NCBI GenBank assembly: GCA_025800395.1
Contig: JAOXRU010000503.1
Coordinates: forward strand, 1 to 64,000
Length of the DNA: 64,000 nt
Direction: 5' to 3'
Origin: Flavobacteriaceae bacterium
GTDB taxonomy: Bacteria; Bacteroidota; Bacteroidia; Flavobacteriales; Flavobacteriaceae
Part shown: piece after piece, positions 1 to 64,000 of the stretch
How the letters are laid out: the number at the start of each line of letters is the position of its first letter
Position numbering within the stretch: position 1 is the first letter of the stretch
Translations under genes and position numbers: made by a program
The notes under the pieces: model-generated
What the model saw: only the letters and a program-made list of their open reading frames with translations
Database searches by the model: none
What the model was told of the DNA's origin: nothing

Positions 1-640
1 GTTTAGATTCCCACCAGTCTAGTTCTGTAATTTTATCTACAGAAATTCCCCAGGCCTCTAAGTGTACCCCAACGCCTAGCGGAAGATAGAAATGGGTTAC
101 TTTATCTTTTAACTGCAGCACGGTTTCATAGTCTAAATGATCGTAATGGTCATGCGATATTAAAACAGCATCTATAGGGGGTAAATCTGCTATTTCAATA
201 GGATTATTTTTATTAAACCTCTTGCCTCCTAACCAAGGATGTGGTGCAGCTACTTTGCTAAACACTGGGTCTAAAAGAATATTCTTATCATTAATCTGTA
301 ACCAAAAACTCGAATGGCCTAACCATAATAGTCGGGGCTCTGAATCACTAGAACTATAAGAAGATGCCTGTAAAGAAGGAACAGAGATATCTTTTTTAGG
401 TCTACCTTCTTCTACCTTTGTGAAAAAGAATTTTCTAGCTATAGTAAGGGTTTCAGAAAAACTAGGATTTAAGTTTACTGCTTGTGAGTTTTTAAATGTT
501 CTATCTGTAAATTGGGGAGATTGTTTGTATGTTTTTCTTCTTTCTTCATCCACATCTCCGCCAAAAGATGGATAAAAACTAACAAATAAAATAGAACTCC
601 CAATTAAAATTAGGAGTATCCCAAGTAGCCAAAGTACCAT
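1..640 (-). CDS. MBL-fold metallohydrolase (UlaG / NAPE-PLD-like), 3' part cut by window edge
   Basis: Reverse-strand reading from ATG at 640: MVLWLLGILLILIGSSILF...LLWLGHSSFWLQI...DAVLISHDHYDHLDYETV; HxHxDH metal-binding motif and N-terminal TM helix. Confidence 0.85.
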   Translation of the reverse strand, partial: MVLWLLGILLILIGSSILFVSFYPSFGGDVDEERRKTYKQSPQFTDRTFKNSQAVNLNPSFSETLTIARKFFFTKVEEGRPKKDISVPSLQASSYSSSDSEPRLLWLGHSSFWLQINDKNILLDPVFSKVAAPHPWLGGKRFNKNNPIEIADLPPIDAVLISHDHYDHLDYETVLQLKDKVTHFYLPLGVGVHLEAWGISVDKITELDWWESK

Positions 641-786
641 ACGTTTAAGAAATTTGATCGTTTTTTTCACCCTTTTGAAATATTAAAAATCACCTTCTGG
701 ATCGAAAGGTAAAAATGCGGAATTATTTAGAATTAGAATTACACAAAATGCCGAAATACTACCAATTTTTGGATTTTTTTGTTTCT

Positions 787-1842
787 CTATCTTTTAATTA
801 AATAAATATATACTGGAAAATGATCCGAAAAACCTCCAGTATAGGAGCCACCAGCATAGCTGCGCCAAGGGTAATTTTTAAAACGACCGCGTTTGGTCAG
901 TAGAAAATCTGGAGCATAAACTCCTGCGGTATAGTATACAAGGCCAGAATCGTTGTAGGGTAAAAGGGTGTTGGTCATATACAACTGATCAAACAAATGC
1001 CACTGATCTCCATATGCCAAAGAACCAATTCCTTTTTTATACATTTTTTCCATAGGATTGTACAAAAACGGAATACTATCTTTTTGAATTTCGGATCTCG
1101 TACGAAGGGTTTTTTTAAAACTCTTATCCGTTGGATTATCATTAAAATCGCCCATGCCGATTATTTTTGCATCTGGTTTTAGCCTGCGTATAGAATCGAT
1201 AATACGCATATTGAGCAAGGCGGCTTTCTGCCTGTGTGGTGCAGTTAGTGCCTCACCGCCACGTCGAGATGGCCAATGGTTTACTATAAAGTGCAAAGGA
1301 TCCCCATCCATATAGCCACTCACTACCATTTGAAGGCGTGTTTGTTTGGTATGTCCGTCTTCATTGTGCAAAAACAGTCGGTAATATTTTACCGTTCCGG
1401 GTATAAAAACCCCTTCTTTATACAGCAATGCCACATCGATACCTCTAGCATCTGGAGAATCTTTGTGTATAAATCTATAGTATTGTCCGCGTATCAGACG
1501 CTGTTGGCTAAGGTCTTTCAATACCGATTTGTTTTCAATTTCTGCAAGTCCCAAGATATCCGGACCCGAAAAATTGTCTTTTGGACCGATATTCGCAATC
1601 ACTCTGGCCAATTGATGTAGTTTGTGATAGTATCTTCCTTTGTTCCATTGGTATTTGCCATTTGGAGTGTGGGAATCATCGGCTATATTGGCCTGATCTA
1701 TAGTGTCAAATAAATTTTCTACATTGTAAAAAGCAATCGTACGAAGCTGGGCTTCTCGTTTCTCTTGTGCCGCCAACAAACAACTTCCTAAGGCAAAATA
1801 CAGCAATAAGGGCAAGTACAGAAATGCGAATCGTTTTCTCAT
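787..1842 (-). CDS. Endonuclease/exonuclease/phosphatase family protein, secreted
   Basis: Signal peptide, FYNVENLFDT, NHWPSRRGG, GDFNDNP, FSDHFPVYI motifs of the EEP fold. Confidence 0.88.
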   Translation of the reverse strand: MRKRFAFLYLPLLLYFALGSCLLAAQEKREAQLRTIAFYNVENLFDTIDQANIADDSHTPNGKYQWNKGRYYHKLHQLARVIANIGPKDNFSGPDILGLAEIENKSVLKDLSQQRLIRGQYYRFIHKDSPDARGIDVALLYKEGVFIPGTVKYYRLFLHNEDGHTKQTRLQMVVSGYMDGDPLHFIVNHWPSRRGGEALTAPHRQKAALLNMRIIDSIRRLKPDAKIIGMGDFNDNPTDKSFKKTLRTRSEIQKDSIPFLYNPMEKMYKKGIGSLAYGDQWHLFDQLYMTNTLLPYNDSGLVYYTAGVYAPDFLLTKRGRFKNYPWRSYAGGSYTGGFSDHFPVYIYLIKR

Positions 1843-1899
1843 AGTTTCCAGCTTTGTGCAAAAATAGCTTGTATCTTCTGTAAACTAGGAAGATACTTC

Positions 1900-2429
1900 T
1901 TATAATATTAGAGCAAAATACATTATTTTCGATAAAATACCTAGTTCGAACCGACGCCATTTGTTTTCTAAGCCTTTTTTTAACCAAAGCAATTGCCCCA
2001 GATGATAATAAGCATGTTCGATGATGGCCTCTATATTTCTGGCGTAGCTTCCGTAGACTGGCTTTACAAATACACTAGTCAATTGCGCCTCCGATAAAAG
2101 AGAAACTTCCTTTGCAAGTGTTGCGCTATCCTTCAAGAGTACTTGGTGTAGCATGTCCCAGTATTGCGGATCGATTTCTGCTGTAATCTGTTTGCTATAC
2201 GCATCTTTGATAGTCAACGCGCCACCTTGCAATACACCCAATACGCCTTCCACATAATAATGATGTGAAAAACCAATTGCAGTATGTTTTTTCCTGTTGG
2301 ACCTGGGCTTGTAGCTTTTTCAAAATCTACCCCCTCCAGAGTTTTACGATAATTGGTATTGGCAATCCAGCTACCATTCAAAAACATCTCTTCTATTCTT
2401 TTAGATAGGTCCAATGCAGTTTTGTTCAT
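1900..2429 (-). pseudogene. DinB-family protein, apparently frameshifted
   Basis: Two overlapping reverse-frame ORFs (MNKTALDLSKRIEEMFLNGSWIANTNYRKTLEGV...ILQLVFHI and HHYYVEGVLGVLQGGALTIKDAYS...IIEHAYYHLGQLLWLKK) form one DinB-like protein if joined near 2265. Confidence 0.65.
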
Positions 2430-2509
2430 AGGGATATAGTTGGAAACTAAAAATAAGCTTTCTTTTTTGTTTACCAAAATACTATCTTCGTACGCAAAGC
2501 AAGGAGAAT

Positions 2510-3874
2510 ATGGCCAAAGTAAAAACCAGTTATTTTTGTCAGCACTGTGGCGCCCAATATGCCAAATGGGTGGGTCAGTGTACGAGTTGTAAAAACTGGA
2601 ATACGGTAACGGAAGAGATCTTGGAAAAACCAGATAAAACATCCTGGCAATCTTCCCCATCTTCCCCAAGCAAAAGAGCCAACAAACCCCTGCGAGTTCG
2701 CGATATAGAAGAGGGCTCCGAAATGCGACTCCATAGTCTGGATGGGGAGCTCAATCGCGTTTTGGGTGGCGGTATAGTGCCTGGTAGTTTGATCTTGCTG
2801 GGTGGCGAACCTGGAATAGGGAAAAGTACTTTGCTGTTACAAATTTCTTTGAAATTACCCTACAAAACATTGTATGTGTCCGGAGAAGAGAGTCAGAAAC
2901 AAATCAAAATGCGCGCAGAGCGTATTCATCCAGATTCCGAAACCTGTTATATCCTTACCGAAACCAAAACGCAAAATATTTTCAAGCAAGTTCAAGAATT
3001 TGAACCGGATATTCTCATCATCGATTCGATACAAACCTTGCATTCCGACCTGATAGAAAGTAGTGCAGGTAGTGTATCTCAGATTAGAGCATGTACGGCC
3101 GAGCTCATGCAATTTGCCAAGGAAACCAATACACCTGTATTGCTCATCGGACATATTACCAAGGACGGGCATATCGCTGGACCAAAAATTCTAGAGCATA
3201 TGGTAGATGTGGTGCTCCAACTAGAGGGGGATCGAAATCATATTTATCGCATCATGAGAGCCCATAAAAATCGTTTTGGCTCCACAGCCGAATTGGGCAT
3301 ATACGAAATGCTAGGCAATGGGATGCGAGAGGTGGCCAATCCATCAGAAATTCTGATTTCGGATAGTGCAGAAGATCTCAGTGGAACTGCTATTGCAGCC
3401 ACTTTGGAAGGGATGCGACCCCTGATGGTGGAAATACAAGCACTAGTAAGCACTGCGGTGTACGGCACCCCACAGCGAACTACTACTGGTTTTAATGCCA
3501 AACGATTGAATATGTTGTTGGCTGTATTGGAAAAACGCGCGGGCTTTCGTTTGGCAGCAAAAGATGTTTTTCTCAATATTACGGGGGGGATTTCTATAGA
3601 AGATCCGGCTTTGGATCTGGCTGTTGTTGCCGCCATCTTGTCCAGCAACGAAGATATGGCCATCGCCAAAGATGTGTGTTTTGCTGCTGAGGTAGGTTTG
3701 GCTGGAGAAATTAGACCGGTAACTCGTGTAGATCAGAGAATATCAGAAGCAGATAAACTTGGTTTTCAGCATATTTTTGTATCTCAACATAGCAAAATAA
3801 CCCTCAAAGACCCTAGTGTACAAGTGCATCCAGTTTCCAAAGTAGAAGAAGTAGTAGAGTGGCTCTTTGCATAA
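2510..3874 (+). CDS. radA: DNA repair protein RadA (Sms)
   Basis: N-terminal C4 zinc finger YFCQHCGAQYAKWVGQCTSCKNWNT, Walker A GGEPGIGKSTLL, KNRFGS motif, Lon-like C-terminus. Confidence 0.97.
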   Translation: MAKVKTSYFCQHCGAQYAKWVGQCTSCKNWNTVTEEILEKPDKTSWQSSPSSPSKRANKPLRVRDIEEGSEMRLHSLDGELNRVLGGGIVPGSLILLGGEPGIGKSTLLLQISLKLPYKTLYVSGEESQKQIKMRAERIHPDSETCYILTETKTQNIFKQVQEFEPDILIIDSIQTLHSDLIESSAGSVSQIRACTAELMQFAKETNTPVLLIGHITKDGHIAGPKILEHMVDVVLQLEGDRNHIYRIMRAHKNRFGSTAELGIYEMLGNGMREVANPSEILISDSAEDLSGTAIAATLEGMRPLMVEIQALVSTAVYGTPQRTTTGFNAKRLNMLLAVLEKRAGFRLAAKDVFLNITGGISIEDPALDLAVVAAILSSNEDMAIAKDVCFAAEVGLAGEIRPVTRVDQRISEADKLGFQHIFVSQHSKITLKDPSVQVHPVSKVEEVVEWLFA

Positions 3875-3954
3875 GGAAAGATGCAAGACAAAAAAAGAGA
3901 CAAGATATGATGTTCTCATTTCTTGCCTCCAGATTCTTTTGTTTTAGCACTTAC

Positions 3955-4027
3955 ACCATTTCTATTTTGAAATGCCCTTAAAAGAAAAAAGGGCTATTTA
4001 TTGGGGCGTTTTTAAACTAGAAATGGT
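3955..4027. repeat. Short terminal-inverted-repeat element (MITE/REP-like), copy 1, internally deleted
   Basis: accatttctattttgaaatgccc...gggctatttattggggcgtttttaaactagaaatggt; ends are imperfect inverted repeats; related to 18287-18479 and 54027-54172. Confidence 0.65.
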
Positions 4028-4031
4028 ATTA

Positions 4032-5069
4032 TTATGGTGCTGGGTTGGGAATTTCGTTATGAATGGCTTGTATTCCTTTCCAAATGTTTTCTCCCAAATC
4101 CAAATCCATACTAGCTATGTTTTCCTTTAGCTGTTCCATAGTGGTTGCACCAATAATATTGCTGGTTACCCATGGTTGTTGGTTTACAAAGGCTAGAGCC
4201 ATTTGTACTACGGAAATATTGTGGGCTGCTGCCAGATCTACATATTTTTGGGTAGCTACTGCCGCGGTTCCCCCATCGTATCTAGAAAATCTAGGAAATA
4301 AGGTAAGGCGTGCGCCTGCTGGTTTTTTACCGCCTAAATATTTGCCACTCAATACCCCAAATGCCAAAGGAGAGTAGGCGAGTAAGCCAATGTTTTCGCG
4401 CATGCTCATCTCAGCTAAGCCTATTTCATAGGTTCTGTTTAAAAGAGAATAAGGGTTTTGAATGCTTATCATTCTTGGTAAATCGTGATTTTTGCTTTCT
4501 TCCAAAAAGCGCATCACGCCCCATGGGGTCTCGTTGGACAGGCCTATATATCTAATTTTACCTTCCTCTATCAAACTTTTTAGGGTTTGCAATACTTGGT
4601 GTATATTGTCTTGCCAAATATCCTTGGCATCTTCTTGGTAACCTCTTTTACCAAAGTAATTGGTATTTCTTTCTGGCCAATGTAACTGGTACAGGTCTAT
4701 ATAGTCGGTTTGCAAACGACGCAAACTGCCTTCAACCGCCTCACGTATGGCCTCTGGTGCAAATCCATTGGTGCGAATATGTGCCGTATAGTCTCCATTT
4801 CCAGCTATTTTACTAGCCAATACAATTTTGTCTCTATGGCCGGTTTTTTTAAACCAAGTGCCAATGATTTCTTCTGTTTTACCATAAGTTTCTGGGCTAG
4901 CAGGAACGGCATACATCTCTGCTGTATCAAAGAAATTAATGCCTTGGTCCAAGGCGTAATCCATTTGTTTGTGTCCTTGGGCTTCGGTATTTTGATTGCC
5001 CCAAGTCATGGTGCCTAGGCATATTTTACTTACTTTAATATTGGTATGTGGCAGTGTGGTATATTTCAT
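4032..5069 (-). CDS. Aldo/keto reductase, Tas-like
   Basis: MKYTTLPHTNIKVSKICLGTMTWGNQNTEAQGHKQMDYALDQGINFFDTAEMYAVP...; resembles the Tas family of AKRs. Confidence 0.92.
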   Translation of the reverse strand: MKYTTLPHTNIKVSKICLGTMTWGNQNTEAQGHKQMDYALDQGINFFDTAEMYAVPASPETYGKTEEIIGTWFKKTGHRDKIVLASKIAGNGDYTAHIRTNGFAPEAIREAVEGSLRRLQTDYIDLYQLHWPERNTNYFGKRGYQEDAKDIWQDNIHQVLQTLKSLIEEGKIRYIGLSNETPWGVMRFLEESKNHDLPRMISIQNPYSLLNRTYEIGLAEMSMRENIGLLAYSPLAFGVLSGKYLGGKKPAGARLTLFPRFSRYDGGTAAVATQKYVDLAAAHNISVVQMALAFVNQQPWVTSNIIGATTMEQLKENIASMDLDLGENIWKGIQAIHNEIPNPAP

Positions 5070-5072
5070 GTC

Positions 5073-6035
5073 TTATTGGTTTAGTAGTTGGTTAATTTCG
5101 TCTAGTTTCGGTTCTAGAATTACTTCTATCCTTCTGTTTTTTGCTTTACCGCTTTCGCTCTCGTTACTGGCTACTGGGGCAAACTCTCCACGACCAGCCG
5201 CGGTGATATTGGAGGCCAATACAGCTTTGTTTTGCTGGAGTATTTGCACTACTGACGTAGCTCTTTTTACAGAAAGATCCCAATTGTTTTGAATAGAACC
5301 ATTGCCGCCATAAGGCACATTGTCGGTATGGCCTTCTATGAGAACAGCGATGTCTGGATTCTCTGCCAACACGCTGGCTAGTTTACCAATAGCCTGCTTT
5401 CCTTCGGGTCCAACTACCCAGCTTCCAGAGCTAAAGAGCAATTTGTTTTCCATAGAAACGTATATTTTTCCATCGCGTTGTTCTACAGTCAGTCCTTTGC
5501 CTTGGTAGTCGAGTAGGGCCTTGGAGATGGCGTTTTTTAATTGGTGCATGGCAGCATCTTTGGTAGCTATGGCTTTCTCTAGTTCTTGTATGCGATTGGC
5601 TTTGCCATCGAGCTCTTTTTTGAGACGATGTAGCTTTTGTTGCTCGGCCAACAAATTGCGCTTTTTGTCCTCCAAAGATTGAAGCAGTTCTCTATTGCGC
5701 TTGGCGTTGGTAGCCATGGCCTGAGAACTGTTCTCTTGCAGGGCACGATACGATTCTTCAAGATGCTGCATATTGCTTTTTACCGCATCGTACTCCATAC
5801 GCTGCTGCTGTTCTTGTTCTACCAAAGTTTCAAATTTACTTCGTAGCCCATTATAATCATTTTCTAGTTGATTGGATTTGGTGTCCAATTCCTGATTTTG
5901 CGTATAGAGCTGCTCTCTTTCCGATAGCAAATCGTTGTATTTGCTTTCCAAATCTTTATAGACTCCCATAGATACACAAGAGACCTGAGAATACAGCAGT
6001 ACGGCCAATCCTATTTTTATACTTGTTTTTTTCAC
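5073..6035 (-). CDS. OmpA/MotB-type peptidoglycan-associated protein with coiled coil
   Basis: N-terminal lipoprotein-like signal, long coiled coil, C-terminal VLIEGHTDNVPYGG...NWDLSVKRATSVVQIL...AAGRGEFAPVASN...NRRIEVIL OmpA motif. Confidence 0.92.
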   Translation of the reverse strand: MKKTSIKIGLAVLLYSQVSCVSMGVYKDLESKYNDLLSEREQLYTQNQELDTKSNQLENDYNGLRSKFETLVEQEQQQRMEYDAVKSNMQHLEESYRALQENSSQAMATNAKRNRELLQSLEDKKRNLLAEQQKLHRLKKELDGKANRIQELEKAIATKDAAMHQLKNAISKALLDYQGKGLTVEQRDGKIYVSMENKLLFSSGSWVVGPEGKQAIGKLASVLAENPDIAVLIEGHTDNVPYGGNGSIQNNWDLSVKRATSVVQILQQNKAVLASNITAAGRGEFAPVASNESESGKAKNRRIEVILEPKLDEINQLLNQ

Positions 6036-6072
6036 TTTTATGAGTTTTTTGTTATCCGATATACCTATTATT

Positions 6073-6855
6073 CTATGCTTGATCGAGTGTCACCCCTATA
6101 GGGCAATGATCGCTATGTTTGGCTTCTGGTAGTATATAAGCGCGTTGCATTTGATCTCTCAAATTATCGGCTACCAAACAATAATCGATACGCCAACCTT
6201 TATTGTTGTTGCGCGCATTGGCTCTATAGCTCCACCAAGAATAGTTGTGCGGTTCTTTGTTGAAATGACGGAAACTATCTGTGAAACCACTTTTCATAAA
6301 AGCATCTAGCCAAGCCCGTTCTTCGGGCAAAAATCCAGATACTTTCTTGTTGCGAACCGGATCGTGTATGTCGATGGCTTCATGACAAATATTGTAATCG
6401 CCACAGATCACCAAATTGGGTGCTTCGGTTTTGATGCTGTTGATATAAGTTTGAAAGTCATCCATGTATCGAAACTTGTGTTCCAATCGGGCAGCGTTGG
6501 TTCCCGAAGGCAAATATAAACTCATTACCGAAATGTTTTCAAAATCGAGGCGAAGGTTGCGACCTTCAAAATCCATATAATCCATTCCAGTTCCAAATAC
6601 CACCTTTTTTGGTGCGATTTTTGAAAATATGGCCACACCACTATAACCTTTTTTTTGGGCGGAATACCAATAAAGGTGTTGGTAACCTAGTTGGTCTAGC
6701 TTTTCCATAGCCTCTTGCGGAACTTGTTCTTCCATAGCTTTGATTTCTTGTAGGCAGATTACATCCGGATTGGCGCTTTCCAACCATTCCAAAAATCCTT
6801 TGTTGATTGCGGCGCGGATGCCATTAACATTGTAAGAAATGATATTCATTTTCAA
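6073..6855 (-). CDS. xth: Exodeoxyribonuclease III
   Basis: MNIISYNVNGIRAAINKGFLEWLESANPDVICLQEIKA...GDYNICHEAIDIHDP...SDHCPIGVTL. Confidence 0.93.
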   Translation of the reverse strand: MKMNIISYNVNGIRAAINKGFLEWLESANPDVICLQEIKAMEEQVPQEAMEKLDQLGYQHLYWYSAQKKGYSGVAIFSKIAPKKVVFGTGMDYMDFEGRNLRLDFENISVMSLYLPSGTNAARLEHKFRYMDDFQTYINSIKTEAPNLVICGDYNICHEAIDIHDPVRNKKVSGFLPEERAWLDAFMKSGFTDSFRHFNKEPHNYSWWSYRANARNNNKGWRIDYCLVADNLRDQMQRAYILPEAKHSDHCPIGVTLDQA

Positions 6856-6996
6856 TTTTTGTTTAAAGATAAATAAATCTGACTATTTTTATCTTCAGAA
6901 ACCAAATATTAGTATTTTGGTTTCAAATGATATTTCTCTGTTGTAGAGGCTTCCTACCAACCAAGCTTTAGTGTTAACAAAAGAAAATGAAAAGAA

Positions 6997-7542
6997 ATGA
7001 AATGTAAACTTGGTGTTTTAAGTGTATTGATGTTGCTGTCCTTTGGTTTACAAGGACAAAATAAAGCCAGAACAGAATTGCCTTGGCAGGATAAGAGACA
7101 CGAGGTGTCCTTCAATATGGGGATGATGTTGCTCAACAAATCGATTGGTTTTCAGTACGAATATTTTTTAAACAACGATACCAGTGTAGGAGGCGGTATC
7201 TATTTCAACGATGATGCGCAAAAAGATAGCGGTAGTTTTGGGCTGCACGGTAGTTTTCGTGCTTATTTTGGAGGACATCGTCGTAGTGGTTTTTTTGCGG
7301 AAGGCTATGGTATGTTTTATCAAGGAAAAGAATCTGGCAGCAATCAGACCGATTTTGTATTGCGTTTGCCCAGATCGTACGAAACCTTTGCTTTTGGACT
7401 TGGCGTCGGCAACAAATGGACGGTTCGTAGCGAACGCATGACTTTCGAAATTTTTGGCGGGGTAGGGCGCAATCTTAGCAAATTGGATTATGTTCCCAAT
7501 TTTAGCTATCGCTTAGGCGCATCCATCGGATTTAGATTGTAG
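6997..7542 (+). CDS. Small outer-membrane beta-barrel-like protein
   Basis: Signal peptide, alternating aromatic/glycine-rich strands, C-terminal YRLGASIGFRL. Confidence 0.6.
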   Translation: MKCKLGVLSVLMLLSFGLQGQNKARTELPWQDKRHEVSFNMGMMLLNKSIGFQYEYFLNNDTSVGGGIYFNDDAQKDSGSFGLHGSFRAYFGGHRRSGFFAEGYGMFYQGKESGSNQTDFVLRLPRSYETFAFGLGVGNKWTVRSERMTFEIFGGVGRNLSKLDYVPNFSYRLGASIGFRL

Positions 7543-7628
7543 TCCGTGCCAAGAAAAATGGTGATAGGATAAGAAGTAGGAGATCGTTACTTGTCTTGGC
7601 TTTAGCTAGCTCATATTTAGTACAAAAA

Positions 7629-7653
7629 AACAGCTAAGCGAGGCCTAGCTGTT
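7629..7653 (-). terminator. Intrinsic terminator of glyS
   Basis: aacagctaagc/gcctagctgtt stem (one wobble), followed on the minus strand by a T run. Confidence 0.7.
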
Positions 7654-7681
7654 CTTATTCTAATTTCTTATGCGGATCTGT

Positions 7682-9226
7682 TTACTCCATTTTTTTTAAC
7701 CAAGAACGCACATCCACAGCTTCTTTGATAATGCTGGCTAGTGTACCAATAGCAACTCGCTCTTGCTCCATGCTGTCTCTATGGCGGAGGGTTACGGTTT
7801 GGTCTTCCAAGGACTGGTGGTCTACCGTTATGCAAAATGGCGTACCAGCAGCATCTTGTCTGCGGTAGCGACGACCTACGGCATCTTTTTCATCATAAGC
7901 GATTTTGAAATCCCATTTGAGCTCCGCTTCTATTTGTTTCGCCAATTCTGGCAGACCATCTTTCTTTACCAGTGGTAAAATGGCAGCTTTGGTTGGGGCT
8001 AAAACAGCAGGTAGTTTTAAAACCGTACGGCTAGAACCGTTTTCCAATATTTCTGTTTGCAAACTATTGCTAAATACCGCCAAGAACATACGGTCCAAGC
8101 CTATAGAAGTCTCTACCACATATGGCACATAGCTTTCTTTGAGTTCCGGATCGAAGTATTGTAGTTTTTTACCAGAAAATTGTTCGTGCTGACTCAAATC
8201 AAAATCTGTACGAGAGTGAATACCTTCTAATTCTTTAAAACCGAAAGGAAATTTAAATTCGATATCCGCAGCGGCATCGGCATAATGCGCTAATTTCTCA
8301 TGGTCGTGAAAACGATAATTGTCTTCCCCCATACCAAGGCTCAAATGCCATTTGAGACGGGTTTCTTTCCATTTTTCGTACCATTCTTTTTGGGTGTTGG
8401 GGCGCACAAAAAATTGCATTTCCATTTGTTCGAATTCGCGCATTCTGAAAATAAACTGTCGGGCTACGATTTCGTTTCGAAAAGCCTTTCCTGTTTGCGC
8501 AATTCCAAAAGGGATTTTGAGACGGCTGGTTTTTTGTACATTCAAGAAATTGACAAAAATCCCCTGTGCAGTTTCTGGTCGCAAATACAAGTCCATAGCA
8601 CTATCTGCCGAAGCACCTAGCTTGGTTCCAAACATCAGATTGAACTGCTTCACTTCTGTCCAGTTTTTGGAACCAGATTCTGGACAAGCAATTCCCAATT
8701 CTTCTATTAGCGCTTTTACGTCTACCAAGTCCTCCTTTTCCAAAGATCGACCAAGGCGCTTTAGGATAGTATCTATTTTTTCTTGGTGTTGTTTTACCCT
8801 GCCATTGGTGGCCAAAAACTGCTCTTTATCAAAGTTTTCGCCAAATCTTTTTTCTGCCTTTTTTACTTCCTTTTCAATTTTTCCTTCTATTTTGGCTGCA
8901 TAATCTTCCACCAAAACATCGGCTCGATATCGCTTTTTAGAGTCTTTGTTGTCTATAAGGGGGTCGTTAAAAGCATCTACGTGCCCCGAAGCTTTCCAAG
9001 TAGTTGGGTGCATGAGTATGGCTGCATCAATGCCGACAATATTGTCGTGCAACTGTACCATAGCTTTCCACCAATAGTTTCTAATGTTGTTCTTTAGTTC
9101 AACGCCATTCTGTGCATAATCATATACTGCACTTAATCCATCATATATTTCACTAGATTGGAATATATATCCATATTCCTTTGCGTGTGAAATGACACTT
9201 TTAAACTGATCCTCTTTTTTTGCCAT
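7682..9226 (-). CDS. glyS: Glycine--tRNA ligase
   Basis: FKSVISHAKEYGYIFQSSEIYDGLSAVYDYAQNGVELKNNIRNYWWKAMV...LRPETAQGIFVNF...FRNEIVARQFIFRMREFEQMEMQFF; alpha2-type glycyl-tRNA synthetase. Confidence 0.97.
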   Translation of the reverse strand: MAKKEDQFKSVISHAKEYGYIFQSSEIYDGLSAVYDYAQNGVELKNNIRNYWWKAMVQLHDNIVGIDAAILMHPTTWKASGHVDAFNDPLIDNKDSKKRYRADVLVEDYAAKIEGKIEKEVKKAEKRFGENFDKEQFLATNGRVKQHQEKIDTILKRLGRSLEKEDLVDVKALIEELGIACPESGSKNWTEVKQFNLMFGTKLGASADSAMDLYLRPETAQGIFVNFLNVQKTSRLKIPFGIAQTGKAFRNEIVARQFIFRMREFEQMEMQFFVRPNTQKEWYEKWKETRLKWHLSLGMGEDNYRFHDHEKLAHYADAAADIEFKFPFGFKELEGIHSRTDFDLSQHEQFSGKKLQYFDPELKESYVPYVVETSIGLDRMFLAVFSNSLQTEILENGSSRTVLKLPAVLAPTKAAILPLVKKDGLPELAKQIEAELKWDFKIAYDEKDAVGRRYRRQDAAGTPFCITVDHQSLEDQTVTLRHRDSMEQERVAIGTLASIIKEAVDVRSWLKKME

Positions 9227-9262
9227 GCTGCAAAAATATATGGTTTGGGTTAAAAATCCGAT

Positions 9263-10153
9263 TTATTTTAAACGAAATGTAGTTGTGCCTAGTTTTTTGC
9301 CGCTTTCATAGATATTGAGCGTGTATGTGCCCTTGTACACCTGTTCTGGTTGAAGACTGATGTAGTCACATACTTCGATGTCTTTGCCGTTGTAGATAAG
9401 TTGGGTTTTCTTGCTACACTCGATTCCTTTGATGCTCGTGGTTGTGCCTTCGTCTGCCAGCACTTTGCCATTTTGGTCTACAAACTGTAGATATACTTGT
9501 TTGCGGATATTTGCCAAGTTGGGATTGGCTTGTATCATAAAACAGGCTCGCAATTTGGCAACGGCACTAGCTCGTACTGTACGTGCAATCTCTTTGTTGG
9601 ACTTGAGCCGAAAGGCTGTGGCTTCTACCTCTTTTATATTTAAGAAGGAACGTTTTTTTACTTCTTCTTCCAAAGCCTTTGTCTTGGCAGACAATTCTTC
9701 GGTTTTGCGATCAATTTCGCTAGAGTTTGCTTCCAAATTTGCGATCTTACTACGGTTGTCGCCAACTTGTTCTTTCAAAAAGTTGTTGTTTTTGTACAAC
9801 TCGCTGTTTTTATCTCTTAGCCATGCATATTTTTGTTGTAAACGAACAAATTCGGCCTTGAATTTCTCCAAACGATGCACTCTGTTGTTCAATCTTCCAA
9901 TCGAATCGAGCAAGACACCAATTTCTTCTTTGGAAGCTTCGAGTTCTACTACTTTAAACCGCCCCGAATTGATAAGGCTGTCTATGGTAGCTTGTTTGTT
10001 TTTTAGATCGAAAATCAGCACCTCTTTCTCTGTTTCCAGAGTTTCTATTGCATCTTTTTTACTGTGATAGAAATATCCAAACGCACCAAGCAAGCCCATG
10101 ATACCAATAGCTAGTAGTATAATTAGTGATTTTTGCTTAACTTGTTGTTTCAT
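9263..10153 (-). CDS. Membrane-anchored coiled-coil protein of unknown function
   Basis: N-terminal TM helix, long heptad-rich segment, C-terminal beta-rich domain. Confidence 0.7.
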   Translation of the reverse strand: MKQQVKQKSLIILLAIGIMGLLGAFGYFYHSKKDAIETLETEKEVLIFDLKNKQATIDSLINSGRFKVVELEASKEEIGVLLDSIGRLNNRVHRLEKFKAEFVRLQQKYAWLRDKNSELYKNNNFLKEQVGDNRSKIANLEANSSEIDRKTEELSAKTKALEEEVKKRSFLNIKEVEATAFRLKSNKEIARTVRASAVAKLRACFMIQANPNLANIRKQVYLQFVDQNGKVLADEGTTTSIKGIECSKKTQLIYNGKDIEVCDYISLQPEQVYKGTYTLNIYESGKKLGTTTFRLK

Positions 10154-10168
10154 TTTCGGTGACTCACC

Positions 10169-10870
10169 TTGTTAGTTTCGATGGTAAAGATAAGCAATGA
10201 TCTATATACAATACTATATCCAAGGCTATGTTTTGGATGTAATGCACATTTGGTTCTCAATGAACGATTTTTATGTGCCTTTTGTCGACACGAAATACCA
10301 CTTACCGATTACCATTTGATGGAAGAAAATCCCGTAGACCGGATTTTTTATGGGAGAATTCCACTTCAAAAAGCAGCTAGTTTTTTATTATATCAAAAAA
10401 AGGGTCTAGTCAAAAACCTACTGATGAAGCTCAAATATGAAAAGCAAAAAGAGATCGGTACCTTTTTGGGAGAATGGTATGGGATACAGCTCAAAGACAG
10501 CAATAGCTTTTCGAATATAGATATGATCCTACCTGTACCTTTACATAACAGAAAAAAAAGACAACGTGGCTACAATCAGGTGAGTGCGTTTGGCAAGGCA
10601 ATAGCTGCGGCTTTGGGGAAGCCGTATTCGGAAGATATGTTACTAAAAAGGAAGTCAACACTATCGCAAACCCAAAAGGGGAGGTGGTTGCGCTGGAGAG
10701 ATCCCGATGATATTTTTACCATAGAAAATCCAGAGTTGTTACACTCCAAACACGTGTTGCTGGTAGATGATATCATTACTACGGGAGGTACTATAGAGGC
10801 TTGTGGAAGCGTATTGTTGGATTGTCCAAATACCAAGCTTAGTATACTGAGTATGGCTTTGTCGGTTTAG
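10169..10870 (+). CDS. ComF family phosphoribosyltransferase
   Basis: CFGC...CAFCRHEIP zinc-binding residues, VPLHNRKKRQRGYNQ, PRPP motif VLLVDDIITTGGT. Confidence 0.92.
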   Translation: MLVSMVKISNDLYTILYPRLCFGCNAHLVLNERFLCAFCRHEIPLTDYHLMEENPVDRIFYGRIPLQKAASFLLYQKKGLVKNLLMKLKYEKQKEIGTFLGEWYGIQLKDSNSFSNIDMILPVPLHNRKKRQRGYNQVSAFGKAIAAALGKPYSEDMLLKRKSTLSQTQKGRWLRWRDPDDIFTIENPELLHSKHVLLVDDIITTGGTIEACGSVLLDCPNTKLSILSMALSV

Positions 10871-10996
10871 TAGCAAAAGGAATAGAATTTTGGTCGGGAT
10901 ATTCTGTAAATTATACTAAAGTTTTGCTATAATTGAAAGGGAATTTTTCGGTTGTAAAAAATTAGTTGTTATTTTGTTTCTGCTAGCAAGCTTTCT

Positions 10997-12625
10997 ATGA
11001 AGAATACCGTAAAATATGCCCTGCTGGGTAGTTTGTTTGTATTGTTGTTTTGGAACTGTGCCAGAAGGGGCGCCCCTACAGGAGGGGAAAAGGATGTTGA
11101 TCCTCCGGTACTGCTAAAAGCCAATCCAGAAAATGGGGCAATTCACTTTGATAAGAAAAAAATCAAACTCAGTTTTGATGAGTATGTTGTTATAAAAGAT
11201 TTGCGCAAACAATTGGTGATTTCTCCACCATTGAAATACGAGCCCATTGTGAGTCCGCAAGGGCTTGCAAGCAAAACGATCGAAATTCGACTGCGAGATA
11301 CCTTATTGCCCAATACGACCTACTCGATGAGTTTTGGACAGAGTATAGTAGATAATAACGAGGGCAATGCGATGCCCAATTTCAAATATGTGTTTTCCAC
11401 CGGGTCTTATATCGATTCTTTGGAATTGTCGGGTTTCCTAAAAGATGCCTATAAGGTGGAAGTGGATGCCTATGTGAGTGTAATGCTATACGAGAAAGAC
11501 AGTATCTTCAACGATAGTACGATCTATAAAATGCCGCCAAGATATATTACCAATACCTTGGATAGCCTTACTAGTTTTCAGTTCAAAAATTTGAAAGCCG
11601 GAACCTATCGTTTGATTGCTATAAAAGACGAGAATACCGACAATAAATTTGACCCTAGGGGCGACAAACTGGCTTTTTTAGATCAGGATGTTCAAATTCC
11701 AAACGATACAATATACCAATTGGATTTGTTTAAGGAAGCACTGCCTTATGCCGCCAAAAGACCGCAAATGGTAGCAAAAAACAGAATTGTTTTTGGTTTT
11801 GAAGGAGATTATAAAGATGTTGCTATTTCTATAGTAGAGAAGTTACCAGACAGTATACAAAGGCGGTATTTAAAAGATCCTGAAAAGGATAGTATCCATT
11901 TGTGGATGCATCCTACAGCCAAAGATTCGTTGCGCTTTGTGATAGAGAATAAGCCATATCAGGCAATAGATACATTTCAGTTGCGTTTTCCCAAGATCAA
12001 AGTCATCGATAGCATGCAATTGACGCTTTTGCCCAATATGAGCCTAGACTTGTTGGATACTTTGCGATTGCGCAGCAATACACCGATACAAAAAATAGAT
12101 TCCACCAAAATTTTTATGGTACAACAAGACAGTATCGCTTTGCCTTTTGAAATACAGCACGACTTGGAAGGCAACGAGCTTTTGTTTTTGTTTGAACAAA
12201 AGCCAGAAAGAAATTATGGTTTACAACTTTTGCCTGGTGCAGTCGGGGATATGTTTGCTACCCAAAACGATACCCTTACCTTCAATATGTCTACCAAATC
12301 ATTGGCAGAATATGGTAGCCTCAATTTGGAATTGAAGCATTTGGATCGTTTTCCTGTTTTGGTGCAAGTATTAGATAAGGATTATAAGCTTATTCGATCG
12401 GAAGTGCTTTTGGAGGCACGTTCTCATGTTCTTTTTGCGTATTTGAAGCCTCAAAAATATAGGATTCGACTTATTTTTGACGACAATGGCAATGGCGTTT
12501 GGGATACTGGAGATTATATGAAAAAGCTACAGCCCGAGCGTATCATATATTTAGACAAAGAAATAGAGTTGCGTGCCAATTGGGATTATGAAGAGGAATT
12601 CGATCTCAAAACAAAAGGATCCTGA
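10997..12625 (+). CDS. Lipoprotein with bacterial Ig-like domain (SbsA-like)
   Basis: Lipobox-like FWNCARRGAPTGGEKDVDPP; IKLSFDEYV...NTTYSMSFGQSIVDNNEGN Ig-like motif. Confidence 0.8.
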   Translation: MKNTVKYALLGSLFVLLFWNCARRGAPTGGEKDVDPPVLLKANPENGAIHFDKKKIKLSFDEYVVIKDLRKQLVISPPLKYEPIVSPQGLASKTIEIRLRDTLLPNTTYSMSFGQSIVDNNEGNAMPNFKYVFSTGSYIDSLELSGFLKDAYKVEVDAYVSVMLYEKDSIFNDSTIYKMPPRYITNTLDSLTSFQFKNLKAGTYRLIAIKDENTDNKFDPRGDKLAFLDQDVQIPNDTIYQLDLFKEALPYAAKRPQMVAKNRIVFGFEGDYKDVAISIVEKLPDSIQRRYLKDPEKDSIHLWMHPTAKDSLRFVIENKPYQAIDTFQLRFPKIKVIDSMQLTLLPNMSLDLLDTLRLRSNTPIQKIDSTKIFMVQQDSIALPFEIQHDLEGNELLFLFEQKPERNYGLQLLPGAVGDMFATQNDTLTFNMSTKSLAEYGSLNLELKHLDRFPVLVQVLDKDYKLIRSEVLLEARSHVLFAYLKPQKYRIRLIFDDNGNGVWDTGDYMKKLQPERIIYLDKEIELRANWDYEEEFDLKTKGS

Positions 12626-13371
12626 TCGTCCAAAAACTGCAGTTTTTTGCGATGGTAGGTGATATGATCTTTGTGTAAGGCAGTGATGATGGTCTCTTCT
12701 TCGTTGGAGCTTTCAATTTGATGACCTAGGATGTCATACACGCCCGAATCGCCAGTATAGAAATGGTTGTTTTCGTCTTTGCCAACCCTATTTACTCCTA
12801 CCACATAGGCCATGTTTTCTATGGCTCTAGCGCGCAACAAGGCTTCCCAGGCAAATACTCTAGGCTCTGGCCAATTGGCAACATAGATGAGCAAATCATA
12901 ATCTTTTTTGTTTCTAGACCATACAGGAAATCGCAAATCATAGCATATCAATGGGCAAATGCGCCATCCTTTAAAATCGATTATCAATCGATCTGTGCCC
13001 GCTTTGTATATTTTGTCTTCTCCAGCTAAAGCAAAAAGGTGTTTTTTGTCGTAATGAGAAATTTCTCCTTCTGGAGTAACAAACAAAAGACGGTTGAAAA
13101 AGGCATCTTGTTCGGCGATCACCAGACTACCCATGATGGCATATTGGTGGGTTGCGGCCATTTCTTTCATCCATTGCACGGTATCTCCATCCATGGTCTC
13201 GGCCACACGTTCGGGATGCATAGTAAAACCAGAGGTAAACATTTCTGGAAGTATCACGATATCGATATCGGTGAGTTCATCGATTTTGTCTTCTATTCGT
13301 TTTCTGTTTTTTTCTGGTTGCTCCCAAGCCAAATTGGTTTGAATAAGAGCCAGATTGATTTGTTCTTGCAC
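12586..13371 (-). CDS. Carbon-nitrogen hydrolase, omega-amidase-like (YafV type)
   Basis: VILPEMFTSGF, YDKKHLF, PLICYDLRFPVWSR: Glu-Lys-Cys nitrilase triad. Confidence 0.92.
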   Translation of the reverse strand: MQEQINLALIQTNLAWEQPEKNRKRIEDKIDELTDIDIVILPEMFTSGFTMHPERVAETMDGDTVQWMKEMAATHQYAIMGSLVIAEQDAFFNRLLFVTPEGEISHYDKKHLFALAGEDKIYKAGTDRLIIDFKGWRICPLICYDLRFPVWSRNKKDYDLLIYVANWPEPRVFAWEALLRARAIENMAYVVGVNRVGKDENNHFYTGDSGVYDILGHQIESSNEEETIITALHKDHITYHRKKLQFLDDQDPFVLRSNSSS

Positions 13372-13375
13372 GATC

Positions 13376-13990
13376 CTAAGCCTTTAAAAGTTCTACCAAA
13401 GTATGTAGTTTGTTGTCTTTAGCAATATCTGCAGCAGTATTTCCATTGTGGTCTCGAACATCGAGGTCTGCACCGTTTTCTATCAAAATCTCAACACATT
13501 CTTTTTGGTCAAATAATACCGCAAACATCAGTGCTGTGCTGCCAGCGAGGTTGGTGCAATTGGCATCGACCCCCAGTTCCAACAACAGCTTGGTTGTAGT
13601 GGAATATCCTTTGAAACAGGCTCCCATCAATGCGGTGTTGCCCATAGCATCCTTTTCGTTGATGTCTGCCCCCATTTCTATCAAGTATTGGACGATGTCT
13701 ATATGATTGTAGTAGCTAGCTAGTATAAGTGGACTGGCGCCTCTATTATCTCTAAGATGTAACAGGCTATTATCTGCTTCTATACTTTTTTTGACAGTAT
13801 CGAATAGCCCTTCACGGATGGCTGCAAAAAAGCTCTTGTTGTTTTCCAATCGTCTCAATGGGTTTAGTGTCAAATACAAAAATAGGAAAAAAAGCCCAAC
13901 CATTCCCAATGTAGATTTAGCATTTTTGTCGCAATTGTGCGCCATGCTACTCAGATCAAATAGCTTTGGGAGGCGGATAACTCGAACCAA
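13376..13990 (-). CDS. Ankyrin-repeat protein (start uncertain)
   Basis: RDNRGASPLILASYYNHIDIVQYLIEMGADINEKDAMGNTALMGACFKGYSTTTKLLLELGVDAN repeats. Confidence 0.85.
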   Translation of the reverse strand: MVRVIRLPKLFDLSSMAHNCDKNAKSTLGMVGLFFLFLYLTLNPLRRLENNKSFFAAIREGLFDTVKKSIEADNSLLHLRDNRGASPLILASYYNHIDIVQYLIEMGADINEKDAMGNTALMGACFKGYSTTTKLLLELGVDANCTNLAGSTALMFAVLFDQKECVEILIENGADLDVRDHNGNTAADIAKDNKLHTLVELLKA

Positions 13991-14046
13991 TTTGATAAGG
14001 GCAATACAACTTGCTATTTTGGCTTCCTAAAAACTTTTGAAGTGGT

Positions 14047-15408
14047 TTATTGGTGTATACCAGGATTGAAGTCTTCGGGTGCATTCTGTGGGTTTTTAAT
14101 GGTATTGGATTTCCCGCTGTCATTAAAGATTTTCCATTGGTTAAAGATGTAGGTTGCGCTGGCTTTTTGAATGTGATGCAAGCGCAAAGCTCTTCCGTCT
14201 TCAAACTCATGGTTGGTATTGGTGCCGTCTTCTCCTATTTTACCAAATACGTCGACCTTATACCCAAAAGGATCTATCAATACCAAATTGTCATCCCCAT
14301 TGCTGTCGGCTACATTGTTTTTCCCAGCTTCTAGATCTGGTACAAAACCATAGATGCTTTCAAAAACTTTGGCATTGGCTGCTATCACCAAGGTGCTTTT
14401 GGAGGCGAGAGTGCCCTTTAGCGGATATTTGGAACTTGGTGTGCTGTTAGCGTTGGTGTAGCGCCATATTTCCCAACCTTCTAGTCGAAGTTCTGGACCT
14501 GCATTGTAGAGTTCTACAAATCGGGCTTGATTGTTGTTGTTGGGGTCGGCCAATTCGCTAAAGAAAAACTGTTGTGATTGCATGGGTTTTGGAGCTACAC
14601 AACGCGGCTTGGAGAAATCCAAATCTGCAGATTGCATGGGGCGTAAGTAGTAGTTGTTAGCCTGTTTTTCTAATATACCAGCCACACTGCCCATTCCTTG
14701 GGGCATGGGGTTGTTGGCAAATGCTGCATATGGACTACAGCGAATACCGAGGGATGTTTTTTTTTGGCAACGCCACAAATGGTGTTCTCCTTCTTTTTGG
14801 TGTGCATAGGGCTTTTCTATACTCAGGGCTTCAAATTGCACACTATCGACACGAATATAGGCGCCTAGATACGCATCTTTTAAATTAGGAATACTAACAA
14901 TATTGGATTGTATTGTTGTGAAATCAACGCATAGCGGTTTTATTTTTTGAGTGTATTCATGTATTGGGATGGCCGCAAGGGTGGTGTTTCCATATGCTCC
15001 ATCTGTTTTTAAACCGATGCGCATTCCCTTGTTGTTTTTTTGATAGTTCCAGTTGCCCACTTGGATTTGGATATTGCTGCCCTGTGGGTAGATTTTATAG
15101 AGATCGTAATTGTCTAGCAAGAGTTGGATACAAGGGCCTAGGGCTTCTGGTTTTTCTTGTATATATAGTTTGGCATAAATGGCATCTTCTTTATCATTGG
15201 AAATAACCCATGCATTTATAGTGGTGTTTTCTGGGAATTTTTGAATACTGTCTTTTGCCATGGCAAAGATTTGATCAAAACTGGTATTGGTTGAACTTTT
15301 GGGGTGACAATCTGCTTCGGCGATAAATTCTTTTGGGGCGCAACTAGAAACCAACAGGCTTGTCAATAAGCTCAGTATATTGTGTGTGTATTTGGAGTAG
15401 TTAGTCAT
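14047..15408 (-). CDS. DUF5689 / lamin-tail-domain secreted lipoprotein
   Basis: Start at MTNYSKYTHNILSLLTSLLVSSCAPKE; C-terminal FFSELADPNNNNQARFVELYNAGPELRLEGWEIWRY lamin-tail motif. Confidence 0.75.
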   Translation of the reverse strand: MTNYSKYTHNILSLLTSLLVSSCAPKEFIAEADCHPKSSTNTSFDQIFAMAKDSIQKFPENTTINAWVISNDKEDAIYAKLYIQEKPEALGPCIQLLLDNYDLYKIYPQGSNIQIQVGNWNYQKNNKGMRIGLKTDGAYGNTTLAAIPIHEYTQKIKPLCVDFTTIQSNIVSIPNLKDAYLGAYIRVDSVQFEALSIEKPYAHQKEGEHHLWRCQKKTSLGIRCSPYAAFANNPMPQGMGSVAGILEKQANNYYLRPMQSADLDFSKPRCVAPKPMQSQQFFFSELADPNNNNQARFVELYNAGPELRLEGWEIWRYTNANSTPSSKYPLKGTLASKSTLVIAANAKVFESIYGFVPDLEAGKNNVADSNGDDNLVLIDPFGYKVDVFGKIGEDGTNTNHEFEDGRALRLHHIQKASATYIFNQWKIFNDSGKSNTIKNPQNAPEDFNPGIHQ

Positions 15409-15410
15409 AT

Positions 15411-18113
15411 CTAAAAGCTTATGGAGAGTTGTATGAAAAAAGTTCTGCCCCTGCCAAACCAATATTTGTTGCCAAAAAGGGGCGCATTTCGTTTGTGGTC
15501 GTCCAAAAGAGCTTGGTAATTGGCTTTTCTAGCTTGCTCATAGCCCCCAGTTTTATAGACTTGGTTGAATAGATTTTGAACACTGGCAAATAGGCCAATA
15601 TACGTATTGCGATAGAGCCACGATTTTCCGGCCTGCAGTTGCAAGAGATACACTGGTGGCAGCTGTTCTTGTTGCAGAAGTTCGTTGGCTTTTTCTGCTG
15701 TGATGTCTGTAAATGGTTTTTTAGTGTCTGGGTTTTGCCAGAAGCTTTTGGTGCGTCGGATGGCAGTAGTTTGCACAAAACGCTGATCGAAATAACTGAT
15801 TTGACTAGCAATCCACCAATACTTTGGAGCCCGGTATCTCAAGCTCAATCCAGTAGAAGTTTGTGGGCCATTGCTCAAACGAAGGCCTTTTTGTGCTGCA
15901 GTTCCCAAAGATAGGGGTTGGTTGTCTGTGCTGGCGTCATCCAAACTGATTGAAATATTGGGGTTGTTGTGGTATTGGTGGTTGCCAATAGCCGTTGCGA
16001 ACTGCAGTTGCAAAGAAGCGGTAGGTTGGTAGCCAATTCCCATGCGAATGCCTAGATGTTGTTGTTGTATTTCGGTTTGTATTTCTCGTAAAAAATAGGA
16101 GCCAAAACCGGTTTCTACATAGTGGTTTCTCACTTGGTTTCCACCTGTAAAAAGATGATAATACAATATCGTTTGCCATTGCCATTTGGGAGTGCTGGAT
16201 TGCCAAAGCAATTGTCCGCTATAGCTTTTTGGTTTGCCAATGGGCTGCTCCTGGTTGTGATAACGTAGGTTGGGAAACAAATTGCTTGCCTTTGGTTGGT
16301 ATCTTTGGTAAGAAAAAGCTGTGGAAAGAAAGCTACGGTTGTTAAAGAAGTATAGGCCGCCAATTCTTGTGGTATATTGTGGTGATTTTGTTTTGGTGCT
16401 TGATCCCATAGAAGATTCTGGATATTTTTCGTTTTTGAAATGTCCTATACGCTGCAATTGATTTTGCCCATAAGCAAAACCACCAAATGCATTCCATCTT
16501 TTGGATTGGTATTGCAATCGCAGGCTGGCATCCCAACTTTGATGATGGAGGTCATAATGGTATTTGAAACGCTCGTCGGTAGTTTTGGGATTGGGGTCGT
16601 TGCTGTTGTTTTTGGTGTTTTGAAAATAATCTATGTCTTTATGGGCATTATTGCCAAGAAGGTCTTTGATTTTGGCAAAATTAGAAGCCCAGTGCATTCG
16701 ATAATCCAATCGGGTGTGCAATTGCCAGTTTTTGTACTCATGATCGGTATATATATTGGCTTGCAGTTGCTCCTCCTCCCATACATCGGTTTCTAATAGG
16801 TAGGCACTTTCTCCCAATAAAGCCGCATGCCTATTGGTTTGATACAGCGACTGCCAATGTAGTTGGGGTTGTTTTAATATGGCGGATTTGGCGGTATTGG
16901 CTGCATCAAAATTGGCTGGATTTTTTTGTATGAAATAACTAGGTAAATTTCGATAATATACCGGATTTGGATTTGGGGTATTGTAATAACCCAAGAAGTC
17001 TCTTTGTTGGCTGCCCGACTGATAAAACACATTGCTATTTAATTGCCATTGGTTTCCTAAATAGCGGTATTGTAAAAGGGCGAAGGGTTCGCGTATCCGT
17101 TCTTCTCTTGCATTTCTGATATGTCCTTGTTGGTAGCCCCAATTGGAGTTGTATCGTGGGCCAAGTAGCTCGTATACTTCTTGGGTAATGGCTTCGCTTC
17201 GGCCCCTTTGTCTGTCGGCATAAATACCTGCGAGCAAAAAACGATGTTTGGGTTGCGGTTGAAATTCCAATGCGGCAAACATGGCATTGGAAAGATAAGG
17301 AGTGCCATCTATATATCCCGATTCTGCCCATCGGACGGTGCTGCTCCAAGCTAGTTGCCACTTGGGATGTAATGGACTTACATAAGTAGCGTTGATACCG
17401 TAGGTATAGGATTTGTTGGAGCTTGCTAGGCGAAAGTGCAGCCCTTTGCGCATCTCACTCGGATAGGCCGCTATGTTTTGCAGAGCGCCTATACTACCAA
17501 GAGCAATCGAATTGTATTGTAAAGGGGTGAAGGAGTGACTGTGGCGAAACAAAGGTGAAAGGCCTCCTAGGTTGGCCCATTGTACCCGTTGATTGCGAAA
17601 TCGGTTGAGTTTGATTCCGAAAAAATATATTTCTTGAGCCGAACGATCGAGACCTTCGGGGCTGTAGTAAAGACTAGAGAAATGGAAGGCTTCTTGACTT
17701 TCCAATGCCGTTTTGTAGGCTTTTAGAATGCCCATAGGAGCATGCTGCTCTATACGGGCGTCTAATGCATCTAAATCTACCAATTGGCTATTGGCGGAGA
17801 GCTCTATTTCTTCTATAGGCTGCAAAAGTATAGGTCCAAGATCGATATCTTGGTTGGTAATTTCTATGACGATTTCAAAAGGATGGTAACTGGTTTTTTG
17901 GATTTCAATTCTATATGCTCCCGGAGAGAGGTTGGGGATGAGAAAGCGTGCATCCGCATAGTTAATCTCGTGAATGGGGTAAAGCGAAACCTCATAGTCG
18001 GTCAAAGGGGAAAAACTTCCCATTTCGGCAAGTTCGCCTCGAATGCTATAGCGGTCTTGGCTATAGGCGTGATGGCAAATACATAAAACAAAGAAAAAGC
18101 CCAATAATCGCAT
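15411..18113 (-). CDS. TonB-dependent receptor (carboxypeptidase-regulatory-like N-terminus)
   Basis: Signal peptide, CarboxypepD_reg-like domain, plug segment, C-terminal barrel ending FFIQLSISF. Confidence 0.85.
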   Translation of the reverse strand: MRLLGFFFVLCICHHAYSQDRYSIRGELAEMGSFSPLTDYEVSLYPIHEINYADARFLIPNLSPGAYRIEIQKTSYHPFEIVIEITNQDIDLGPILLQPIEEIELSANSQLVDLDALDARIEQHAPMGILKAYKTALESQEAFHFSSLYYSPEGLDRSAQEIYFFGIKLNRFRNQRVQWANLGGLSPLFRHSHSFTPLQYNSIALGSIGALQNIAAYPSEMRKGLHFRLASSNKSYTYGINATYVSPLHPKWQLAWSSTVRWAESGYIDGTPYLSNAMFAALEFQPQPKHRFLLAGIYADRQRGRSEAITQEVYELLGPRYNSNWGYQQGHIRNAREERIREPFALLQYRYLGNQWQLNSNVFYQSGSQQRDFLGYYNTPNPNPVYYRNLPSYFIQKNPANFDAANTAKSAILKQPQLHWQSLYQTNRHAALLGESAYLLETDVWEEEQLQANIYTDHEYKNWQLHTRLDYRMHWASNFAKIKDLLGNNAHKDIDYFQNTKNNSNDPNPKTTDERFKYHYDLHHQSWDASLRLQYQSKRWNAFGGFAYGQNQLQRIGHFKNEKYPESSMGSSTKTKSPQYTTRIGGLYFFNNRSFLSTAFSYQRYQPKASNLFPNLRYHNQEQPIGKPKSYSGQLLWQSSTPKWQWQTILYYHLFTGGNQVRNHYVETGFGSYFLREIQTEIQQQHLGIRMGIGYQPTASLQLQFATAIGNHQYHNNPNISISLDDASTDNQPLSLGTAAQKGLRLSNGPQTSTGLSLRYRAPKYWWIASQISYFDQRFVQTTAIRRTKSFWQNPDTKKPFTDITAEKANELLQQEQLPPVYLLQLQAGKSWLYRNTYIGLFASVQNLFNQVYKTGGYEQARKANYQALLDDHKRNAPLFGNKYWFGRGRTFFIQLSISF

Positions 18114-18286
18114 AATCTGGTTTTTTAAGTGACTTTTGAGCAGTGTTTAAAAGTATAAAACAATAGGTTGCATCCTACAAAAAAGCTTGTGAGTGGAAGG
18201 CTTCTATCGTTGTGTTTCCAGATGGCTTCTATAAAAAGGCGATGGCACTTTTAGTCGAACAAATCATTCACTTGGTCAATAATTAT

Positions 18287-18479
18287 ACCATTTCTATTTT
18301 AAAATGCCCTTAAAAGAAATAGATGATTTTTTTACGCAAAAGACACCTGTTATTTTATGTTGATATAGCTATATATAAAGAAGAAAAATCAAGCATAGCC
18401 TTCGCTTCGCTTTCTTTTTGTTCTAAAATAGAAAGGAAAAAAGGGCTATTTATTGGGGTAATTTTAAACTGGAAATAGT
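18287..18479. repeat. Terminal-inverted-repeat element (MITE/REP-like), copy 2, full length
   Basis: accatttctattttaaaatgcccttaaaagaaa...aggaaaaaagggctatttattggggtaattttaaactggaaatagt; shares both ends with copy 1 and has extra internal sequence. Confidence 0.65.
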
Positions 18480-18480
18480 A

Positions 18481-20433
18481 TTAGTTGCAGTTCTCACAAT
18501 AGTATTGTTTGAGATACTCGTTTTCTAATAGTTGAAAAGTGATTCCTTTGTTTTCTATACTCTGGAAAATCTCACAAAAACGTTCTGGGTTTTTATTATA
18601 AGCATTGAGCATAATATTGCGATAATCTTCGTCTTCTATGCGCTCGTCATTTATAATAGTGAGATTGATAAAATAAAACAACAAATCTTCGTTTATGGTT
18701 AGGGAAAGAACCTTTTTTTCGAGCAAAGCTGTGGCCTCATCAGTATTGGCGTAGAAACTCAAAAACTGAGCGAGACTGAGGTAGTCCATGTCCGATTTGT
18801 TTACCTTTTTGTAAGTTTGAAGGATAAAGGAAATCGATTGGTCTTTTTTGTCAAAATTCTGCGCATTCATATGTTTGCGACTCTCTAGTATGTGATAATT
18901 GATGCGCATACGATCTATAAGAGGCTTGTGTATTCCCAAAGCTTGAATGTTTTGGATCTCGTTCCAAAGTATTTTGCGATCTACCTCTCCCGCATTGTAC
19001 CAAATCATTTGTAATTTCAAAGCAACCAGATTGTACCGAATTCGCATGTCTTTTGGCGCCATGGTCAATAGTTGTTGCAGTTCGTTGTGTGCGATAAGCA
19101 GATTTCTATAATCTACCAAATAACGATAAGCAGCATTGTCTATGAGCAAGGGTAAAAACTTGTTTTGCTTTGGTATTTGTAGTTGGTTGAGAGTTTCTGG
19201 TTTGGTTTTTTGAAGTTTGATGCGTTGAAATAGTGTACTATGAATTGCCTTAGCAGTTTCTAGGTCTTGGTTTTGAATCGCTTGCGAAAATTGATCTACC
19301 AATGCAGTTGCCGTCATTTCCCGATAGAGGTCTTTTTTGTCCAATTCGAGTTCGATTACCGCTTTGCGATGTTTTTGCAAAATGGGTTCCATATTTTTGG
19401 CTATGGTGCCGATAAGTTTGCTTTTTATTTGCTCCTTGCTCAAGGGTTTTAGACTGGTCCATTTGGTTCCTTCTATATCGTTGAAGAACTCCACCCAGTT
19501 TTCTGCAGTGCGTATTTTGGTTTCTATATGGTCTTTTTGAAACGATTGTAAGGCCTGGGTGATGCTTTGGGCTCTTTTTTGTTGTAACTCCATATTTCGA
19601 GCTTTACTACCCTCTACCGACGCATAAGCTTGTATGCGGATTCTTTTGATGTTGAAATCTGTTAGACGCAGAGAATCATACATAGGTTTGATATCCTCAG
19701 GCTTGTAATTCGATTTGTTTTTTTCGAAGGGTATGGTAAAACTCAAAGTCTTAAAACGGTATTTGTATTTTTTTTTGGAGGAGATTGATTTGTTGTTGTA
19801 CACCACCGAATCGAGATACATTCCCATATCTAGCAACTCCCAGGGGTAACTGTTGAGGTTATACGTGCGGTGATACAGGCATAAATTGTTGTTGTTTAAA
19901 AACAAGATGTTGTACTCGAGTTCCTTTTTTGCTAGTTGGGGAGGGATGCGCCCTACCAATATTCGAAATTGGTTATCTCCTACACTTTTGAGTCCTCTCT
20001 CTATGGATTTTTTGTATATTGGTTTGAGTACCTTTCCTTTCAAATAAGAGGTGTTTTTGGGCTTGGCACAATCGTATATTCCTTTATTTACAACGTCTAT
20101 AGCGATGCCATCTTTGGCGTTTTGAAATAGTCTCGAAAACCAGGCTTTGTGGTTGACGTAAAGGTATAAGCTTTGGTTTTCTCTTTTTATGCTAAATTGT
20201 ATTTCTTTGCTTCTGGCTTGAAAAGCGCTATTGAAATAATCGCAAAGCTGGGATTCCTTGGTGGTAGGAAAATGAATTTGATGTGGATTTTGTCCAAAGC
20301 TTGTTTGCGAACATAAAATAAGAAGCAGTAGAGACGGTAAAAATCGTTTCATTTTGTGTAGGGATTCGTTTAATTCTCTTGTTTGTTGTAACAAATATTT
20401 TAGGTTCTGTTGGCTGATGTAATAAAAACACAA
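18481..20433 (-). CDS. Secreted protein with internal OmpA-like module and helical (TPR-like) C-terminus
   Basis: FNIKRIRIQAYASVEGSKARNMELQQKRAQSITQAL resembles the OmpA-C core; likely start at MKRFLPSLLLLILCSQTSFG. Confidence 0.65.
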   Translation of the reverse strand: MCFYYISQQNLKYLLQQTRELNESLHKMKRFLPSLLLLILCSQTSFGQNPHQIHFPTTKESQLCDYFNSAFQARSKEIQFSIKRENQSLYLYVNHKAWFSRLFQNAKDGIAIDVVNKGIYDCAKPKNTSYLKGKVLKPIYKKSIERGLKSVGDNQFRILVGRIPPQLAKKELEYNILFLNNNNLCLYHRTYNLNSYPWELLDMGMYLDSVVYNNKSISSKKKYKYRFKTLSFTIPFEKNKSNYKPEDIKPMYDSLRLTDFNIKRIRIQAYASVEGSKARNMELQQKRAQSITQALQSFQKDHIETKIRTAENWVEFFNDIEGTKWTSLKPLSKEQIKSKLIGTIAKNMEPILQKHRKAVIELELDKKDLYREMTATALVDQFSQAIQNQDLETAKAIHSTLFQRIKLQKTKPETLNQLQIPKQNKFLPLLIDNAAYRYLVDYRNLLIAHNELQQLLTMAPKDMRIRYNLVALKLQMIWYNAGEVDRKILWNEIQNIQALGIHKPLIDRMRINYHILESRKHMNAQNFDKKDQSISFILQTYKKVNKSDMDYLSLAQFLSFYANTDEATALLEKKVLSLTINEDLLFYFINLTIINDERIEDEDYRNIMLNAYNKNPERFCEIFQSIENKGITFQLLENEYLKQYYCENCN

Positions 20434-20527
20434 AACAACTTATGCTTTCATAACAAAGCATATACATGGTCAAATATAGAAAAAAAGCAGTAAATAATTC
20501 AGAAACCCGATGAGTTTGCGGTATAAA

Positions 20528-20564
20528 AAAATCGCTTAATACAAAAGTTGTATTAAGCGATTTT
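20528..20564 (-). terminator. Intrinsic terminator, 17-bp perfect stem
   Basis: aaaatcgcttaatacaa-aag-ttgtattaagcgatttt, T run on the minus strand; immediately after the stop of the 20580 gene. Confidence 0.85.
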
Positions 20565-20579
20565 ACATTAATAAAAAAT

Positions 20580-21725
20580 TTACCAACCAAAATCTTCTTT
20601 TAAGGCATCAATACGTTCTAATGCGAGGTCTTTGGTGATGAAATCTATTTCATCCATTGAGAATGCTTTTTCGTAGGATTTTAATGCTTTTTTGGGTTGT
20701 CCGTTTTTTTCATAAAACTCGGCGGTCATAAAAAATCCGAGCATGGTTTCGGGGTATTGTTTTTTGCCCAAATCTCCAAGCTTTTTTAGGGATTCTAAGT
20801 CTTCTTTTTTTAGTGAAGCTGCATATATGGCCATGATATCGTTGAGGTTAATTTGCAGATCCATACGAAACATTTTGTTGATGGTTTCGTATTTTTCATC
20901 CAAATAGGTGATCACGGGACCTTCTTGTTTGAGCACCTTTTCTTTGTATTCTTTTTTGGAAATAGGTTTAAAAATTTCGAATATCTGATCTAGAGCTTGC
21001 GGTATGGCATAAGAAGCAATGGCATTGGTGCTAGCTTGTTCGTAGTTTTGATAATAGAAATGCAAATTTTCATTTTTCAGCTTTTGAATTTGGGATTGTA
21101 GGCTTGTGATGCGCAGACGTTCTTGTTTCTTGAGCGTATTGGTACTGGCCAAAAAATAGAAGATTTTTTCTTGAGTGCTAGATAACCTTTCGGGCAAGAG
21201 GTTCTCTATATTGGGAGCAAATTCTGGCGCTATACTGATGTATGCATTAAAGAGGGGGCTGTCCTTAAAAAGATAATAATTAATAAAATTGGCCGTGGTT
21301 TGGTGACCTATAATGGTTTTGAATGGTGCCAAGTTGTATTTACTGCTAATATGTGGCAAAAGTTCCATGCCGATAAATTCAAAAAACTGATTCCCTTTCT
21401 CTTCGGGGAAGCCATTATCGTCGTTATAGGTGCAATCGTCGTATCTCATGTTCTTTTGATTGATACCTACAACTATAGCAGGAGGCATTTCATTCCAATA
21501 GCTGTAATACTTGGTGTTGGATACCACATTGTCGAAAAGATAATCCGCATCTAGTACCACAAATAGGGGATACATTTTTTTGGGTGTATAATCTTCGGGC
21601 ACGTAGATTTGAATGGTTCTTTCTTCGAGAAGTTTGTAAGATTCGAACGTTTCGATAGATACTTGAGCTTCAGCAAGGGGCATGCAAAAGAACAAGAACA
21701 TGCAAAAAAGGGACAATTTTCTCAT
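20580..21725 (-). CDS. Esterase-fold (alpha/beta hydrolase, enterochelin-esterase-like) secreted protein
   Basis: Signal peptide, RTIQIYVPEDYTPKKMYPLFVVLDADYLFDN...; C-terminal TPR-like segment. Confidence 0.8.
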   Translation of the reverse strand: MRKLSLFCMFLFFCMPLAEAQVSIETFESYKLLEERTIQIYVPEDYTPKKMYPLFVVLDADYLFDNVVSNTKYYSYWNEMPPAIVVGINQKNMRYDDCTYNDDNGFPEEKGNQFFEFIGMELLPHISSKYNLAPFKTIIGHQTTANFINYYLFKDSPLFNAYISIAPEFAPNIENLLPERLSSTQEKIFYFLASTNTLKKQERLRITSLQSQIQKLKNENLHFYYQNYEQASTNAIASYAIPQALDQIFEIFKPISKKEYKEKVLKQEGPVITYLDEKYETINKMFRMDLQINLNDIMAIYAASLKKEDLESLKKLGDLGKKQYPETMLGFFMTAEFYEKNGQPKKALKSYEKAFSMDEIDFITKDLALERIDALKEDFGW

Positions 21726-21803
21726 GTTTTGAGCTTAAGATTATGATTGTTTTAATAAAACGATAATTGTGGGAAAATATTTCTTAAAGTTCTAAAAAAA
21801 CAG

Positions 21804-22772
21804 TTATTTTCTGTTGTTGTTTCTCAATGGTAAGAGTATGAAAGCAATACTGCCAAAAATGATTACCATCAGTGTTTGTGTGATCCACATCAACCAGCCA
21901 TAGGCTTCCGCTGTAGTTTTACCAACACCATATAGTATGAGGATATGAGCTACGGCAATAGGGTAAAAACCAAGTCCGCCATTGGAGGCTGTCATGGCAA
22001 AGGCTCCTGCTACAAATGCTGCCAAGAGTACATCTAGGCCTAAGTTGAAGGTTTCGGGAAAGGCAAATTTTAGTATCCAAAACATGCCTACATAGCAGCT
22101 CCATATAAAAATGGTATGGAGTATGAATAGGCCTTTTTTTGGCATTTTAAAAATACTAAAAACCCCTTCGAGTAATCCTTGTACAAATTTTTTGATTTTG
22201 ATGGCAAAAGGATGGCTAGATTGTCGAATAACCAGCAAGAAAAACAAGCCTGCTCCCAAGGCTGCAATGGCAAATAAAACTATTTTGTATGGATCTATTC
22301 CTTTTTGTGACAATAGATCTAATATGGTTTCTGTTTGCAAAAAGAAAGCGATACAGACAATAATGAGGAGCATTACCAGATCGATGATTCTCTCGGTAAC
22401 GATAGTGCCAAAACCTTTTTCGAAAGGCACCTCTTCGTAGGTGTGTAATGCAGTAGCTCTTAAAATTTCTCCCGAACGTGGAATACCCAAATTGGCCAGA
22501 TAGGCAGTGAGTACGATAAGAAAACTATTGGTGCTAGCTATGTTGTATTGTAGTGGTTGGAGCATGAGTTTCCATCGCGAGGCCCTGCTCCAATGGCTCA
22601 ACATGCCCAAAAATACAGAAATGGCAATCCATTTAGCTTCTGCGTTTTGCAGTTGTAGTAAGATGGTGTCTCTTTCTTTTGGGGTAGTGGCACGATAGAA
22701 CAGCACGATGACCAAGACACCTAAAAGAATAGGGAAAAGGAGTTTTAGGATTTTGAGAGATCTGGCTTTCAA
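21804..22772 (-). CDS. Lysylphosphatidylglycerol synthase TM region / UPF0104 flippase-like membrane protein
   Basis: Eight or more TM helices; WIAISVFLGMLSHWSRASRWKLML...GIPRSGEILRATALHTYEEVPFEKGFGTIVTERIIDL. Confidence 0.9.
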   Translation of the reverse strand: MKARSLKILKLLFPILLGVLVIVLFYRATTPKERDTILLQLQNAEAKWIAISVFLGMLSHWSRASRWKLMLQPLQYNIASTNSFLIVLTAYLANLGIPRSGEILRATALHTYEEVPFEKGFGTIVTERIIDLVMLLIIVCIAFFLQTETILDLLSQKGIDPYKIVLFAIAALGAGLFFLLVIRQSSHPFAIKIKKFVQGLLEGVFSIFKMPKKGLFILHTIFIWSCYVGMFWILKFAFPETFNLGLDVLLAAFVAGAFAMTASNGGLGFYPIAVAHILILYGVGKTTAEAYGWLMWITQTLMVIIFGSIAFILLPLRNNNRK

Positions 22773-22776
22773 TTTT

Positions 22777-23127
22777 TTATTCTAATAAATTGTTGGCCTC
22801 GTTTGGGAACACCAAAGCTGGTTTGAAGGCTTTGGCTTCTTCTATGCTCATAAAAGCATAGGTAATCAAAATAAGCACATCGCCTACAGCAACTTTTCTT
22901 GCCGCTGCACCGTTGAGGGTGATTTCTCCGCTTGCTCTTGGACCAGGTATTGCATAGGTTTCTAATCGCTCCCCATTGTTGTTGTTTACAATTTGTACTT
23001 TTTCACCAGTTATTATCTGTGCAGCATCCATCAGATCTTCATCTATAGTGATGCTTCCGATATAGTTGAGATCTGCACCAGTACATTGTACTCTATGAAT
23101 TTTGGATTTTACTACTTGAATTTGCAT
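22777..23127 (-). CDS. panD: Aspartate 1-decarboxylase
   Basis: [30 protein letters not shown] with the G-S processing site; [12 protein letters not shown]. Confidence 0.96.
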
Positions 23128-23141
23128 GATACAAAAATAAA

Positions 23142-23990
23142 TTAATTAAGGGCAATATTGTCTATTAGTCTTACCGTATCCATATAAACGGCAATAAAAG
23201 CACGATATTTTTTGTTTTTCTCTATTTGTTTTGTGGCTTGTAAGCGGTTTACATCTGCAATATGAAAATACTCCAATTCTAGATTGGGTTGTTTTTCAAA
23301 CGCTTCAATAATCCATTGTGTTATTTCTACTGCACTTTTTGTGCCAAACTGCAATTTGGCAGTCTTTAGGCAGCTGTAAATAAAGCTTGCTTCTTCTCTT
23401 TGTTGTTTGCTCAATCGGCTGTTTCTCGAGCTTCTTGCCAAGCCGTTATCTTCCCTAGAGATCGGGCAAGGCACTATATTTACTGGGATTTGCTCTTTTT
23501 CAACTAGCTTTTTGATGATTTGTAGTTGCTGAAAATCTTTTTCGCCAAAATAAGCATTATCTGGTTTTACAGCTTCTAGCAACTTTTTTACTACCGTGCC
23601 AACCCCGTCAAAATGTCCGTCTCTAAAGCGGCCTTCCATTTCGAATTCCAAACCGTCGAAATCGAATTTTTGCGTGCGAAGCTCCTTTTGATATAGATCG
23701 GAGACCTCTGGAGCATAAACTACTATATGGCCTTCTAGCTTATCGAGAAGTGCACAATCTTGTTCTAAAGTACGCGGATATTTTTTGAGGTCTTCTGCTT
23801 GGTCGAACTGGGTAGGATTTACAAAAATGCTCACTACTACCAGATGATTTTCTTCTAAGGCTTTCGCAACCAAGCTGATATGTCCTTGATGCAAAGCCCC
23901 CATGGTAGGCACCATGCCAATTGGCTGTTTCTGGTCGAGAAATTGCGCTATATGGCTGCTAAGTTTTTCTTTTTTTGTAAAAATAGTCAC
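23142..23990 (-). CDS. panC: Pantothenate synthetase
   Basis: [49 protein letters not shown]. Confidence 0.96.
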
Positions 23991-24050
23991 CTTTAACGTA
24001 TTAAATCAGTGCAAACATAGATAAATTAAAGGGATTCTTTATATTTTTTG

Positions 24051-24058
24051 TAATTTTG
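24051..24058 (+). promoter_or_regulatory. Bacteroidetes-type -7 element (TAATTTTG) upstream of the glycogen-synthase-like gene
   Basis: Match to TAnnTTTG, 38 bp before the ATG; -33 element not clear. Confidence 0.4.
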
Positions 24059-24095
24059 TACTCTTTATAGTCGACAGGACACTAAAACAATTTTT

Positions 24096-24899
24096 ATGAC
24101 CGGTAAAAAGATATTATTCGTATCTTCAGAATTAGTACCTTATCTCCCAGAAAACGAAGTTTCATCGATGTCTTATGAAACGCCAAGGATGGTGAATGAA
24201 AGAGGAGGACAAATTAGAATTTTTATGCCACGATTTGGCAATATCAATGAGCGCAGACACCAATTGCATGAAGTAATCCGTCTTTCAGGCATGAATTTGG
24301 TGATCAACGATCTGGATATGCCCCTTATTATCAAAGTGGCTTCCATTCCCAAGGAAAGAATACAAGTGTATTTTATAGATAACGAAGAGTACTTTAAGAG
24401 AAAAGCTACCTTTTCTGATGAAGAAGGAAAATTGTTTTCTGATAACGACGAACGCGCTATTTTCTTTGCAAAGGGTGTAGTGGAGACAGTGAAAAAGCTC
24501 AATTGGTCTCCAGATATTATCCATGTGCATGGTTGGATGTCTTCATTGGTGCCTTTGTATTTGAAAAATTATTATGCAGATGAGCCATTGTTTGCCGAAA
24601 GCAAGATCGTTACCTCTGTGTATGGACAAGGTTTTGATGGGCAGCTCGATGAAAACATGATTGATAAAGTGAAATTCGATAAGATTCCCGATGAAAGTAT
24701 CGTGGAATTGAGCAATCCTGACTATAATAATTTGTTAAAGATTGCTGTAAATCATTCTGATGGCATTATTTTAGCCTCCGAAAAAGTTCCAGACGAGCTA
24801 AAGGCTTATGCTGCTTCTCTAGAGAAACCAATTCTAGAATACGTAGAAACGCATGAGTTTGAAGCAGCGTATGAGAACTTTTTAAATCAAGAATTATAA
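24096..24899 (+). CDS. Glycogen/starch synthase N-terminal (GT5)-like protein, single domain
   Basis: KKILFVSSELVPYLPENEVSSMSYETPRMVNERGGQIRIFMPRFGNINER...DIIHVHGWMSSLVPLYL; 267 aa only. Confidence 0.8.
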   Translation: MTGKKILFVSSELVPYLPENEVSSMSYETPRMVNERGGQIRIFMPRFGNINERRHQLHEVIRLSGMNLVINDLDMPLIIKVASIPKERIQVYFIDNEEYFKRKATFSDEEGKLFSDNDERAIFFAKGVVETVKKLNWSPDIIHVHGWMSSLVPLYLKNYYADEPLFAESKIVTSVYGQGFDGQLDENMIDKVKFDKIPDESIVELSNPDYNNLLKIAVNHSDGIILASEKVPDELKAYAASLEKPILEYVETHEFEAAYENFLNQEL

Positions 24900-24945
24900 G
24901 ATTGTTTTTTGCAATAAAAAAACAAATTGTTTTAAAGAAACAACA

Positions 24946-26736
24946 GTGAAGAAGGGAATACTATACTTTTTGGCGATTGGGCTAGTGTGCTTAGGGGCCT
25001 GTAATGATGAGGTGATTTTAGAAGATACAGATATCAACAAAGATGTCGATCTCAATTCACCCAAGGAAAATCATGATGTGCTTGTAGGGGCAATGGAGGT
25101 AAAATCGTTTAATGCAGTGAATTTGCCAATCAATTATTTGGGACAATTTACACACGAAATTTACGGCACTACCCAAGCTAGTATTACTGCTCAAGTATTG
25201 TTGTCTAATGAAGATCCTAGTTTTGGTTTGTTTTCTCAAGGCGAAGAGGATAGAGGGGTGAAAGATAACGATTCTACAGCCAAAACCATACCAGAAGAAG
25301 AAACAGTAACTGCCGTCTATCTTTACATTCCTTTTTATAAGAATTCCTTGGGTGATGCAGACAATGATGGTGTGATTGACGAATTGGATGATGAACCCAA
25401 CAACGGGAGCAATGATTCGGATAATGACGGTATCCCCAACAATATTGAAAAATCCCAAGGTACGGATCCGTTAAGTGACGATACCGATAATGATGGTGAA
25501 AAAGATGGAGATGATGAGGATACGGTTACCAATAATTTTCCAAGATTTCATGAGCTGGATAGTATTTATGGAGATCAAGAATCTAGCTTGGAGATTAGTG
25601 TGCATAAGATGAATTATTACCTGAGAGATTTCGACCCGAGTGCAGAGGAGAATATGGGGCAATTGCAGGAATATGGAAGTGATTTTGATTTTGGCCCTTT
25701 TCAGGACGTGAAATTGGGAGAGTATACCATAACGATTAGCAACCAAGATATTGTGAAATTCAAAGAGGACGATCCAGAAACAGAAGATAAGGACGAGTCC
25801 AAAACCTTGGATTGGCGTTTGGAGCCTGGAATTCGAATTCCTCTAGATGTTTCTTTTTTTCAGGAAAACTTGCTAGATAAAGAAGGGGCGGGAGAATTGT
25901 TCAACAACAATACCTTTAAGGACTTCTTTAGAGGAATTACCGTCAGCGCCAACGTAGTTGGACAGCCACTCATGCCAGCGCTTAATTTTAGTGGAGCAAA
26001 TATTTCTATAGAATATACCTATAAGAAAAACGATACCAAAAACACTACAGACACTAGTGACGACGAGATAGTGGAAGAAAAAAGTTCGTTTTTATTGAAT
26101 TTTAACGGCAAACGCGTAAACAGTTTGCAAAAGACGCCAGTGGTATTGCCAGCAAATGACAATATGTATCTCAATGGTGGTTTGGGGCATCTTGCTACTG
26201 TGGAATTGGACTTGAGTACGGAGACGCCTATTTATGAAAAGATCAAAAACAAGGCGGTGCTGCTCAATGAAGCAAATTTGATATTCCATATAGATACCGA
26301 TCAGATGAGTATGGTGAAAAGTGGCGAGCCTTTTCGTTTGTATCTATACGAATTGGAAGACAATAAGCCAGCCTATGTGCCATCTCAGGATGTAAAAGAC
26401 GACAACAACAGATTTAAAAGCTTCCCGGTTTATGATGGTCGTATTCAAAAAGACGATAATGGTAAAGGAACAAAATATAGAGTTCGTCTCACATCTTTGA
26501 TAAACGAAACTTTGATTGACACAGATGAAACCAAGCTAAAATTTGGTTTGGCTATTACATCCAATATCAATGTGGTAAACTATGTAAATGCCAAATTATC
26601 AGACGATACAACTGCGCGTATTCCGCTTATGTCCGTTATCAATCCATTGGGAACTGTATTGTATGGCACAGAGGTGCCAAGCGGAAAAGAGAACAAAAAA
26701 CTTCAATTAGAGCTTATTTATACGGAAGTAAAGTAA
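24946..26736 (+). CDS. DUF4270-family lipoprotein (GTG start) with Asp/Asn-rich repeats
   Basis: Lipobox LVCLGACNDE; DADNDGVIDELDDEPNNGSNDSDNDGIPNNIEKSQGTDPLSDDTDNDGEKDGDDED; position between GT5-like gene and glmS. Confidence 0.75.
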   Translation: MKKGILYFLAIGLVCLGACNDEVILEDTDINKDVDLNSPKENHDVLVGAMEVKSFNAVNLPINYLGQFTHEIYGTTQASITAQVLLSNEDPSFGLFSQGEEDRGVKDNDSTAKTIPEEETVTAVYLYIPFYKNSLGDADNDGVIDELDDEPNNGSNDSDNDGIPNNIEKSQGTDPLSDDTDNDGEKDGDDEDTVTNNFPRFHELDSIYGDQESSLEISVHKMNYYLRDFDPSAEENMGQLQEYGSDFDFGPFQDVKLGEYTITISNQDIVKFKEDDPETEDKDESKTLDWRLEPGIRIPLDVSFFQENLLDKEGAGELFNNNTFKDFFRGITVSANVVGQPLMPALNFSGANISIEYTYKKNDTKNTTDTSDDEIVEEKSSFLLNFNGKRVNSLQKTPVVLPANDNMYLNGGLGHLATVELDLSTETPIYEKIKNKAVLLNEANLIFHIDTDQMSMVKSGEPFRLYLYELEDNKPAYVPSQDVKDDNNRFKSFPVYDGRIQKDDNGKGTKYRVRLTSLINETLIDTDETKLKFGLAITSNINVVNYVNAKLSDDTTARIPLMSVINPLGTVLYGTEVPSGKENKKLQLELIYTEVK

Positions 26737-26869
26737 GTGTCCTCTTACAGGGGCGTCATTGGTAGATTTTTATTAGCTTTACAACAGTAATATAATAAGT
26801 TGTTTTTTATATCGTTTATTTTTGATAGATATAAAAAAGCAATTATTAACTGAATTAATTATATTCAAT

Positions 26870-28717
26870 ATGTGTGGTATTGTAGGTTATATTGGCCATC
26901 GAGAGGCTTATCCTGTTTTAATTAAAGGTTTGCAGCGTCTAGAGTATCGAGGATACGATAGTGCTGGAATAGCATTGTACGATGGTTCTGAGATTAACTT
27001 ATCCAAAACAAAAGGTAAGGTAGCGGATCTCAAAAGCAAGGCAGAAGGAGAAATCTCTGTGCAAGGGTCTTTGGGAATAGGACATACACGTTGGGCAACA
27101 CATGGTGTGCCGAATGATGTGAATTCGCATCCACATTATTCCAATTCTGGGGATTTGGTGATTATTCACAATGGAATCATAGAAAACTATGAGTCCTTAA
27201 AGAAAGCTTTGATAAAAAGAGGCTATACTTTTCATTCGGATACCGATACGGAGGTATTGGTAAACCTTATAGAGGAAGTTCAAAAAACAGAAAATGTAAA
27301 ACTTGGTAAGGCGGTGCAAATTGCCTTAAATCAGGTAGTAGGTGCATACGCCATAGTGGTGTTTAACAAAAAGAAACCAGATGAATTGGTGGTAGCCAAA
27401 TTGGGTAGTCCGCTGGCCATTGGTATTGGAGAAGAAGAATTTTTTATAGCATCTGATGCCTCTCCTTTTATAGAGTTTACTAGTAATGCTATCTATTTGG
27501 ATGATGAAGAAATGGCTATTGTTCGATTGGGCAAAGAAGTAAAGCTCCGCAAGATTAAGGACGACGCTATAATTTATCCCAAGGTGCAAGAATTGCAAAT
27601 GAATATCGAAGAAATCGAAAAAGGAGGCTATGATCACTTTATGTTAAAGGAGATTTATGAGCAACCAAAAGCGATAAAAGACACCTATAGAGGAAGATTT
27701 TTGGCCAACGAAGGCATTATCAAAATGGCTGGTATGGACGATTATTTGGAGAAGTTTACCCAAGCAGAACGAATTATAGTTGTGGCTTGTGGTACTTCTT
27801 GGCATGCTGGCTTGGTAGGAGAATATATCTTTGAAGATTTGGCGCGTGTGCCTGTAGAGGTGGAGTACGCATCCGAATTTCGTTATAGGAATCCCATTAT
27901 CAATGAAAAAGATGTGGTGATTGCTATTTCTCAATCTGGAGAGACAGCCGATACTTTGGCGGCCATCAAATTGGCTAAAGAAAAAGGCGCTTTTGTATTT
28001 GGAATATGTAATGTGGTAGGATCTTCAATTGCTAGAGCAACACACGCAGGGGCCTACACCCATGCTGGACCAGAAATTGGTGTGGCTTCTACCAAGGCAT
28101 TTACAACACAAATTACGGTTTTGGCTTTATTGGCACTAAAAATTGGTGAGAGCAAAGGCAATATTTCCAAAGTAGAATTGCACCAGTATTTGAGCGAATT
28201 GGAAGCCATACCTACTAAGGTGGAGAAAGCACTAGAAGCCAACGAGCATGTAAAGTATATTGCAGGAGAATACAAAGATGCGAGCAACTGTTTGTATCTC
28301 GGAAGAGGATTCAATTTTCCAGTAGCACTAGAAGGCGCTTTGAAGCTAAAAGAAATTAGTTATATCCATGCAGAAGGGTATCCTGCTGCAGAAATGAAAC
28401 ACGGACCTATAGCCCTTATAGATGAGCAAATGCCTGTAGTGGTCATTGCCACTCGCAAGGGACATTATGAAAAGGTAGTAAGTAATATCCAAGAGATTAA
28501 ATCTCGTAAAGGAAAAATCATAGCTGTAGTGATGGAAGGCGATAAACAGGTGAAGGATATAGCCGATCATGTTTTGGAAATTCCCGAAACAGTAGAATGT
28601 TTGACGCCATTGCTTACCACCATTCCCTTACAATTGCTTTCTTATCATATAGCGGTGATGCGCGATTGTAATGTGGATCAGCCAAGAAATCTGGCTAAAT
28701 CCGTTACCGTAGAGTAA
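26870..28717 (+). CDS. glmS: Glutamine--fructose-6-phosphate aminotransferase (isomerizing)
   Basis: MCGIVGYIGHREAYPVLIKGLQRLEYRGYDSAG start; two SIS domains; C-terminal DCNVDQPRNLAKSVTVE. Confidence 0.98.
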   Translation: MCGIVGYIGHREAYPVLIKGLQRLEYRGYDSAGIALYDGSEINLSKTKGKVADLKSKAEGEISVQGSLGIGHTRWATHGVPNDVNSHPHYSNSGDLVIIHNGIIENYESLKKALIKRGYTFHSDTDTEVLVNLIEEVQKTENVKLGKAVQIALNQVVGAYAIVVFNKKKPDELVVAKLGSPLAIGIGEEEFFIASDASPFIEFTSNAIYLDDEEMAIVRLGKEVKLRKIKDDAIIYPKVQELQMNIEEIEKGGYDHFMLKEIYEQPKAIKDTYRGRFLANEGIIKMAGMDDYLEKFTQAERIIVVACGTSWHAGLVGEYIFEDLARVPVEVEYASEFRYRNPIINEKDVVIAISQSGETADTLAAIKLAKEKGAFVFGICNVVGSSIARATHAGAYTHAGPEIGVASTKAFTTQITVLALLALKIGESKGNISKVELHQYLSELEAIPTKVEKALEANEHVKYIAGEYKDASNCLYLGRGFNFPVALEGALKLKEISYIHAEGYPAAEMKHGPIALIDEQMPVVVIATRKGHYEKVVSNIQEIKSRKGKIIAVVMEGDKQVKDIADHVLEIPETVECLTPLLTTIPLQLLSYHIAVMRDCNVDQPRNLAKSVTVE

Positions 28718-28783
28718 ACTACTTGTCAAAATATATTCTTTTGATAGACCAAAGGGGTGTCAATTTATCCTTATATAATTAAA

Positions 28784-28822
28784 GCCAAATTCTTTCTGCA
28801 AAGAGAGGATTTGGTTTTTTTT
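28784..28822 (+). terminator. Intrinsic terminator after glmS
   Basis: gccaaattctttct / agagaggatttggt stem with wobbles followed by eight T. Confidence 0.7.
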
Positions 28823-28956
28823 ATTGTGATAATCGCAAAATTTCGCCAACATTTCTTACGAATTGCCATTATAGGCACATTCTTTTTTTGTTTTTTCTAG
28901 GTGCGATTTAAAAATAATATTATATTGTTCGAACTAATGAATTAATTTAAATTAAA

Positions 28957-31722
28957 ATGAGAACAGTTTTATTACTATTTTTTGTTTTGCTTACGTCCGT
29001 AGGATATTCGCAAACAGTAGTAAAGGGAAAAGTTGTAGATGAAGAGAATGTACCTGTGCCTGGTGCTAATATTGTTGTGGAAGGCACTAAATCTGGTACT
29101 AATTCTGATTTCGATGGAAATTTTGTGCTCAACACTACAAAAACACCTCCTTTTACCTTAGTGGTGTCCAGTTTGGGGTATACTTCAAAGAAAGTGCAAG
29201 TTGCTAGAAACAATCAAAACCTCAACATAGTTTTGGCTTCAGAGCAAACTTTATTGGATGAGATCGTGGTTTCGGCCTCTCGAACTCCAGAGCGTATATT
29301 CGAATCGCCGGTTACAGTGGAGCGTTTTGGTATAGAGAAGATCAAAAACACAGCATCGGCCGATTTTTATGATGGCTTAGAAAATTTAAAAGGTGTAGAT
29401 ATCAATACCAATAGCCTTACTTTTAAAGCCATCAATACCCGTGGATTTGCTACATTTGCCAATACCCGTTTCATGCAATTGGTAGACGGTATGGATAACT
29501 CCACACCAGCACTTAACTTCCCAATGGGTAACCTTTTGGGTATGGTAGAAACCGATGTTTTGAGTGTGGAATTGTTGCCAGGAGCCGCTTCTGCACTTTA
29601 TGGTGCAAATGCATTTAACGGTATCTTGTTTATGCGTTCCAAAAATCCATTCGATTACGAAGGAGTAAGTGGTTATATCAAGCAAGGAATCACCTCTCAA
29701 GAAGCAGCAGGAGACAACAATTATACCGATCTCGGAGTGCGTTTGGCAAAGAAATTTACCAAGCACTTTGCTATGAAGGCCAATTTTGGTTACCTGAAAG
29801 GAACCGATTGGATAGCAGACAATCGTGCAGACAAATTGGTTAGAGGATTTACCAGACAAGATCCAGATTATGACGGAATCAATGTCTATGGGGATGAGGT
29901 TTCTACCAACATACGAGCAGCCTCTGGTGGTTTGGGAATCGTGCCAGATGTCAATGTATCTCGTACCGGATATGCAGAACGCGAACTTACAGATTATACT
30001 GCAGAGAGTATGAAAGCCGATATGGGAATCTACTTGCGTCCATGGGCCGACGATTTTGAAATATCTTACCAAGGGAAATACGGAAAAGGAACTACGATTT
30101 ATCAGGGAGCCAACCGTTATTCCATCAAGAATTTCTTCCAGCATCAACAGAAAATTGAGTTGAGAAACGACAATTTCTTTGTTCGTGCTTATATGACCGA
30201 AGATAAGGCCAAGGATTCCTATGATATGGTATTTACAGGTATCAATATCAACCGCTTTTGGAAGCCAGATAAACAATGGTTTGAAGAATATGTACAAACC
30301 TTTATCGGTGCAAGTATTAGTGGTTTGGGAGAAGCAGATGCTCATGCAGCAGCACGTGCAGCAGCGGATACTGGCCGTTTGATACCGGGAACCCCCGAAT
30401 TCCAAACAGCCATTGACCAAGTAACTTCAGATGCCGATTTTTCTAAAGGATCACAGTTTAAAGACAATTCCAAATTTTTCCATGTAGATGCGAACTATAA
30501 TTTATCGCATCTATGGAATGTAGTTGAAATTCAGGTAGGAGGGTCCTATAGAAAATACAGGTTGAATTCTTTTGGAACCATTTATACCGATACGGATTCT
30601 CCCATAGAATACAGCGAAGTTGGTGTGTATACTCAATTGCAAAAGAAATTAGAGTTTTCTGACGAAATGTCGTTAAAATTAACGGGTTCTTTACGTTATG
30701 ACAAATCCGAATTGTTTGACGGATTCTTTTCACCAAGACTTTCTGCAGGTTTGAGTATCAACAGAGACCACAATATACGAGCATCTGTGCAAACCGGATT
30801 TAGAAACCCAACTACCCAAGATTTATATATAGGCTTAGATGTAGGACGTGCAATATTAGTGGGGGCTGCAAGAAACAACCCAGAAAGAGATGTGCGTACT
30901 CTTGAGATTAGCGACGCTGGGGTAGCTGCTTTTGGCTTGCCAAAAACTATTCAAAAAGATGGTACAGGAGCGTATAACAACTCCTTTTTAGCAAGTTCGG
31001 TAAGGAAATTCTTAGCTACTGGTAATGAAGCAGATTTACAAGTTGCAAATTCTGAATTTGTAAAGCCAGAGCAAGTAACTTCTTTTGAGGTAGGATATAG
31101 AGGACGTGTAGAAGGGGTAACTATAGATTTAAGTGGTTATTATAACCGTTATAAAGATTTCTTATCTAATGAAACCGTAACTTCACCTTTGTATGGAAAT
31201 GTTATAGATGGAAACACTTCTGCGCCAAGTGCACTAGCCATATCTGCTATTACTAATGAAGATTTTCAAGATTATCAAACTTATACAAACACAGATAATA
31301 TAATCTCTTCTTATGGGGCATCAATTGGTGTAAACACCAAAGTTTTGGGTGGATTTGATTTGTCTGCCAATTATACCTATGCGAAGTTGGATAAAGATGA
31401 TAACCCAGATTTTAGAACCAATTTCAATACGCCAGAGCACAAAGTGAAAGCTAGCTTTGGAAAAACGGAATTGTTTAAGAATTTTGGATTTAACGTATCT
31501 TGGAGATGGAGCGACACTTATTTGTGGGAAGCTTCTTTTGCAGATGGACAAATTCCAGCCTTCCATGTAATGGATGCGCAGATCAACTATAAGGTGCCTA
31601 GTCTCAAGTCACAATTTAAAGCAGGAGCAACTAACTTGTTGGGAGACGAGTACTTTACAGCAATTGGTACAGGATATATTGGATCTCAGTTCTATGTGTC
31701 TTGGGTAATTAATAATTTATAA
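28957..31722 (+). CDS. TonB-dependent receptor with CarboxypepD_reg-like domain
   Basis: VVKGKVVDEENVPVPGANIVVEGTKSGTNSDFDGNFVL; DEIVVSASRTPERIFESPVTVERF; barrel ending FYVSWVINNL. Confidence 0.93.
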   Translation: MRTVLLLFFVLLTSVGYSQTVVKGKVVDEENVPVPGANIVVEGTKSGTNSDFDGNFVLNTTKTPPFTLVVSSLGYTSKKVQVARNNQNLNIVLASEQTLLDEIVVSASRTPERIFESPVTVERFGIEKIKNTASADFYDGLENLKGVDINTNSLTFKAINTRGFATFANTRFMQLVDGMDNSTPALNFPMGNLLGMVETDVLSVELLPGAASALYGANAFNGILFMRSKNPFDYEGVSGYIKQGITSQEAAGDNNYTDLGVRLAKKFTKHFAMKANFGYLKGTDWIADNRADKLVRGFTRQDPDYDGINVYGDEVSTNIRAASGGLGIVPDVNVSRTGYAERELTDYTAESMKADMGIYLRPWADDFEISYQGKYGKGTTIYQGANRYSIKNFFQHQQKIELRNDNFFVRAYMTEDKAKDSYDMVFTGININRFWKPDKQWFEEYVQTFIGASISGLGEADAHAAARAAADTGRLIPGTPEFQTAIDQVTSDADFSKGSQFKDNSKFFHVDANYNLSHLWNVVEIQVGGSYRKYRLNSFGTIYTDTDSPIEYSEVGVYTQLQKKLEFSDEMSLKLTGSLRYDKSELFDGFFSPRLSAGLSINRDHNIRASVQTGFRNPTTQDLYIGLDVGRAILVGAARNNPERDVRTLEISDAGVAAFGLPKTIQKDGTGAYNNSFLASSVRKFLATGNEADLQVANSEFVKPEQVTSFEVGYRGRVEGVTIDLSGYYNRYKDFLSNETVTSPLYGNVIDGNTSAPSALAISAITNEDFQDYQTYTNTDNIISSYGASIGVNTKVLGGFDLSANYTYAKLDKDDNPDFRTNFNTPEHKVKASFGKTELFKNFGFNVSWRWSDTYLWEASFADGQIPAFHVMDAQINYKVPSLKSQFKAGATNLLGDEYFTAIGTGYIGSQFYVSWVINNL

Positions 31723-31797
31723 TAAAGAAAATTGGGCTGTAGAACAAAAGGCAGCCCAGTCTTTTAGTTAATAAAAGCGTATTAAAGATATTTATAC

Positions 31798-33399
31798 ATG
31801 AAAACAAAATTTTTATGGGCTGCAGCTTTAGCACTTTCGCTAGTAGCATGTGGCGACGATGATGAAGGGATGTCTGTTGCACCGCCAGTTGTGATTCAAT
31901 CTGGTAGTGCGGATTTCACCAAATATGTAGCTTTAGGGAACTCGCTCACTGCCGGGTTTACCGATGGAGCACTGTTTCAGGTAGCGCAAGTAAATTCATT
32001 TCCAAACATCATGGCCAAGACCATGAAAATGGCAAGTGGAGAACTAAATTTCACCCAGCCGATGACTGCCGACAATATTGGTGGTTTGTTATTGGGCGGT
32101 ACACAAATAGCCAATCCGCGTTTGTATTTTGATGGTTCTGGACCAGTAGAATTGACAGCGAATCCTACTACAGAGGTAACGCAAGCTCTTACAGGGCCTT
32201 TTAATAATATGGGAGTTCCCGGAGCCAAGGTTACCCATTTATTAGCACCAGGATACGGAAGTGTAGCAGGTATTTCTTCAGGTACGGCAAACCCTTATTT
32301 TGTGCGTTTTGCTTCTTCCCCTACCGCAACTGTGGTGGGAGATGCAGTAGCGCAAAACCCAACTTTCTTTAGTTTGTGGATTGGAAACAATGATGTACTT
32401 GGATACGCCTTAGCTGGAGGTGCAGGAAGTGCTACCATTACAGATTTGCCTACATTTACAGGAGCTTACAATGCTATTGTAGCACAACTAACAGGGGACG
32501 GTGCTAAAGGAGTGGTTGCGAACATTCCAGATGTAACTACTATAGCACATTTCACCACAGTACCTCACAATCCGTTAGATGCAACTATTGATCCTGATGA
32601 TCCAACGGTTAATGCGGAGTTTAGGGGACAGATTCCGACCCTTAATGCAGTGTATGGAGCACTTAAGCCTATATTTATTGGCTTGGGACATGAAGATCGC
32701 GTGATAGAATTTAAAGACGGCGAATCTAATCCAGTAGTCGTTTGGGATGAAGGATTAACCAATATCGGTCCGCAAATCCAAGCTGCTTTGAGTGCTTCTC
32801 CAGAATTTGCCGCATTTGTGCAAAATTTTGGGTTGTCACCTGCTTCCGTACCAATAGTAGCAAGCTATTTTGGTGCGGCTTACGGTCAGGCACGTCAAGC
32901 TACTGAAAAGGATTTGTTGGTGCTTCCAAGTAAGAATATAATTGGTAAGCCAGATGCCAGCCATGTTGCTACACTTATGGGTATGGGGCTTCCTCAGGCT
33001 CTTGCAGGTCAGTTTGCTGTGGTTGGTGTAACGCTACCAATGTATGATAATTGGGTGTTGGTTCCTACCGAGATTAAGGATATTCAAGACGCTACTAAAG
33101 CATTTAACACAGTTATCGAAGCTGCTGCGAAAGACAATGGCTTGGCCCTAGTAGATGCTAATAAACTTATGGAAGAACTTGCAGAAGGGGGTATTGAATT
33201 TGATAATTTTAAACTTACTTCTCAGTTTGTTCTTGGAGGCGCCTTTTCTTTGGATGGTGTGCATCTTACAGCTCGAGGAGCTGCTCTTGTAGCGAATAAA
33301 TTTATGGAGCAAATAGATGCCACTTATGGTTCAAATCTTATGGATGCTCCTGCCAAGGCTGGAGATTTCGGAACGAGTTATGCCCCAACCCTGAGGTAA
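31798..33399 (+). CDS. SGNH/GDSL-like hydrolase lipoprotein
   Basis: Lipobox SLVACGDD; block I FTKYVALGNSLTAGFTDG; GNND; DGVHLTARGAALVAN. Confidence 0.85.
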   Translation: MKTKFLWAAALALSLVACGDDDEGMSVAPPVVIQSGSADFTKYVALGNSLTAGFTDGALFQVAQVNSFPNIMAKTMKMASGELNFTQPMTADNIGGLLLGGTQIANPRLYFDGSGPVELTANPTTEVTQALTGPFNNMGVPGAKVTHLLAPGYGSVAGISSGTANPYFVRFASSPTATVVGDAVAQNPTFFSLWIGNNDVLGYALAGGAGSATITDLPTFTGAYNAIVAQLTGDGAKGVVANIPDVTTIAHFTTVPHNPLDATIDPDDPTVNAEFRGQIPTLNAVYGALKPIFIGLGHEDRVIEFKDGESNPVVVWDEGLTNIGPQIQAALSASPEFAAFVQNFGLSPASVPIVASYFGAAYGQARQATEKDLLVLPSKNIIGKPDASHVATLMGMGLPQALAGQFAVVGVTLPMYDNWVLVPTEIKDIQDATKAFNTVIEAAAKDNGLALVDANKLMEELAEGGIEFDNFKLTSQFVLGGAFSLDGVHLTARGAALVANKFMEQIDATYGSNLMDAPAKAGDFGTSYAPTLR

Positions 33400-33529
33400 T
33401 TGATTCATTGGTACATCAAAAGGAGGATACGAAGCATATAGGCTATTGGACCGAAGCTTGATTTAGGGTAAAACAAGCTATGGTTTTCCAGTTCCTAGAA
33501 GTCGTTTAAAATCCTTTTGAAAATATATG

Positions 33530-33560
33530 CTAGCTCGCCTTTGGCGGGCTAGTTTTTTTT
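33530..33560 (+). terminator. Intrinsic terminator
   Basis: ctagctcgcc-tttg-like loop-ggcgggctag followed by T8. Confidence 0.8.
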
Positions 33561-34010
33561 TGATAGTAGCGATACTAGTGGGGATTACACCGAGCAAAAT
33601 GTCTCTTTATAGTTCCAGCAATTTCCAAAGCTAAATGGTATAAGTTCCGATCGCAATCCTTTCATCTTCTCTTTATGCGTCCTATATGCTTTATGGCGTC
33701 GTTTCTACCACTGATCTACACTAAATAGGATGCTAATCGAAATTAGAAACGAAATCTTGACTATAAGCTGTAAATTCAAATATTATAGTCGTTGTTTTTT
33801 GGTTTCCAAATCGAATATTTTGGGGTTATCATGCTCTTGATATGGTTTTAAATGACCTTAGGTGAACCCCAATTTTAGAAGCGATCCTCCCTTGATAAAA
33901 ACAATCCAATAAATGCGATTTAGGACACTGGCGCCAGCCTTTTTAGTTTTTATTCTTTCTGTTTGGAAACCAAGACAAAGCATCATTTTTAAAGGCTAGA
34001 ACCAATAAAT

Positions 34011-35936
34011 ATGGACAAGAATATTACTTTTTTTATCATTATGGGATGCTTGTTGGCATTTTTGCCTACCAAAGCTCAGGATCAATTGGCTTACTATCAA
34101 AAAAAGTATCCCAAGGCAGAAGAGGTGATTTTGGAGCAAAGCAACCATATATATATCACCAAAACCAAAGGCGAGTTGCATATAAGAGAGGAGCGAAGCA
34201 AGACCCGATTGTTTCTCACCGATATGGCTATCAAAAACGCAAGAGAATCTGTGTCTCACAACAGTTTTTATACCATAGAAGCCTTGGAAGCGGCTTCTTT
34301 TGTGCCGTACAAAAAAAGATACAAAAAACTGGCTGTAAAAGAGTTTAAAGAAAAAGACAATATGGGCGACTTTTTTTATGACGATTCCAAAAGCACCCAT
34401 TTTTTCTATCCCAATTTACAAAAAGGCGCAAAGACTAAGCTGCGCTACACTGGAATGATCAAAAACCCACGCTTTTTGAGCGGGATCTATTTACAGTCTT
34501 ATATCCCTATAGTCTCTCATCGGGTAGTTATAGAGGTAGACAAGGATGTAGAGCTGGAATTCAATACATTTCATACATCAGAGGGGCATTTCCGCATCGA
34601 TAGCGTACAAAAAGGATCCAAAACGATTTATAGCATACAGATCAAAGAGCAAGATGCCTTTGCGTTCGAATCGGAAAGCCCCGATTATAAATATAGTATT
34701 CCGCATATTATACCGCGAATTACCCAATATCGCATCGATGGAAAAACGACCAAAGTATCTCAAACCGTAAAAGATTTGTACGCATGGTACTTTGGGCTGG
34801 TAAAAGATGTAAATAAACAGCAAGTTGATGCGGAATTGAAAGCATTAGTCCATAGGCTGATAGCGGATAAAAAAACCGATTTGGAAAAAGTGGCTGCCCT
34901 CTACAAATGGGTGCAAGACGAGATAAAATACATTGCCTTCGAATACGCTTTGGGAGGTTTTATTCCCAGAGAAGCCAATGCGGTATTTGAAAAGAAATAC
35001 GGCGATTGTAAAGACAATAGTAGCATTATGCAACAGATGTTACAAGTGGCAGGTTTAGAGAGTTATTTGACTTGGATAGGAACCAGAAGCTTGCCTTATA
35101 GCTATGAAGAACTGCCCACTCCTATGGTAGACAATCATATGATATTGGCCTATAAAGATGGACTCGATTTTTATTTTTTGGATGCTACAGGAAAGTATCT
35201 TCCATTGGATATGCCGTCTCCTTTTATACAAGGAAAAGAGGCCTTGGTGGGTTTGAGTGCAGACAGCTATGCCATAGAGAAAGTACCTGTAATACCAGCA
35301 AAACGCAACACCATTTGGGAAGAAGCTACGCTTGTTTTGGATAAGGGCGTGCTGAAGGGTAAGGCTACAACCACTTTTGGCGGTTATCCCAAAATCCGTT
35401 TGTTTAATCTATTGGAAAAACTCCAAAAACAAGGGGATAAAAAGTCTTTTTTTAGATCTATTTTGGAGAAAGGAAACAATAGTTGTGCGGTTCAGGATAT
35501 ACAAGAAAAAGGGGTGTTTTCTTATGAAGAGGATTATCGCATACAGCATCGATATCAAGTAGATAAATATTATAAGACCATAGGAGAAGATATCTACATC
35601 AATATGAATTTGCGCAAAGAAACGGGGCGTCTTCGTTGGAATAAAGAGCGAAAGCAGGCCTTTGAGCAATCTTTCAAAAGGCAATTCCGGTATACGTATC
35701 GTTTGGAGATCCCAGAAGACTATCGTCTTTCGTACAAACCAGAGGACTTTTATTGCCGTAGCGATGGCATCGAAGCCAAGATAAGCTATAAATTACAAGG
35801 TCAGACACTGGTATATACCCATCATTTGAAACTCGATTTCCTGCTGTTAACTGTTGACGAAATTCATGAAATGAGAAAACACATCAAGAATATAAACAAA
35901 GCCTATCGCGAAGTGGTAGTGCTCCAAAAGAATTAG
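34011..35936 (+). CDS. DUF3857 + transglutaminase-core secreted protein (A1)
   Basis: Signal peptide; YDDSKSTHFFYPNLQKGAKTKLRYTGMIKNPRF; KKYGDCKDNSSIM (Cys333), DNHMILAY (His376), YFLDATGKYLPL (Asp391). Confidence 0.88.
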   Translation: MDKNITFFIIMGCLLAFLPTKAQDQLAYYQKKYPKAEEVILEQSNHIYITKTKGELHIREERSKTRLFLTDMAIKNARESVSHNSFYTIEALEAASFVPYKKRYKKLAVKEFKEKDNMGDFFYDDSKSTHFFYPNLQKGAKTKLRYTGMIKNPRFLSGIYLQSYIPIVSHRVVIEVDKDVELEFNTFHTSEGHFRIDSVQKGSKTIYSIQIKEQDAFAFESESPDYKYSIPHIIPRITQYRIDGKTTKVSQTVKDLYAWYFGLVKDVNKQQVDAELKALVHRLIADKKTDLEKVAALYKWVQDEIKYIAFEYALGGFIPREANAVFEKKYGDCKDNSSIMQQMLQVAGLESYLTWIGTRSLPYSYEELPTPMVDNHMILAYKDGLDFYFLDATGKYLPLDMPSPFIQGKEALVGLSADSYAIEKVPVIPAKRNTIWEEATLVLDKGVLKGKATTTFGGYPKIRLFNLLEKLQKQGDKKSFFRSILEKGNNSCAVQDIQEKGVFSYEEDYRIQHRYQVDKYYKTIGEDIYINMNLRKETGRLRWNKERKQAFEQSFKRQFRYTYRLEIPEDYRLSYKPEDFYCRSDGIEAKISYKLQGQTLVYTHHLKLDFLLLTVDEIHEMRKHIKNINKAYREVVVLQKN

Positions 35937-35938
35937 AG

Positions 35939-37894
35939 ATGAAGAGAATGTTGAACTTGGTGCTATGCCTATGCGGTAGTGCGTTTTTGTGGGCGCAAAA
36001 TGGAAGTTATTTTTATAAAGATTTTGAATGGGAGCCCCATGGGCTTACTTGGCTTGCCTTGGCCAAGCAGACCGATTCGCTGACTGCCCTAGCAGACAAA
36101 ACACAGATTCAATATGTAATAGGTGCCAATAGACTTACCTATACCTACAAATTGCGCCATAGGGTATTGGTGTTGCATACAGATGAGAATATCGAAAAAT
36201 ACAACAAGGTGTATTTGCCTCAGGGAAGAGAAGAAAGGCTTTTGGTAACCAAAGCTCGAGCCATTGCTCCGGATGGAAGTATCCTAGAATTGGACCAGTC
36301 CAAAGTATTGCAGTCCAAAAATGAAGAAAGTGGTAAAGGATACCGGTATTTTGCTTTTGAGGGCTTAAAAAAAGGAAGTATCATAGAGTACTATTTTGTG
36401 GAGAAAGGGGAAGATACTTTTTTGGGAGGAAGGGTGTTTGCCCAAAGACCTTATCCTGTTTACAATTTTAGTTTTGAAGTCATTATGCCCAGTGGGTATA
36501 TGCCTAGATTTAGAAGCTACAACCAGGCTCCAGAAATGAAATTTGAAAAAAAAAGCAGAACGGTAAGAGGGAGGATGAAAGACTTTAGAACCTGGCGTGC
36601 TACTGCGGATACCATTCCTGCTTTACAGAGAGAATCGCTGTCTGCATACGATGTGTACCGTATGTATATTATGTATACGTTCAAAGAAGAAGATGGCTTT
36701 GGTGGTTTTCAGGGCTATGATCAGCTCAAAAATGGTTTTGATGTGTCCTATAAAGCATACAAGCCAAAAAGAAGAGAGCGGCAGGGGCTCAAAAAGATTC
36801 TAGATGCGGTCCAAGTCGCCCATCTTTCTAAAGAAGATCAGATACGAGCCATAGACCATTATATAAAAGAGAACTTTTTGATAAATGGCGCTGGAGCCGA
36901 GGATTTGGAAGGGATTTTAAAAAGCAAAATAGCCAAGACACAAGGCATGATAATGCTATATATGCAGTTGTTCAAGATGCTCGACATTCCCAGCGATATA
37001 GTGATTAGTTGTGACCGAACCGATTTACAGATCGATCCAGAATTTGAAACTGCCTATTACATACAAATGCCACTTTTGTATTTTCCGGAATTTGATAATT
37101 ATTTATCTCCCAATTTTGCGCATACACGATATGGCTATCCTCCCAAATATGTAACTGCAGCTTATGGATTGTATTTGCACAACGATGGGGTAATGGTAAA
37201 AGAGGTGCCAGCGGTAACTGCCGATAAAAATGTGGATCAAATGGAGTTTGAGCTTCGTTTCGATCCAAAGGATTTGGGAGTGAGCGAAATTCAGTACCAA
37301 CAATCTCTTACAGGTTACTATGCCATGTCTATACAGCCATTTTACAAAAATTTCAATGCCAAAGAACGCAAAGAATTACGGGAGTATTTTGCCCAACGTA
37401 TCGATCCGGAAATAGAAATACTCGAGCAGGCTGTGCAAAATAGCAATCCCATGGATTTTGGTAAAAAAGCTTTTGAAATGAACTTCAAATTGCGTTCGGA
37501 GGCCATCACAGAAAAAGCAGGAAACAACTATCTGTTTAAAATTGGTCAGCTTATAGGCAAGCAGTCTGAGATGTATGAAAAGAAAAGCAGAGTTTTGCCA
37601 TTGGAAATAGGAATGCAACGCAACTACAAGCGAAAAATACGCTTTGCAATTCCAAAGGGCTATACCATAGACAATTTGGACGATTTGAATATACATCAAG
37701 AAAAAAGCATAGACGAGCGGGTGCAGTTATTTTTTCGCTCGAGTTATATAGTCGAAGACGATCAGATAGAGGTGACAGCCGACGAGTTTTACAAGTTGAA
37801 TACGGTGTCTGTTGCTCATTTTGATAGTTACCGCAAGGTAATCAATGCAGCGGCGGATTTTAACAAAGTGGTATTGGTTTTGCGTCCAAAATAA
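35939..37894 (+). CDS. DUF3857 secreted protein with degenerate transglutaminase-like domain (B1)
   Basis: Signal peptide; EESGKGYRYFAFEGLKKGSIIEYYFVEKGE; Cys and His of the transglutaminase triad absent (SKIAKTQGMIMLYMQLFKMLDIPSDIVISCDR). Confidence 0.8.
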   Translation: MKRMLNLVLCLCGSAFLWAQNGSYFYKDFEWEPHGLTWLALAKQTDSLTALADKTQIQYVIGANRLTYTYKLRHRVLVLHTDENIEKYNKVYLPQGREERLLVTKARAIAPDGSILELDQSKVLQSKNEESGKGYRYFAFEGLKKGSIIEYYFVEKGEDTFLGGRVFAQRPYPVYNFSFEVIMPSGYMPRFRSYNQAPEMKFEKKSRTVRGRMKDFRTWRATADTIPALQRESLSAYDVYRMYIMYTFKEEDGFGGFQGYDQLKNGFDVSYKAYKPKRRERQGLKKILDAVQVAHLSKEDQIRAIDHYIKENFLINGAGAEDLEGILKSKIAKTQGMIMLYMQLFKMLDIPSDIVISCDRTDLQIDPEFETAYYIQMPLLYFPEFDNYLSPNFAHTRYGYPPKYVTAAYGLYLHNDGVMVKEVPAVTADKNVDQMEFELRFDPKDLGVSEIQYQQSLTGYYAMSIQPFYKNFNAKERKELREYFAQRIDPEIEILEQAVQNSNPMDFGKKAFEMNFKLRSEAITEKAGNNYLFKIGQLIGKQSEMYEKKSRVLPLEIGMQRNYKRKIRFAIPKGYTIDNLDDLNIHQEKSIDERVQLFFRSSYIVEDDQIEVTADEFYKLNTVSVAHFDSYRKVINAAADFNKVVLVLRPK

Positions 37895-38112
37895 TTTTTA
37901 TCTATAGAAGGAATTCCACAAGTTTTGTACAAAGCATATTCGAATAGTCTTGAGGTCGGCGTTGGCTAACAACTATTTCCCTTAGGGCTTTATATGTGGT
38001 ATTTGAAAGACTATATGTTCGCCTCTATGGTAAAAGGCGTAGGCGATTTAAAGTATTTTAAAGAAATGTCGAAATAGCTGTAATTATAATCTCAACAACC
38101 ATAGAAAATTGT

Positions 38113-38120
38113 TATTTTTG
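38113..38120 (+). promoter_or_regulatory. -7-like element (TATTTTTG) immediately before the MORN gene
   Basis: TAnnTTTG match ending 5 bp before the ATG at 38126. Confidence 0.35.
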
Positions 38121-38125
38121 AGTTT

Positions 38126-41100
38126 ATGAGAAAATGCTACATATTATTTGTTTTTCTCTTGTCTGGGGGTTTATTTGCTCAGGAGCGGGAGATTATGTTA
38201 GACGGTGTGTTTTGGAATGATTCTGCTGGCTACTATTTTAACAACAATCAATTGGAAAAAGGCATAAAAGCCTTAGAAAATATAAGCAAAAACGACAGTC
38301 TGTATTGTTCATCTTTGGTGTCTCGGTCGTACTATTTGTTGCAGCTAGACAAGTATGAAAAGTCCCTAGAACTGTTTTCTGAAAAAGAGAAGGCATTTTG
38401 TGAAGAAAAAGCAGAGTCGATATATATCAATAAGGCGGTTGCTCATATTGCTCTCGAGCAATACGACTTGGGGATGGCAGAAATAGAAAAAGGGCTGTCT
38501 GGCTTTCCAAAAAGCTATCTGCTTTGGTACAATAAAGGGAGAGTTTTGCGGGCGCAAAAAAAGTTGCATCAAGCGGTTTTGGCTTTGCAAGAATCGATAC
38601 GATGCAATCCGTATCATCGAAGCAACTATTTGTTGTTGGGAGACATCTATTATCAAAACAGACAGTTTGCCCAATCTCTATTGTATTATAATTTGGGTTT
38701 GTTAGCCGATCCCGATCATGAAAGGGCTGCACGATTGGTGTTGTATTATAATCGCATTAGTTTTAGACAAAACAAAAATCTTGCAGATCCTGAGGTGTCT
38801 TTGCCAGATACTAATGCAGAAATGGATAGGATCAATCGTATTTTGGACGCAAAAATAGCCCTGAGAAAAGATTATCCCTTGCCTTCCAATATAGATATTG
38901 CCTATACCAAACAAAATCATGCCTTGCTGCAACTGCTTCAAGATTACAAGAGCAAGGAGCCTACTTTTTTGCAACAAAAAATTATACCCCTTTTTCAGTG
39001 GATCGCAAAGACACAGGATTTTGAAAAATTCACCTATACCCTTTGTTATAAAATTGACAATGAAAAGTATCAGAAGTTCATAGAGGAAAAACAAGAGGAG
39101 GTTTCTGGTTTTGTAAATGATTTTTATGTCAAAATGGAAACTTTGTTTGGGGAGTTGGAATTGCTGGCAGACGGAAGGGTTCGAAGCGCACATTATACAG
39201 ACGAAGGTTATTTGAGTGGTATAGGATACAAAAAAAACGGGAGCTTTGTTGGTCCATGGACATTCTATACCGAGGATGGTTTGTTGTTGAGTAAGGGGAG
39301 TTTTTCGCAGGAAGAGAAACGTCATGGTGCTTGGACTTGGTACTTTCCGGATGGTAGTGTGGAGCAAACGGTGAACTACAACAATGGAGACCTAGTAGGA
39401 GAATTTGCCTCTTTTTATCGTGGTGGTCGTCCAAAAGTAAAAACCACCTATGTAGATGGTAAGCTAGATGGTAATTATTTGTATTACAATGAGGCAGGTG
39501 CACTCTTGTATGATAGGCAATACCGCAAAGGTATGTTGCATGGCAATTATAAGGAAAATTTTTTGATAGGAGACGGGCATGTCTTGTACGATGCTGTGTA
39601 TGAAAAGGATTCTATAGCTAGTGTTTTTCGCGAATACTATTTGCATGGCAAGTTATACAGGGAAATGCCATATAAAAACGGACGCAAACACGGACAACGC
39701 AAAACCTATTTTGCAGATGGAAAAATACGCGAAACAGTGGGGTTCAAAGAGGGGGAATTTGACGGACAGTTTCAGATTTTCTATGGAGATGGAACTCTAG
39801 AAGAACAAGGACAGTATGTGGCAGGTAGTGCGGAGGGAGAATGGAAAGAGTATTTCCCCAATGCGAAGACCAAATCGGTTTCTTATTATGAAAAAGGCAA
39901 ATTGCATGGTCCTTATAAAGAATATCGCTTGGATGGCAGCTTGTATTATGAGTTTACCTATCGCAAGGGCTTGTTGATAGCATATGTCTTTTTTGACAAA
40001 AACGGAAAGCGGTGGAGTGAGGGCAAGAAAAAAGGAGGGGAATTCTTTTATAAAGGCATGGGTCCCAATGGAGAAGTGAAGACCGAAGGATTATATGATG
40101 TAAAAGGGGGTAAGATAGGAGAGTGGTCGTATTATGATGATCAAGGAACATTGGAGGAACGCGGCATGTACAAAGAAGGTATGGTGCATGGTGTGTATAA
40201 AACATATTACAAAAACGGTGCATTGCGATCGGAGGGAGCGTATGTGCAAGACACCTTACAAGGCAAATATGTACAGTATCATAAAAACAAGGCTATAGAC
40301 GAAATAGGAGGATTTTTAGATGGCAATAGAAATGCTTGGTGGTTTTCGTATTATCCAGATGGTGTTTTAAAGGGGAAAACCTATTACCATCGGGGGAATG
40401 CGCATGGCGAAGAGACCTTGTATAGAGAAGATGGCAGCTTGATGAAGCAATACTACTATCGCAATGGGGGGCTGCTCAAAGAGGTGCATTACGATATGGT
40501 GGGAAAGAAAATAAATGAAATTGATTTTGAAAAACTAAAGCCGCATCAAAAATTACAAAGCGGGGGCTTACATCCCAAGGCCAAAACTATATTTGATTCC
40601 AAATACGCTATGTGGCATGGTCCATATATATCGTATGATTACAGAGGAGAAATACAAATGGCGGGAGATCTTTTGATGGAAAACAAGCAAGGGAAATGGC
40701 AGTGGTTTGAGGATGGGTATTTGGAAACAGAGGCCAACTATGTGCTGGACGAATTGCATGGAACGTATCAAAATTTTCATCCGAATGGCAAATTGCGCAA
40801 CGACAGGAAGTTTCGTTATGGGAAAGAAGAAGGAGAATGGCTGTCTTATTACGAAAACGGTGCGCTGCGTTCCAAATCTTTTGTCGTAGACGACAAATTG
40901 CATGGCAAACGATATTTCTATGACCGATCCGGAAATTTACAATTGATACGATTTTATGAATATGGACGACTTATAGGCTATAGCTATGCGGATGCTGATA
41001 AGCAGGAAAAGCCCATGATAGCTGTAGAAAACGAAACTGCCAAAATCCGATCATTTTATCACAACGGGCAGTTGGCTAGGGAATTAGAATATTACAAGGG

Positions 41101-41413
41101 TGGATTGCACAACGAATATAAGACCTATTCTATAGATGGTGTTTTATTGGGGCATAGTCAATATCGCTTCAATGATGAGCATGGATTTGAAAAAGAGTAT
41201 TTTGATGATGGTAAGTTACGCTTTGAAGGCCATTATGCGCATGGGAAAAAACACGGAACTTTTGTTTGGTACCAGTCCAATGGGAAACCAGAGAAGCTAA
41301 AGACGTATAAATTTGGTTTATTGAGTGGTAAGACAGTGTATTATGATGAGAATGGCAAGGTAAAAACAACCCTTTGGTTTAGCAATGATGAAGTGTATAA
41401 AGTGGTGCAATAA
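38126..41413 (+). CDS. Large secreted TPR + MORN-repeat-variant (YwqK-like) protein
   Basis: Signal peptide MRKCYILFVFLLSGGLFA; TPR-like N-terminus; about two dozen MORN-variant repeats such as HGPYKEYRLDGSLYYEFTYRKG and HGVYKTYYKNGALRSEGAY. Confidence 0.9.
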   Translation: MRKCYILFVFLLSGGLFAQEREIMLDGVFWNDSAGYYFNNNQLEKGIKALENISKNDSLYCSSLVSRSYYLLQLDKYEKSLELFSEKEKAFCEEKAESIYINKAVAHIALEQYDLGMAEIEKGLSGFPKSYLLWYNKGRVLRAQKKLHQAVLALQESIRCNPYHRSNYLLLGDIYYQNRQFAQSLLYYNLGLLADPDHERAARLVLYYNRISFRQNKNLADPEVSLPDTNAEMDRINRILDAKIALRKDYPLPSNIDIAYTKQNHALLQLLQDYKSKEPTFLQQKIIPLFQWIAKTQDFEKFTYTLCYKIDNEKYQKFIEEKQEEVSGFVNDFYVKMETLFGELELLADGRVRSAHYTDEGYLSGIGYKKNGSFVGPWTFYTEDGLLLSKGSFSQEEKRHGAWTWYFPDGSVEQTVNYNNGDLVGEFASFYRGGRPKVKTTYVDGKLDGNYLYYNEAGALLYDRQYRKGMLHGNYKENFLIGDGHVLYDAVYEKDSIASVFREYYLHGKLYREMPYKNGRKHGQRKTYFADGKIRETVGFKEGEFDGQFQIFYGDGTLEEQGQYVAGSAEGEWKEYFPNAKTKSVSYYEKGKLHGPYKEYRLDGSLYYEFTYRKGLLIAYVFFDKNGKRWSEGKKKGGEFFYKGMGPNGEVKTEGLYDVKGGKIGEWSYYDDQGTLEERGMYKEGMVHGVYKTYYKNGALRSEGAYVQDTLQGKYVQYHKNKAIDEIGGFLDGNRNAWWFSYYPDGVLKGKTYYHRGNAHGEETLYREDGSLMKQYYYRNGGLLKEVHYDMVGKKINEIDFEKLKPHQKLQSGGLHPKAKTIFDSKYAMWHGPYISYDYRGEIQMAGDLLMENKQGKWQWFEDGYLETEANYVLDELHGTYQNFHPNGKLRNDRKFRYGKEEGEWLSYYENGALRSKSFVVDDKLHGKRYFYDRSGNLQLIRFYEYGRLIGYSYADADKQEKPMIAVENETAKIRSFYHNGQLARELEYYKGGLHNEYKTYSIDGVLLGHSQYRFNDEHGFEKEYFDDGKLRFEGHYAHGKKHGTFVWYQSNGKPEKLKTYKFGLLSGKTVYYDENGKVKTTLWFSNDEVYKVVQ

Positions 41414-43319
41414 TTGGTTTTTAGGTGGTTTGTTGCTGGGAGTGTATTCCCTCTCGGCTCAAGATCTTGTTTCTACTTATAAGCAGAAGTTTCCGGATGC
41501 GAATTTTGTGATACTAGAGGATCATAGTCATTGGCAAATTCAACAAAAAAACGGTGCTATTCAAATAAAAGTCAAGCGCTACAAAGATATTCTTTATCTC
41601 GACGATACAGCAGTGTCCTTTGCTCAGGAGCGTGTGGGGCACAACAGTTTTTTTGTGTTAAATGACATCAAGGGTGCTACTTTTTTGCCCAAAGGCGATA
41701 GCTACCAAGAGATAAAGGTGAGCGATTATAAAGAGAAGAATAATTTGGACGAATTTTTTTATGACGATAGCAAAACCACCAGTTTTGTTTATCCCAATTT
41801 ACAAAAAGGGGCCAAGAGCAGATTGTCCTATGAGGCAACGATACGTAATCCTCGGTTTTTGAGAACGCAGTATTTTCAGTCTTATGCCCCTATAGTCTCC
41901 AAAAAACTTAGTATAGAGGTAAAAGGAGATGTGAAAATGGATTTTAAGCATTTTTATACAGAGGGAAAAGACTTTGTAATGGATTCTTTGATACGTCGCA
42001 ACAAGAAGCGATATATTTTGGAAATACGAAATCAGGAAGCCTACGATTATGAGCCCAATAGTCCTAGCTTTAATTATGATGTGCCGCATATCGTTCCCCT
42101 TATTGCATCTTATGTTTTTGAGGGAAAAAAAATTGAGGTTTCGGCTTCCGTAGACAGTTTGTATGACTGGTATTATCGGATGGTAGCTCAGATCAATCAG
42201 AACGAGCCCGATGTGGAAATGCAAGCTTTGGTAGCCCAATTGATAGCAGGAAAAACAAATAAGCAGCAAAAGATAGACGCAATCTACCAATGGGTACAAC
42301 AGCAGATAAAGTATATTGCATACGAATATGCCTTAGGAGGATTTATACCCAGAGAGGCAAATGACATATTTCGTAAAAAGTATGGGGATTGCAAAGACAA
42401 AAGTAGCATACTCCAAGAGATGTTGGCTTTGGCTGGCATAAAAAGCTATCTTACTTGGATTGGCACCCGCAAATTGCCGTATACTTATGTCGAAATGCCG
42501 AGCCCGTTGGCAGATAATCATATGATATTGAGTGTGCCCGATGGGGATGTGTTGTACTTTTTGGACGGAACAGGCAAATTTCTTCCATCCGCTACACCTA
42601 CCGTTTTTATTCAAGGAAAGGACGCTCTGATAGGCATGGGCAAGGACAATTATAGAATAGAGAAGGTTCCTATAGTTGCTGCAGCACAGAATCGAATTCT
42701 AGAAAAAGCTATAATACAAATTGAAGAAAATGCCTTAGTTGGGTCTTCATTATTTGAGATGCGAGGCTATCCCAAGGTAGATGCGTTTTATCAATTGGAG
42801 GGCATGCAAAATAAAGAGGAGTTGCAGGTCTATTACAACAAAATGTTGCGCAAGGGAAACAACAGTTTTTTGGCCAAGGAGATCGCAGAAACCAACAAAT
42901 ACGATTTTGAAAAACCCTTTGTTGTGAAGCATCGTTTTCGCATCGCTAAGTATATCAAAAAAAGTGGGGATCAGTTGTATGTCAATTTAAACCTCAATAA
43001 GCTGGTCAAATCCATGGTTTGGAAAAAAGACCGAAAGAAGGCGTACATACAAGACTACAAAAATCAGTATTTGTTGGAGTACGACTTGCAATTACCAGAA
43101 GGGTATACGGTATCCTATTTGCCAGAGAACTTCGAAGAGCATAACGACAAGATACAAGCGAATATTCGATATGAGTTGGTGGGCAATATTATAAAATATC
43201 GCCATGAATTGACGCTCGATTTTTTAGAAATCTCAAAAGAGGAATTAGACGCCAAGCGCAGGAGTTTGAAAAAGATCAGCAAGGCGTATAGAGAAATAAT
43301 AGTGTTAAAGAAAAAATAG
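41385..43319 (+). CDS. DUF3857 + transglutaminase-core secreted protein (A2), paralog of A1
   Basis: YDDSKTTSFVYPNLQKGAKSRLSYEATIRNPRF; KKYGDCKDKSSIL, DNHMILS, YFLDGTGKFLP; start overlaps the end of the MORN gene. Confidence 0.88.
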   Translation: MMKCIKWCNNWFLGGLLLGVYSLSAQDLVSTYKQKFPDANFVILEDHSHWQIQQKNGAIQIKVKRYKDILYLDDTAVSFAQERVGHNSFFVLNDIKGATFLPKGDSYQEIKVSDYKEKNNLDEFFYDDSKTTSFVYPNLQKGAKSRLSYEATIRNPRFLRTQYFQSYAPIVSKKLSIEVKGDVKMDFKHFYTEGKDFVMDSLIRRNKKRYILEIRNQEAYDYEPNSPSFNYDVPHIVPLIASYVFEGKKIEVSASVDSLYDWYYRMVAQINQNEPDVEMQALVAQLIAGKTNKQQKIDAIYQWVQQQIKYIAYEYALGGFIPREANDIFRKKYGDCKDKSSILQEMLALAGIKSYLTWIGTRKLPYTYVEMPSPLADNHMILSVPDGDVLYFLDGTGKFLPSATPTVFIQGKDALIGMGKDNYRIEKVPIVAAAQNRILEKAIIQIEENALVGSSLFEMRGYPKVDAFYQLEGMQNKEELQVYYNKMLRKGNNSFLAKEIAETNKYDFEKPFVVKHRFRIAKYIKKSGDQLYVNLNLNKLVKSMVWKKDRKKAYIQDYKNQYLLEYDLQLPEGYTVSYLPENFEEHNDKIQANIRYELVGNIIKYRHELTLDFLEISKEELDAKRRSLKKISKAYREIIVLKKK

Positions 43320-43323
43320 AAAT

Positions 43324-45282
43324 ATGCGAATACAATTTGTGATTATATGTGGTGTGCTGGGGATTTTTTTGGGTAAAGCACAAGAGTTGCAGTATCAAAA
43401 ATTTAATTGGGATTCTTCGACCAAGCAGTTACTAAAAAAAGCAAAAGGAATAAAAGAGAAGACCCTATTGCACGACAAGGTAGAGGTGCAATTTGTCTAT
43501 GAAGAAGGTGGAGAATTGGTGGAATATATGCTTATGCATAGAGCCATGGTTTTGTGCACCGATGAGGAAATAGAGTCCAACAACAAATTGTATCTCCCGC
43601 GAAAAGAGGAGGCGGAATTATTGTTGACCAAGGCTAGAGTGATCCAGCCCAAGGGAAGGGTAATCGAGCTGGATGGCTCTAAGGTGTTGACAGCTAAGGA
43701 TGAAGAAAGTGGTCAGCAATATAGTTATTTTGCATTTGAAGGAGTAGAAAAGGGCAGTATAGTGGAGTATTATTATGTAAAGAAAAGCAGGCCTCGTTTG
43801 AATGGGAGTCGCATATGGTTGGCAGAATCGAATCCCAAGCAAGAGATGCGGTTTGATTTGTACAGTCCTGTTCATTTAGAATTTGCATTGAAAACGTATC
43901 ATTCGGATATCATTTTCGAAAAAGACACCATAGGCGAAAAAACAGCCCATTGGAAGCTACGTGCGTATGACATACCTAGTTTTGAAGACGAACCACAAGC
44001 CCCTTATTTGGCAATGAGACCACAATTATTGTACAAATTGCACAACAACAATTACAATGGGGTAGACGATATTTCTGGTTACAATGAAGTGGCGCAAAAC
44101 CTCTATGCGTTTTACTATAGGGAAGTTAGTGAGGCGCTCTCTCAAAAATTGGACGCAATACTCGATCGCTCGGGAGCTAGACAGGCCCAGGGAGAAGATA
44201 GGATCCGTGCGATAGATCAGGAATTGAAAACCAATTTTTTGACGCACGAACAAGGGGCGATAAGTTTAGAAAAGGTGCTCGAGACCAAGGCAGCCAATTC
44301 GAGAGGGATGGTACGTTTGTATGTTGCCTTACTTACAAAGTTGGGGATGGAGCACCAGATAGTTCTTACCTCTGATCGTCGCAATATGGTGCTGGACAAA
44401 AATTTTGAGGCCCATAATTTTCTAAACGATTTTTTGCTTTATTTTCCAAGCTATCACAGCTATTTGTCTCCCGATGATGCAGATACGAGATATGGGTACC
44501 CACCCGCATATTTGACCGATTGCAACGGCTTGTATATAGAAGAAGTTGCTATAGGATCGTACCGTTCGGCTGTAGCCCATGTAAAGCATATAGATGCCGT
44601 TCCTGCCTCCAAAAGCAAGGACAATATGCAGATGCGGATCCAATTTGATGCGGAGGACTTGGGAATAAACACCATAAGCTATACCAGAGAGTGGTCGGGT
44701 TATTATGCGATGTATTACCAACCCTATTTGCATATGAGTAGTGAGGAAGAGCGAGAGGAACTCCTCGATTATATAGCTAAGAATGTACAAGAAGAAGCAG
44801 AAGTAATTCGTAGTGAAATGCTGTATACTACGGTGGGCGATGTGGGGAAAAACCCCTTGATTTTTAAATTGGAATTGGAAACAGAAGCACTTACCGAAAA
44901 GGCGGGCAACAACTATTTGTTTAAATTGGGAGAGCTCATAGGAGAGCAACAGCAGATGTATCAAGAAAAGGAGAGAAAATTGCCATACGAAAGCGAATTT
45001 GAAAGAATGTATGAGCGAAAGATAGTGCTAGAAATTCCCAAGGGCTATACTATTGCCAATGTAGAAGACATCCGCATAAAGCGCGAACATCGTATAGGCG
45101 GAAAAAGGGTATTTTCTTTTGTTTCGGATTATCGTTTGCAAGGCAATACCTTGGAGATAGATGCGGATGAGTTTTATGCGCAAAACAAGATTGCTTTAAA
45201 AGATTTTCAGGCATATAGAAAAGTAATCAATGCGGCAGCGGATTTTAACAAAGTGGTTTTGGTATTGCAGCCAAAAAAATAA
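43324..45282 (+). CDS. DUF3857 secreted protein with degenerate transglutaminase-like domain (B2), paralog of B1
   Basis: EESGQQYSYFAFEGVEKGSIVEYYYVKKS; TKAANSRGMVRLYVALLTKLGMEHQIVLTSDRR lacks Cys; C-terminus YRKVINAAADFNKVVLVLQPKK nearly identical to B1. Confidence 0.82.
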   Translation: MRIQFVIICGVLGIFLGKAQELQYQKFNWDSSTKQLLKKAKGIKEKTLLHDKVEVQFVYEEGGELVEYMLMHRAMVLCTDEEIESNNKLYLPRKEEAELLLTKARVIQPKGRVIELDGSKVLTAKDEESGQQYSYFAFEGVEKGSIVEYYYVKKSRPRLNGSRIWLAESNPKQEMRFDLYSPVHLEFALKTYHSDIIFEKDTIGEKTAHWKLRAYDIPSFEDEPQAPYLAMRPQLLYKLHNNNYNGVDDISGYNEVAQNLYAFYYREVSEALSQKLDAILDRSGARQAQGEDRIRAIDQELKTNFLTHEQGAISLEKVLETKAANSRGMVRLYVALLTKLGMEHQIVLTSDRRNMVLDKNFEAHNFLNDFLLYFPSYHSYLSPDDADTRYGYPPAYLTDCNGLYIEEVAIGSYRSAVAHVKHIDAVPASKSKDNMQMRIQFDAEDLGINTISYTREWSGYYAMYYQPYLHMSSEEEREELLDYIAKNVQEEAEVIRSEMLYTTVGDVGKNPLIFKLELETEALTEKAGNNYLFKLGELIGEQQQMYQEKERKLPYESEFERMYERKIVLEIPKGYTIANVEDIRIKREHRIGGKRVFSFVSDYRLQGNTLEIDADEFYAQNKIALKDFQAYRKVINAAADFNKVVLVLQPKK

Positions 45283-45296
45283 GATGGTTTTATCTT

Positions 45297-45332
45297 AAAA
45301 AAAATACCGCCTGTGAGAGGCAGTATTTTTTT
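45297..45332. terminator. Bidirectional intrinsic terminator between convergent genes
   Basis: aaaaaaaataccgcct-gtgag-aggcagtattttttt. Confidence 0.8.
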
Positions 45333-45351
45333 GTTAGGCTATTTATCGTAC

Positions 45352-46827
45352 CTATAGTTCTGTATTGTTGTTGGCGATAAGCTGGTAGAAAAACTGAATA
45401 GCGCCTTCGTATGCTTTTACAGGAACCCTTTCGTTGATGCCGTGTATGCGAGGAATGTCGGATTTTTTCATAGCTATAGGATTGGTACGATAGATGTTTT
45501 CGGACAGATCTACAAAGTGTTTGCAATCGGTTCCTGCTACTAGGAGTAAAGGCGCGACTAAGCGATCGGGTGCGACTTGCCCCACTGTTTTTTGTAGACA
45601 AGCAAAAGCCTTGCTATCTACAGGGGAGATGGGCGAGGGATTGTTTACCGCTCTTTTGGACATAGGCTCTATAGTTACTCTCGGATCGTTGACGCTTTCT
45701 TTGAGGTAAGCAATTACCCCATCCCCTGTGTCACCTGGTATCAATCGGAAATTGGCGATAAGTGTAGCTTCGGTTGGCAATACATTGTCTTTTACACCAC
45801 TCTGTAAGATGGTAGGAGCTACTGTAGTGCGCACCATAGCGTTGGAAGTAGGGCTATCTGCTAGAATGCCTACTATGGTGGATTTGAACAACCATTGGTT
45901 GGCAAAAATAGCTTTGCTGGGCATAGCCATTTCTGGTCCGAGGTAAGCAAACATTTGCTCGGTTACTTTATTGAGGTGTGCTGGAAACGGATTTTCCTCT
46001 ATTTTTTGAATGGCATCTGCCAGTATGCCAATGGCGGTTTCTTTTGGTGGCATAGACGAATGGCCAGCTTCTTCTACCTTGGCGGTAAAACGGAGGCTAA
46101 CATAGCCTTTTTCTGCAATTCCGATAAGTGCGGCGGGTTGGTTTATGCCAGGAAAAAAACCTTTCTCCATAAAGACGCCACCTTCATCTAGTACATATTC
46201 GAATTGTATATTTTGTTTTTTAAAGTGCGCAGCCACATTGGCTGCCCCATTGGGTCCACCTACTTCTTCGTCGTGTCCAAAGCTAAAGTACAAGGTTCGT
46301 TTGGGCTGGAATCCTTTTTGGAGGTGTAGGGTGATGGCTTCCATGATGGCGAGGCCATTGCCTTTGTCGTCCATGGTGCCTCTGCCGAATATATAGCCAT
46401 CTTTGATAGTACCAGAAAACGGATCCATTTCCCATTTATTGAGGGTAGCTTTTTCGATGGGAACCACGTCGCTATGTGCCATAAGGAGAACCGGTTTGAG
46501 GCTTGGGTCGGTGCCAGGCCATTTGTAGACCAAGCTAAACTCGTTGATGGTGGTTTTTTCCAGCAAGCTATCTACAAGCGGATAGGTTTCTTCCATAAAT
46601 TGGAGGAAGTCTCTATAGACTAGGGTGTCTGCTTCTTTGTCTGTGTAGGAGATGGTTTTGTAGGAGATGGCTTTTGCTAGCCGTTCTGCATAGCCAGAAT
46701 TGACGTGTACCAGTTCTACCGCTTCGGTTTGCATTTGTTTGGATTGGTAGCTAGAGGTTTTGAAAGCAATTATAGCAAGGAGGATTAGTATTATTGCTAA
46801 AATGCCAAGGAGTATTTTTTTAAACAT
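45352..46827 (-). CDS. M20 family metallopeptidase (carboxypeptidase PM20D1-like), membrane anchored
   Basis: N-terminal TM; LMAHSDVVP, WEMDPFSGTIKDGYIFGRGTMDDKG, FGHDEEVGG. Confidence 0.93.
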   Translation of the reverse strand: MFKKILLGILAIILILLAIIAFKTSSYQSKQMQTEAVELVHVNSGYAERLAKAISYKTISYTDKEADTLVYRDFLQFMEETYPLVDSLLEKTTINEFSLVYKWPGTDPSLKPVLLMAHSDVVPIEKATLNKWEMDPFSGTIKDGYIFGRGTMDDKGNGLAIMEAITLHLQKGFQPKRTLYFSFGHDEEVGGPNGAANVAAHFKKQNIQFEYVLDEGGVFMEKGFFPGINQPAALIGIAEKGYVSLRFTAKVEEAGHSSMPPKETAIGILADAIQKIEENPFPAHLNKVTEQMFAYLGPEMAMPSKAIFANQWLFKSTIVGILADSPTSNAMVRTTVAPTILQSGVKDNVLPTEATLIANFRLIPGDTGDGVIAYLKESVNDPRVTIEPMSKRAVNNPSPISPVDSKAFACLQKTVGQVAPDRLVAPLLLVAGTDCKHFVDLSENIYRTNPIAMKKSDIPRIHGINERVPVKAYEGAIQFFYQLIANNNTEL

Positions 46828-46946
46828 GTTGGTTGGTATGTGTTAGTGTGACCGAATATACACATTTTTTGATTCTAAATTTACACATTTTCGTGTTTTC
46901 GGATCATCAAATTGCTTCATTGATTAATTGTTACATTGCATCAACT

Positions 46947-47090
46947 CGCGCTAGGGGTAGTAGCGATAGCTTTTTGCACCTAGGATATAGCGAAGCTTGC
47001 TGGCGGAGGCGACCTAGAGGGAGCCCACGAACTGCTAGCGCCGCTATCCTAGGCGCAAAAACTACAAGCGGATGGCCCGACCCCCCGTGG
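46947..47090. other. GC-rich structured intergenic element (candidate ncRNA or palindromic repeat)
   Basis: tttttgcacctaggatatagcg (~46971-46992) pairs with cgctatcctaggcgcaaaaa (~47042-47061); outer aggggt...acccccc also complementary; composition contrasts with AT-rich flanks. Confidence 0.55.
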
Positions 47091-47309
47091 CCATCAGGTT
47101 TTTTTAAAGTAGGAGGAAGGCTTTTTTTTTGCGGAGAAATGAGAAGGAAGACATATAGGGAGTCAAAGGGGGGTAGCGCCCGATGTGATTTTGTAGTAAA
47201 AAGCTTCAATTTTTAGGCTGAAATAAAGCATACAGGATGCATTTGTAAGAGAAATAAACGAATGCTTAAAAATCCGCATAAATCTGTTTCTTATTAAATT
47301 AGAAAAGTA

Positions 47310-47317
47310 TATCTTTG
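47310..47317 (+). promoter_or_regulatory. -7 element (TATCTTTG) upstream of atpD
   Basis: TAnnTTTG match about 60 bp before the ATG. Confidence 0.45.
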
Positions 47318-47372
47318 CGCCCAGAAATCGCCACAGCTGGAAGTGGTGTCAAAAATTAATTAAAATAACTAA

Positions 47373-48881
<1,509 letters not shown>

Positions 48882-48956
48882 ACCAATTTTGAGTGATGGG
48901 TTAGGTAGGTATAGCTATCTCAAAATTCAAAACTCAAGACGCAATACGAATTATAT

Positions 48957-49232
48957 ATGTATTTAGAAATTGTATCACCAGAAGCTACCTTGTTTAGCGG
49001 AGAAGTTGCAGCTGTAAGTGTGCCAGGAGTAAATGGTTCGTTTCAGATGTTGAACAACCACGCGCCTATCGTTTCTATATTGGGAGCGGGCAAGGTGAAA
49101 ATAAAAGGCGATATCCAAATCGAAGAAGCGTTTGAGAGCAAATTCAACCAAGAGGCAGGAGAAACGGTATTACAAATTGCATCTGGTACCATTGAGATGA
49201 AGGACAATAAAATAATTGTTCTTGCGGACTAG
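48957..49232 (+). CDS. atpC: F0F1 ATP synthase subunit epsilon
   Basis: MYLEIVSPEATLFSGEVAAVSVPGVNGSFQMLNNHAPIVSILGAGKVKI; downstream of atpD. Confidence 0.95.
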   Translation: MYLEIVSPEATLFSGEVAAVSVPGVNGSFQMLNNHAPIVSILGAGKVKIKGDIQIEEAFESKFNQEAGETVLQIASGTIEMKDNKIIVLAD

Positions 49233-49259
49233 CGTTTAAAAATCTTAGTTATATAGAAG

Positions 49260-49290
49260 AGGTTGTCTTTATCAGACAGCCTTTTTTTTT
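49260..49290 (+). terminator. Intrinsic terminator after atpC
   Basis: aggttgtct-ttatc-agacagcct followed by a T run. Confidence 0.8.
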
Positions 49291-49567
49291 GCTGTTTTCT
49301 TGGCCTAGAGGTGGGCAATGTCTGAAATATTTCTATTTAGCAAATATGGTGCACGGGGTGTAAAAGGGTATTTTTGTCTGAGCAGGGTGCAGGCAATTCA
49401 CTTTTTTTTTAGAATAAATTAATCTTTGGGTTTTTAGAGCTTAATGCTTATAAAATGTTAATTTTTAGTGGGTTTTGCTTTATTTTTTTGGAGGTTTGGG
49501 TTAAATTATAAGCTAAATTTTTGTACTTTGCCCTTTATAGAGTGATTATTTAAAGATTAAAATCGAT

Positions 49568-50635
49568 ATGAGCGATCCCAATCCAAATATACTACCATTA
49601 TCTATTACATCCTTTATGAAGTCTTATATAGAGCAATACCATTCGCCCTTGGAGTCTTTGGGTTTGGAGATGGAGAATTTTCGTAGAATGCCATTTACCA
49701 AAGTGCAAGAGCATGATTATTATGATAGTTTGGACCTAGAAGAGGTGTTGTATAAAAACGATACCAAATTTTTTGGGATATTCGATTATATGGAGATCGC
49801 ATATGGGGAGCATGATACGGAGTATATTTTTCGAAAGAGAAATCCAGATATGGAAGAATTAAAAGTCTTTGTTCAGGAGGTTTTTGACTATTTGGGTCCA
49901 CCAAGAGACCGATCGGATATATTTATTTCATTTATAGATTTTGATAAGGTGTTTCATCAGCTTGCATCCCATCCACAAAAAGACGCTCCGCAGATACGCG
50001 ATTTTTGGTTTTTAAAGGATGGCGATCGTACTATAGTACTCAATATGAGTTGGGAGGAAGATCCGGTTTTTGAGATGGAAATACCTAGTTACGGGCCAGA
50101 GGTAGACTACTCACCTAGAACCAATGGCACCATATTGGATGTATTGCATTTTGATATACCAGAAGTGCTAGCGGATGCGGAGAATCTACATCCTTATTAT
50201 TCTGAGCAAGATGATTCTACGGTTATTTTTGGGATTTACTTGACCCAGCGTTTGTTTGGTTTTTTCAATAAGTTAGATATTCGTCAGGAAGGAGAGGGTA
50301 TAGATCCGGCAATGCAAACTTCCACAAAGGTTCGGTTTTTTACTCGACGGGAATACGATATTTCGAAGATTTTGGAATTTATCAATATGTTGGTGAAAAT
50401 ATATGGTTCGGATGACAACGGAAAAAAATGGGGTAATGAGGAAGATGTAGACGAATACAACCACGGATTTATGGGTGCGTATCGTACTTGGACACTCAAT
50501 CAGCATCATGGATTATACAATAGCAATATGCCTGGAGACGAGAAAGTCTATGTGGTGAGTTTTATGGCATTTGAGCCAGAGGAGGAGTTTTATTTGGAAA
50601 TTGATGACTATCAAAACGTGTTTAGATTTCAGTAG
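49568..50635 (+). CDS. Hypothetical cytoplasmic acidic protein, no recognised domain
   Basis: 355-aa ORF, no signal peptide, no known motif recognised. Confidence 0.75.
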   Translation: MSDPNPNILPLSITSFMKSYIEQYHSPLESLGLEMENFRRMPFTKVQEHDYYDSLDLEEVLYKNDTKFFGIFDYMEIAYGEHDTEYIFRKRNPDMEELKVFVQEVFDYLGPPRDRSDIFISFIDFDKVFHQLASHPQKDAPQIRDFWFLKDGDRTIVLNMSWEEDPVFEMEIPSYGPEVDYSPRTNGTILDVLHFDIPEVLADAENLHPYYSEQDDSTVIFGIYLTQRLFGFFNKLDIRQEGEGIDPAMQTSTKVRFFTRREYDISKILEFINMLVKIYGSDDNGKKWGNEEDVDEYNHGFMGAYRTWTLNQHHGLYNSNMPGDEKVYVVSFMAFEPEEEFYLEIDDYQNVFRFQ

Positions 50636-51167
50636 CTAAGCGAACCAAGATCCATTGGGTGTTTTGGTGTAGGAATTGGTGTATGTTTTCAAAACCTATA
50701 GCGAGATGTGCCTGCAAGGAGCGTTGGTTTTTTTCATCGATTTCGGTGATGATATAGCAATAGTCTTCTTGTAATTCTCGGCACATATGCTGGTATAGTT
50801 TTCGGAAAATGCCTTGTTTCCTATAAGCTTGGTTTATGCATATTTGTCCCATCACCATATAATCTTCTTTGGGGTGAAAAAGTTCTATTTGGTCAAACAT
50901 GGGTTGCAATATTTCGATTTGGTTTCGAAAATCGGGATGCATGCTCAATGCGTATGCGATGATATTATTTTGGTGTTTTGCTACAAAATGCGGACAACGC
51001 TGGTGCATTAGCTGTAGGTCTCCTAGCTGATGTTTCACGGTAACGAAGCCTTCCTTTTGTTGCGTTTTTATTTTTGATTTGTCGGGAAGATTTGTTTTTT
51101 GTAATTCGAGAATTTGTTGCAAATCTTCCTTTGTCTTTGTTCTGGTGTATGTTATAGTTGTAGCCAT
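50622..51167 (-). CDS. GNAT family N-acetyltransferase
   Basis: MGQICINQAYRKQGIFRKLYQHM acetyl-CoA binding motif A (RxQGIxxxL). Confidence 0.88.
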   Translation of the reverse strand: MATTITYTRTKTKEDLQQILELQKTNLPDKSKIKTQQKEGFVTVKHQLGDLQLMHQRCPHFVAKHQNNIIAYALSMHPDFRNQIEILQPMFDQIELFHPKEDYMVMGQICINQAYRKQGIFRKLYQHMCRELQEDYCYIITEIDEKNQRSLQAHLAIGFENIHQFLHQNTQWILVRLATEI

Positions 51168-52936
51168 GCCTGTTGTTTTGTTATCGCAGCAGGGGAGGCA
51201 TCTTTTGCTTTATGCGTTTGGTATTTTGGATTTCCTTGTATTCTTATTTTGGTTTGGAATTGTTCGCCATTTCTACGATATACTATGGGGATGTTTTCTC
51301 CAGGTTGGTATCTAAGCAGTATGGAACCAAAATTTTGGTCGTTGGACAGGCTTGCATTCCCTAGTTTTATAATTTGGTCTCCCTTGGTGATTCCAGCTTT
51401 ATACAATGCTTGGTTGGACAGCGGTGCTTGGGTTACAATATTGTTTTCTATAGTGCCGCCTACAAAAGCAATATTGGCATGTGGTTGATGAAAATCTACG
51501 CCATGTAAGGCAAAAAGGTGTTTGTAGTTGGGCATTTTGCTGTCGTAGATATAATTTTTAAAGAATTGGGTGCCAAAAGTTTTTCCTGCATAGTTTTCTA
51601 AGGTGTTTTGCAGATTTTGTAGTTTGTATGGTTTTTCTGTTTTTCCATAGCTATTCCAAAGTTCTTTCATATAGCCATCTAGGCTGAGGTTTTTTTCACG
51701 TAGCATCAGGTCTAGAGCCAATCCCAGTACGCTACCATAGGAATAATAAGAGACAAAGCTATTGTTCCAATTGGCTTGATCTATGTATACTGCTGCGTCT
51801 TTGAAAGGAGCAAGTTGGCTCATTTGTATAGGGTTTCTATATTCTAGAGATGGCGAGTTCCACACATAGTTGAGTGCTCCAGAGAGTTGGGCGATATAGC
51901 GATCGGGATCTAGTATACCGGCACGGCACAAGATAAGATTGGTGTAATAGGAAGTAAAACCTTCTGCAAACCAAAGGGCGTCGCTCATATTGGCTTTTTC
52001 AAAATCGAAAGGTTCTAAGTTTTGTGGGCGCAGGCGTTCTACATTCCAAGCGTGGAAAAACTCATGAGAAACGGTTCCGATATTTTGTTCTATGCCATTG
52101 GCGGCCAAGCTACGGGTGGTAGTGAGTATGGTGGAGTTTCGGTGTTCCATGCCATCGCCACTAGCATTAGGGGTGTAGCAGGCTAAAAATTGATAAGTAC
52201 CATAATCAAAATCTGGAAGCTCGCCGAAGACTTCTTTTTGTGCAAGAACTACTTTTTTTACTTTTTCAAAAAAAGTGTCAAAATGCGCATCACTAGCGTC
52301 AGGATCGTGTAGTACAAATTTTATTTGGTAGCTTTTACCGTTAGAAGCCACTTCAAAACTGCGTACATGATGATTGCTTAGCTCAGTAGGGCTATCCATA
52401 AAATACTGTAAATTGGGAGCATAGTAGGTAATCGTTTTCCCCTTTACTTTTGGTAATTGGGTGGCTATTTTCCAGCCCAGATCTGTTCTGGGTATAAAGC
52501 TTACTTCCATGGGATGGTTTTCTAAGCTTGGGGCGTACATAAAGGTTGCTGGCATATTGAGGTGCGCATGGGAGTTGTTTATTTGGCTATAGGTACCATC
52601 TCCTCTATTGGCAAAGAGTGCATATTTTATTTTTACTTGGCCTTTTTGGTTTTTTATTTTCCAAGAATAAGGATCTGGTCTTTCGATGCGGAGTGGTTTT
52701 CCATTTTGGTCAAAGGCTTGTACTTGGTGTACATTTTTGGCGAATTCGTGTATGGCGTATCTTCCGGGCGAACTACGGCTCATGCGTAACAAAAAATCTC
52801 CATGGGTGTTGGGGTAAAAATGGGCTTCTATATTTGCAATATGATGCACCGCTTGATCAAAGCTAATGATGTATTTGGTTTTTGGTTGCGCAAAAAGCAA
52901 ACAGGGTATAAAAAACAATATAAAAGATAAACGCAT
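51152..52936 (-). CDS. M61 family glycyl metalloaminopeptidase-like protein with PDZ domain
   Basis: VSHEFFHAWNVERLRPQNLEPFDFEKAN...LWFAEGFTSYY (HExxH plus downstream Glu); C-terminal PDZ GITKGDQIIKLGNASL. Confidence 0.93.
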   Translation of the reverse strand: MRLSFILFFIPCLLFAQPKTKYIISFDQAVHHIANIEAHFYPNTHGDFLLRMSRSSPGRYAIHEFAKNVHQVQAFDQNGKPLRIERPDPYSWKIKNQKGQVKIKYALFANRGDGTYSQINNSHAHLNMPATFMYAPSLENHPMEVSFIPRTDLGWKIATQLPKVKGKTITYYAPNLQYFMDSPTELSNHHVRSFEVASNGKSYQIKFVLHDPDASDAHFDTFFEKVKKVVLAQKEVFGELPDFDYGTYQFLACYTPNASGDGMEHRNSTILTTTRSLAANGIEQNIGTVSHEFFHAWNVERLRPQNLEPFDFEKANMSDALWFAEGFTSYYTNLILCRAGILDPDRYIAQLSGALNYVWNSPSLEYRNPIQMSQLAPFKDAAVYIDQANWNNSFVSYYSYGSVLGLALDLMLREKNLSLDGYMKELWNSYGKTEKPYKLQNLQNTLENYAGKTFGTQFFKNYIYDSKMPNYKHLFALHGVDFHQPHANIAFVGGTIENNIVTQAPLSNQALYKAGITKGDQIIKLGNASLSNDQNFGSILLRYQPGENIPIVYRRNGEQFQTKIRIQGNPKYQTHKAKDASPAAITKQQAWLQL

Positions 52937-53016
52937 ACTTTGACTTTAAGGGATTTGATCAAATATAACAATTCCCATTTAGGGAAGCCTATAAAGCAGT
53001 ATGGAAAATTGGCATA

Positions 53017-53901
53017 CTAGGGATTGCTGTTTTCCAAAGAAGTTTTTACAATTTTGTCGTTTAGGGCAATAAAAAGGTGGTTTTCGATTACCGACAAGGC
53101 AGTTGGAAGGCTGAGGTTGCTGATGAACACCTCGTGATTTTTGTTATTTGCACGCCAGTCGATTCGACATATAGTTCCTTTTTCGTTATTGCTATAATAG
53201 AGGTGATTGTTGTGTACAGCGATACTCTTTATTGGCCAAGGGGTTTTGTCGGAAAGATTGGCAACAGTATAGAGCAGTTGCGGACGTTTGTCGGTGTCTT
53301 TTAGGTCGACTTTAAATATTTTGTTGGCTTCGGTAAAGAAGAGCGTGTTGTTGGATTTGGTGATATTGGTAGGATAGTTGAGATCGGGAATAATGGGTTT
53401 GATTTGGGGTTCTTCTCTATTTTCAAAGATTAGTTTAACGATTTTACTTTTTTTGGTGGTTTCGTCTTCTAGGCCGATATATAGGGTTTTCCCTTCTGCT
53501 GCTAAGCCATAAGGGATGAGTTTTCCGGATATAATTCTAGAAAACCGATGTTTGTCTTCTATTTTTTGGTATCGAAACAAGCTGTTTTTTTCGAGAAAGG
53601 AAGTGAAATAGAGTTGTTTTTGTAGAAAAGCAAAAGAAAGTGGTGCCATGGCATCTGCTACAACGGTTTCGGGTATGGCTGGTGTGTTTTTGGTGTTGAT
53701 GCGCGAAATACCATTTAGATTGTCGAAATACAAATACTGTTGGTGTTTAACGAAAGAAAAAATATTGGTGGGAAGGCCAGATGTAACTTCAATTAATCTG
53801 GGGCTTTTATATGGTGAGTTTTTTGGGTCTTTGGCTGAAGCTAGTTGTATGCATATGAGCGCACAAAACAGCAATAGATGGCGGAAAAAATATCCTTTCA
53901 T
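53017..53901 (-). CDS. Secreted beta-propeller-like protein
   Basis: Signal peptide; repeated LYFDNLNGISRI / LYIGLEDE / LFFTEANKIFKVDL / LYYSNNEKGTICRIDW blades. Confidence 0.7.
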   Translation of the reverse strand: MKGYFFRHLLLFCALICIQLASAKDPKNSPYKSPRLIEVTSGLPTNIFSFVKHQQYLYFDNLNGISRINTKNTPAIPETVVADAMAPLSFAFLQKQLYFTSFLEKNSLFRYQKIEDKHRFSRIISGKLIPYGLAAEGKTLYIGLEDETTKKSKIVKLIFENREEPQIKPIIPDLNYPTNITKSNNTLFFTEANKIFKVDLKDTDKRPQLLYTVANLSDKTPWPIKSIAVHNNHLYYSNNEKGTICRIDWRANNKNHEVFISNLSLPTALSVIENHLFIALNDKIVKTSLENSNP

Positions 53902-54026
53902 AGTGTTCTAATTGGTTGGTCTATAAGTGCCACAATAGTTGTGCCAAATTCAGAGTTTTAAGTCGAGGACTTATACAAATTTTTCTCAAGTTAAGAAAAA
54001 TCTTTCATCAAAACAGCTTATTTGCT

Positions 54027-54172
54027 GAAAAAAGCAATGAATTGGGTGCGGTTTTAAACTAGAAATGGTATAATTCCATACGTAATAGATTTTCTAATGC
54101 GTAATTCGGGATTTGTTGAAATAGAAAGGAAAAAAGGGCTATTCATTGGGGTGATTTTAAACTAGAAATGGT
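54027..54172. repeat. Two tandem right-end modules of the TIR element (54027-54069 degenerate; about 54114-54172 well conserved)
   Basis: ggttttaaactagaaatggt and gaaatagaaaggaaaaaagggctattcattggggtgattttaaactagaaatggt. Confidence 0.6.
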
Positions 54173-54181
54173 CTTAGTCTC

Positions 54182-54385
54182 CTAAGGAACATATTCTAAA
54201 AGATCTCCTGGTTCACAATTTAAGGCTTTGCAAATGGCTTCTAGGGTAGTAAACCTAATGGCTTTTGCTCGGCCAGATTTTAAAATGGACAGGTTAGTCG
54301 TAGTAATTCCAATAATTTCTGCCAATTCTTTGCTTTTCATTTTACGTTTGGCAAGCATCACATCAAGGTTAACTATTATTGGCAT
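54182..54385 (-). CDS. Cro/CI-family (HTH_26-like) transcriptional regulator
   Basis: MLAKRKMKSKELAEIIGITTTNLSILKSGRAKAIRFTTLEAICKALNCEPGDLLEYVP. Confidence 0.92.
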   Translation of the reverse strand: MPIIVNLDVMLAKRKMKSKELAEIIGITTTNLSILKSGRAKAIRFTTLEAICKALNCEPGDLLEYVP

Positions 54386-54388
54386 AAG

Positions 54389-54895
54389 TTAAATGGTTAG
54401 AGTGCTATCTTCTTTATACATTCTTGCTTCTAAGATGTTGTTGCTCTGTATTCTAAAGAATAAACCAATAATTAATAGAAAAAAAGGAATTACCATGTTG
54501 GTGTCATAAATCAGTTCAATTTTTGTGGTTTTTTGGTATACTTGCTGGGCAAACCAAGCCAAAAAGTGGAGCAATAAAAGTAGTGCGCCAGAAACCATAA
54601 AATAAGCACCACATTTTTTTAAAATCTTTACTACCGTTAGGGTAAAAGGTCTTCTGGAAAGCATTGCCCGTCCTAATTTGCGTAAAAAGTAAAGCCCCAA
54701 AGTAAAACTAAAAAAGCAGATAACAGAACCTAGAAACAATAACCAATGAAAAGCATTCCATTGGTTTATTGGTAAATCGTACATATTGATATTTACCATA
54801 CCTAAAGGCACAATAAATACGGCGCTTAGGAGTGCAATAATTTGTAAGAAAAACAAAATATCGATTAGTGTTTTAAATAAGATTCTGGTCTTCAT
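54389..54895 (-). CDS. DUF2975-like integral membrane protein (start at MKTRILF)
   Basis: Four TM segments; 3 bp upstream of the HTH regulator, the usual DUF2975/XRE pairing. Confidence 0.85.
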   Translation of the reverse strand: MKTRILFKTLIDILFFLQIIALLSAVFIVPLGMVNINMYDLPINQWNAFHWLLFLGSVICFFSFTLGLYFLRKLGRAMLSRRPFTLTVVKILKKCGAYFMVSGALLLLLHFLAWFAQQVYQKTTKIELIYDTNMVIPFFLLIIGLFFRIQSNNILEARMYKEDSTLTI

Positions 54896-55029
54896 AAAGC
54901 AGAAATTTATGTCGTGCAATATACAATAATCATTGATAAACAACAATAAATATAAATTAAACAATAATTTTATTAGATATGATTACATTTTATTAATTCC
55001 AACAGTTAAAAACTTGATATATTTGTTTT

Positions 55030-56190
55030 ATGAAGTTTCCAAGGAAGTTATTGCAAAAATTAGAAGATCGGAAAGACAACCAATCCCTGAGAGTTTTGCA
55101 GCTTCAAGATAGCAAGGTGGATTTTGCTTCAAACGATTATTTGGGTTTTGCAAAAGATGCAGCATTATTTGATCAAGTGCATGTGGCTTTGAGGCGAGAG
55201 GGTATGTTGCATAACGGATCTGGGGGTTCTCGTTTGCTTACTGGAAACACAGAATTTGTAGAAAAGCTAGAATCGCAAATTGCCAATGTACATAAGATGG
55301 ATGCGGCTTTACTTTTCAATTCGGGTTATACGGCCAATATAGGGTTTTGTCAGGCTGTGTTTCAAAGAGGAGATGTGGTTTTGTACGATTCTTTTTGTCA
55401 TGCATCTATTAGAGACGGCATACAGTTGGGTCGAGCAAAGGCATATAAATTTGCACATAATTGTTTGGAGTCCTTAAAAGAATTATTGACTCGATTTTCG
55501 TCTCAGGCAGATACGATTTATGTGTACACCGAATCTGTTTTTTCTATGGATGGAGATCAGCCAGATTTACCAGCTATGGTGGCTTTGTGTAAAGAATTTG
55601 GAGCCTTGCTTGTAGTGGATGAGGCACACGGATTGGGGGTGAGTCCTTCTGGTAGAGGATGGGTATATGATTTGCAATTGCAAACAGATGTTTTTGCTAG
55701 CATAGTTACCTACGGTAAGGCTTTGGGTTGTCATGGTGCTGCGGTATTGGGAAGTCGTGCATTGCGTACCTATATGATTAATTTTTCCAGAAGCTTTATT
55801 TATACCACTGCTATTAGTATGCACAGTGCAATGACTATTAAACTAGCTTATGAAAAGCTATTGAGCGGATTGCAAACCAAAGTTTTATTCAAAAATATTT
55901 TGTATTTTAAGCACGAAATGGGGCAAATGGGTTTGGTTTCCTTGTTTATTCCGAGTAATTCTGCAATACAAGCTTGTGTCATTCCAGGGAATGATCGGGT
56001 GAAAGCATTGGCCTTGTATTTACACCAAAATCAGATCGATGTGCGTCCTATTTTATCTCCTACGGTTTCCGTAGGCCAAGAACGATTGCGGATTTGCTTA
56101 CATAGTTATAATAGCAAATCTGAAATACGAAAATTACAGGAAAAGATACAACTATGGCAACAAGCGTCCCCGGAAAGTACCGGTTGTTAG
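55030..56190 (+). CDS. bioF: 8-amino-7-oxononanoate synthase
   Basis: DFASNDYLGFA, GSGGSRLLTGNTEFVEKLE, VVDEAHGLGVSPSGRG, TYGKALGCHGAAVLGS. Confidence 0.92.
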   Translation: MKFPRKLLQKLEDRKDNQSLRVLQLQDSKVDFASNDYLGFAKDAALFDQVHVALRREGMLHNGSGGSRLLTGNTEFVEKLESQIANVHKMDAALLFNSGYTANIGFCQAVFQRGDVVLYDSFCHASIRDGIQLGRAKAYKFAHNCLESLKELLTRFSSQADTIYVYTESVFSMDGDQPDLPAMVALCKEFGALLVVDEAHGLGVSPSGRGWVYDLQLQTDVFASIVTYGKALGCHGAAVLGSRALRTYMINFSRSFIYTTAISMHSAMTIKLAYEKLLSGLQTKVLFKNILYFKHEMGQMGLVSLFIPSNSAIQACVIPGNDRVKALALYLHQNQIDVRPILSPTVSVGQERLRICLHSYNSKSEIRKLQEKIQLWQQASPESTGC

Positions 56191-56543
56191 ATTCTTTTGA
56201 ATATTCCACTGAAGCACAATTGGCCCGAACTAAATTGGAAGCTGAAGGCATTCCTATTCTTATGATGGACGAACGCACCATAGATTCGGACCCTTTGGTG
56301 AGTCAGGCTATAGGTGGGGTGAAGTTAAAAGTGTTTACCAAAGATTGGGAGCGCGCTATGAGAATCTACAGTGAGTTTCGAACCTATGCTACAGATCATA
56401 AAGGGCGACCTAAAATTTGTCCCAAATGCCAATCTAAAAAAGTACTTACCGCCTTACCAGATTCCAAGAATATTTGGGTACTTTTGTTCCCGTTCTTTCA
56501 GAAGACAAAATACCATTGTCAGGCGTGTAATACCATATTTTAA
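56154..56543 (+). CDS. DUF2007-domain protein with C-terminal zinc ribbon
   Basis: FEYSTEAQLARTKLEAEGIPILMMDE; CPKCQSKK...YHCQACNTIF; overlaps bioF and bioD. Confidence 0.85.
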   Translation: MATSVPGKYRLLDSFEYSTEAQLARTKLEAEGIPILMMDERTIDSDPLVSQAIGGVKLKVFTKDWERAMRIYSEFRTYATDHKGRPKICPKCQSKKVLTALPDSKNIWVLLFPFFQKTKYHCQACNTIF

Positions 56544-57175
56544 TGCAACGAATTTTTATTACGGGTATCGGTACGGAAGTTGGAAAAACAGTCGTAGCGG
56601 CAATTATTACCCAAGCTTTAAAAGCAGATTATTGGAAGCCAATTCAGGCAGGAGATCTTCATTATAGTGATACAGATAAAGTAAGAGATTGGGTGCTTCA
56701 TGAAAGCACTGTTTTCCATCCAAATGCTTTTGCTCTAAACACACCTATGAGCCCGCATGCAGCTGCTGCTATCGATGGGGTAGAGGTGAAGCTGCAAAAT
56801 ATACGGCAACCAAAAAGCGAGAATGCTTTTATGGTTGTAGAAGGAGCTGGCGGATTGTTGGTACCTATCAATGATACAGAAACTATGGCAGATATGCTTA
56901 CCCAAGAAGACAAAGTAGTTGTGGTTTCTCGGCATTATTTGGGGAGTATAAATCACAGTTTATTAAGCTTGACTTATCTCAAAGAAAAAGGATTGGATGT
57001 GGGAATTGTTTTTAATGGAGTAGCGCATCCTACCACAGAACAAGCCATACAAGACCGATTTGATTATTCGGTTATAGGCAGATTGGACGAGGAGCCTTTT
57101 GTAAATGAGAGAGTGGTAGCAGCGTATGCAGATATGTGGCAGGAAGAATTATTAAAATGGCTACAGAATAAATAG
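56543..57175 (+). CDS. bioD: Dethiobiotin synthase
   Basis: IFITGIGTEVGKTVVAAIITQAL; MVVEGAGGLLVPI. Confidence 0.95.
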   Translation: MQRIFITGIGTEVGKTVVAAIITQALKADYWKPIQAGDLHYSDTDKVRDWVLHESTVFHPNAFALNTPMSPHAAAAIDGVEVKLQNIRQPKSENAFMVVEGAGGLLVPINDTETMADMLTQEDKVVVVSRHYLGSINHSLLSLTYLKEKGLDVGIVFNGVAHPTTEQAIQDRFDYSVIGRLDEEPFVNERVVAAYADMWQEELLKWLQNK

Positions 57176-57178
57176 CGT

Positions 57179-58453
57179 ATGAATTTACAAGAGCGAGATA
57201 AAAAGCATTTGTGGCATCCGTTAACACAACATCAATTAAAACCAGATACCTTGCCTATAGCAAAAGCATCTGGGGTATGGTTGTATGATACCCAAGGAAA
57301 AAAGTACTTAGATGGTATAGCGTCTTGGTATACTTGTATGTTTGGTCATTGCAATCCGGAAATTACCGCGAAAGTGGCAGCACAAATGCAAAAATTGGAT
57401 CAGGTGGTTTTTGCAGGATTTACCCATGAACCAGCCGTGAAGTTGTCCGAAGCCTTGATGAGGATTTTGCCAAGCAATCAGCAAAAAATATTTTTCTCTG
57501 ATAATGGTTCCACTAGTGTGGATGTTGCCATAAAAATGGCCTTGCAATATTACCACAATCGAGGAGAGAAAAGGCAAGTGCTCATCGCTTTTGAAGACGG
57601 ATTTCATGGAGACACCTTTGGGGCGATGAGTGTTTCGGGTTTGTCGGTTTATAACGGGCCGTTTGAAAAATTCTTTTTAGAGGTGAAGCGAATACCAACC
57701 CCTACATCTACTAATATGGAAGCGGTGTTGCAGCAATTAGAATTTCTGTTAGAAACCAATGAAGTTGCAGCATTTGTATATGAACCTTTGGTGCAAGGAG
57801 CTGCTGCTATGCGCATGTATGCTCCACAAGCATTGGAGGCGATACTTCAAAAATGCAAATCGTATGAAGTTTTGTGTATTGCAGATGAGGTAATGACAGG
57901 ATTTGGAAAAACAGGCAAAAACTTTGCATCTGATTTTGTACAAACCAAGCCAGATATTATGTGTATGAGCAAGGCGCTTACAGCTGGTTTGTTACCTATG
58001 GCTTTGACCTCTTGTTCGGAGGAAGTTTATACAGCTTTTTTGAGTGATAGTATTGTAAAAGGGTTTTTTCATGGCCATACCTATTCCGCCAATCCTTTGG
58101 CATGCACAGCAGCTTTGGCTGGAATAGAACTATTGCAAACGCAATATATACAACAGCAAATAAGGGAAATACATCAAGGGCATTTGGCATTTGCGCAGAA
58201 AATTGGGCAACACCCAAAAGTAGCGTGTACCAGAGTAATGGGAGTGATATTTGCCTTGGATCTCCAACAAGAAATGTCTCGTTATGGCAATCTACGCGAT
58301 AAGTTATTCGATTATTTTATGTCGCAAGAAGTATTTTTGCGTCCGCTGGGAAACACCATTTATATCTTGGCTCCTTATACCATAGGAAAAGAAGAAATGC
58401 AGCAAATTTATAATAGCATTGAATCGGCTTTAGAAATTGTTTTAAACCACTAA
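57179..58453 (+). CDS. bioA: Adenosylmethionine--8-amino-7-oxononanoate transaminase
   Basis: HLWHPLTQHQL, GIASWYTCMFGHCNPEI, IADEVMTGFGKTGK, FFHGHTYSANPLACTAAL. Confidence 0.96.
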   Translation: MNLQERDKKHLWHPLTQHQLKPDTLPIAKASGVWLYDTQGKKYLDGIASWYTCMFGHCNPEITAKVAAQMQKLDQVVFAGFTHEPAVKLSEALMRILPSNQQKIFFSDNGSTSVDVAIKMALQYYHNRGEKRQVLIAFEDGFHGDTFGAMSVSGLSVYNGPFEKFFLEVKRIPTPTSTNMEAVLQQLEFLLETNEVAAFVYEPLVQGAAAMRMYAPQALEAILQKCKSYEVLCIADEVMTGFGKTGKNFASDFVQTKPDIMCMSKALTAGLLPMALTSCSEEVYTAFLSDSIVKGFFHGHTYSANPLACTAALAGIELLQTQYIQQQIREIHQGHLAFAQKIGQHPKVACTRVMGVIFALDLQQEMSRYGNLRDKLFDYFMSQEVFLRPLGNTIYILAPYTIGKEEMQQIYNSIESALEIVLNH

Positions 58454-58459
58454 AGCTAT

Positions 58460-58894
58460 TTAGCGCGCTAACTCGTTATTGCTATCGCTAAGATCAAATA
58501 TTTCGGAATCATCATCAGCAATAAGTTGTAAAATTTCATATTGCCAAACACCATCTGTTTTGGTGCCTTTAACCTCCATTCTCCCCGATCTTTTAGTTCC
58601 CTTTATAGGTACACTTAGATTAACATCACCTTCATCATTTTTAAAATTGAAACTTCCCTGAAAAATACCATTTGTTTTTAAATCGTCGCCAAAATATTCA
58701 ATAATGGCAGGATTGTCTTTTGCACGACTAAGTGCGTCATCAAAGGGAGTGCTGTTTTCAATAGCTGTGGAAATTCCGAAGATTAGGGAGCCAGCAAAAA
58801 CGATGATGATTATAATCATGGTTAGACAGCCCCCTAGCGGAACCACCCAAGGCCAATTGCGAGAAAACCAGCTTTTTTGTCTTCTTTCTTCCAT
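58460..58894 (-). CDS. Cytochrome c oxidase assembly factor Coa1/Tim21-like protein
   Basis: N-terminal TM; AIENSTPFDDALSRAKDNPAIIEYFGDDLKTNGIFQGSFNFKNDEGDVNLSVPIKGTKRSGRM. Confidence 0.78.
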   Translation of the reverse strand: MEERRQKSWFSRNWPWVVPLGGCLTMIIIIIVFAGSLIFGISTAIENSTPFDDALSRAKDNPAIIEYFGDDLKTNGIFQGSFNFKNDEGDVNLSVPIKGTKRSGRMEVKGTKTDGVWQYEILQLIADDDSEIFDLSDSNNELAR

Positions 58895-59037
58895 AGAACA
58901 TATCTTTTATCGGAAAGATATAAAAAATATGTTTATTGAGAATGTTTTTTTTAGATGAAGGAAAATAACAATATTTATGACTTAGAGGTTTTTTATCCTT
59001 CAGAAAATACGGAAATTTGCACTTTTCGAAAAAGAGA

Positions 59038-60184
59038 TATGGAGCAACCAATAGCCATTACAGGTTTACATAGTATATCCGCTTTAGGAGGAGATAGAGA
59101 AGTAATATGGGAGGTTTATAAAAGCGGTGTTACTAAAATTCATAAGAATACCCAGAAACAATGGGTGGCATCTTTGGAAGCAACTGTTGCTTGTGAGTTA
59201 CACGATTTTTTAAAGAAGAATCTTCAATACAAAAATTTGGATAAAACGGTTATTATGGCGATAATAACTGCAGGTGTTGCGGTGCAAGAGGCAGGTTGGC
59301 ATAGTGGGGATGATTTTGGAATTAATTTGGGTTCTTCACGTGGGGCAACTACATTATTTGAAAAGTACCACCAACAGTTTTTAGAAGACGGTAGAACGGC
59401 ATTGTTGAGTTCGCCAACAACTACCTTGGGCAATATAGCTACCTGGGTGGCACAAGACCTACAAAGTAAGGGGCCAGAAATAAGCCATTCAATAACATGT
59501 TCTACTGCTCTACATGCTGTAATGAATGGTATTGCTTGGTTGCGTTCTGGTATGACTAAAAAATTTTTAGTAGGAGGTAGCGAAGCCCCACTTACTCCAT
59601 TTACCATTGCACAAATGCAAGCATTAAAGGTGTATAGTAAGCGGGATGATGATTATCCTTGTAGGGCCATGGATTTAAAAAAAACTGCTAATACCATGGT
59701 GCTTGGAGAGGGTGCAGCTATGGCGTGTTTGGAACTTGGAAAACAAGACAATGCCCTTGCATACATAGTAGGTGTTGGCTATGCAACAGAGCAGTTATCT
59801 CATGCGGTGTCTGTGAGTAAAGAAGCTGACTGTTTTCAGCAATCTATGGAAATGGCTTTACGGCATACCGATAAGGATGCTATAGATGTTGTGGTAATGC
59901 ATGCGCCAGGTACTATTCGAGGAGATGTGTCTGAATATAAAGCCATTGAGAATGTTTTTGGAAACCAAATACCTTGTGTTACTACCAATAAGTGGCAATT
60001 GGGGCATACTTTTGGAGCTTCTGGAATGTTGAGTTTAGAGCTTGCTGTTTTGATGCTACAACGGCAACAATTTGTACCAGTACCCTTTCTCCAACAAGAG
60101 GTTCCTTCTAAAATACAACAAATCTTGGTAAATGCTGTTGGCTTTGGCGGCAATGCAGTGAGTGTATTGTTGGAAAGGGCATAA
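59038..60184 (+). CDS. Beta-ketoacyl synthase (FabF-like), probable ATG at 59038
   Basis: MEQPIAITGLHSISALGG; ITCSTALHAVMNGI active-site Cys; VVVMHAPGTIRGD; TTNKWQLGHTFGASGML. Confidence 0.88.
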
Positions 60185-60188
60185 AAAA

Positions 60189-60213
60189 AGCGACAAAAAA
60201 TATGTCGCTCTTT
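60189..60213. terminator. Bidirectional terminator between convergent genes
   Basis: aaaaaaagcgaca...tgtcgctctttt. Confidence 0.65.
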
Positions 60214-60232
60214 TCTGTATGCTAACCCGATT

Positions 60233-62869
60233 TTAGAATTTGAATTGCAATCTACCATAATAGAATGCACCTGCAAACCCCATTTGAACCGCGTCCCAAT
60301 AGCCACCAGATTCGGTTTCTCCATCGGTTTGAGCAGTTGGATAGGTGTTTAGTAGATTGTTCCCCCCTAGGCTGATGCTCATGTTTTTTTGAATAGGAAT
60401 TTCCAAATTGGCATCTATGGTGGTTCTCGGGCTATAATAGTCTATATTGTTGGCAAAGTCGATCAGTTTTACTTTGCTAAATTGGTTTATTGCCGCAGTA
60501 ATGCCAAACCGATCGTGTTTCATATTCATATGGAACGCAAACTTATGATCTGGTGCAGAAGCCAATAAAAAGGCGCGTTCTCTTTGGCCAAAAAAGGTTT
60601 CTTTGTTCAAATTTTTATTGTGTATCTCTTTGATTTTCATGCTGTTGATGTTTCCGATGAAGTTTGCACTAAGGCGATAGTTGTCGAATTGTTTTTGCCA
60701 AGAGAAAACCATGTCTACACCAAGTGTATGGGTGTCCACTCCATTGGCAAAAAATTGGGCTTCATTTACATTGAGATTTAGGCTACTGGCGTCGAAATTT
60801 CCAGTGAGCACAATTCTGTCTTTGATAGCGATATAGTAGCTGTCTACAGTGGCTGTAATATTGCCGATATTCCATGTGATACCCAATGCGCCATTGAGAG
60901 CAGTTTCCTCTTTTAATTCGCCTATGCCAAATGCTTTGGTAATTGCTGTATTATTTGCAGCTAATAAGGTTTCTGATGCTAGGCCTCCTTGAAAATCTGT
61001 AAATCTTAGATTGTAGTATATCTGCACCAAAGAAGGTGCTCTAAATCCAGAACTGACAGAAGCACGTAGATTGAAGTTGTTGGAAGTCTTTATGCGCGCC
61101 GCAAGTTTTCCGTTTAGGGTGTTACCAAAATCAGAATAATTTTCAAATCGCGCTGCTGCGACTATAAGAAAGCGTTCGGTAACATCTAATTCTCCATCTA
61201 CATAAATAGAAAAATTGGATCGTGTTTCGTCTATCTCATTTGCAGGGCTAAAGCCAGGAAACCCCTGAGAGGCCCCTGGTCTTGCATTGCCGCTAATTGG
61301 ATCTGTGGGGGCTAGCTGTACGGCGGGGTTGGTAATGATATTTCCGTTGGTGTCAAAAGTAGCATAGGAGCCAGCTTCTCCTGCAAAAATCTGATATTTT
61401 TCTATGCGGTATTCGGCACCCATGGCTAGGTTGAAACCTACCAAAACGTCTTTCATGTATTTGGAAACATCTATTCCTGTTGTATTTTGTAGTAAGCTAT
61501 GTCCGCCGGCATCAAAAGTAGTTGGGGAATTGGTGTCTAAAGAGGCGTTGAGTGTACCTTTGATGGTGTAATGCATACGATTTCTTCCGAGGGTATTGTT
61601 GAGGTCCATTTTCCATCCGCTTTCGGTCTCTTTGCGCAGTCCAACAGAGGCGGAGTAGTCGGTAACTTTGGAGGTGATTCTCGGAGTGAAACCATTGGGG
61701 AAAATTGCGGTTACCACTCTTTCTCCATCGTTTCTAGTAAAAGCATAGGCATCGGTGTTTCTGTGGTTATAACCACCAAAAGCGTAAATATCCATACTTG
61801 AGTTGAGAGGGAACTTGCTATTTACAAATAAGTTGATCCCATTTAGTGCGGCCTCTCCAAAGCCACGTCGAAAATCATAACTAGGGCGAAGGGTTTTGTT
61901 TTTGTCTAGATATTCTAGGCTAAAATTGGCAAAGCCTTCTTCTTTTAATTTTAAGCCGTAATTAACCCCAAGTTTTAAAGAGCCTCCATCGAAATTTTGG
62001 TCTTCTGCTAAGGCGTTTCCGTCTTTGGAGGTGTGGAGACGATTGCCATCGGTATTGGGTGTGCCGAGAGGAAATGTGCCTTCGGCATTGGTGCTATAGG
62101 CTCCGTAGCTTATCAAGCCGCTGACTTCTTCTACATTGTCTTTTAGAACGATATTAATAACACCAGCAATAGCATCGGAGCCATATTGCGCTGCTGCACC
62201 ATCTCTAAGTATTTCTATGCGTTTGATGGCTGAGGCGGGAATGGTGTTGAGGTCGGTACCGGAGTTTCCTCTTCCTCTGGTACCAAATACATTTATGAGC
62301 GAAGAACTATGTCTTCTTTTACCATTGATGAGTACCAGCGTTTGATCGGGTCCCAATCCACGTAGGCTAGCTGGGTCTATATGATCTGCGCCATCGGAGC
62401 CAGACTGTTTGTTGGCGTTGAACGAAGGAGCAACATATTGCAAAATATTGTTGATTTCTATGCTACCTGCTTGGGTGCTCATGTCGGCCACATCTATAAT
62501 ATCTACCGCAACAGGGGTGTCGGTAGCTGTTCTTTTGGGGCTACGCGATCCTACAAGTTGAATTTCATCTAATTGTACAGTTCCATCTAATAGGGTTACG
62601 TTTAATACAGTTTGTCCCTTAGGAATAGTCAATTCTTGACTTTCGTATCCCATGGCGCTAAATACCAGAGTAGCGGTATGTGGTACGCTAATGCTGTAAT
62701 ATCCATCAAAATCAGTTACGACTCCATTGGTGGTTCCTTTTTCGAGTACCGTAATGGTGGGAAGTGGTTGGTTGTTGGTGTCAGTTACTGTGCCGCTAAT
62801 GGTGGTTTTTTGTGCATATGCAAGCATGCTAAAGGCTATAGCCATAGTCAATAATAGTTGCTTTTTCAT
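60233..62869 (-). CDS. TonB-dependent receptor, CarboxypepD_reg-like N-terminus
   Basis: MKKQLLLTMAIAFSMLAYAQKTTISGTVTDTNNQPLPTITVLEKGTTNGVVTDFDGYYSISVP; RGLGPDQTLVLINGKRRHSSSLINV; barrel ending FYYGRLQFKF. Confidence 0.94.
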   Translation of the reverse strand: MKKQLLLTMAIAFSMLAYAQKTTISGTVTDTNNQPLPTITVLEKGTTNGVVTDFDGYYSISVPHTATLVFSAMGYESQELTIPKGQTVLNVTLLDGTVQLDEIQLVGSRSPKRTATDTPVAVDIIDVADMSTQAGSIEINNILQYVAPSFNANKQSGSDGADHIDPASLRGLGPDQTLVLINGKRRHSSSLINVFGTRGRGNSGTDLNTIPASAIKRIEILRDGAAAQYGSDAIAGVINIVLKDNVEEVSGLISYGAYSTNAEGTFPLGTPNTDGNRLHTSKDGNALAEDQNFDGGSLKLGVNYGLKLKEEGFANFSLEYLDKNKTLRPSYDFRRGFGEAALNGINLFVNSKFPLNSSMDIYAFGGYNHRNTDAYAFTRNDGERVVTAIFPNGFTPRITSKVTDYSASVGLRKETESGWKMDLNNTLGRNRMHYTIKGTLNASLDTNSPTTFDAGGHSLLQNTTGIDVSKYMKDVLVGFNLAMGAEYRIEKYQIFAGEAGSYATFDTNGNIITNPAVQLAPTDPISGNARPGASQGFPGFSPANEIDETRSNFSIYVDGELDVTERFLIVAAARFENYSDFGNTLNGKLAARIKTSNNFNLRASVSSGFRAPSLVQIYYNLRFTDFQGGLASETLLAANNTAITKAFGIGELKEETALNGALGITWNIGNITATVDSYYIAIKDRIVLTGNFDASSLNLNVNEAQFFANGVDTHTLGVDMVFSWQKQFDNYRLSANFIGNINSMKIKEIHNKNLNKETFFGQRERAFLLASAPDHKFAFHMNMKHDRFGITAAINQFSKVKLIDFANNIDYYSPRTTIDANLEIPIQKNMSISLGGNNLLNTYPTAQTDGETESGGYWDAVQMGFAGAFYYGRLQFKF

Positions 62870-63396
62870 TTCCTTCATTTTAGTTAATACTCCGTCTGTT
62901 TTGTTTGCGCTAGAAGAGGAAGGATGATCTAAATATACGAAAAAACGTTAAATAAACTAAGAAAAAACTTATTATGCTAAAAAGAAAGCACTTTATAAGG
63001 CTTTCTATAGATTCATTTTGTCTTTCCTTATGCGTCGTTGTGATCTTTTCGAGCTATAAATAGCCCTTCAAAGCCACGCCTAGCCTGAGAAAATCAATAT
63101 AAACTGTGTGCGTAAGTTATATCGAACTCACGTTAAATAATATGGAATTGGTTGTCTTTTGGTTTTTTGGATATGAGGTAGATGGTGTTTTGAATATTTT
63201 TGTACGAAATCCAAAGTTTTTGATTAAAACTTAGTTTAGTACCTATTTTGCGAAAATGTTTTTATTGCAATGGAGGTTTAAAATAGGCGGTTAGCCAATG
63301 ATACATTCCTTTTTCGGATGTTGTTTTGGGTGCCAGATAGCATCCGATACTTCTGGAAGAAAAGTTTTTCTTTTTAAAAAAACTATAGGGAAGCGA

Positions 63397-64000
63397 TTAG
63401 TGATCTAGTTTTTCTTTGATTTTTAGAAGTTCTTGTTCTATAAACTGTAATTTGTTGTCATAGTCGGTTCCAAATTCTGGAATACGTCTGCAGAATACAT
63501 AGCGCACCCGCCATAGTTCTTTGATGTCTGCAGATTTGAAGGAGGTGTCTTCTATATTTTTGTGGTCTGCTCTAAGTGTAACATTGTTACCACTGCCATA
63601 AAACCTTCTAAAGATAATCTTGTCCTCTACCAGGGCAAATACAAGGGTGCCATTGTTGAGTTTTTTGATCACATTGGGGGGGACTTTTTCTCCCACAACG
63701 ATATCTTTGGGGTAGAAACCTTTGTCTTTGTTGGTCATTTCTAGTCCGGTAACCGTATATGCTCTGAAGTTTTTTGTAGGGTTGAGGGGTAATTGAATGG
63801 CGGGCAATTCTTCTACAAAGCTATCCTCTCTATATTGTAGTAGGTAATCCTGTTGATTAGATTCTGTAATACAGGGTATCTGTGCCAAGATAGGTGCATT
63901 TGCTTTTTTGGCATAATTGGATAAATCCGTTTTAAATTTCAACAATTCGTTTACGGTGATGTCTTCTGTAAGCAAATGGTCAATTTTTATGCTAAAATAT
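63397..64000 (-). CDS. C-terminal part of an XRE/S24-like transcriptional regulator, truncated by window edge
   Basis: Frame stays open to the edge (YFSIKIDHLLTEDITVNELLKF...); FRAYTVTGLEMTNKDKGFYPKDIVVGEKVPPNVIKKLNNGTLVFALVEDKIIFRRFY resembles S24 LexA/CI C-terminal fold. Confidence 0.65.
   Translation of the reverse strand, partial: YFSIKIDHLLTEDITVNELLKFKTDLSNYAKKANAPILAQIPCITESNQQDYLLQYREDSFVEELPAIQLPLNPTKNFRAYTVTGLEMTNKDKGFYPKDIVVGEKVPPNVIKKLNNGTLVFALVEDKIIFRRFYGSGNNVTLRADHKNIEDTSFKSADIKELWRVRYVFCRRIPEFGTDYDNKLQFIEQELLKIKEKLDH

Follow-up and report, generated by a model that had tools for sequence, protein, structure and literature searches.

Five genes stand in tandem on the forward strand of the window (the whole stretch of 64,000 nucleotides that was analysed), in the order A1-B1-MORN-A2-B2 (Table 1). 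A1 and B1 are separated by 2 bp and A2 and B2 by 4 bp, while the start of A2 lies within the MORN gene with an overlap of 29 bp. These ORF calls reproduced the coordinates and spacings of the initial annotation, which had also placed signal peptides on all five products. Genes for a TonB-dependent receptor and then an SGNH-hydrolase-like protein (window 28957-33399) are directly 5′ of a strong terminator-like hairpin and A1. This hairpin is likely the upstream limit of the transcription unit, as judged from its sequence. A promoter scan was uninformative, with 42 sites compared with 35 expected.

Table 1. Positions of genes and of one other feature at the locus
Feature	Position in window	Strand	Description
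A1	34011..35936	+	641 aa; signal peptide, DUF3857 and transglutaminase core with intact Cys-His-Asp; extra lineage-specific copy
B1	35939..37894	+	651 aa; DUF3857 and degenerate transglutaminase fold without catalytic residues; fast-diverging extra copy
TPR-MORN	38126..41413	+	1095 aa; signal peptide, N-terminal TPR (residues about 100-205), MORN_2 repeats (about 350-1090)
A2	41385..43319	+	644 aa; DUF3857 and transglutaminase core, Cys336/His379/Asp394; ancestral position, overlaps MORN gene
B2	43324..45282	+	652 aa; catalytically dead A paralogue, invariant C-terminal tail RxxxNxAAxFNK
Intrinsic-terminator-like hairpin	33529..33553	+	11 pairs followed by a T-run; between SGNH-hydrolase-like gene and A1; consensus match only

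Pfam models assigned DUF3857 and Transglut_core to the A proteins, DUF3857 to the B proteins, and TPR and MORN_2 repeats (E=7.5e-41) to the middle protein. Scores for DUF3857 (PF12969) were 36.7-44.5 bits in A1, A2, B1 and B2 (cut-off, 24.6). For the transglutaminase-like superfamily (PF01841; cut-off, 23), A1 and A2 scored 33.2 and 30.4 bits, B1 and B2 fell under the cut-off, and 16 of 50 B homologues matched at E<=0.01. Several repeats of MORN_2 (PF07661) gave the MORN protein 133.8 bits (cut-off, 29.6), and its 89.6 bits for the LIC20035 family adhesin (NF033566) stayed under the equivalog score of 250. Proteins of the DUF3857 family, common in Bacteroidota, still bear the name 'domain of unknown function'.

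By simple pattern rules, the N-termini of all five proteins resemble Sec-type signal peptides without a lipobox, in agreement with the export that had been predicted for all of them. Signal-peptide-like N-termini were found by the same kind of rules across the A, B and MORN families, where a lipobox was almost absent. No NCBIfam model for the C-terminal sorting domain of T9SS matched any of the five proteins. Taken together, these N-termini, the near absence of a lipobox and the lack of a sorting-domain match make Sec export to the periplasm the plainest prediction, and we infer a periplasmic location for the A, B and MORN proteins.

Active-site residues of the A and B proteins

In an alignment covering six families, the catalytic triad Cys336, His379 and Asp394 (A2 numbering) was kept in all 79 A homologues, and the three residues were likewise invariant among 50 aligned A proteins. 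The triad was lost in B, with Cys in 0, His in 1 and Asp in 3 of the 77 rows. The residue at the position of the catalytic Cys in B was mostly Glu, Ser, Asn, Asp, Thr or Leu. The pairing of an active with a dead DUF3857 protein, as proposed at the outset, was thus borne out well beyond the window. Homology between A and B spans the full length and is detectable only by profiles (E=4e-12 or 1.5e-11). The C-terminal motif RxxxN.AA.FNK was invariant across 50 aligned B proteins. The pair appears as a clean bacterial case of an enzyme with its pseudoenzyme, in the cell envelope by prediction.

AlphaFold2 models of A2 and B2 had mean pLDDT values of 91.0 and 92.2, and their best match in the PDB was 3kd4 in both cases (E 3e-31 and 3e-23, respectively). 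This entry is BDI_1141 of Parabacteroides distasonis, a solved DUF3857 protein annotated as 'putative protease'. It shares its overall fold with the A2 model (TM by target 0.79) and the B2 model (0.70), but the identity is only 11-13%. At the place aligned with YGDCKD of A, 3kd4 reads YGTPLE and is without the cysteine of YGDC; it therefore resembles a dead member. Our literature search found no paper on the function of 3kd4. PDB searches with the A1 and B1 sequences alone gave no matches, and a search with the A profile matched 3kd4 weakly. The N-terminal domain of M1 aminopeptidases and ribophorin I (OST1) fit the N-terminal, beta-rich part of the models (Foldseek E 1e-8 to 1e-4), but with TM of only about 0.2 these matches carry no weight for function. 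Neither A nor B had a Pfam match to the catalytic domain of peptidase M1, so they were not placed in that family.

Two further classes of DUF3857 tandem, ii and iii, were found, each with a live A followed by a dead B of similar lengths and with predicted export. The catalytic Cys was present in 0/14 and 0/12 of their dead members. Class ii pairs are about 31% identical to A and class iii pairs 18%; neither has a TPR-MORN gene upstream, and a 108-aa gene often comes next in class iii. These tandems are like A-B in the live/dead order, but unlike it in the chromosomal neighbourhood, which recurs within each class. Because all three classes show this pattern of Cys loss, the live/dead arrangement holds generally for the DUF3857 tandems sampled in these genomes. 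The MORN partner marks one class of them, the one tied to TPR-MORN across Bacteroidia. In 14 genomes mapped (L147-L160), class ii pairs were flanked by menE-like and CPBP-protease-like/menC-like genes.

Conservation of MORN, A and B

We drew 80 named loci from GTDB genomes with a profile built from 13 A proteins. Their genera were mostly marine Flavobacteriaceae (Aquimarina, Polaribacter, Maribacter, Aequorivita, Gramella, Hyunsoonleella and others), and a few loci came from other Bacteroidota. A TPR-MORN gene was directly 5′ of A in 76 of the 80 loci. The MORN and A genes overlapped in 57 of these 76, most commonly by 32 bp, in keeping with the earlier view of MORN-A2-B2 as one tight unit. 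The median gap between A and B was 7 bp and the median length of the MORN protein 1097 aa. No further gene was conserved beside MORN-A-B, any one being found in at most 10 of the 80 loci.

A sample of 201 Flavobacteriaceae-level genomes, the window's genome among them, gave a similar picture. A close A-B pair was present in 17 genomes and MORN in 16, all within the same 17, and in those 16 MORN was directly upstream of A (hypergeometric P for co-occurrence about 1e-22, kinship ignored). The sole A-B genome without an intact MORN gene, G174, has a broken MORN remnant; its contig is also represented among the named loci, as Aureicoccus marinus L136. In the two A. marinus loci, L136 and L161, MORN is a 159-aa open piece, A has 584 aa and B has 440 aa; their module is apparently decaying or frameshifted. 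Across the class Bacteroidia, MORN was detected in 44 of 295 genomes, and A was immediately 3′ on the same strand for 39 of the 43 MORN matches outside the window.

Therefore, the gene-neighbourhood search suggested in the initial annotation upheld a conserved locus for the three genes MORN-A-B (76/80 and 39/43), not for the array of five, which was seen in the window only. We rejected the five-gene array as a conserved unit since a second pair of the A-B class was absent from the 80 named loci and from every other genome of the 201 examined. In brief, MORN-A-B is a widespread three-gene operon in Bacteroidia, and A1-B1 is a local addition.

Pairwise distances of A, B and MORN correlated with each other (r=0.87-0.88, 71 loci). 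This implies joint inheritance, although the correlation alone does not show contact. A-B without an upstream MORN gene occurred in L110, L120 and L132, which form one Flavobacterium-like clade with small genomes (1.7-2.5 Mb), and a search of these genomes gave no full-length or good MORN match elsewhere. MORN was therefore probably lost once. This clade and the MORN-free DUF3857 pair classes indicate that MORN is dispensable for some A-B pairs. An apparent 1749-aa 'MORN-A fusion' in L181 was rejected as an N-masked stretch: the MORN-sized stretch 5′ of A (L181:3858-7150, genome G515) reads as N.

Origin of the A1-B1 pair

A1 and A2 are 46% identical over 633 aa without gaps (E=0), and B1 and B2 are 39% identical over the full length (E=4e-151), which agrees with their description as paralogs. 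A1 and A2 were sisters in the A tree (79 rows; SH-aLRT 100), and so were B1 and B2 in the B tree (77 rows; support 99). Neither A1 with A2 nor B1 with B2 thus fell into unrelated DUF3857 lineages, and these sister relationships indicate that A and B were duplicated together, as had been supposed. The simplest reading is that A1-B1 is the added copy, because A2-B2 occupies the usual place behind MORN. The branch of B1 in the tree is long (1.85, compared with 0.86 for B2), which lowers certainty; both window proteins are also of odd composition.

B1 deviated from 9 of 46 columns otherwise conserved at 99% or more, and B2 from 2. At 63 conserved columns in A, A1 departed at 3 and A2 at 7. The near-identical C-termini noticed in the window are real, but they do not serve as a sign of a recent copy since the shared words are a family-wide feature and the 54-bp DNA of the B motif has 8 differences between B1 and B2. 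On the same grounds, we rejected gene conversion as a recent event in the B tails. The kept active site of A1 and the diverging B1 suggest a second enzyme pair with a changed choice of substrate or partner.

Possible function of the module

All the parts belong to known domain families, and the MORN-linked live/dead DUF3857 tandem is, class-wide, an undescribed combination. In the open-access literature we found no relevant paper and no published description of MORN-A-B, in line with the initial annotation, which knew of no described system of such an architecture.

MORN-A-B would be an envelope module that is ancient in Bacteroidia. A would be a Sec-exported thiol enzyme of transglutaminase fold with a Cys-His-Asp triad, and it would form an acyl-enzyme with a peptide or protein of the envelope as substrate. 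The acyl group might then pass to water, as in a peptidase or amidase, or to an amine, as in a transglutaminase. B, the full-length dead paralogue, could be a regulatory or substrate-holding partner of A, and TPR-MORN a long scaffold of repeats in the periplasm, onto which A-B or its substrate would dock. In the lineage of the window, A-B would have been copied upstream of MORN, with the A1 active site kept and B1 diverging. As a whole, this model of an ancient module with a thiol enzyme, a dead partner and a scaffold in the periplasm has our slight preference. The sequences show the order, conservation and co-occurrence of the genes, the triad in A and its loss in B, the signal-peptide-like N-termini and the joint duplication of the pair; the physical A-B-MORN complex, the enzymatic activity and the roles of B and MORN are what we infer.

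By sequence, a protease, an amidase and a cross-linker would look alike; the 'peptide-processing or crosslinking complex' of the initial annotation is a reasonable guess. A narrower reading takes A as a strict transglutaminase: envelope proteins would be cross-linked through their Gln and Lys side chains, and the MORN protein itself would be scaffold or substrate. The Transglut_core fold and triad of A are consistent with this, as is the neighbouring gene for a long repeat protein. However, the fold alone does not distinguish transglutaminase from peptidase chemistry, bacterial transglutaminase-fold proteins are often peptidases, and the best structural match, 3kd4, is annotated as a putative protease; we regard strict cross-linking as unlikely.

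It is similarly improbable that the genes are merely co-transcribed, with products that act separately in the envelope and form no stable complex. Conservation of an operon is by itself no proof of contact, and the A-B pairs without MORN, in the other classes and in the clade of L110, L120 and L132, would fit separate action. Against it stand the near all-or-none co-occurrence, the fixed order over many families and the live/dead pairing in three classes, and also natural fusions. Single chains of 1250-1266 aa with TPR, DUF3857 and Transglut_core and with export-signal-like N-termini were found in other family members, at L174:3900-7649, L175:3857-7639 and L176:3764-7561. Like the partners in MORN-A-B, they join TPR to DUF3857 and transglutaminase domains, but in one chain, without MORN repeats and without a separate B. 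They support a physical link between TPR and enzyme.

We give still less credence to a non-enzymatic system, in which the role of A and B would be to bind peptides or peptidoglycan and to anchor MORN for adhesion or envelope architecture. A precedent exists in polymorphic toxins: a role as peptide-binding anchors has been proposed for their inactive transglutaminase domains (PMC3482391). Like B, these are exported transglutaminase-fold domains that have lost the C/H/D triad; unlike B, which stands alone and is paired with an active paralogue, they precede RHS repeats and toxin domains (PMC3482391). The MORN repeats also have a weak, below-cut-off similarity to the LIC20035 adhesin model. The perfect triad in the A homologues, however, points to selection for catalysis. 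A toxin-antitoxin or anti-phage system is barely tenable: MORN_2 proteins are often annotated as 'YwqK antitoxin', but apart from this name the case is opposed by the pattern-rule export signals on all proteins, by the lack of a match to PADLOC models of known anti-phage defence systems (E<=0.01) or of an NCBIfam toxin or antitoxin model over cut-off, and by parallel trees among close relatives, which are not a mobile pattern.

Returning to the enzyme with its dead partner on a scaffold, we offer a broader version only tentatively: a class-wide machine of the envelope, built on a secreted thiol acyl-transfer enzyme that its dead paralogue would control and a MORN beta-ribbon would hold, the window being an elaboration by duplication of the core. 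MORN-A-B is a concrete, testable functional unit, with Cys336 as the predicted catalytic cysteine of A2.

Other arrangements of DUF3857 were also seen. The tandem at L177:2986-11516 consists of four genes (689-711 aa), each with a DUF3857 match, and only one of them has the YGDC motif. A pair of similar genes (about 405 aa each) adjoins this tandem; they look, by eye only, like Ntn hydrolases of the choloylglycine-hydrolase type. An 843-aa fusion of DUF3857, Transglut_core and DUF2569 at L178:3562-6090 is probably a membrane-anchored form.
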